Below are positions 1-32,012 of a stretch of 32,012 nucleotides of DNA, in pieces. The stretch covers positions 1 to 32,012 of the forward strand of contig JAKPGL010000177.1 in assembly GCA_029550925.1 (NCBI GenBank), read 5' to 3'. Under the pieces are notes generated by a model. It saw only the letters and a program-made list of their open reading frames with translations, was not told the origin of the DNA and made no database searches. This DNA is from Planctomycetota bacterium (GTDB taxonomy: Bacteria; Planctomycetota; Planctomycetia; Pirellulales; Thermoguttaceae). Both the position numbers and the translations under genes were made by a program. The first letter of the stretch is position 1. Each line of letters starts with the position of its first letter.

Positions 1-18
1 CATTCGGCTGAAATGTTA
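1..18 (+). repeat. Right end of a dispersed inverted-repeat element (left part outside window)
   Basis: The first 18 bases (CATTCGGCTGAAATGTTA) match 13112-13129 at 17 of 18 positions. At 13112-13129 this sequence is the right terminal inverted repeat of a 206-bp element. The orientation here is the same, so the window probably opens on the last bases of another copy. Its left end cannot be seen. Confidence 0.5.
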
Positions 19-126
19 CGGGTTTTCTAGCAAGAGTGCTTTGTAACTTCTTGAGGCAGCGGGAATGGGGTGTTCCCAGGAAAGGACGGGGGTTTTTGTA
101 CACTTTTACCGATGGGAGGGCTTTTC

Positions 127-1650
127 ATGAACAGGCAGCACCGTTTGGCAAAAGCCGGTTGGGTCATTGGGGTCATCGGGGCGATTTGGCTGGTCGGTTG
201 GTCAGCGGCGGCTTGGGCCGGGCCGATTCAGCCGCCGGCGCCGGATAGAGCCTGGCTATTGGACGAAGAGGCCGGTCTGAACTTCCGGCCTGTGGGTATC
301 GGCGGCATGGGCCGACTGGGTACCAACGGCACTTCGCCCCCTTGGAACAGCCCACCCCAATGGAGCACCTATACGCCGTTTAGCTATCCGGGCAACCATT
401 CGCTTTATTTTGAAGATGGCAGTGGCCCAGGAGCTTACGGCCCCTGGGCCGCTTTAACCGGGTATCCCCAAGGTACGGCCGGCACGATCTCCTTCTGGGT
501 AGCCGATAATAACACCGGCGGAAAGTATATCCTCGATGCCACCGACGGCCATCGCACCTTGCTCTACCGATACGGCGCAGGATACCCCGAAAACTTTGGG
601 GTGTATCTCAACCAAACTCCTATAGGAGCTCTTTCCGGGACTTCTATCGCCGCCAACAGCACTTGGCATCATGTGGCCCTGGTATGGGATAATTCTCTTT
701 CCGCCCAAAAACAGAAAATTTACGTCAATGGGAATCTGGTCTTTACCAGTGATTACACTGTTGGGAGTGTCAACCCGGCCTATGTATATTTAGGAAGTCG
801 ATACTCTGCGCAGGAAACGTGGGGCGGCTGGATCGACGAATACGCCCTGTGGAATACGCCCCTTTCCGCGGACCAGGTGGCCTGGTTGGCCAATAATAGT
901 ATCCGCTCGATTGCCAAAGGGCCGCAGATGAATATCCCACCGGCGCCCACCGACGCCTGGTTTTTTGACGAAGGCTCTGGCGGCGCCGGAACCATCGTGA
1001 AGCCTCGCTGGGGCAATAATCCGGGCACTTTGTATTCCAATGTCGGTTGGACCACCGATACGCCGTTCGTTTACGAGGGCAATTCCGCCCTGTGGTTTGA
1101 CGGCACTACGGACAACCGAGTGGAATTCGGCCAGCATACCTTCGGCACCGCAGGCAGCATTTCCATCTGGGCCTACCGAATGCCAGGGGCTCAGTATCTT
1201 TTTGATTCCTCCCCCGGCGCCCGAACGCTGCTGTATGCTCAGTTCTCCCTATTTCTGAACGATACGTACCTGGGCAACATCTCGAATCTCCTGGACGACA
1301 ACCGTTGGACGCACCTGGTGATCACCTGGGATAACTCCGATCCGACGGCCAAGCAGAAGATTTACAAGAACGGCCAGCTTTGGGCCACCTTCAATGCAAC
1401 GCTTAATCCCAAGACAGCGGCCACCCTTTGGTTGGGCAACCGCTATAGCAATAACGAACGGTGGGTCGGTGGCATTGACGAATATGCCCTCTGGGATCGG
1501 GCCTTGACGCCGGAAGAGATCGCCTGGCTGTTCCAGCATTCGCTCCATGAGTTGCCCGAGCCGAGCACCTGGGCATTGCTGATGGCCGGGGCGATTGGCT
1601 TACCCGTGCTTGGCCGGTGCTATCGCCGCCGAAAAGGTGCGACCCAGTAG
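127..1650 (+). CDS. Exported PEP-CTERM protein with two LamG-like domains
   Basis: A 507-residue exported protein. The ATG at 127 is chosen because GGGAGGG lies 6 nt upstream and it opens directly onto a signal peptide (basic start, hydrophobic core about residues 11-29, AWAG cleavage region near 29-32); an in-frame ATG at 70 would bury that signal. Two homologous modules follow, about 36-260 and 270-472. Each has the order PPAP..AW..DE, WxHxxxxWDNS, KQKIY.NG, WLGxRYS or YLGSRYS, and GxIDEYALW, which is the pattern of LamG/concanavalin-A-like jelly-roll domains. The C-terminus (477-507) is a PEP-CTERM sorting signal: PEPSTWALL, a hydrophobic stretch, then CYRRRK. By family knowledge such proteins are processed at the envelope by an exosortase. 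Carbohydrate or matrix binding is inferred; the ligand is unknown. Confidence 0.85.
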   Translation: MNRQHRLAKAGWVIGVIGAIWLVGWSAAAWAGPIQPPAPDRAWLLDEEAGLNFRPVGIGGMGRLGTNGTSPPWNSPPQWSTYTPFSYPGNHSLYFEDGSGPGAYGPWAALTGYPQGTAGTISFWVADNNTGGKYILDATDGHRTLLYRYGAGYPENFGVYLNQTPIGALSGTSIAANSTWHHVALVWDNSLSAQKQKIYVNGNLVFTSDYTVGSVNPAYVYLGSRYSAQETWGGWIDEYALWNTPLSADQVAWLANNSIRSIAKGPQMNIPPAPTDAWFFDEGSGGAGTIVKPRWGNNPGTLYSNVGWTTDTPFVYEGNSALWFDGTTDNRVEFGQHTFGTAGSISIWAYRMPGAQYLFDSSPGARTLLYAQFSLFLNDTYLGNISNLLDDNRWTHLVITWDNSDPTAKQKIYKNGQLWATFNATLNPKTAATLWLGNRYSNNERWVGGIDEYALWDRALTPEEIAWLFQHSLHELPEPSTWALLMAGAIGLPVLGRCYRRRKGATQ

Positions 1651-1703
1651 CAAAGTAAAGGGGTTCTACCAATTTGGCATATACAGAATCACACGCCACT
1701 ATC

Positions 1704-1719
1704 TAGGGGTGTTCCCCTA
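1704..1719 (+). terminator. Small GC hairpin downstream of the LamG gene
   Basis: TAGGGG-TGTT-CCCCTA forms a perfect 6-bp stem with a 4-nt loop, 54 nt after the stop codon. No T-run follows, so it is a weak terminator candidate or an mRNA 3'-end structure. Confidence 0.3.
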
Positions 1720-1795
1720 AATAGAACGTAGGGGCAACGTCTTGCTGCCCTGTGGGTCGGACAGGTAAAAAACCCGTTCTGGGTGTGCATCCCAT

Positions 1796-1825
1796 TTGAC
1801 AAGAAGGCCGGGGTTTGGCTATATT
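1796..1825 (+). promoter_or_regulatory. Sigma70-type promoter for the lipoprotein gene
   Basis: A perfect -35 box TTGACA (1796-1801) is followed by CTATAT at 17 nt or TATATT at 18 nt (1820-1825). This is the best consensus promoter seen on the plus strand. Transcription should start near 1832, giving a leader of about 100 nt before the ATG at 1935. It probably serves the lipoprotein and perhaps the downstream DUF1559 gene. Confidence 0.7.
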
Positions 1826-1934
1826 CTATCGGTAGATTCTTTGCTCCGATGGGGGGTTAAGTGCAGAAAACCACCGGCTCTTGGAAATGCTTGTCTCACT
1901 AGGACTTATCGCAGGTCTCCTTGAAAGGAAACTT

Positions 1935-2360
1935 ATGGTCCGAGCGTCTTGGAAATTAGGCGGTTTGTTGTGTGTGGGGATGGTTTTCCTTTTAGGCTGT
2001 GGTTCTGGGCAGGCAGGCGGCAAACTGGCCATTTCCGGCGCCGTAAAACTTAAAGGCCAACCGCTGGACTCAGGCACGGTTACTTTCTCTTCGGTGGATC
2101 CTCAGCAGCAACAGATGACCGGTGCCCAGATCAAAAACGGCCAGTTTTCCATTCCGGCCGAGCACGGCCTGCCGCCCGGTAAATACCGGGTGCGGATTTC
2201 TTCGCCAGTTGGCGGTCCGACAGTCAAACCGGATGAGGCCCCTGGGGCAGCGCCTACAGTAGCCCAAGAGCGAATACCCCCAGAGTGGGGCAGCAAAAGT
2301 AACCAACAAGTAGAAGTCAAAGCCGGGCAAAAGAATCACTTCACCTTCGAAATTCCATAA
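1935..2360 (+). CDS. Small lipoprotein, carboxypeptidase-regulatory-like (beta-sandwich) type
   Basis: A 141-residue predicted lipoprotein. The start at 1935 is preferred over an in-frame ATG at 1881 because GAAAGGAA precedes it and it opens directly onto a lipoprotein signal: MVRASWK, a hydrophobic core, and lipobox LLGC with Cys22. The mature part has the layout of a small transthyretin/carboxypeptidase-regulatory-like fold: ISGAVKLKGQPLDSGTVTF, then a turn with NGQFSIP, then LPPGKYRVRI. Short lipoproteins of this type are common next to DUF1559 genes in planctomycetes, and one starts 106 nt downstream. It should sit anchored in a membrane facing the periplasm. Its molecular role is unknown. 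The family assignment rests on this strand pattern only. Confidence 0.8.
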   Translation: MVRASWKLGGLLCVGMVFLLGCGSGQAGGKLAISGAVKLKGQPLDSGTVTFSSVDPQQQQMTGAQIKNGQFSIPAEHGLPPGKYRVRISSPVGGPTVKPDEAPGAAPTVAQERIPPEWGSKSNQQVEVKAGQKNHFTFEIP

Positions 2361-2466
2361 CCAAAAAAACCAGGATGTTCCGCGTGCGTAACAGCGGGAT
2401 TGCCAGTCTTTTTCCATACCTTTGGATTCCCGTATAAGTATCTTAGTTTAAGAAAGAAAGATTGAT

Positions 2467-3480
2467 ATGAGCCGAGACAGAGTGCGTAGGAGTAATGGAC
2501 CTATTTTCTTTGGCAGAGGCTTCACGCTCGTGGAGCTATTGGTGGTGATTGCCATTATTGGGATTTTGATTGCGCTATTGTTGCCGGCGGTGCAGGCGGC
2601 CCGTGAGGCGGCCCGACGCGCCCAGTGCCTGAACAATTTCAAACAGATATCCTTGGCCGTCCATAATTACCACGACGCCAATCGGGCCATCATGGTTGGC
2701 GCCTATGGATGCTGTTGGGGCACCTGGAAGGTGGCGATGTTGCCTTACATCGAGCAACAACCGCTGTTCCAACTTTATGAACATGGCCCCAAAGGCACTG
2801 CCTCGGACGGCTACGGCGATCCGCCGTCAGCCCGGCCATGGCGGAATCGGTATAGTCATCCGGTCAACATGCAGGTTACCACGGTTCAGATTCCTACTTT
2901 TTTATGTCCCAGCGATCGGCCAAACGCCCCCATTCTTGGTATTCAGTCCCACAGTTACGCCGCCAATTATGGAAATACCTACATTTACTACACGGAAGGA
3001 GCAAAACATCCTTCGGATTCTACTCTGGTACACATGGGAGCGCCGTTTGATTGGGTGCGGGTAGGAGCGACGGCGGAAGCCGGCGGCGGCAGGTCGCAGA
3101 ACTTCTCCGCCATTACCGACGGCCTGAGCAATACCCTCCTTTTTGGCGAGGTGATCATCGGCCAAGGGACGGACCTCCGGGGGTTTAGCTGGTGGGGCGA
3201 CGCCTCCGGGTTTACGACCTATCTGCCGCCGAATAGCCCGTTGCCGGATCGCATCTATACGGCCTCCTATTGTCAAAATGTCAAGCCGAACCCGCCCTGC
3301 GATGTTTCCACCTCCGCGGAACCAATTAACTTTGCCGCCCGGAGTCGGCATCCGGGCGGGGTGCAGGTCAGCTTCTGCGACGGCTCGGCCCGATTCATTT
3401 CCGATACCATCGACCTAACGGTGTGGCGGGCATTGAGCACCGCCCGCGGAAGCGAACCCATTAGCGGCAGTCAGTTTTAG
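2467..3480 (+). CDS. DUF1559 family protein with prepilin-type N-terminus (copy 1)
   Basis: 337 residues. A short basic leader ends in RG|FTLVE (Gly18/Phe19, Glu at +5 of the mature form), followed by a long hydrophobic helix (VIAIIGILIALLLP). This is a type IV pilin/type II secretion pseudopilin signal cut by prepilin peptidase. AVQAAREAARRAQC, the hallmark start of the planctomycete DUF1559 (SBP_bac_10-like) family, follows directly. Near the C-terminus RHPGGVQVSFCDGSARFI carries the family's H-x9-DG motif. Length is normal. The preceding GAAAGAAAG is only a weak ribosome-binding site. DUF1559 proteins are numerous in planctomycetes and no function is established; a pilin-like surface or export role is inferred. 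An 81-nt block of this gene is nearly identical to the next DUF1559 gene. Confidence 0.92.
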   Translation: MSRDRVRRSNGPIFFGRGFTLVELLVVIAIIGILIALLLPAVQAAREAARRAQCLNNFKQISLAVHNYHDANRAIMVGAYGCCWGTWKVAMLPYIEQQPLFQLYEHGPKGTASDGYGDPPSARPWRNRYSHPVNMQVTTVQIPTFLCPSDRPNAPILGIQSHSYAANYGNTYIYYTEGAKHPSDSTLVHMGAPFDWVRVGATAEAGGGRSQNFSAITDGLSNTLLFGEVIIGQGTDLRGFSWWGDASGFTTYLPPNSPLPDRIYTASYCQNVKPNPPCDVSTSAEPINFAARSRHPGGVQVSFCDGSARFISDTIDLTVWRALSTARGSEPISGSQF

Positions 3481-3573
3481 CGTCTGATTTCCCTAGTCTA
3501 AGAAACCGTTTCAAGTTCCTTCTTCCCGCTGGCCAGCGCTTTTCAAAAAGGAATAACAAGATAAAAATAATAA

Positions 3574-3714
3574 CTGGAGTTTTGCAAAATGGGCTTGTTC
3601 AGGTGTTCGTACACTGAACAGGACCCTCAAAAATCCTGTGATTTTTAATCCTGTGATTTTTGAGGGTCGGTAGTGTACAAGATCGGTGGAAATCCCAAAT
3701 TTGCAAAACTCCAG
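3574..3714. mobile_element. MITE-like inverted-repeat element, copy 1 (141 bp)
   Basis: The ends are perfect 15-bp inverted repeats, CTGGAGTTTTGCAAA (3574-3588) and its complement (3700-3714). TAATAA lies immediately outside both ends (3568-3573 and 3715-3720), which looks like a target duplication, although this region is AT-rich. Inside are an arm pair GTACAC/GTGTAC and a central hairpin (CCCTCAAAAATC/GATTTTTGAGGG). A 15-nt unit, AATCCTGTGATTTTT, is duplicated in tandem at the centre. Apart from that duplication and a few substitutions the sequence matches 29000-29125. There is no room for a transposase. It lies between the two DUF1559 genes, 56 nt upstream of the second ATG. Confidence 0.8.
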
Positions 3715-3770
3715 TAATAAAAAAGTTCTTGTATTTTTCTTTTTGCCGTTGTCGGGGGAGGTAGGTTGTC

Positions 3771-4727
3771 ATGCCGAAGCAGTCCTTTTCTCAGCGGGCG
3801 TTTACCTTGGTGGAACTTCTGGTCGTTATTGCCATTATTGGGATTTTGATTGCGCTATTGTTGCCGGCAGTGCAGGCGGCCCGTGAGGCGGCCCGACGCG
3901 CCCAGTGCTCCAACAATGTGAAACAGATTCTCCTGGCCATCCACAACATTCATGATGCCCGGAAAATCTTGCCGCCGCTGGCCGCCCGATGTGCCGACAA
4001 TGACGCTAGCGATTGGTCTGGTTCCCCACCGGCAGATTACTGTTATACCCCAAGCGATCATCCGTATGGAAAACATATATATACTATGTTTCATTTTCTT
4101 CTGCCCTTCATCGAACAGCAGCCGATCTATGATCGGATTACGCCCACCGGCTATGCCGGCGGCGTCTATTCGATGGTAATCCCCACCTATTTGTGTCCGG
4201 TGGATCCTTCGATCCGGGACGGCAAAAACCAGACCGCTTATGGAGGAGCCAAATACTGGGGCGCCGGCTGCTACGGCGGGAATAACTACGTCTTCGGCGA
4301 TCCACCGAAAAAAATTACTTACGGGGCGGCCACTATCCCCGGCTCCATCCCGGACGGCACGTCCAATACCATCTTTTTGGCCGAGATGTACGGCACCTGC
4401 GGCAATGATCCGACCGGCAATATCGACAGCTCTTTAGTCTGGGGAAGCCTCTGGGCCGATTCCAATAGCATCTGGCGGCCCGGTTTTAACCTGGGCACAA
4501 GCAAAAACGGTACTACCGTGGACCAGTATCCGCCGTCGCCCATGTTCCAGGTGGCCCCGCATTATATCAAAACCTGCGAACCCACCCGTCCGCAGGCGGC
4601 GCATCCGGGCGGAATGCACGTCGGCTTGGGCGACGGGAGTGTGCGGTTTGTCTCCGGCACGATGAACGAACAGATTTGGGCACGCCTGGCCGACCCACGC
4701 GATGGCCAACCCGTCGGTGAGTATTAA
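3771..4727 (+). CDS. DUF1559 family protein with prepilin-type N-terminus (copy 2)
   Basis: 318 residues with a strong ribosome-binding site (GGGGGAGGT, about 9 nt upstream). A 10-residue leader, MPKQSFSQRA, is followed by FTLVELLVVIAIIGILIALL, the class III (prepilin) signal with Glu at position 5 of the mature protein. AVQAAREAARRAQC, the DUF1559 signature, comes next. AHPGGMHVGLGDGSVRFV near the C-terminus is the H-x9-DG motif. It is a paralogue of the preceding gene, with similar architecture but low similarity outside the N-terminus. A MITE-like element separates the two, so this gene may have lost or gained upstream control. A lipoprotein gene follows after 68 nt. Function is unknown; surface or pseudopilin-like placement is inferred. 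Confidence 0.92.
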   Translation: MPKQSFSQRAFTLVELLVVIAIIGILIALLLPAVQAAREAARRAQCSNNVKQILLAIHNIHDARKILPPLAARCADNDASDWSGSPPADYCYTPSDHPYGKHIYTMFHFLLPFIEQQPIYDRITPTGYAGGVYSMVIPTYLCPVDPSIRDGKNQTAYGGAKYWGAGCYGGNNYVFGDPPKKITYGAATIPGSIPDGTSNTIFLAEMYGTCGNDPTGNIDSSLVWGSLWADSNSIWRPGFNLGTSKNGTTVDQYPPSPMFQVAPHYIKTCEPTRPQAAHPGGMHVGLGDGSVRFVSGTMNEQIWARLADPRDGQPVGEY

Positions 4728-4795
4728 CCCCGGCCTGGTTCAACGGCCTACTTCTGGGACAAAGAGTTTTCGCTAGAGCGTAGGAGAAAGAATCG

Positions 4796-5284
4796 ATGAC
4801 GGACAAACGGGTTTGGCTGTTTGGACGGTTGGTTGGTTGCCTGGCCCTATTCGGGTTGTTTTTAGGCTGTGGCGGTGGCTCAGGTCGGCCGGAAGGGGCG
4901 CTACCGAAGTTGCAGCCGGTGCGTGGCCAACTGGTCCGGGCCGGCCAACCCGTTAGCGGCGGTTCGCTCCGTCTGGAGCCGATCGCCGCCAAAAGTCCCG
5001 CTCCCGGCCCCGCCTCTCCAACCGCCCAAAACGTATCTATCGCTGGCAACGTCGGGCCGGACGGCCGATTCGAGCTGGTTACTCTGCACACACTCTCGAT
5101 GCAAAGCAGCCCCGGCGCTCCGGTCGGCCAATATCGCGCTATCTATGTGCCTCCCGCCAGTGAAAGACCAGAAGATCAGGCAGCCGTCCAGCCAATCACC
5201 CTCCCAGAGCCGGTTACCATTCAGGAAGGCCAAAACGACCTGAAACTCTCCCTGGACCGGCCCCCAGCCGCCAAACGAAAATAG
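4796..5284 (+). CDS. Small lipoprotein following the DUF1559 gene
   Basis: 162 residues. GTAGGAGAAAG just upstream provides a good ribosome-binding site. The N-terminus is a lipoprotein signal (MTDKRVW, hydrophobic core, lipobox FLGC with Cys25), then a Gly/Ser/Pro linker. The mature part repeats the pattern of the lipoprotein at 1935: PVRGQLVRAGQPVSGGSLRL, then GRFELVTL, then APVGQYRAIYVPP. This suggests the same small beta-sandwich, carboxypeptidase-regulatory-like fold with an extra disordered Pro/Ala segment (about 62-78). The C-terminus is basic. It is probably co-transcribed with the DUF1559 gene. Role unknown; the repeated pairing of DUF1559 proteins with such lipoproteins hints at a shared envelope function. 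Confidence 0.78.
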   Translation: MTDKRVWLFGRLVGCLALFGLFLGCGGGSGRPEGALPKLQPVRGQLVRAGQPVSGGSLRLEPIAAKSPAPGPASPTAQNVSIAGNVGPDGRFELVTLHTLSMQSSPGAPVGQYRAIYVPPASERPEDQAAVQPITLPEPVTIQEGQNDLKLSLDRPPAAKRK

Positions 5285-5300
5285 GGACAGAAATGCGCCT

Positions 5301-5395
5301 CGGACGCCAGGCCGTAACGCCGGCTGTTCAGCCGGTAGTAAAAAAACTGGATTCCCGCTTAGGCGGGCAAGAGTGCGTCTCGGACGTTAGGTCCG
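5301..5395. repeat. Cluster of short palindromes between convergent genes
   Basis: Three perfect stems follow one another: CCGGCTG/CAGCCGG (5320-5335), CCCGC-TTAG-GCGGG (5354-5367) and CGGAC-GTTAG-GTCCG (5381-5395). The segments at 5293-5314 and 5372-5393 are also imperfect direct repeats of each other (TGCGYCTCGGACGYYAGG). The cluster lies between the plus-strand lipoprotein and the minus-strand BrkB gene. It may be a REP-like cluster that also ends transcription from both sides. No clear T-run is present. Confidence 0.5.
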
Positions 5396-5466
5396 AAGGT
5401 TAGCCCTGTTCCCCCGATGCTCCGCTGAATAATCTGGCAGGAGGAGCAGCATCCAGCAGAGGGTTC

Positions 5467-6330
5467 TTATTGGTCCTGGGCCGAGGTTTCCTGAACGCCG
5501 CGGGCGTATTCGGCCCCTAAAAAGAGAATGCACCCGGTCAGTTGCATCCAGACCAACAGGGCCAACACTGCGCCGACCACCCCGTAAGCGGAATATCGCG
5601 GCCCGATAATAAAGGCGGCCAGAAACCGGCGAGTCAATTCCCACAAGACGGCAGACACCGCCGCTCCTTCGGAAGCCGCCTGCCAGGCCACTTGGGTCCG
5701 GGGAAGGGCTTTGTAGATGACGGCAAACAAGGCCCAACTGGCCAAAAGCCCCACGGCGGTTTCCAGCCCGTTCCACAGTAGCTCGCCGCCCCAAAGGGAG
5801 CTGGTCAAAGTCCGCACGGCGGCCAGCGTCATGCTGCCGAAAAACGCCGCGGTCATCCCCACCACTACCCCCAGCAGGATCAAAAAGGCCCGAAGCCGAT
5901 AGACCAGGGCATTCCACACGGCGCCCCAAAGGCCCTGCCAAGGTGCTGGCGGCACCCGCCAAATCCGATCAAACGCACTCTCCAACTGGGAAAAGATGCC
6001 CACGGCCGTCAGCACCAAGACCAGCAGTCCAACCGGGCCGCTCATGTCCGCTTGGGTTTCCACCTGGTTTAGGACTTGTTCCAGGTAACGGGCCACCAGC
6101 GGCGAGGTATTTTCCGCTGTCAGCGTCAGCAGTTCTTGTTGGGCGGACTGCGCCTGGGGCGTGAACCGCAGCACGTATCCAAAAGCCGCCAAAAGGATCA
6201 GCACCAGCGGAAAGAGCGAGAGCAGCGCATAATAGGCCAGCGCGGCGGCCAACAGATCGGCCTGGTCTTCCTGCCAATTTTGAGCCGCTCGCCGCAACCG
6301 CGGCCAAAACGCCTCCCAGCTCTTTCTCAT
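5467..6330 (-). CDS. YihY/BrkB family inner-membrane protein
   Basis: 287 residues, the usual length for the YihY/virulence factor BrkB family. The N-terminus has a short amphipathic stretch, then LLAAALAYYALLSLFPLVLILLA-type residues (about 26-53), the family's most recognisable region (AAxLAYYxLLSLFPL). At least five further hydrophobic segments follow, with SQLESAFDRIWRVPP in between and a C-terminal helix pair (GAVLALLVWMQLTGCILFLGAEYARG), also typical. The family was once called ribonuclease BN, but that activity belongs to RNase Z; the true function is not settled, with transport or envelope roles suggested. The start at 6330 has GGAG 4 nt upstream. It lies 45 nt downstream of the YTV protein gene on the same strand and may share its transcript. 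Confidence 0.9.
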   Translation of the reverse strand: MRKSWEAFWPRLRRAAQNWQEDQADLLAAALAYYALLSLFPLVLILLAAFGYVLRFTPQAQSAQQELLTLTAENTSPLVARYLEQVLNQVETQADMSGPVGLLVLVLTAVGIFSQLESAFDRIWRVPPAPWQGLWGAVWNALVYRLRAFLILLGVVVGMTAAFFGSMTLAAVRTLTSSLWGGELLWNGLETAVGLLASWALFAVIYKALPRTQVAWQAASEGAAVSAVLWELTRRFLAAFIIGPRYSAYGVVGAVLALLVWMQLTGCILFLGAEYARGVQETSAQDQ

Positions 6331-6375
6331 CCCACTCCATCCTTGTAGGGGACATTCTCAAGGAGTAGCCTTCTG

Positions 6376-7392
6376 CTAGCCCCCGCAGCAGGACTCCTTG
6401 CAGGACGGCACAGGGCAGCATACCTGCACCGGAACTTGTTTATACACAACCCGCGGTTCGCATTGGGTTACCGTATAGGGTACTTGCTTTTCTACATACC
6501 GCACACAGGTTACCCGGCGCTGATACTGCTCCAGGCGCATCTCCGTATAAGGAACCCGCCGGACCACCTGCTCCTGCACATAGCGGCATGTCTGGACCGG
6601 TACTTTTCGGGTAACCGTCTCACTGACCCATCGGCACACCGTATAGGTGCAGGTTCCCGTCTTCACCTCGGGGACCATTCGACAAACGGTGTAGGGTACT
6701 TTTCGCGTTCGGACCTCATATTCATAGCGAACGCACTGGACCTCTTTTTCCACAACCTCTGGCACCCACACCCGCTGGCAGACCACCCGCGGGCCGCAGG
6801 TGGCCGGCGCGCAAGTCGCTGGTGTACAGGTCGCTGGCTGACAGGTAGCCGGGGCGCAGGTGCTCGGAACCGTTACCTGCCGGGTCTCCCAATGGCCGGT
6901 GCAGACTTGTACCTTCTTGGTCTCCACCACCGGCTTGCACACGGTGTAGCACTCCTCCCGATAGCGGGTTTCATAGACCGGTCGGCAGACCGTATAGGTT
7001 ACCTGTTTGGTTTTGGTTTCATAGACCGGTCGGCAAACGGTCTCGCAGCGGGTTTCCCACCGGGTTTCATAGACCGGTCGGCAAACGGTCTCGACGCATT
7101 CCCGATATTTCACCACCGGTACATATCGGCATTCGGGAACCATTTTTTGTTCATAGACCGGCTGGCAGACGGTGCGATAGCAGGTTACTTGTTTCGGCAC
7201 GTACTCGACGACGGCGCAGGTTTTCATGACCGTATGGCAAGTCCATTGGCAGCAGGTGCTTGGGCAGCAAACGCGGCGAAGACAGGCATGCCGGGCCGCT
7301 CCGCAATAAGCCGCCTCCGCCGAACTTGCCCCCATTTGGGCCGCCAAGGCCATCGCCAATCCAATCCCAACCGCGAGCAACCGACGTTTCAT
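6376..7392 (-). CDS. Cys-rich YTV-repeat cell-wall protein
   Basis: 338 residues, starting at 7392 because GAGGAGG lies just upstream and a signal peptide begins there (MKRRLLAVGIGLAMALAAQ..SAEA|AY). An in-frame ATG at 7554 would add 54 residues before the signal. The mature protein has 37 cysteines (about 11%) and is built of short repeats: VCRPVYETR or VCKPVVETK, VTYTVCR, VPYTVCR, and four tandem ATC pentapeptides of the CPAT type (about 179-199). This matches the planctomycete YTV repeat described from Rhodopirellula, thought to cross-link by disulfides into a proteinaceous wall layer. The wall role is known from the family; for this protein it is inferred. Arg, Tyr, Thr and Val dominate between the cysteines. 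The gene has its own candidate promoter (7453-7481) and BrkB follows it. Confidence 0.85.
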   Translation of the reverse strand: MKRRLLAVGIGLAMALAAQMGASSAEAAYCGAARHACLRRVCCPSTCCQWTCHTVMKTCAVVEYVPKQVTCYRTVCQPVYEQKMVPECRYVPVVKYRECVETVCRPVYETRWETRCETVCRPVYETKTKQVTYTVCRPVYETRYREECYTVCKPVVETKKVQVCTGHWETRQVTVPSTCAPATCQPATCTPATCAPATCGPRVVCQRVWVPEVVEKEVQCVRYEYEVRTRKVPYTVCRMVPEVKTGTCTYTVCRWVSETVTRKVPVQTCRYVQEQVVRRVPYTEMRLEQYQRRVTCVRYVEKQVPYTVTQCEPRVVYKQVPVQVCCPVPSCKESCCGG

Positions 7393-7739
7393 CGTAGGAC
7401 CTCCTCTTTTGAGAAAATAGAGAATGTAGGCAAAAAATACTGGCATTTCTAATAAATACGTTACCCAAAAACTCCCGTCAACCATCCCCCCACCCGAAAA
7501 ATCCAGAAAATTCAAGAAGCAGCATTTTCGCCGTTTTTCCCCCACTGCTCCCAAAGAGGCCGGATAAAGAGGTTTTCTCAGAGCCTCGCTCCGTAGGAAG
7601 CAGCGATGGTACCACTGGACCGGCCTACTCCCACGGCAGCAGAAGCCGGTAGAGCATCCCCCACCTATTCCTTCTCACGCTGCCTTTTTCAACGGGCTAG
7701 TGCGGGGGCACCCCCTCCTTATTTCACTCGGCGGAAGGG
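7393..7739. other. Intergenic region between the YTV and OYE-type genes
   Basis: 347 nt without a supportable gene. It holds the YTV leader and promoter candidate at its low end. At 7704-7715 a GGGGG/CCCCC palindrome lies downstream of the oxidoreductase stop. No T-run follows it and I see no other structure. Confidence 0.5.
7453..7481 (-). promoter_or_regulatory. Candidate promoter of the YTV protein gene
   Basis: On the minus strand TTGACG (7476-7481) lies 17 nt from TATTTA (7453-7458). The -35 box matches 5 of 6 consensus bases and the -10 box only 3 of 6. The predicted leader is about 55 nt and includes the strong GAGGAGG ribosome-binding site. Confidence 0.45.
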
Positions 7740-9239
7740 TTAGGAGAGTTTTTTGTGTAGGGCGGCTTTGGCCTCTTGCAACCGGACGGCTTCCGAAGAG
7801 TTTTTGTAATACGGGTCCAGCGGGTAGCAGCCGCTGGGCAGCCCTTGGCGCGGCGCCGTGGTGCAGTCGCTCAACGTTCGACAAAGGCGGTTTGCCGCGA
7901 TCCGTCGGCCTTGCAGGACATCGGCGGGCAGGTCCCAGTAGGCCAACACCATTCGGCCCAGTCCAACAAAGTCGATCCACCCGGCCCGCACCACCGCTTG
8001 GGCCACGTGGGGGAGGAAATCTTGAAAGTAGGTATAGGCGCTTCCTACCATGGGTGTTTCCGGGGCGGCCTGTTTGATCTGCCAGGCGGCCCGTAGTTGC
8101 CGGATACAACCGACCAGCGGGTCTTCCGGCGGCTGATAACCGTCGCTGGGGGGATACATTGCCGGTCGTTGAATGTGCGGGTTGTAATATGGCGACCCGG
8201 CCGTCAGATTCACCAGTTCTACCCGCAGCTCATCCCGAAGCATTCGGACCAGGCGGATCGGTTCCGATAGGTCGATTTGCAACGGATTGTATCGGTCGCA
8301 GCCGAAGCCCGGATAGGGTGTAGGAAACTTCTGGGGGATACCGGGGCCGAGTTTGCCGACGCCGGTTCGAGCCGGATCGGGGATAAACGGCGGAAAGTCG
8401 AACATGGAAAGCCGCACGCCGATCATCAGCCTGGGGCAGGCGGCTCGGACCGCCTGGATCGTTTCTCGCAGGAATCGGGTTCGGCCTGTAAAATCGCCGC
8501 CGTAGGGGCCGGGGCGATCATAGGCAGACAAAAATTCATGTCCCAGGTATCCGTGGCAGTGTTTGATGTCAACAAAATGGAACCCGGCCTTTTGGGCCGC
8601 CTCGGCCGCCCGCACAAAGTCTTCCACCAGCCCCGCGATCTCTCCGTCGGAGAGGACCGCCGAATTGTCGTCCGGCTGGATACCCACTCGGCGATCCAGC
8701 AGGGGATGGTGATAGACGATCTTCGGCTCAGGGCGATCGAACTGATTGGGTCGAGAGAATCGGCCCGAATGCGTCAGTTGCAGGCCGACCAGGAGGTCCC
8801 TGTCCGCGTTGGGGCCGAAGCGGTTTCGATGGGCCTGCACCAGGGTCTCCAAAAGTTGGGCCAAGGCGTCGGCGTTTTCGGGCCGATAGCAGAGTTGGTT
8901 GGGATTGGCCCGACCGTCATGCCGAACGGCAGCCGCCTCGCCGCCCCAAATGAGTTTGGCCCCGGATTGGCCGAAATGGGCCCAACGGCGCAGGGTTTTC
9001 TCCGTAGGTCGGCCGTCGGGCGTGCCGTCCCATCCTTCCATCGGTTGGATGCAAAAGCGGTTGCCCACGATACGGTTGCCGATCCGACAGGGCCAGGCCA
9101 ACGGCGATCCATCCGCCGCCGAAAGCGTCTGCTGGTCGCACGGCACGGCCGGATCAATCGAATGGAGATACTGAATAAACTCTTCTGCCGAGCGCAGGGC
9201 GCCGATGCGCCGGTAGGTCCTGGCAGAACCCTTAGCCAT
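7740..9239 (-). CDS. NADH:flavin oxidoreductase, Old Yellow Enzyme family
   Basis: 499 residues. The N-terminal region has GNRIVGNRFCIQPMEGWDGT, the usual flavin-binding first strand. GLQLTHSGRFSRPN (about 152-165) follows, with Gln154 and His157. Then DIKHCHGYLGHEFLSAYDRP and YGGDFTGRTRFLRE (about 224-259) match the OYE signature, and IGVRLSMFD carries a conserved Arg275 for FMN. This is a TIM-barrel FMN enzyme of the COG1902 type, reducing activated C=C bonds with NAD(P)H. The C-terminal region has three Cys (CRTLSDC, GCYPLD) but not the CxxCxxC cluster of the 2,4-dienoyl-CoA reductase subgroup, and there is no second NAD(P)-binding domain. The first 50 residues are longer than in classical OYEs. 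The substrate cannot be told. It lies 138 nt downstream of ppdK on the same strand. Confidence 0.88.
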   Translation of the reverse strand: MAKGSARTYRRIGALRSAEEFIQYLHSIDPAVPCDQQTLSAADGSPLAWPCRIGNRIVGNRFCIQPMEGWDGTPDGRPTEKTLRRWAHFGQSGAKLIWGGEAAAVRHDGRANPNQLCYRPENADALAQLLETLVQAHRNRFGPNADRDLLVGLQLTHSGRFSRPNQFDRPEPKIVYHHPLLDRRVGIQPDDNSAVLSDGEIAGLVEDFVRAAEAAQKAGFHFVDIKHCHGYLGHEFLSAYDRPGPYGGDFTGRTRFLRETIQAVRAACPRLMIGVRLSMFDFPPFIPDPARTGVGKLGPGIPQKFPTPYPGFGCDRYNPLQIDLSEPIRLVRMLRDELRVELVNLTAGSPYYNPHIQRPAMYPPSDGYQPPEDPLVGCIRQLRAAWQIKQAAPETPMVGSAYTYFQDFLPHVAQAVVRAGWIDFVGLGRMVLAYWDLPADVLQGRRIAANRLCRTLSDCTTAPRQGLPSGCYPLDPYYKNSSEAVRLQEAKAALHKKLS

Positions 9240-9377
9240 CGTTTTCCGCCTTTGCTAGAAAAAAAGACGCTATCTCCCCTTCGGCCCCAAAAACATTTGT
9301 CGTCGAAAGGGAAACAGATTTTCCCCCAGGCCGAACTTCAGGCACGTGGAAGGGGAAACGAGTTTCGAGTGGATCGG

Positions 9378-12173
9378 TTACACATCGCCTTTTTGGGTGC
9401 GGCGGCGAGGTTTTGTTTTGATGGCGGCCTGGGCGGCGGCCAAACGGGCGATCGGCACCCGGTACGGCGAACAACTCACATAGTTCAACCCTACCTGATG
9501 GCAGAATTCCACGCTGGCCGGGTCGCCGCCCTGCTCGCCGCAAATGCCGATCTTCAGTTCCGGCCGGGTCTTCCGACCCCGCTGGACCGCCATCTCGATC
9601 AACTGACCGATCCCCTCTTGGTCGATCGTTTGGAACGGATCGGCGGGCAGGAGTTTCTTGGCCAGATACTCCTGGAGAAAGACGCCAATGTCGTCCCGCG
9701 AAAAGCCGAATCCCATCTGCGTCAGGTCATTCGTACCGAAACTGAAGAACTCGGCCGTTTGGGCCATTTTGTCGGCCACGAGACAAGCCCGTGGGATTTC
9801 GATCATCGTGCCATAGGCGCAATCGATCCGGACCCCATACTGTTGCTGGACCTCTTGGCGGACCCGGTCGAAAATGGGTTTCACGAAATTCAATTCCGAC
9901 ACCGCACAAGTAACCGGCACCATGAGTTCTGGCCGAGGTTTTTTACCGGCCTTTTTCAGTTCGGCGGCGGCCTCGAAGATGGCCCGGATTTGCATTTCGG
10001 TAACTTCCGGATAGGTAATCCCCAGCCGCACACCCCGATGGCCCATCATGGGGTTGGTCTCATGCAGGGCTTCGCCGCGCCGTTGGACTTCTTCGACAGA
10101 AATGCCCAACGCCTCGGCCAACTCCCTCTGAGCCGACTCGTTCTGCGGCACAAACTCATGAAGCGGCGGGTCCAAAAGCCGAATCGTTACCGGCAACCCA
10201 TCCATCGCTTCCAGAGTGGCTTGAATATCCCGCTTGACATAGGGCGCCAATTCATCGACGGCTTTTTTGCGTTCTTCCGGCGTAGCCGCCAGGATCATTT
10301 TGCGAAGAATAAAGAGCGGCCTTTCCGAACCAGCGCCATAGAACATGTGTTCCGTCCGGAATAGCCCAATGCCTTCTGCGCCGAACGATCGGGCTACCTT
10401 GGCGTCTTCCGGAGTATCCGCGTTGGTTCGCACGCCCAGTTTCCGATGTTTATCCACCAATTTCATGAACTGTTGGAGTCGGGGATTTTCTTTGCCCTCG
10501 ATCATCGGCAACGCCCCGGGATACGCCCGGCCTCGGGTGCCGTTGAGCGTAATGACATCCCCTTCTCGGAAGGTTTGGCCGTCGGGGACGCTACAGGTCT
10601 TGGCCTCCAGGTCGATCTTCAGGGCGCTGGCGCCGACGATGCAACACTTGCCCCAGCCGCGGGCCACCAAAGCGGCGTGGCTGGTCATGCCGCCGCGAGC
10701 GGTAAGGATTCCTTTGGCCGCCCGCATTCCCTCGATGTCCTCTGGGTTGGTCTCCTCGCGAACCAAGATGACATCCTCGCCCCGTTTGGCCCACTCCACA
10801 GCGTCCTCGCTGGTGAAAACGATTTTGCCGCAGGCGCCGCCCGGCCCAGCCGGCAACCCGGTAACAAACGCCTTGGCGTTCTTCTCCGCCGCCGGATCGA
10901 CAATCGGATGCAACAGCTCGTCCAACTGGGCTGGTTCCATTCGCAACACGGCCGTCTCTTCGTCAATCAAGCCCTCTTTCAACATGTCCATCGCCATATT
11001 CAGCGCCGCCGTACCGGTCCGTTTGCCGCTCCGGCACTGCAACATGTAGAGCTTGCCTTCCTGGATGGTAAATTCGATGTCCTGCATGTCCTTGTAATGT
11101 TGTTCGAGCTTGATGCGGATGCGGTCAAGCTGTTGGTAAAGTTTCGGCATGGCCGTCTCCAGCGACGGCAAATGCTGGTTCTGCTCGCTCTTGGTGGCTT
11201 CGTTCAAGGGGAAGGGTGTGCGGATGCCAGCCACCACGTCTTCGCCCTGGGCGTTGATGAGCCATTCGCCGTAAAACTTGTTCTCCCCGGTGGCCGGATT
11301 CCGCGTAAAGGCGACGCCGGTGGCGGAATTCTCGCCCATATTGCCGAACACCATCGCCTGCACATTGCACGCAGTGCCCCAATCGTCGGGGATGCCTTCG
11401 ATCCGCCGATAACTGACGGCCCGCCGCCCATTCCAACTCTTAAACACCGCCCCGATCGCCCCCCAAAGCTGCTCCCAGGGATCGTCCGGGAACGGTCGGC
11501 CCAACACCTCCTGTACCTTCTGTTTGAACTGTTCAACCAACTGCTTAAGGTCATCGGCCGTCAGGTCCGTGTCGAGCTTGTAGCCTTTTTCGTGCTTCAT
11601 CTGTTCCATGAGGCGTTCCAATTGGAGCCGAACGCCTTTGCCTTCTTCGGGCGTAATGTCCTCGGCCTTTTCCATAACCACGTCGCTGTACATCATGATC
11701 AGCCGACGATAGGCGTCATAGACGAACCGCTCATTGTTGGTCTTGCGGATCAGACCAGGAATCGTCTTGGAACAAAGGCCCACATTCAACACGGTCTCCA
11801 TCATGCCGGGCATGGACTTTCGAGCACCCGATCGGCAGGAAACCAACAGGGGATCATTCGGATCGCCGAATCGCATGCCGGTGTCTTTTTCCACCTTGGC
11901 CAGGGCTTCCTTGACCTGTTGCTGGACCTCGCGGGAAAACTTCTTGCCGGCGGCGAGAAAGTCATTGCAGTATTCCGCGATGATCGTAAATCCTGGGGGG
12001 ACGGGCAACCCCAAACGGGCCATTTCCGCCAGGTTCGCGCCTTTGCCCCCCAAGGTGTTTCGCATCCGCGCATCCCCCTCGGCCCCCTGCGGACCAAAAT
12101 AATACACATATTTTGTTGCTTTCGTTTTCGTTGCTGCTTTGGTCGCTTTCTTTGCTGCTTTTTTAGTTGCCAT
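9378..12173 (-). CDS. ppdK: Pyruvate, phosphate dikinase
   Basis: 931 residues (family about 875-900). It interconverts pyruvate, ATP and Pi with PEP, AMP and PPi in the cytoplasm. The order is complete: an ATP-grasp domain beginning KYVYYFGPQGAEG and LGGKGANLAEM (about 21-350); a phosphohistidine domain with GGMTSHAALVARGWGKCCIVG-like sequence, catalytic His499; and a PEP/pyruvate TIM barrel with GLFRTEHMF and CGEQGGDP (catalytic Cys878). The ATG at 12173 is backed by AAGGAAAGGGA upstream. Residues 1-20 are an Ala/Lys/Thr-only tail resembling histone H1 or AlgP repeats, not part of the normal enzyme. The C-terminus (KTKPRRRTQKGDV) is also basic. A promoter and a structured leader lie upstream. 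The enzyme sits at the glycolysis/gluconeogenesis node; direction of use is unknown. Confidence 0.96.
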   Translation of the reverse strand: MATKKAAKKATKAATKTKATKYVYYFGPQGAEGDARMRNTLGGKGANLAEMARLGLPVPPGFTIIAEYCNDFLAAGKKFSREVQQQVKEALAKVEKDTGMRFGDPNDPLLVSCRSGARKSMPGMMETVLNVGLCSKTIPGLIRKTNNERFVYDAYRRLIMMYSDVVMEKAEDITPEEGKGVRLQLERLMEQMKHEKGYKLDTDLTADDLKQLVEQFKQKVQEVLGRPFPDDPWEQLWGAIGAVFKSWNGRRAVSYRRIEGIPDDWGTACNVQAMVFGNMGENSATGVAFTRNPATGENKFYGEWLINAQGEDVVAGIRTPFPLNEATKSEQNQHLPSLETAMPKLYQQLDRIRIKLEQHYKDMQDIEFTIQEGKLYMLQCRSGKRTGTAALNMAMDMLKEGLIDEETAVLRMEPAQLDELLHPIVDPAAEKNAKAFVTGLPAGPGGACGKIVFTSEDAVEWAKRGEDVILVREETNPEDIEGMRAAKGILTARGGMTSHAALVARGWGKCCIVGASALKIDLEAKTCSVPDGQTFREGDVITLNGTRGRAYPGALPMIEGKENPRLQQFMKLVDKHRKLGVRTNADTPEDAKVARSFGAEGIGLFRTEHMFYGAGSERPLFILRKMILAATPEERKKAVDELAPYVKRDIQATLEAMDGLPVTIRLLDPPLHEFVPQNESAQRELAEALGISVEEVQRRGEALHETNPMMGHRGVRLGITYPEVTEMQIRAIFEAAAELKKAGKKPRPELMVPVTCAVSELNFVKPIFDRVRQEVQQQYGVRIDCAYGTMIEIPRACLVADKMAQTAEFFSFGTNDLTQMGFGFSRDDIGVFLQEYLAKKLLPADPFQTIDQEGIGQLIEMAVQRGRKTRPELKIGICGEQGGDPASVEFCHQVGLNYVSCSPYRVPIARLAAAQAAIKTKPRRRTQKGDV

Positions 12174-12276
12174 CGGATAGTTCCCTTTCCTTAACTCGTC
12201 TTTCAGAAAGAACTTACAGTGATATTCGAAGGTAAAACTTCTAAAAACGATAGATCGCTTCCGGAAAACGAACCCC

Positions 12277-12403
12277 GCGGCTTCCTAAGCCGCCGCTCAA
12301 GAGTTCATCGCCGGGGGAAAACCACACGGCATTTTTGCTAGATGCCGGTTCTCTACACCGTTCCCTCTTTGCCAGATTCCTCAAGGTACGCCAACCGAGG
12401 AAT
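12277..12403 (-). promoter_or_regulatory. Structured leader of ppdK (three hairpins)
   Basis: The predicted transcript from the promoter at 12425-12453 runs about 245 nt before the ppdK start. It contains three perfect stems, in transcript order: ATTCCTC/GAGGAAT (12397-12403 with 12376-12382), CGGCAT/ATGCCG (12342-12347 with 12327-12332), and GCGGCTT-3 nt-AAGCCGC (12287-12293 with 12277-12283). None is followed by a T-run. I do not recognise a known riboswitch class. Confidence 0.4.
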
Positions 12404-12424
12404 TTCTGACAAAAAGAAACTAAG

Positions 12425-12453
12425 AATATATATCTCCTAAAATGCCACGTCAA
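12425..12453 (-). promoter_or_regulatory. Sigma70-type promoter, probably for ppdK
   Basis: On the minus strand TTGACG (12448-12453) is spaced exactly 17 nt from TATATT (12425-12430). Each box matches 5 of 6 consensus bases. The first gene downstream on that strand is ppdK, with a leader of about 245 nt. Confidence 0.65.
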
Positions 12454-12610
12454 GGAGATGGAGAAAGCAGCGTGGATTGTCCGCCTTTTAGTTTCTCTTC
12501 TGACAAAGAGAGTGGAAGATTGGCTTGGGGCTACATTCGGGGGGCATTATGTAATACTGAAGTCTTGGCTTCTTCGTCCCACTACCCCCTGGGCCACTTT
12601 CTTCTCCCTC

Positions 12611-12638
12611 TTGCAATCCAGGGGAGGTGCGGTAGAAT
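12611..12638 (+). promoter_or_regulatory. Candidate promoter for tRNA-Gly
   Basis: TTGCAA (12611-12616), 16 nt, TAGAAT (12633-12638), about 100 nt upstream of the tRNA. The boxes match 4 of 6 and 5 of 6 consensus bases. No protein-coding start follows before the tRNA. Confidence 0.4.
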
Positions 12639-12740
12639 CTACACTGAGAGTGCAAAGGGGGGCCGAGGGTACCGAAAGGGGGCAAGGTCAGAGGGTGAAA
12701 GTGGTCGCAAGGAATTTCTCCGGATCTTGAGGAACAGGTT

Positions 12741-12813
12741 GCGGCAGTAGCTCAGTTGGTAGAGCACCGGCTTCCCAAGCCGGTTGTCGAGGGTTCGAAT
12801 CCCTTCTGCCGCT
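12741..12813 (+). tRNA. tRNA-Gly (anticodon CCC)
   Basis: A complete 73-nt cloverleaf. The acceptor stem is GCGGCAG/CTGCCGC (perfect 7 bp) with discriminator T. The D arm is GCTC/GAGC, and the anticodon stem CCGGC/GCCGG carries loop TTCCCAA, so the anticodon is CCC, reading GGG. The T arm has the standard TTCGAAT loop. CCA is not encoded. Confidence 0.95.
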
Positions 12814-12837
12814 CTCGAAATTTCATCTCTTTAGAGC

Positions 12838-12919
12838 CTCTGACAAAATGACTGTCTCCCACCACCTTTCGAGGGGTAGGGAGGCCCACCAGCTTTTCCG
12901 AGAGTCCATTTTGTTAGAG
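12838..12919. repeat. Hairpin repeat, form A
   Basis: CTCTGACAAAATG (12838-12850) pairs with CATTTTGTTAGAG (12907-12919) at 12 of 13 positions, the odd one being G-T. A related, more diverged palindrome lies at 22570-22648. It starts 24 nt after tRNA-Gly. The 206-bp element at 12925 appears to be inserted beside or into its right arm. Confidence 0.45.
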
Positions 12920-12924
12920 ATTTT

Positions 12925-13130
12925 GCAACATTTTAGCCGAATGCAGTACTTTTTCATTTTTCATTCCCGCGAAAACGCCTAATCTAGGCTTCTTGCAGCC
13001 GCTGCTTGGGAGGAATAACAAAGTAGCCGCCCTCCTAGGACCCTGGATTGAGAGCTTTCGTGGGAATGACAATCCCGGGCAAATTTCACATCCTAAAATA
13101 AGCCGCCTTTGCATTCGGCTAAAATGTTAT
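12925..13130. mobile_element. MITE-like inverted-repeat element (206 bp) with 8-bp duplication
   Basis: AACATTTTAGCCGAATGCA (12927-12945) is repeated perfectly in inverse orientation at 13110-13128, 19 bp. A second, imperfect arm pair lies further in, based on TCATTCCCGCGAAA near 12961 and TTTCGTGGGAATGA near 13056-13069. GAGATTTT flanks the unit on both sides (12917-12924 and 13131-13138), which looks like an 8-bp target duplication. No coding capacity. It is unrelated to the 3574/29000 elements, so it is a second family; a further end lies at bases 1-18. Confidence 0.65.
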
Positions 13131-13593
13131 GAGATTTTTATTCTGTCTGGGGTAGGTTGACTCTTTTTGCCCTTTTCTTCTTTGTTGAGGCTATTGTTGG
13201 GATTGTGGGATGTAGGGATAGGCTTCCCTAGCTGAGCTGCTTTTCTGAAAACTATCCTCTAATGGGGGGGAAGGCTTTTATTTGTATAAGCCGAATAAAC
13301 AGGCCTTTTCTTTGTTTCAGCACTCGTTAAGGGTCTTCTTCTGGGGTAGAACCTCTCCGCTTAGTCGCTCCAGGAAACCGAAATCATCTGGAGATAAGAA
13401 ATCCGCCCCCTAGTTTGCTTCCCCTTTCCCCAAATGCGGGAGGATTTTAGGGTGGTAAAGGGGTTGCCGACGAGTAAAATTGGGGATATTGGTTAGCTTT
13501 TATCGACGCGACTTTTTTGGGGGTGGCCCAATTCCCCCGGCTTTCCGGCGTAAGATCGAGTTTCAAAGCCAACTTTCAAGGAAACCGCCCACG

Positions 13594-15774
13594 ATGGAAT
13601 CTTTTCCTTTTTTCCCTCCGGTATGGAAAAAACAAAAACTGGCCGGAAAATTGTTTTCCCTAAGTCTCATCTGGGGTTTGGTATGTTCTCATGTCTGGGC
13701 CGCCTCGGCCAAAGAGGAACTTCAAAAGGCCCTGGAAGCGATGCACGCCTGGACGGAGGGAACGCCGCACGGGGCTGGGTGGCGAGAGTACCTTCAGTCG
13801 GCTCGGTTAGAAAAGGAGTTGGCCAAACCAGAGCAAGCCGACCCTCAAGTCCTGGCCGAGGTATTGGCCCGTTATTATGGCGAAGCCGAGGGGTTAGAAC
13901 TGGCGCATTTTGTCCGAGTCCGGCAAGCCTTAACGGATTGGCTTGGGGAAATCACCGGCGACTCTTGGAAGGGATTGGCCCAACAGGCCCGCGTTTCGCA
14001 AAAGGCCTTTATTCCATTTGGCCCGGCTACGATGCATCGGGTGCAGACGCGGTTGAAGTCGGCGGCGGCGGCCTTGGACGAGCGGCTTCGATTGGCCGGC
14101 CCCAACGGCCAGGCGTGGCGAGAATACTTGGCCTGGAACGATTTCGTCGAACAGATTGGCCGAGGTCCGCAGGCCGATTTAGACCGCCTGGACGCCATCT
14201 ACTATAAATTCGACGCCGGTTTTGAAGGGTTGGGGCTCTATTGGTTTACCGATGTCCGACAGGCGTTACAGGACTGGTTGGTGGTGCTTCGCTCGACCAA
14301 CCAAGCGGAATTGGAGGCCAACTATCGGACAGTGCTGGACAGTTTGGCCCAGGAGTTGGAAAAGCTGGGTCCCACACCCACTGCGGAGCAGACGGTGCGG
14401 ATCGGCCAGATTTTGGGCTGGCTCCGGGACGCCCGACAGGCGCCGTGGCTGGTGGAAACCATTCGCCGGCGGTTTGGCCGGGCCAATCTTACGGCGGAAA
14501 TCTCCGCCCCCTTAGTCCAGGCCGGTCTGGATCGAAACGTTCAAGATGTTTCTCCGGTGGTCGATTGGATTTTAGGGACCGAGATTCACGGCACAGGCCG
14601 AACCGAAGGGAAAATCACCAGCTCTTTGGTTCCCAATGCTCAGGCGGCAGAGGTGCTATTGCATTTTAGCGGCGTTACCTATTCAGACACGACCGGCTAC
14701 AACGGACCGGCCCGGATTTACGCCAGCGGGCAGACGACCCTTCGAGCGGAGAAAAAATTGTGGATATTGCCGGAAGGCTTGCAAGCGGGGCCAACAGAAG
14801 CGGAGGCCCAGACTCAGACCGACATCGAGGGGATCGGTCTGGTGCGAGGCGGTCGTTTGATCGAACGGATCGCTTGGAAACGCACTTGCCAAAGTAAGCC
14901 GACGGCCGAGTGGATCGCCGCCCGCCATGCAGAAGATCGCCTCCAGGCCCGCCTGGACCAACAGGTGGACGCCGAGGTTTCCGAGACAAATCGTCGGCTC
15001 CAGGAACGGCTTCGGCGACCGCTATGGGAGCGGCGGTTGTGGCCGGAGCAGATTCAACTTCAATCCACCGATCGGGCCGTCCAGTTGACCGTCCGGCAGG
15101 CCCAACCGGTCCAATTGGCCGCCGCAACGGATCCGCCTTCTGCGAATCCGCCCGGCGACCTGCTGCTTCGGGTCCATGAGACAATGGTGAACAATACCGC
15201 GGCTGCCGCCCTCTCGGGGATGATCCTTACCGATGAGCATTTCGATCAGGCCCGACAAGAGCCGGGAGTCCTGGGCCAATTGTTCCAAGACCTACCCACC
15301 CAGCGGGAAGGGGAGCCTTGGGCGCTGTACTTTGCTCATGGGCAGCCGGTGTTGGCGACATTTCGAGACGGAAAGTTTACCATCACGATCCACGGTCGGG
15401 CGTTCCGCCGCGGCCAGACCAAGTATCCCGGCATGGACATTACAGCGGAGTATCGAATCGAAAAAGGCCCTCAAGGCTACCGGGCGGTGCGACAGGGCGA
15501 GTTGCGTATCTTCCCGCCGGATTTCCAGCCCGGCGGACAACTTTCGGTCCAGGAACAAGTACTCAAGGACTTGTTGCAACGGCGGTTTGAAAAAATCTTT
15601 CCGCCGGAAATGGTCCCTCAGCCGATTGCGCCGCCCGAAAGACCCTCGGTAGGCAAACTCGAACTGGTCCATTGGGACGCCCGCGATGGTTGGCTCATCT
15701 TGGCCTGGCGACGCATAGCCGCCGATTCGCCGTCGGCCTCCTCGACCACGCCAACCGCTTCGATCGGTCCGTAA
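13594..15774 (+). CDS. Secreted protein of unknown function with an internal duplication
   Basis: 726 residues from the ATG at 13594, where AAGGA stands 11 nt upstream and a signal peptide follows (WKKQKLAGK, hydrophobic core about 18-33, cleavage near VWAASA). A longer frame reaches back to 13480 but would hide the signal. Residues 62-117 and 174-229 are an ungapped duplicate of 56 residues with 22 identities; both begin with WREYL and end with RQAL.DWL. The middle (about 325-430) is beta-rich (ITSSLVPNAQAAEVLLHFSG, GPARIYASGQTTL). The C-terminal half has DGKFTITIHGRAFRRG and QVLKDLLQRRFEKIFPPEM. I recognise no catalytic motif or named domain. It ends convergent to the Gfo/Idh gene. Probably periplasmic or attached to the envelope. 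Confidence 0.75.
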   Translation: MESFPFFPPVWKKQKLAGKLFSLSLIWGLVCSHVWAASAKEELQKALEAMHAWTEGTPHGAGWREYLQSARLEKELAKPEQADPQVLAEVLARYYGEAEGLELAHFVRVRQALTDWLGEITGDSWKGLAQQARVSQKAFIPFGPATMHRVQTRLKSAAAALDERLRLAGPNGQAWREYLAWNDFVEQIGRGPQADLDRLDAIYYKFDAGFEGLGLYWFTDVRQALQDWLVVLRSTNQAELEANYRTVLDSLAQELEKLGPTPTAEQTVRIGQILGWLRDARQAPWLVETIRRRFGRANLTAEISAPLVQAGLDRNVQDVSPVVDWILGTEIHGTGRTEGKITSSLVPNAQAAEVLLHFSGVTYSDTTGYNGPARIYASGQTTLRAEKKLWILPEGLQAGPTEAEAQTQTDIEGIGLVRGGRLIERIAWKRTCQSKPTAEWIAARHAEDRLQARLDQQVDAEVSETNRRLQERLRRPLWERRLWPEQIQLQSTDRAVQLTVRQAQPVQLAAATDPPSANPPGDLLLRVHETMVNNTAAAALSGMILTDEHFDQARQEPGVLGQLFQDLPTQREGEPWALYFAHGQPVLATFRDGKFTITIHGRAFRRGQTKYPGMDITAEYRIEKGPQGYRAVRQGELRIFPPDFQPGGQLSVQEQVLKDLLQRRFEKIFPPEMVPQPIAPPERPSVGKLELVHWDARDGWLILAWRRIAADSPSASSTTPTASIGP

Positions 15775-15855
15775 CCTTTCTATCACCGGGCGTCCCATCA
15801 AGCGGAGTTGGGCTGACGACGGCGGCCTATTCGAAAGAAAAAAGCGGCCCATTCT

Positions 15856-15900
15856 AAAGAAAAAAGGGGAGACGCCGCCGCTCCGGCGGGGCGTCCCCCC
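15856..15900 (-). terminator. Intrinsic terminator of the Gfo/Idh gene
   Basis: A strong GC hairpin (15866-15900; stem built on GACGCCGCCG/CGGCGGGGCGTC with GGGG/CCCC at its base) lies 31 nt past the stop codon at 15932. On the minus strand it is followed by TTTTTTCTTT (15856-15865). It faces the convergent plus-strand gene, where no T-run follows, so it acts mainly on the minus strand. Confidence 0.8.
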
Positions 15901-15931
15901 AAGGATATTCTCAGCAGATGACAAAATCCGG

Positions 15932-17392
15932 TTAGACCTTTTCCGGCACGACAAAGGGCGGTCGCGGCGGCCGGGTGAGCAACGCATCGGCCTTCGGGTT
16001 ATCGACAAACTTCTCTTTCTCCGGATCGAAGGCCAGTTTCGGTCCTAATGTGTACGTCGCCTTGCTCAGGTCAATGTCCAGGGCGTTTCGAAGGTTTTTC
16101 TGGATGGCATCCCAAGAGGCTCGCACTTGGGGCACATCCATCGGCACGCCGGCGGGCGTCTGGCTGAAGGGGACCTGGCTGCCCAATCGGTAGGAGATAT
16201 TGCCCAGGTGGCAAAGGGCCGACGACAGATGCCCGTGGAGGATATCGGCGTTGAGGTCCTCGACCTTTCGGCTTCGGACGGCCTGGATGAAGTTGGCGAA
16301 ATGGTCGCCGGGCTTGATGTCGATCTCAAAATCGCCGAGCGGTTCCGGCTTGTCTTTTCCTTTCGGATAGAAACCGCCGGCGGTGATCATGCCCTCTTCG
16401 CAGTAGAATTCATTGGTTACTTGCGGGGGGATATCTTTGCCGTCGCGGCCTTTTTTACCCACCAAACCGCGCACTTCAAACACCAACAGCACATCGCCGA
16501 AATCGAGCACTGTCAGTTGCATATTGGGGGTCTGGCCTTGGTCTTTGAAGTTGGGTTCATTGACCCATCGGCCGCCCAGGCTGACGACGCTTTTCGGCAG
16601 CCGATTCCCGATGACCCAGCGGGCAATGTCCATCTGGTGGACGCCCTGGTTGCCGATCTCGCCGTTGCCGGTGTCCCAGAACCAATGCCAGTTATAATGC
16701 ACCAAATTTTCATGGTAGGGCTGCTTGGGCGCCGGGCCAAGCCAAAGATCAAAATCCAGTTCCGGCGGCGGCTCTTTGACGGGCTTAAACCCGATGCTCC
16801 ACCGTGGTTTGGAGGCGTAGCCTTTCGAAACTAGTAGTTTGCCGTATTTGCCGCTCCGGGCGGCGGCCACGGCAATGGCCCACTTCCGATCGGATCGGCT
16901 TTGCGTGCCGTGCTGTACAATTCGCCCGTATTTTCGGGCTGCTTCGAGGCATTTGCGCCCTTCAGACATCACCTGGCTAGCCGGCTTCTCCACATAAACA
17001 TCCTTCCCCGCCTGGCAGGCCCAAATCGTCATTAGCGAATGCCAGTGGTTGCAGGTAGCAATGGAAATGGCGTCCAGCTCTTTGTCTTCCAACGCCTTGC
17101 GGATATCTTGGAAACATTTGGGCGTATTACCGCCTAACTGTTTCACCTGGGCGCTGCGCGATTCAAACAGCCGACGGTCCGGATCGATCAGATGCGTGAT
17201 TTGTACTCCGGGAATCTTGGCAAAGGCACGAATGTGTTCACTGCCTCTGCCTCGGATCCCGGCCACGCCAAGACGAACGACTTCATTGGCGCCCAGGACT
17301 CGACCGGAGGCCTTCGTGCCGGCAATGGTGAAACTAACGGCAAACCCTGCTGCGGCCTGTTTAACAAATTCACGACGAGAAAACCGCGACAT
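15932..17392 (-). CDS. Tat-exported Gfo/Idh/MocA family oxidoreductase
   Basis: 486 residues. The N-terminus has a twin-arginine signal, SRREFVK (5-11), followed by a hydrophobic stretch and AxA-like region near 28. The NAD(P)-binding Rossmann fold begins LGVAGIRGRGSEHI (41-54), with an acidic strand end at HLIDPD. DVYVEKPAS (131-139) holds the EKP motif, with the catalytic-type lysine at 136. NQGVHQMD (248-255) supplies the conserved His/Asp of the second domain. Strong ribosome-binding site AAGGAG. Planctomycetes have many such periplasmic or surface enzymes of sugar or inositol oxidation; the substrate here is unknown. It is transcribed away from the Fe-dependent alcohol dehydrogenase and ends at a clear terminator. 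Confidence 0.9.
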   Translation of the reverse strand: MSRFSRREFVKQAAAGFAVSFTIAGTKASGRVLGANEVVRLGVAGIRGRGSEHIRAFAKIPGVQITHLIDPDRRLFESRSAQVKQLGGNTPKCFQDIRKALEDKELDAISIATCNHWHSLMTIWACQAGKDVYVEKPASQVMSEGRKCLEAARKYGRIVQHGTQSRSDRKWAIAVAAARSGKYGKLLVSKGYASKPRWSIGFKPVKEPPPELDFDLWLGPAPKQPYHENLVHYNWHWFWDTGNGEIGNQGVHQMDIARWVIGNRLPKSVVSLGGRWVNEPNFKDQGQTPNMQLTVLDFGDVLLVFEVRGLVGKKGRDGKDIPPQVTNEFYCEEGMITAGGFYPKGKDKPEPLGDFEIDIKPGDHFANFIQAVRSRKVEDLNADILHGHLSSALCHLGNISYRLGSQVPFSQTPAGVPMDVPQVRASWDAIQKNLRNALDIDLSKATYTLGPKLAFDPEKEKFVDNPKADALLTRPPRPPFVVPEKV

Positions 17393-17531
17393 GATAGGCT
17401 CCTTTCGTCAACAACAAGGAGGGACAAACTGGCAAGAAATACATCGGGGGGAGGAGGCGCCACTTAAAACGGTAGAACCTCTACTTTTCCAATTTCTGGT
17501 GGTTCCCCTCCTCCTCAAACTACATCAAGGA

Positions 17532-17561
17532 AGGACAAAATTGTTTTAACATGCCTATAAA
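17532..17561 (+). promoter_or_regulatory. Candidate promoter of the Fe-alcohol dehydrogenase
   Basis: AGGACA (17532-17537; 4 of 6) is spaced 18 nt from TATAAA (17556-17561; 5 of 6), leaving a leader of about 15 nt to the ATG at 17583. It lies in the intergenic region shared with the divergent oxidoreductase. Confidence 0.45.
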
Positions 17562-17582
17562 CTCCTTGCAAGAGGGCGAAAC

Positions 17583-18761
17583 ATGTCGGCAAGTTGGGAA
17601 TTCCGTTTAAGTACGCAAATTCGGTTCGGCTGTGGTATGCTCAGTAAACTGAGTCAAACCATACTCCCGTGGGGCCGAAGGATATTTTGGGTCGGCTATC
17701 GAACTCCCGCCGGTCTGGAGGCGGCGTATGAAAAGGTTCGGCAACAGGCGTCGGCAAGCGGTTTGGCGGTGCTGGAATTCTTCGAAGTGGACGGAGAGCC
17801 GGAGGTCTCTTTGGTGGAAAGGGGCGTCGAGGCGGCAAGGGCCTTCGGCGCGGAGGTGGTGCTGGGCGTCGGCGGCGGCAGTGTACTGGATACGGCCAAG
17901 GCAGTAGCCGGGTTGGCCTGTATGGGCGGCCGACTCGAGCAGTTTTTGTCCATCCAGCCTGCCCCCCGTCGGATCGACCAAGCCCTGCCGATAATTGCTG
18001 TGCCCACTACGGCCGGGACCGGGAGCGAGGTAACCTCGTTGGCGGTGTTCCATTGGCAAGACCCCGCCCAACCGGACATCCGGATGAAACTCACCCTGGC
18101 GGCTGAGGCGTTGGCGCCGAAGTCAGCGCTGGTGGATCCGGAGCTAATGGCCAGTTGTCCGCAGAAACTGACGGCCAGTTGTGCGGCGGACGCCCTTGCT
18201 CATGCGATGGAGGCGTCCATGAGCCGACGGGCCAGCCCGCTGGTTCAGCTCCTGGCGGAAGAAGCCATTGGACAGATTTTGAGTTATTTACCGACGGCGT
18301 TGGCCCGGCCCGAAGATCGGCAAGCCCGGGAAGCCCTCGCCTTGGCCGCCACGCTGGCTGGCGTCGCCCTGCAACAGGCCGGGGCTACCCTGGGCCATAG
18401 TATGGCCCATGCCTTGGGCGCCTTGGCAGGCTTGCCGCACGGTGAAGCCGTGGCGGCGGTTACGCCCGCAGCCCTGCGATACAACCTGGCTGAGGTCCGC
18501 CCCCTGCTTGCCCGATGGGCGCGCCGAGTAAACCTCCCCGGCCAACATGAGGAAGAACTTGCCGAGGCCTTCTTGGCCTACCTGGAGCGAGTGTTTCACC
18601 AGGCCGAACTGCCCAGCCGGATTACACTGCCCCGCTCAGAAGTCGATTGGCCCGCTCGCTTGGCCCAGAACGCCGTCCGAAGCACTCCAGTGCCATTGAA
18701 GCTCAACCCTCGAAAGATCGACGAGCCGACCCTTACGGAACTTTTCCGCGACCTGAAGTAA
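17583..18761 (+). CDS. Iron-containing alcohol dehydrogenase
   Basis: 392 residues, normal for group III (Fe-ADH) enzymes. The N-terminal nucleotide-binding domain has GVGGGSVLDTAKA (95-107), the family's dinucleotide motif, and VPTTAGTGSEVT (140-151). The metal-binding C-terminal domain has AADALAHAMEA (201-211) and GHSMAHALG..LPHG (271-287). The four predicted metal ligands are all present: Asp203, His207, His272 and His286. The reaction is NAD(P)-dependent interconversion of an alcohol and aldehyde/ketone; the specific substrate, whether ethanol, butanol, diol or lactaldehyde, cannot be read from sequence. GAGGGCG just upstream is a modest ribosome-binding site. It is divergent from the Gfo/Idh oxidoreductase and convergent with secDF. 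Confidence 0.93.
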   Translation: MSASWEFRLSTQIRFGCGMLSKLSQTILPWGRRIFWVGYRTPAGLEAAYEKVRQQASASGLAVLEFFEVDGEPEVSLVERGVEAARAFGAEVVLGVGGGSVLDTAKAVAGLACMGGRLEQFLSIQPAPRRIDQALPIIAVPTTAGTGSEVTSLAVFHWQDPAQPDIRMKLTLAAEALAPKSALVDPELMASCPQKLTASCAADALAHAMEASMSRRASPLVQLLAEEAIGQILSYLPTALARPEDRQAREALALAATLAGVALQQAGATLGHSMAHALGALAGLPHGEAVAAVTPAALRYNLAEVRPLLARWARRVNLPGQHEEELAEAFLAYLERVFHQAELPSRITLPRSEVDWPARLAQNAVRSTPVPLKLNPRKIDEPTLTELFRDLK

Positions 18762-18818
18762 CGTTCTAGGGATTCGTCTCAGGGAGATGCCCCTACGGCG
18801 AACCGGTTGCGGCCACGA

Positions 18819-21800
18819 CTAACTCCGGTTGGAAGAATTGGGTTCTGCCTTGGCCTCGCCGGAAAGCCCGGCCAACCACAGCAGGATCGGCGAGGCGATA
18901 TACACGGAGCTAAACGTTCCGGTAACCACGCCGAAGAGCATCGTAAAAGCGAAGGCGTGGATGCCTTCTCCGCCGATGACATAAAGGATCAGCAAGCCCA
19001 TGATCACGCCGCCGCCGGTGATGATCGTGCGGGCCAAGGTATCGTTGACGCTGCGGTTGATCATCTCTTCGGTAATCCAGGGCGCCTTGCCCTTGATTTC
19101 TCGGATGCGGTCGAAGATGACGATCGTATCGTTGAGCGAATAGCCGATCAGCGTCAGGAACGCCGCCAGCACGTCCAAGCCGATCTTCATCTCGTCGATC
19201 AAAAGGAATCCTAAGATCGGGGCCAACCAATAGGTCAGGGCCACCACACCCAGCGTAATGATCACATCGTGCACTAGCGCCACGACCGCCGCCAACCCAT
19301 AGACCAACCGTTGGAACCGGACCCAGATATAGACAATGATGAAGAACAGGCTGGCCAGCAGGGCGGCCATCGCCTGACGCCGCGTGCCGCCCGCCACCTT
19401 GCCGCCAATCTCGTTCGATGACGGAAAATACGGCGACTCCTGAAGCCGTGCCTTCACCTTCTCCAAAACCGCATTGGCCTCCTCCGCGGGAAGGGCCAGT
19501 TTTACCTCCCACTCGGTAAACGCCGTGGAAATGCCCGGTGCATATTCCGGATTGGCCAGATCGAAGGCCACTGCCCCGGTTCGGCTCTGTTGCAGGACCT
19601 CTTGGATAAGGCTTTTGAACCGCTCGTAGTCGATCCGATGCATAAAGACCAACACGGCCTTTGTCCCGCCGATAAAGACCTCTGGTTTGGCAGGTCCTTG
19701 CGGTTTGGCAGGAGTTCCAGACGGCTGCAAGGCCGGTTTTGGCGGCGTCGGCGCAGCCGGTTCCGGAGCCTCCGGAGTAGGTTGCGACGGGGCCGGGGCG
19801 GCCGGTTTCTCGGACGCCGGACCGGGTTGAGGTTTCATAGGCTCAGGCGGTTTGGGCTGTTCACCACTGGGTTGCTTGGCCGGGGCGGCCGGCTTCTCCG
19901 CAGCGGGCGATCCTGAGGCGCTCGGCCCTTTGCCGGCCTCAGCCGATTTCGGGGCTTCCGGTGCGGCGGAAGGAGGATCCGCCATACTCACCAGGCTGAG
20001 ACTCTGGTTCCCGGCCCATGCCGGAAACATTTCCGCCCCATGGCCTGCCGGGGTTGATTCCGCCTCTTCCGTTCCCAGGCTGGTGAACATCATCGGGAAG
20101 ACCGGCTGGGATGGCTGAGAGGTCTTCTCAGTGGATTTTTCCTCAACCTTTGGTTCTTTCGCCGACGGCGTTGACGAACCAGGCTTTTCCTTTTCCGCCT
20201 TTTCGGTCTTTTGCGCCGACGGCGAAGACTGAGGTTTTTCCGCCTTTTCGGTCGGTTCGGTTTTTTGCGCCGGCGGCGTCGGCGATTTAGGACCGGAAGG
20301 CGGCGTTTCGGCGGATGGAGGTGCGGTAGGCTCGGCTGGTTTGCGTTCCGGCTTCACCGGGGCCTCGGGAGCAACCGACTTTTCGGTAGGTTCGGCTTTG
20401 GGAGCGCCGTCGGGTTTAGTCGGCTGGGAAGGTTTTGTTTCCGGTTTGGCTTGGGAGGAAGCCGGCGTGGACGCCGCCTGAATAGTTTCCAGGGATTTGA
20501 TCGAAAAGCTGTTGGCCGACAGTTTGTCGCCGAATTGCTTAACAAGGGTCTCTTCCACCCATTCCACCGCCGTATAAGCTCGACCGGTCTTGGGATTCAG
20601 CAACGGCTGGCCCGTCTGCGGATCGGTCGGGGGCTGCAAGGAAGTGTTGATGATAAACCGAACACCTTTGGGCTCGTTCAGTAGTTTCACATCGCTGACG
20701 GCCAGATCGGGGAGAGTTCCATCGGGACCGCCCAAAACTCGTCGAATTTCCGCAATATCTTGAGGTTCCTTGAACACGACTTCCACCGACACGCCGCCGG
20801 TAAAGTCGATATTGAAAAGCCCCTGGCCTCTGGCCCAGACGCCGATCAGGCTGATCAGGATCAACGCCCCCGAAAACCCCACCGCCGCATATCTGGCCCC
20901 CAGGAAATTGATGTCCGTGCGTCCGAGCATCTTCAGCATCCGGAGCCTACTGATCCAACCTTGCCGTTCCATCAGATCGAAAACCACCCGGGAGCAAAAT
21001 ACGCCCGTATAAAGGCTCAGCAACACGCCCAAAAGCAACGTAATAGCGAACCCCTTGATTTGGTCCGTGCCGACCACATAAAGCATCACCGCCGTGATCA
21101 ACGTCGTCAGGTTGGAATCCACAATGGCGGACATGGCTCGGTGGAAACCGTTCCGGATGGCCATGCGCAACGTGGCTTCCCGCTCCAATTCTTCCCGCAT
21201 CCGTTCATAGATAAGCACATTGGCGTCCACCGCCATGCCGACGCCTAGCACCAACCCCGCAAAGCCCGAAAGGGTAAGCTCGGCGTGGATCGTAATCATC
21301 AGGGCCAAGACCATCCCTAAGTTCAGCAGCATGGCCAAGTACGCCACCAGACCCGCCGTCCGATAATAAATGGCCATGAACACAAAGATAAACAGAATCG
21401 ACAATAACGTGGCGATTGTGCCTCGCTGGATGAGGTCCTCGCCCAAAGTCGGGCCGGTAACCAGTTCGCTGATGGGTTGCTGGGTCAAGGCGGCGGGCAA
21501 CTGCCCGGCTTTTAAGACCCGAACTAGATCATCCACGTCCTGGCGGGTGAATCGACCGGTGATCTCGCCGCGATCGTAGATCGTGCTTTCGATATTGGGC
21601 GCCGAATATAAGGCGCCGTTGAGAATAATACCCAATCGACGGCGGAACCCAGAAACCGGATCGGGAACATTCTCGCCCGTGAGATAGCTGAACTTTTGAG
21701 CGCCTACAGCGTCGAATGCAAACTCCACGCAAATCTGCCCCCGACGATCCATCCCCGGACGCGCATCGATTAAATAATCCCCCTTGACATCGTAAGGGTC

Positions 21801-22481
21801 TTGATAGACGAGCACTTCGAGAGTTTTGCCGCCCCGTTCATTCACGACGGTCCGCCAGTGGATTTCTCCATCGCCTTTGCCGGACTCGGCCGTTTCCCAT
21901 CCGCGCCCGGCGAAATCGGTCTCCTGGCCCTTTTCCACCGGCGTCCACCAGGCCAGCCGATTCCCCTCGGAGTCCAAGACCTCGCGCGCCTGGGGATTCT
22001 TCTGCGCCAGTTCGATAATGGAACTGTGGTCCCGATCGTTGCAGAGGATGCGGAATTCGAGACTGCCGGTCTGACTGATGATGCGTTTGATCCGGTCCAA
22101 CTCGGCCTGTTCGGCCTGGGGGATGATCACCTCGACTTGGTTTTCGCCGTACTGGCGGACGGTAACTTCTCGCTGGCCGCCAGGATTCACCCGCCGCATA
22201 ATCGCCGCTACCAACTGATCCATATCCACCCGCTGCGACGGATCGTGTTTGGTGGGATCGACTTCATACACCAAGATGACCCCGCCGCGGAGGTCGATGC
22301 CCAATCCGGGCGGCCAACGAGTCGCCAAAATCGCGCCCGCCGTCAATACGGAAAATAAAATAAGCGAAAACTTCCACCCATAATCGGGCATCCGGAATCG
22401 ACGGGCCAAATAGGCGCCGACAATCCACGAAATAACCAAAATCGCCAGGGCCGCCAAAAAGTCATACAACAACTGAGACAT
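18819..22481 (-). CDS. secDF: Fused protein-export membrane protein SecDF
   Basis: 1220 residues. The SecD half (about 1-515) has a first transmembrane helix, GLGIDLRGGVILVYEV (59-74), a large periplasmic part, and the TM2-6 block with GLVLGVGMAVDANVLIYERM. The SecF half (about 525-1205) has FNIDFTGGVSVEVVF (556-570) and a TM block with LIGYSLNDTIVIFDRIRE (1111-1128). Together they use the proton gradient to aid Sec-dependent secretion. SecDF fusions are known. Unusual here are about 265 residues (668-935) of Pro/Ala/Lys/Glu/Ser-rich low complexity in the first periplasmic part of SecF, with conserved-looking SecF sequence resuming after it (TKAVLVFMHR). It follows yajC on the same strand, 171 nt apart, in the classical order. 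Confidence 0.95.
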   Translation of the reverse strand: MSQLLYDFLAALAILVISWIVGAYLARRFRMPDYGWKFSLILFSVLTAGAILATRWPPGLGIDLRGGVILVYEVDPTKHDPSQRVDMDQLVAAIMRRVNPGGQREVTVRQYGENQVEVIIPQAEQAELDRIKRIISQTGSLEFRILCNDRDHSSIIELAQKNPQAREVLDSEGNRLAWWTPVEKGQETDFAGRGWETAESGKGDGEIHWRTVVNERGGKTLEVLVYQDPYDVKGDYLIDARPGMDRRGQICVEFAFDAVGAQKFSYLTGENVPDPVSGFRRRLGIILNGALYSAPNIESTIYDRGEITGRFTRQDVDDLVRVLKAGQLPAALTQQPISELVTGPTLGEDLIQRGTIATLLSILFIFVFMAIYYRTAGLVAYLAMLLNLGMVLALMITIHAELTLSGFAGLVLGVGMAVDANVLIYERMREELEREATLRMAIRNGFHRAMSAIVDSNLTTLITAVMLYVVGTDQIKGFAITLLLGVLLSLYTGVFCSRVVFDLMERQGWISRLRMLKMLGRTDINFLGARYAAVGFSGALILISLIGVWARGQGLFNIDFTGGVSVEVVFKEPQDIAEIRRVLGGPDGTLPDLAVSDVKLLNEPKGVRFIINTSLQPPTDPQTGQPLLNPKTGRAYTAVEWVEETLVKQFGDKLSANSFSIKSLETIQAASTPASSQAKPETKPSQPTKPDGAPKAEPTEKSVAPEAPVKPERKPAEPTAPPSAETPPSGPKSPTPPAQKTEPTEKAEKPQSSPSAQKTEKAEKEKPGSSTPSAKEPKVEEKSTEKTSQPSQPVFPMMFTSLGTEEAESTPAGHGAEMFPAWAGNQSLSLVSMADPPSAAPEAPKSAEAGKGPSASGSPAAEKPAAPAKQPSGEQPKPPEPMKPQPGPASEKPAAPAPSQPTPEAPEPAAPTPPKPALQPSGTPAKPQGPAKPEVFIGGTKAVLVFMHRIDYERFKSLIQEVLQQSRTGAVAFDLANPEYAPGISTAFTEWEVKLALPAEEANAVLEKVKARLQESPYFPSSNEIGGKVAGGTRRQAMAALLASLFFIIVYIWVRFQRLVYGLAAVVALVHDVIITLGVVALTYWLAPILGFLLIDEMKIGLDVLAAFLTLIGYSLNDTIVIFDRIREIKGKAPWITEEMINRSVNDTLARTIITGGGVIMGLLILYVIGGEGIHAFAFTMLFGVVTGTFSSVYIASPILLWLAGLSGEAKAEPNSSNRS

Positions 22482-22569
22482 CGTTTCTCTTCCTGTTTCT
22501 TCCTGCCAAAATCATTTCCCGCAAACAATTCCTCTGTACTCTTGCGCCCCAGAAGCAAAAACTTAGACC

Positions 22570-22648
22570 CTCTACCAAAAATGACCTTTTCTCCAACGAG
22601 AGATGGCGGAGGGCCGGGGGCTCTTTCCACGGATTCATGTTGTTAGAG
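22570..22648. repeat. Hairpin repeat, form B
   Basis: CTCTACCAAAAATG (22570-22583) and CATGTTGTTAGAG (22636-22648) form an imperfect palindrome around a GC-rich centre. Both arms resemble those of the repeat at 12838-12919; the right arms share TTGTTAGAG. It occupies the yajC-secDF gap. Confidence 0.35.
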
Positions 22649-22652
22649 GTTC

Positions 22653-23003
22653 CTATGTGTTTTCTTCCGAAGGCCCTTCGCCTAAGACCCGGGCAATGGC
22701 GCTCAAACTGACCCGAATCTTGGTGTTGGTGGCTTCATCGACCTTCAACGTTACCTCATCCGCTTCCCGATGCACGTTGGCCACCACGCCGTAAATTCCT
22801 CCAATCGTAATGACTCGATCGTTTTTCTTCAAGGCACCCAGCATCTGTTGCCGCTTCCGCTGCTCCTTCCGCTGCGGGACAATCAGCAAAAAATAAAACA
22901 AAAAGCCGATCGCCAACATGGGAATCAGCATTCCTAAAATACCGGGACCTTCTGGCGGTTGCTGGGCCAAAAGGATCAAAATCCTCGGGAAATACGTTTC
23001 CAC
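22653..23003 (-). CDS. yajC: Preprotein translocase accessory subunit YajC
   Basis: 116 residues from a GTG start at 23003, chosen because AAGGAG stands exactly 6 nt before it and the length then matches the family (about 100-115). An ATG-initiated frame from 23228 would give 191 residues with an atypical 75-residue extension. One transmembrane helix (about 23-42, MLIPMLAIGFLFYFLLIVPQ) is followed by the YajC hallmark RKEQRKRQQMLGALKKNDRVI and IGGIYGVVANV. YajC associates with SecDF at the inner membrane. The gene lies between tgt and secDF, its classic neighbours. It retains a short N-terminal hydrophobic stretch (RILILLAQQPPEGPG). Confidence 0.9.
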   Translation of the reverse strand: METYFPRILILLAQQPPEGPGILGMLIPMLAIGFLFYFLLIVPQRKEQRKRQQMLGALKKNDRVITIGGIYGVVANVHREADEVTLKVDEATNTKIRVSLSAIARVLGEGPSEENT

Positions 23004-23287
23004 TCGAAGCTCCTTGGTCGTATAGAGTGGGGGATAGGTCTTGCCGAGAGTCTGGGAAGCCGCTCCGACGCCCACCAGAAAAACACCACGATGCAGCCTC
23101 CAAAAACTATTCTCTCGGACAACAATAGCCGGGTATCTTAAGGCCCCAAAGGCAGACGGGCAAGAGGACTCAGGCTGGAGAATACCAGGATTGGGCCTTT
23201 CTGGGATATTCGCACCTCTCCTTCCCAAGAAATGATCCTTACTTATTAACCAGGGGCAAAAGAACAGAAAGGGCGGTAAATCTCTTC

Positions 23288-24439
23288 CTATGCTTCCTGG
23301 TCTTCCTGATCTTCCTTATCTTTATGTCTTCTCCAGAGTTCCTGTTTTGACAGACGAAATTGGTCAAAACGGTCTTCCTCAATCGCAGCCCTAGCCTGGG
23401 CCATCAGACGTTGATAATACCAGATATTGTGCAACGAAAGTAACACCGGCCCAAGCATCTCTCCGGACAAAAACAAATGGCGCAGATACCCCCGAGAGCG
23501 CTCGCAAGCCGGGCAGGAACACCCTTCTTCCAAGGGACGATCATCCCGCTCATAACGCTGGTTCCGAATCCGCACCACCCCCTGATCGGTAAACGCCCAG
23601 CCATTCCGCCCGTTTCGAGTCGGCAGCACACAGTCGAACATATCCACTCCCAAGGCGATGGCGTCCAACATGTCCTCCGGTCGGCCCACCCCCATTAGAT
23701 AGCGGGGTTTATCCGCCGGCATGACCGGTGCGATCGCCCGAAGAACCTCCCGCATTTGTTCCGGGGTTTCTCCAACACTCAAGCCCCCGATGGCATATCC
23801 GGGAAAATCCAATTCGACCAACTGCCGAAGGCATTCCAAGCGAATGGGAATGTCCAGCCCACCCTGCACAATCGCAAATAAGGCCTGATCGGGGCGTTTG
23901 GCGGCCTGCTGGCACCGCTGCGCCCATCGGACGGTCCGTTCCGCCGCCTCCCGAACCACCTCCAGCGGGGCAGGCAATCCCACCACATGATCCAATACCA
24001 TCGCCACATCCGAACCAAGGGCCTCTTGGATTTGGATTGCCTGTTCCGGAGAAAGTTCCCAGCTTCGCCCATCCACATGGGAGCGAAACCGCGCCCCCTG
24101 TTCGGTAATCTGGGTCATTTGGGCTAGGCTGTATATCTGAAACCCGCCGCTGTCAGTCAGGATCGGCCCCGTCCAGCCACAAAACCGATGTAACCCCCCC
24201 AACGCCTCGACCACTTCTACCCCCGGACGAAGCATCAGATGATAGGCATTGGCCAGGATCATCTGCGTCCCGGTAGCCCGGAGCAGACTCAGTTCAATCC
24301 CTTTGACGGTCCCTTGGGTACCCACGGGCATAAAGGTCGGGGTCTCCACCGGCCCGTGAGGGGTCCAAAAAGTACTTCGTCTAGCCCATGTATGGGCGTC
24401 CACATGGTCCACGCGAAACGAAAAGTAGGTCCCTTGCAT
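23288..24439 (-). CDS. tgt: Queuine tRNA-ribosyltransferase (tRNA-guanine transglycosylase)
   Basis: 383 residues, the normal length. It swaps guanine 34 for a queuine precursor in tRNAs with GUN anticodons. Motifs: ILTDSGGFQIYSL (93-105) with catalytic Asp96; IVQGGLD (190-196); GYAIGGLSVGE (214-224); MFDCVLPTRNGRNG (267-280) with nucleophile Asp269; and a zinc site of Cys307, Cys309, Cys312 and His338 (CSCPAC...SLHN). All key residues are intact. No clear ribosome-binding site precedes the ATG, which lies 28 nt after the stop of the upstream TPR/alpha-CTD gene, so translational coupling or a leaderless-like start is possible. yajC begins 284 nt downstream. The C-terminus is Lys/Glu/Asp-rich (HKDKEDQEDQEA). 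Confidence 0.96.
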   Translation of the reverse strand: MQGTYFSFRVDHVDAHTWARRSTFWTPHGPVETPTFMPVGTQGTVKGIELSLLRATGTQMILANAYHLMLRPGVEVVEALGGLHRFCGWTGPILTDSGGFQIYSLAQMTQITEQGARFRSHVDGRSWELSPEQAIQIQEALGSDVAMVLDHVVGLPAPLEVVREAAERTVRWAQRCQQAAKRPDQALFAIVQGGLDIPIRLECLRQLVELDFPGYAIGGLSVGETPEQMREVLRAIAPVMPADKPRYLMGVGRPEDMLDAIALGVDMFDCVLPTRNGRNGWAFTDQGVVRIRNQRYERDDRPLEEGCSCPACERSRGYLRHLFLSGEMLGPVLLSLHNIWYYQRLMAQARAAIEEDRFDQFRLSKQELWRRHKDKEDQEDQEA

Positions 24440-24467
24440 TCTGGCTGCGTGGGCGCGGGGCCGCCCC

Positions 24468-25814
24468 TTATTCCCCCCGAAGTTTCAAGCCGAACTGCCG
24501 GAGTTTTTCCCGCACTTCATTGAGGCTGGTAACGCCGAAATTTTTGCACTCCAGCAGTTGGTCGCCGCTGAAGCGGATCAGGTCGGCAAGCGTATTGATT
24601 GACAGACGCATCAGGCATTTTCGGGCGCGGGCCGAGAGGTTCAGGTCGGAAATCGGTCGGCTTAACACGGCCTGTTGCTCGGGGGTCAACTCATCGGTCT
24701 CGAACGGCTCCAAGGGGCGTTTTTCCGAAGCACGCATCCCGAGGGACAACCCCTTGGAAGCCAATATCTGACGTATTTCCTGGAGGCTGGTTTCGCCGAA
24801 ATTCTTGCTGGCCAACAGTTCCTGTTCGGTGGTTCGGCACAAATCGCCCAGGGTTCGGATGCCCATTTTTTGGAGGCAATGTCGGCTTCGGGCCGTCAGC
24901 TCGAAGTCGCTGACCGGAATATTCATGACCTGACTGAGCCGATCCCGTTTTTTCTGGATGTCTTCGTCCAGGAACATGCTGCTGGAAGCCTGGGCGTCCC
25001 GGAGGAAAAGCCACGCCCGTTCATGATTCGGGTAGGCGTCCAGAATCCGTTGATAACACTGGACCGCCAATTCATATTGGCCATGATCCTCGTACAATAC
25101 CCCCAGGTTTAACAAGGCCCCCAGATGAGGAGGAAACCGAGCCGCCGAACGTTTGTAACACTCCATGGCCTCGTCATCGTTGCCTCGACGGTCGTTTTCC
25201 AAGGCCAACCCGAAAAGCGCCCCGGGGTGATTCGGATCGGCCTCCACCGCCCGGGCGTACAGGGCCGCTACTTCCCCGGGATTGACTCCTAGGGCGGCGA
25301 TGGTTGCGCCTCGTTGATACAGATATTCGGCCGTCTGTTCGATCGCGCCGGAAAGTCGGTCGAGAATCTCCAGGGCTTCGGTGGGTTTGCCCATCAGGCG
25401 GAGGACCTCGGCCCGGCCCAGGGCGCAATAGTCCGGATCATACCCGGCCTTTTGGGCCGCCGCGTAACTATCCAAGGCATGTTGGTATTCTTGCAGGGCC
25501 GCCCACGCCTTGGCTAAGTAATAATGGGCCAATGCGCCGCCGTCCCCTTTTTGCAAGGATTCCACGGCCCGTCGATACCGACCGAGCAAATATTGACACG
25601 TTCCTAACCGGACCATCCCGGCAGGGCTAAGCTCCTCTTTGAGCTCCAATTCCCCGACCGCCTCTCGAAGCAGTCGATATTGATTCAGGTCTGTCGCAAT
25701 GGCCTCGGCGATCTGCTGGACCTCCTTAGGCCCAAAAACGCTATCGACCAAGACCATTTGTTTGATATCTACCATCGGCTTTGGATCTGCCGACGCCGTC
25801 GATGTGGGCGCCAT
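24468..25814 (-). CDS. TPR protein with two RNA polymerase alpha-CTD-like domains
   Basis: 448 residues with a strong ribosome-binding site (GGAGGGAGG). Residues about 65-275 are TPR-type helical repeats (YYLAKAWAALQEYQHALDSY, ALFGLALENDRRGNDDEAMECY, ALLNLGVLYEDHGQYELAVQCY). Two C-terminal domains follow (about 300-357 and 386-446), each closely resembling the alpha C-terminal domain of RNA polymerase: DFELTARSRHCL..GIRTLGDL, NFGETSLQEI, KGLSLGM; and DLNLSARARKCL..INTLADLI, NFGVTSLNEV. Of the residues that bind UP-element DNA in E. coli alpha, Arg265, Gly296 and Ser299 have counterparts in both copies (Arg309/Gly340/Ser343 and Arg396/Gly426/Ser429), while Lys298 is Thr. There is no alpha NTD, so it is not rpoA. 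It probably shares a transcript with tgt-yajC-secDF. Role unknown. Confidence 0.9.
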   Translation of the reverse strand: MAPTSTASADPKPMVDIKQMVLVDSVFGPKEVQQIAEAIATDLNQYRLLREAVGELELKEELSPAGMVRLGTCQYLLGRYRRAVESLQKGDGGALAHYYLAKAWAALQEYQHALDSYAAAQKAGYDPDYCALGRAEVLRLMGKPTEALEILDRLSGAIEQTAEYLYQRGATIAALGVNPGEVAALYARAVEADPNHPGALFGLALENDRRGNDDEAMECYKRSAARFPPHLGALLNLGVLYEDHGQYELAVQCYQRILDAYPNHERAWLFLRDAQASSSMFLDEDIQKKRDRLSQVMNIPVSDFELTARSRHCLQKMGIRTLGDLCRTTEQELLASKNFGETSLQEIRQILASKGLSLGMRASEKRPLEPFETDELTPEQQAVLSRPISDLNLSARARKCLMRLSINTLADLIRFSGDQLLECKNFGVTSLNEVREKLRQFGLKLRGE

Positions 25815-26210
25815 CGAAAACCTCCCTCCACAGTACTTTTATATGTTAAGGCGTCGCCAATAGACGCCTTCTCCGTCAGGATCGTTTACAGGGGGAAAGA
25901 CTTGCGGGCGCTAGAAGCCCGCTATCCACGGCCGCCTTGGGAGAAACCGTCTCCAAACCCCGGCAAGATGGTCAAAAATAGGCCTTTTTCGGTAATCTTC
26001 CTGGTTTGGAAACAGCCTCTAGGAAATAGGAGAAGACTCTTTCGCCTCCTGGCGACCTCCTCTCTCCTGCGGCAAACTCTCCGGGAAAACCCACTTCCAG
26101 CGGATAGACGCCATCCACCTGGCCCGAGGGAAAGGGTAGCATCTTCCCAAGGCTCTACCGTTTCCCATCTTCGTCCAAGAGCCTTCCTCCGTGGGCGTTC
26201 CCGATCCCAA
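25815..26210. other. Intergenic region upstream of the TPR/alpha-CTD gene, with two hairpins
   Basis: 396 nt with no supportable gene. AAGGCGTC-7 nt-GACGCCTT (25848-25870) is a perfect 8-bp stem, 34 nt upstream of the TPR/alpha-CTD start, so it may lie in that gene's leader or upstream of its promoter. GCGGGC-GCTAGAA-GCCCGC (25904-25922) is a second stem. Neither has a T-run. TATAAA lies at the minus-strand position just after the first hairpin, but I see no matching -35 box. Confidence 0.45.
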
Positions 26211-26284
26211 AGCCAGCGGTGGGACTCGAACCCACAACCCCCGCATTACGAATGCGGTGCTCTGCCAATTGAAGCTACGCTGGC
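26211..26284 (-). tRNA. tRNA-Thr (anticodon CGT)
   Basis: A complete 74-nt cloverleaf on the minus strand. The acceptor stem is GCCAGCG/CGCTGGC with discriminator T. The anticodon stem CCGCA/TGCGG carries loop TTCGTAA, so the anticodon is CGT, reading ACG. The T arm GTGGG/CCCAC has loop TTCGAGT. CCA is not encoded. Confidence 0.95.
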
Positions 26285-26574
26285 AAGTCGTTTTGCGCCA
26301 ATGAGTTACGGCGAAGGTTCTACCTGCCGCCGCCTTGAAGGTGCAGTGTGCTGCATTGTGCAACCCATCATTCTAACGCAGATTCCCTCCTTTGCCAAGC
26401 CCTGCCCGAATTGGAGTTTACCCAGAGTTGATTTCGTGGGGATGTGCGAATTGGCCGGAATTTACAGCGATTGACCAGGTTAGGTCGCTTTGGACGCCCA
26501 GCTCGGATCGTACCAACCCGCTCGAGTGCTAGCACGGACGACATCCCGGCGGTAACCCGAAAGATGGGCGAATT

Positions 26575-27573
26575 TTAGCTTCTGCCCGGTATTTGGCGAT
26601 CATCCCACACTGGGTAAACCCCAGCGAAATACATCTGTGGATTCTCAGCGTTTTTGTCCACCCAGTCAAACAGGTTCTCTTGCTGGAAGATCACGTTGCC
26701 AAAAACTCTCGGATTCCGATAGAAAACGTTGGCAATCCCCTTGTTTCCGGGAACCACGTCAACAAGCGTCAGGTCGAATGACTTCTGATACGCAGCGTAC
26801 GCTTTTCTACACAACGTCATTGTTATCTTCGCGGAGCCGCACGCTATGTCCAGCATGCGAAGCCGCGTTGACGCAAAGCCAGCGACCAAGGTGGCAAATA
26901 TGCTATCGAACAAGGATTGGCTTCGTTGCCGAATCCTCGGATCGCTTCGCGGCGTCAGGCGCGCGAACAACTGGCCAATCAAGGCATGGCTAGACGGACG
27001 AGCGCTAATCTCGGCCGGCGGATAGACAAATAGTTGGATTCCTTCGGTCCGCATCAGGGGAATACGTCGGTAGTGCCAGTAAAGATCGCCTGCTGTAGCC
27101 AGATCGTTGCAGGGACAAATCAGCGGCAGATACTTAGGGTCCTCCTGCGTATTGGGGTTTGCCAGTTTACTCAGAAGATATACAGGATGCCTTGCGCTGA
27201 TGACGGCCCCTGCTGAGCCGCCGCACTCCCCAACCACGCGAATCGTCTCAAAACCAACAATCTTCTTGAGCACCGGGAGCGCATTCTGGCCATGAGCATA
27301 ACCCTCCAGACATCGGCGGAGCAGTAAAAAGTAGGTGCGGACAAAGTCGCTCCGCAGGGGCGGAGCAAACCTCCCGGTGATCAGAGCACGCCAAGCGGCC
27401 TTCAAGTCTTCGACTTCTTTCGCCCAGGGGCCGCACTGCCCCCAATACTCATCCCAGCTCGCACTGGTAATGCGAATCTGACGGCTTCCCACCGCCTCAA
27501 TGGACCTTATGAGCCGATCTTCCCCCACTGCCTTCCGTAGTAACCGTTGATTCTCTCTTTGGATGCGGTTCAT
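26575..27573 (-). CDS. Methyltransferase-like protein, possibly 3'-frameshifted
   Basis: 332 residues from the ATG at 27573 (GGAAAGG upstream; 23 nt after the stop of the radical SAM gene). The N-terminal 200 residues match nothing I recognise (RFAPPLRSDFVRTYFLLLRR, GGSAGAVISARHP, YLPLICPCNDLATAGDLYWH). From about 237 a class I SAM-methyltransferase-like core begins: LRMLDIACGSAKITMTLCRK (motif I), FDLTLVDVVPGN (acidic strand end), NVIFQQENLFDW (motif III-like). Only about 28 residues follow, too few for the rest of the fold. Another frame is open over 26480-26599 and encodes a plausible continuation (KFAHLSGYRRDVVRA, GWYDPSW) with its own stop at 26480. A frameshift between about 26575 and 26599 would give about 364 residues. 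Substrate unknown; the alternative is a natural short end. Confidence 0.6.
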   Translation of the reverse strand: MNRIQRENQRLLRKAVGEDRLIRSIEAVGSRQIRITSASWDEYWGQCGPWAKEVEDLKAAWRALITGRFAPPLRSDFVRTYFLLLRRCLEGYAHGQNALPVLKKIVGFETIRVVGECGGSAGAVISARHPVYLLSKLANPNTQEDPKYLPLICPCNDLATAGDLYWHYRRIPLMRTEGIQLFVYPPAEISARPSSHALIGQLFARLTPRSDPRIRQRSQSLFDSIFATLVAGFASTRLRMLDIACGSAKITMTLCRKAYAAYQKSFDLTLVDVVPGNKGIANVFYRNPRVFGNVIFQQENLFDWVDKNAENPQMYFAGVYPVWDDRQIPGRS

Positions 27574-27596
27574 GTTGCGGCCTTTCCGCAAGGCTG

Positions 27597-28556
27597 CTAC
27601 AGCGGGAACAGTTCCTGTTGATCGGCGCTGGTCTGGGGCGTCGTCGGCCAACGACCCGTAATATGGCATGAGCCCCGGGAGATGTCCAGGTTTTTGCAGG
27701 CGCAGACAAGCATTTCCAGACCATAACGATGGGCAATAGATTTCAAGCGGTGGAATATCTCAAGACGCTCTTCGGTCGGAATCGCTCGCACCCGACTGTT
27801 CTCCGCATGGATCGCCATCGGTTCGGCGCGAGCAAAGCGATCCAACAACCGATGTACCATCTCTTGGTCCTTCACGCACCGTCGCAACGATCCTATTACC
27901 GCCGGACGAAGAAAAAGAACGCTGGCGGCTATCCTACGTACCCCGGCGCCCGCCAACGCCGCACAGAGCGATTCCAAACACTCCTCCCCGTCGGTCACGC
28001 CCGGCAGGATGGGATCAACCCTTGCCTCAACCTGGACGCCGGCGTCTATCAGTTCGACGGTCTGTGCAAGCCGAACCTCTGGCGCCGCTGCCCAGGGTTC
28101 AAACGTGGACGTAACGGCCGAATCCATCGTAATCAGCCCGATCTGCCCCCGGACCAAAGGTGCATGGAGGGCAAACAACTTGCGGTGCCGCTCGGGGATC
28201 AACCCCTTGGTCACAAACGCCACACCGATCCCCGACTCCAAAAGAAACGAGAACACCTCATAAGCCAGGTCCAGCACCTCGGGAACCGGCTGAAAGGGAT
28301 CGCTGGACGGACTGAAATAAACCACCGTGGGCTTCTGGCGCTTGCGATGCAATTCTTCTTGTAACTTTGCAAGTGTGTTTATGTATAGCTTAATCTTGCC
28401 TTCCCCAGGATGGGTCAGATAGCCGCGGGCGTAACAGTAACGGCACTCATGGGCGCAGCCCACGGTGAAGTTAATTGTGGGAATGTGCGCCAGGCAGGCC
28501 AAACTGGAAGGTGTGAGCACCGCTGATTTACGCTCCACGGGAATCACTTGAATCAT
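27597..28556 (-). CDS. SPL-type radical SAM protein
   Basis: 319 residues from the ATG at 28556; a longer in-frame ATG at 28691 adds 45 residues unlike the family. Near the N-terminus NFTVGCAHECRYCYARGYL holds the CxxxCxxC cluster (Cys34, Cys38, Cys41) that binds the [4Fe-4S] used to cleave SAM. VYFSPSSDPFQPVPE and VAFVTKGLI fit the TIM-barrel of spore photoproduct lyase-like (COG1533) proteins. The C-terminus has CACKNLDISRGSC, a C-x-C-x9-C group that could hold a second cluster; this is inference. True SplB repairs spore DNA, but this broad family has other members and no spore genes are near. It is followed after 23 nt by the methyltransferase-like gene, so the two are probably translated as a pair. 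Ribosome-binding site is weak. Confidence 0.8.
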   Translation of the reverse strand: MIQVIPVERKSAVLTPSSLACLAHIPTINFTVGCAHECRYCYARGYLTHPGEGKIKLYINTLAKLQEELHRKRQKPTVVYFSPSSDPFQPVPEVLDLAYEVFSFLLESGIGVAFVTKGLIPERHRKLFALHAPLVRGQIGLITMDSAVTSTFEPWAAAPEVRLAQTVELIDAGVQVEARVDPILPGVTDGEECLESLCAALAGAGVRRIAASVLFLRPAVIGSLRRCVKDQEMVHRLLDRFARAEPMAIHAENSRVRAIPTEERLEIFHRLKSIAHRYGLEMLVCACKNLDISRGSCHITGRWPTTPQTSADQQELFPL

Positions 28557-28999
28557 AGGCGCCACCCCGACGTAAAGAGAAGGAGCTATTTGTCGCCATG
28601 ACGGCGTAAAACCTTTGCCAACACTATAGGAGGACCAAAACCATAACGCCACACAGCACAATCGCTCCCTGAAACGACTCCCGGCCCCCAAGAAAAACAG
28701 GCCCGTTTTGTTTCGGAACTTCCACCCAGAACATGCTCAACATATGTACTGATGCCGATGATATCAGATTGGCCGCTTGCTTCAAGCCCACTTTTGAACT
28801 GCTAACTTCGGCGATCCAAGATGATGGGGCTGTCCGGAAATGTTTTCAGCGACCGCCTATGGAAACGTTCCAAGGTAACGAGGTCTTTCACACCACATGG
28901 CAACTAGGAATCCCCCCACTCAATGACCTGGGGTAAGCGGGAAAATAAAGCATCACGCCGGCTCGCCGGAAACGTACCACACGAAGGTGTTCCTTGTAA

Positions 29000-29125
29000 C
29001 TGGAGTTTTGCAAAATGGGCTTGTTCAGGTGTTCGTACACGGAACAGGTCCCTCAAAAATCCCGTGATTTTTGAGGGTCGGTAGTGTACAAGATCGGTGG
29101 AAATCCCAAATTGGCAAAACTCCAG
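29000..29125. mobile_element. MITE-like inverted-repeat element, copy 2 (126 bp)
   Basis: Same orientation as the element at 3574-3714 and identical to it apart from about five substitutions and the lack of the 15-nt central duplication. The ends begin CTGGAGTTTTGC and close with its complement (12 bp perfect, then one mismatch). CTTGTAA lies immediately outside both ends (28993-28999 and 29126-29132), a perfect 7-bp direct repeat that looks like a target duplication. The centre is a perfect 12-bp stem, CCCTCAAAAATC/GATTTTTGAGGG. Confidence 0.85.
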
Positions 29126-29150
29126 CTTGTAAGAAGCACCGTCTAGGAAT

Positions 29151-29275
29151 CGGTTTGGCTCTGTGGAAATCTCCTTGGCCGGGAATCACCAACACCCCCA
29201 AAACGCCTGGTCAAATGAACCCTCCTGTCGAAATACCTCGGCTTCCTATAGCAACCTTTCCACCGAGCCAAACGG
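29151..29275. repeat. Inverted repeat, 20-bp arms
   Basis: CGGTTTGGCTCTGTGGAAAT (29151-29170) and CTTTCCACCGAGCCAAACGG (29256-29275) are complementary at 17 of 20 positions with an 85-nt spacer. No clear flanking duplication. It lies 25 nt after the MITE-like copy 2 and could be a relic of another small element or a regulatory structure. Confidence 0.45.
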
Positions 29276-29448
29276 TTTGCCAATCCCTCTGGGCGTCTGC
29301 CGTTACAAACCAGCACTTCCTTGGAAAGTCGCCCCCCTATCAGAATGGGCATTACGCCCCCCAGAATTAGCAAGATATATTTCCCCAGGGCGGCTTTTTT
29401 CTCTTCCTATTTATGAAATAATACGGTGGAAATAATGAGATATTTTCA

Positions 29449-29477
29449 TTGTAGGGTACCCCAAGCTGTGATACAAT
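29449..29477 (+). promoter_or_regulatory. Candidate promoter of the prenyltransferase-fold protein
   Basis: TTGTAG (29449-29454; 3 of 6) is spaced 17 nt from TACAAT (29472-29477; 5 of 6). The leader to the ATG at 29602 would be about 117 nt, ending in the strong ribosome-binding site AAGGAGG. Confidence 0.5.
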
Positions 29478-29601
29478 CCAAAAGGAGTCTTTTCGTACCC
29501 ATCGGGAGGATATCTGGCTGGAGGCCCAGCAGGTAGGCTACTCTGCAAGAGTTGCTTTCCACTGGGGGCAAGGGAAGCTGAACGAAGGAGGCGATCCTTT
29601 C

Positions 29602-31485
29602 ATGGCTAGTCCAAACCAGCGGCAACCTCAAACGCCCCAAGCAGTTCCGGTATCCCCTCCGCAGTCAGGCGTCTCGGCTGGAACTCCTCAGGGGGGCGGG
29701 CAACCGATTCCCCAGGCGGTCCCAGTAGCTAGGGCCATCCCGGTAGGGCAATCTGGAGTGGTCCCTCCGGGGGGCACTCCGGTACCTCAAGCAATTCCTA
29801 TAGTAACCCCTATCGGGGGGCAACCCATCCATCCCGTCTATCCCCAGGCCCAACCGATCCCGACTTCCTTCCCCCAGGGCGCCTCCGTCCCCGGTAGGGT
29901 TGCCCAATCGCAACCGATCCCGGCCACCCAAGCCAGGGCCGCTCAGGGGGTCATGCCCAGACCTGTCCAGGCTGGCAAACCGGGCGCACAACCCGTAGGC
30001 GTTCGCCCCACCACGTCCGCTCCGCAACGGTCCCCCGAAGAAGAGGAACACCCTGAAGAAATCCTGGAGGTTGCGGTACGAAACGCTCCTCCCTGGCTGG
30101 TGAGTCTTTTGGTCCATATGGCGCTACTGATTATCTTGGGGCTTTGGCTATTGCCGCCGCTAGCGAAAAAGACCCTGACCCTTTTGGTCCCCCGAGAGCA
30201 ATGGGCCGAACACTTGGGCGAGCAATTGGAGTTCGATACCCCCCTGGGCGTGGAAAAGGCGGAGACCAAAGAAGAGCCGGTCATCACGCCTGATAACCTC
30301 GTCGAAGTGGAAGACCCCTTTGCCGCTCCGAGTATGTTGGACGCTATTCGGCCTGACGGACGCAGCGCCACGAGCGACGAAAAAGTGGATCATATTGGTT
30401 TGGCCTTGCACGGCCGGGAAGCCGGAATGAAAAAAGCTCTGGCGGGGCTTTATGGGGGGAATCGGCTTACTCAAGAGGCGGTGGATGCCGCGTTGGCTTG
30501 GTTGGCCCGTCAGCAGCGAAAAGACGGCTCGTGGAGTCTTCAAGGGCCTTATCGGGACGGAGCGACCCAGCAAGACAATCCCGAAGCGGCGACCGGCTTG
30601 GCCTTGTTGGCTTTTCAAGGCGACGGCAATACCCACCAAAAAGGACAATACAAGAAAAATGTTCAAGAGGGGATGGCCTGGCTTCTCAAGCAACAGGATG
30701 AGTCGGGCAATTTCTTCCACGAAGGCGCCCACAATCATACGTTCTATACCCAAGGCATCTGCACCATCGCCGTCTGTGAGCTGTACGCCATGACCAAGGA
30801 TGAAAAGCTCCGACAACCCGCCCAACGGGCCGTGCAATACTGCCTGGCCTCTCAAGCTCCGGAAGGCGGCTGGCGGTATCAGCCCGGCGTTGACAGCGAT
30901 ATCTCGGTAACCGGATGGGTGGTCATGGCCTTGCAGAGCGCCCGGATGGCCGGCATGGAAATACCGCCAGACCATTTTCGCCGGGTGGAACGTTTTTTGG
31001 ATCGCTCGGTCGCCCGCGATGGATTTCGCTATTGCTATCAGAAAGGCGTCGAACCTTCGTTGGCCATGACCGCCGAGGCCCTCCTGTGCCGACAATATCT
31101 CGGTTGGCCTAAAGACGAACCACGCATGATCGAAGCCCTGGACTGGATCACCCAAAAAGAAAATCTGATCAACTTTTCACCTGGCAAACGCAACGTCTAT
31201 TATTGGTATTACGCTACTCAGGTCTGCCACCACATGGACCGGACCAGTAAATACTGGAAGGCATGGAACGAGGTCATGCGAGAAGCGGTTCCCCGGGCGC
31301 AGGTCAAAAAAGGTCCCGAGGCGGGCAGTTGGAATCCCGATCCCCAGGATCCTTTTGACCCCCACGGCGGTCGGCTTTATGTAACTTGTTTGTGCATCTA
31401 CATGCTGGAGGTCTATTACCGGCATTTGCCGATCTACGCTCCGGTCTATACTCTGTTGGGCAAACCGAAGTATCAAGTTCCGTAA
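29602..31485 (+). CDS. Membrane-anchored prenyltransferase/squalene-cyclase-like repeat protein
   Basis: 627 residues with a strong ribosome-binding site. Residues 1-145 are a disordered Pro/Gln/Gly/Val-rich tail with repeats of the IPQAVPVARAIPVG and PQAIPI type. One transmembrane helix (about 164-186, PPWLVSLLVHMALLIILGLW) follows an acidic patch (SPEEEEHPEEILE). After a linker the C-terminal half (about 285-625) has alpha-alpha-barrel repeats of the terpenoid cyclase/prenyltransferase type: VDAALAWLARQQRKDGSWSL, VQEGMAWLLKQQDESGNF, AVQYCLASQAPEGGWRYQPG, then ISVTGWVVMALQSARMAG. The squalene-cyclase DxDD catalytic motif is not seen, so it is probably a non-catalytic or divergent relative; planctomycete genomes hold many. 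With the tail cytoplasmic, the repeat domain would face the periplasm. Function unknown. Confidence 0.85.
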   Translation: MASPNQRQPQTPQAVPVSPPQSGVSAGTPQGGGQPIPQAVPVARAIPVGQSGVVPPGGTPVPQAIPIVTPIGGQPIHPVYPQAQPIPTSFPQGASVPGRVAQSQPIPATQARAAQGVMPRPVQAGKPGAQPVGVRPTTSAPQRSPEEEEHPEEILEVAVRNAPPWLVSLLVHMALLIILGLWLLPPLAKKTLTLLVPREQWAEHLGEQLEFDTPLGVEKAETKEEPVITPDNLVEVEDPFAAPSMLDAIRPDGRSATSDEKVDHIGLALHGREAGMKKALAGLYGGNRLTQEAVDAALAWLARQQRKDGSWSLQGPYRDGATQQDNPEAATGLALLAFQGDGNTHQKGQYKKNVQEGMAWLLKQQDESGNFFHEGAHNHTFYTQGICTIAVCELYAMTKDEKLRQPAQRAVQYCLASQAPEGGWRYQPGVDSDISVTGWVVMALQSARMAGMEIPPDHFRRVERFLDRSVARDGFRYCYQKGVEPSLAMTAEALLCRQYLGWPKDEPRMIEALDWITQKENLINFSPGKRNVYYWYYATQVCHHMDRTSKYWKAWNEVMREAVPRAQVKKGPEAGSWNPDPQDPFDPHGGRLYVTCLCIYMLEVYYRHLPIYAPVYTLLGKPKYQVP

Positions 31486-31797
31486 ATCGCCTCACGCCGC
31501 CCAAACGGGGGGCACTGGGGCCTTCTACCGATCTACTAGACGCTTGTTGCTCTTTTCTGTACCTCTAATGGGGGGTCTTTTCTAAAAAATTCCCTTTCAC
31601 CCCTTCGGCAGCGTAAAAAATAAGTAAGGTTAAGTAGGGACGTTCACCACGTCGCCCCCCATCCTTTGGAATGGCTGATTTTGTTTCCCCTGCGGGGCGT
31701 TTTGGCCCGGGAAACGGGAAGATGCCGTTCCCGCCGGCAGATGAACTCCCTAAAGAAAGGGGGCTATGGTCTGCCTAAAAGCAAAAGGGAATTCGCA
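31486..31797. other. Intergenic region before the last gene
   Basis: 312 nt. A small hairpin CGGGAA-GATGCCG-TTCCCG (31715-31733) and a CCCC/GGGG palindrome followed by CGTTTT (31687-31702) are the only structures; the latter is a weak terminator candidate. No gene is supportable. Confidence 0.4.
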
Positions 31798-32012
31798 ATG
31801 AACTCTTTGGGAACTCGAGTGAGGAAACCTGTTGTCCTGGGGACGTTGATGCTGATCCTGCTGGGGGGAGGAGCCGTCTCCTGTTTAGCGGGCGGCTTGG
31901 ATTGGCTATTGCCGCCGTTAAGGACTCCGTGTCCCAGCCAAACGGCCCCTGCTCCGGTGGTATCTACCCAGACGACCTATATGCCTCGGTTTAGTTGGGG
32001 GTTGTGGGGTGG
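31798..32012 (+). CDS. Exported protein, 5' part only (runs off the window)
   Basis: The frame is open from the ATG at 31798 to the window end (71 codons seen). AAAAGGGA lies 7 nt upstream of the ATG; an in-frame ATG at 31741 lacks a ribosome-binding site. The protein begins MNSLGTRVRKP with a hydrophobic core (VVLGTLMLILLGGGAVSCLA), a likely Sec signal peptide. The CLAGG segment could be the cleavage region; the Cys is not in a good lipobox. The mature start is Pro/Thr-rich (LLPPLRTPCPSQTAPAP). No family can be assigned from this fragment. Confidence 0.6.
   Translation, partial: MNSLGTRVRKPVVLGTLMLILLGGGAVSCLAGGLDWLLPPLRTPCPSQTAPAPVVSTQTTYMPRFSWGLWG

Follow-up and report, generated by a model that had tools for sequence, protein, structure and literature searches.

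Ends that start with GTAA are characteristic of insertion sequences of the IS66 family, whose single-gene members constitute the ISBst12-like group and measure about 1.5 kb with the gene included. For IS66 elements, 8-bp duplications are documented (PMC3281130). The locus described here is alike in its GTAA-starting repeat, in its 8-bp duplication and in an end that it has in common with the IS66 gene of its genome, but it measures only 206 bp and is gene-less; it is real and abundant and, very probably, an IS66-type MITE. In the portions of the open-access literature on IS66 and MITEs covered here, no IS66-driven MITE, let alone one with more than 100 copies, is described. MITECca01 of Cardinium, an IS982-derived MITE with 169 copies (PMC9769881), resembles the present family in several respects: both are gene-less, have IS-type ends, exceed 100 copies, lie mainly between genes and sometimes in other mobile elements, and occur together with the parental IS. 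The likely parent is IS66 instead of IS982, however, and the interior is a REP dimer rather than the remnant of a deleted IS, and interiors are exchangeable. The CGTC-1 REPs have been characterized as repeats without a dedicated transposase and with merely fortuitous associations to transposase genes (Di Nocera et al. 2013, PMC3733652). The repeats considered here share their TGTC tag, 8-bp stem (ATTCCCGC/GCGGGAAT), 4-base loop, CCA tail and arrangement in inverted dimers, but the dimer sits inside an IS66-ended element, unlike in the published description; the REP dimers of H. neapolitanus inside 41-bp palindromes may be a parallel. Finally, REPINs, with their RAYTs, are similar in being non-autonomous and in having two REPs in inverse orientation around a conserved spacer; the present family differs in its DDE-type ends, in its 8-bp duplications, and in that no RAYT was detected in the genus.

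The window, i.e. the whole stretch of 32,012 nucleotides that was analyzed, is one contig (C97) of a planctomycete-like 4.9-Mb draft genome of 233 contigs (G000). The repeat AACATTTTAGCCGAATGCA is found at 12927-12945 (+) and 13110-13128 (-), perfect over 19 bp in both places; shuffled sequences match it 0.01 times on average at ≤3 mismatches, and a chance occurrence is thus not expected. The terminal repeat of the family is 21 bp long (GTAACATTTYAGCCGAATGCA), and the outermost two bases of the window copy are GC on the left and AT on the right instead of GT/AC – its tips read GCAA and ATAA, while family ends start with GTAA. Because these outer bases have changed from the 21-bp family end, and because GAGATTTT is present at 12917-12924 and, as an exact match, at 13131-13138, the element extends over 206 bp from 12925 to 13130, with the left terminal inverted repeat GCAACATTTTAGCCGAATGCA at 12925-12945 (+) paired with the right one, TGCATTCGGCTAAAATGTTAT, at 13110-13130 (-). 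The earlier note on this DNA had proposed a 206-bp element with perfect 19-bp inverted repeats and an 8-bp duplication; both proposals hold, the family end being extended to 21 bp and the duplication being perfect on both sides. Most family copies measure 194-196 bp, and the window copy is a long variant owing its extra length to small insertions, chiefly 7 bases after the left end. Its identity to other copies is 86% or less. No ORF of ≥80 aa overlaps it; it is small and gene-less, as is characteristic of an IS66-family MITE.

As to the surroundings, the earlier note placed the element beyond a tRNA-Gly gene and beside another palindrome: tRNA-Gly(CCC) lies at 12741-12814, 110 bp upstream, and the arms of the adjoining palindrome (CTCTGACAAAATG / CATTTTGTTAGAG) at 12838-12850 / 12907-12919. 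The further family end said to open the window is real (CATTCGGCTGAAATGTTAC, 1-19, - strand). Since the window is a whole contig, this right-hand end marks a contig edge inside another copy; for the other half of that copy, no exact match to the presumed duplication GGGTTTTC was found. The elements named after CTGGAG do belong to a different family, with CTGGAGTTTTG..CAAAACTCCAG pairs of 141 bp (3574-3714) and 126 bp (29000-29125). Elsewhere in the genome, CAAAACTCCAG directly adjoins some IS66-type ends (the right end on contig C232, L163:8986-9181 and L003:1519), and the two families may sometimes insert beside or into each other. The window further encodes, at 29602-31485 (+), a protein of 627 aa in which a proline-rich N-terminal part precedes toroid repeats of the prenyltransferase / squalene-hopene-cyclase-like type.

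The genome-wide search for the 19-bp end in inverted pairs, as suggested in the earlier note, yields 181 + 178 matches at ≤3 mismatches (reversed control: 2 + 0), and 72 pairs were recovered in the part of the genome examined. The 21-bp end is found 157 + 151 times (308 ends) at ≤2 mismatches, with 0 + 0 matches for the reversed control, which amounts to at least 150 MITE copies if ends are paired. About 740 kb were fully read, chiefly the largest contigs plus loci around matches; this sample contains 48 inverted pairs of 80-300 bp at ≤5 mismatches. Extrapolation gives about 300 copies genome-wide, old ones included, a rough figure because a few sample stretches were chosen for having matches. 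Only 6 of the 48 copies lie mostly within ORFs, which cover 78% of the sample (binomial P about 4e-22); selection acting once copies have inserted is the most likely reason for the intergenic bias.

Evidence for insertion comes from the flanks. The 8 bases adjacent to the ends are identical at 8/8 positions in 25 of the 72 pairs and at 7/8 in 9, as compared to 2 and 22, respectively, among 5112 random left-right pairings; exact duplications of 9 bp or more are absent from the 72 pairs. A comparison with empty sites had also been suggested, and one is provided by the family itself: a 201-bp copy on contig C149 (L146:3169-3369) is nested in a second member of the wider family and flanked left and right by GAAGCCGG. 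When the insert and one GAAGCCGG are removed, the host copy is in register with five out of six uninterrupted siblings, L143 being the exception owing to a small deletion at this site. Searching the genome for joined flanks gave this nested case alone. At the window locus, the genome G002 of the same genus has kept the order ppdK – tRNA-Gly – downstream gene, but the tRNA is separated from the next conserved sequence by about 350 bp, versus about 890 bp in the window genome, and no IS66-type end was found in its interval between tRNA-Gly and the next gene. The orthologous gap is too diverged to define a base-precise empty site. Conservation of the whole block in relatives, which the earlier note had named as the observation that would speak against it, is thus the opposite of what G002 presents – the genes are kept and the element is absent. 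Exact duplications and an empty site show transposition and, together with the inverted pairs, support the MITE-like reading.

Which transposase moves these elements can be addressed with the Pfam profile PF03050, which detects three IS66 pieces in G000. Contig C224 has a perfect 21-bp end and, beginning 44 bp inside it, a 393-aa IS66 transposase frame that is still open where the contig stops. Contigs C149 and C123 carry an internally deleted piece and an N-terminal piece, respectively, of the same gene, each with an end nearby. A C-terminal IS66 piece on C232 is followed by a right end with 3 mismatches and then by unrelated flank. The left end of the IS66 gene is identical to that of the MITEs, and the right end is known only from a different, decayed copy with its 3 mismatches. 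Apart from the ends, the MITE and the C224 copy share nothing visible. The C149 copy (L146:1-640) lacks the codons of about residues 89-322 beside an intact end and is an intermediate between IS and MITE. A second IS66 relic, internally deleted, is present on C4; its left end GTAATTATTCAGCCAAGTGCAGAAG closely resembles the outer arms of some chimeric MITEs, e.g. L137:9112 and L157:5467. Complete relatives occur elsewhere: a 1507-bp element (L177, on a contig labelled Candidatus Binatia) with a 67% identical transposase, GTAACACGTTAGCC-type ends and the exact 8-bp duplication GGCTTCGC on both sides, and a 1541-bp element (L179, labelled Planctomycetota) with a 60% identical transposase and GTAACACTTCAGCC ends.

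One could argue that the ends are those of some other transposase, not yet seen, and that the end beside the IS66 gene marks a MITE that happened to land there. The G000 draft assembly yielded no IS66 copy that is complete with both ends, and several IS families produce 8-bp duplications, both of which agree with this view. But no second MITE end intervenes in the 44 bp between the end and the C224 frame, the combination of end and IS66 sequence recurs at the C123 and C149 pieces, and the complete relatives use a similar end as their own terminus, one of them with an exact duplication; we consider an unseen transposase highly improbable. The presence of an IS66 gene with an identical 21-bp end, and of a complete relative with a similar end and an 8-bp duplication, leads us to classify the element as an IS66-type MITE. 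In line with this, family ends start with GTAA (GTAACATTTYAGCCGAATGCA), and 8-bp duplications are found in the window and in 25 of the 72 pairs. An intact IS66 copy presumably persists in the genome; in most other genomes having such ends, no close transposase was found.

The interior of the MITE is of special interest, most copies enclosing a pair of REP palindromes. In an alignment of 32 typical copies, column identity averages 84%, and their interior consists of two inverted units related to the palindrome GTCATTCCCGCGNAAGCGGGAATC, which flank a conserved spacer. In the window, alignment of these copies places the left unit, a degenerate CGTC-type REP palindrome (TTCATTCCCGCGAAAACGCCTAATC), at 12960-12984 (+), the conserved spacer module (TCTAGGCTTCTTGCAGCC...CCTGGATT) at 12983-13049 (+), and the right unit, likewise degenerate and in inverse orientation (GGATTGAGAGCTTTCGTGGGAATGAC), at 13045-13070 (-). 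The palindrome GTCATTCCCGCGNAAGCGGGAATC has 118 + 127 matches in the genome at ≤3 mismatches (control: 0). This genome consensus fits the description of CGTC-1 REPs – TGTC tag, 8-bp stem, 4-base loop, CCA tail, dimers – and the assignment to CGTC-1 refers to the consensus, the units of the window copy being degenerate. Neither the IS66-type mobiliser nor the REP-dimer interior could be revealed by the earlier reading of the sequence alone.

REPs and ends are closely associated in the 740-kb sample: 42 of 57 REPs are located ≤200 bp from an IS66-type end (2.7 expected under random placement), and 23 of the 57 are enclosed by a left end and a right end, against 0.5 expected. According to an nhmmer search, the spacer module is present in 32 copies in the sample, 24 of which have an IS66-type end on both sides. 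Dimers with different spacers also occur within the same ends (L134:2784, L143:1722, L155:2102, L167:9588, L158:4094). Two copies, L006:1328-1521 and L010:1499-1690, have their REP-spacer-REP module turned round with respect to the outer arms, as recombination between the inverted REPs might produce. In alignment columns 37-60 and 121-149, the REP blocks exist as ATTCCC/GGGAAT and ACTGCC/GGCAGT variants and as forms that no longer pair locally; these variants recombine among copies, some of them compensated within the hairpin, others not.

An inverted REP dimer is also what a REPIN-like element moved by a RAYT would contain, and the IS66-type ends could then be incidental; the REP dimers found without IS66-type ends elsewhere in G000 accord with such an origin. 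However, the Y1 transposase domain (PF01797) has 0 matches in G000 (97.5% complete), G001 and G002, although positive controls worked, and a RAYT was rejected as mobiliser. Moreover, the 8-bp duplications lie outside the 21-bp ends and do not adjoin the REPs, GTAG and RAYT features are absent, and in other genomes non-REP interiors move with the same ends. We regard a RAYT-driven origin as exceedingly improbable.

A different question is whether the element spread for a host function as a structured RNA or regulatory hairpin, e.g. as a terminator or processing site behind tRNA-Gly. As single-stranded DNA, the whole element folds better than shuffled sequences (z -4.8), and the strongly intergenic location given above would be compatible with such a role. 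But the terminal repeats account for most of this fold; z is -1.9 when the interior of the window copy is folded by itself. In the RNAalifold model of 32 copies, covariation contributes -0.19 of -24.56 kcal/mol, and a two-sided change of any kind is seen in just 5 of 44 pairs; for this lack of covariation, a functional RNA was rejected. Rfam gives the tRNA and no other family, promoter and terminator match counts are like those of shuffles, and exact duplications as well as the empty site show transposition. A host-selected RNA therefore appears very unlikely, and we retain the reading as an IS66-type MITE.

The same ends are not restricted to this genus. Among 396 genomes of the order, 17 (G000 included) possess the IS66-type end, and in eleven other genomes the ends surround other interiors. 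Elements of these genomes whose 8 flanking bases are duplicated at 6 to 8 positions – some pairs matching at just 6/8 may be false – have mostly unrelated interiors, many of them palindromic. Interiors from 12 genomes fall into 17 clusters; with one representative tested per cluster, 11 have a fold z < -2, as compared to 4 among 33 flanks of the same length (Mann-Whitney P = 0.001, the comparison being with flanks and not with MITEs of other IS families). The representative of the G000/G001 cluster is not palindromic by this measure (z 0.45). The palindromic interiors include REP dimers in the genus of the window and ACACGGATGAACACGGAT-like, GAGGAAACAGAG-like, AAATCCGAA-like and other sequences elsewhere. 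Repeats of the CCACGGATNNACACGGATGAACACGGAT kind are common between genes of many environmental bacteria. We observed them within IS66-type ends and 8-bp duplications at L190, L201, L205, L209, L210 and L212 (G131), L189 (G220) and L074 (G047), and an IS66-ended element may be part of their carrier.

What is more difficult to judge is how far this arrangement can be generalized. The present element is an IS66 'shell' with exchangeable palindromic cargo, and the cargo is its unusual side. We propose only tentatively – the odds being somewhat against it – that IS66-type ends form a general shell for intergenic palindromic repeats, and that IS66 transposases carry several orphan classes including CGTC REPs. 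G017 contains 160 REPs, one IS66-type end and Y1 genes; G034 and G131 contain IS66-type ends and no REPs. REPs must therefore also spread without the shell, which counts against a strict version of this proposal, and given the free REPs in both G000 and G017, the shell is one of their carriers rather than the sole route. A general role of IS66 as transposase of CGTC REPs was accordingly rejected, REPs and ends being independently distributed in other genera.

According to our model, the 21-bp ends would be recognized by an IS66-type DDE transposase whose gene lies at another place in the genome and which would move the gene-less element in trans; integration would duplicate 8 bp of the target. 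In this genus, the IS66 shell would have taken up an inverted pair of CGTC-type REPs, which then multiplied with it as passenger DNA. Decay of both the ends and the REP units makes it probable that the insertion in the window is old. Contigs of short-read assemblies seem to end within MITE copies, and the family would thus affect assembly and annotation of such genomes. CGTC REPs are an old repeat class for which no transposase is known. They are now located within an element whose ends can be identified and for which a candidate transposase gene is present; hence, how such repeats can be carried becomes directly testable in this genus.
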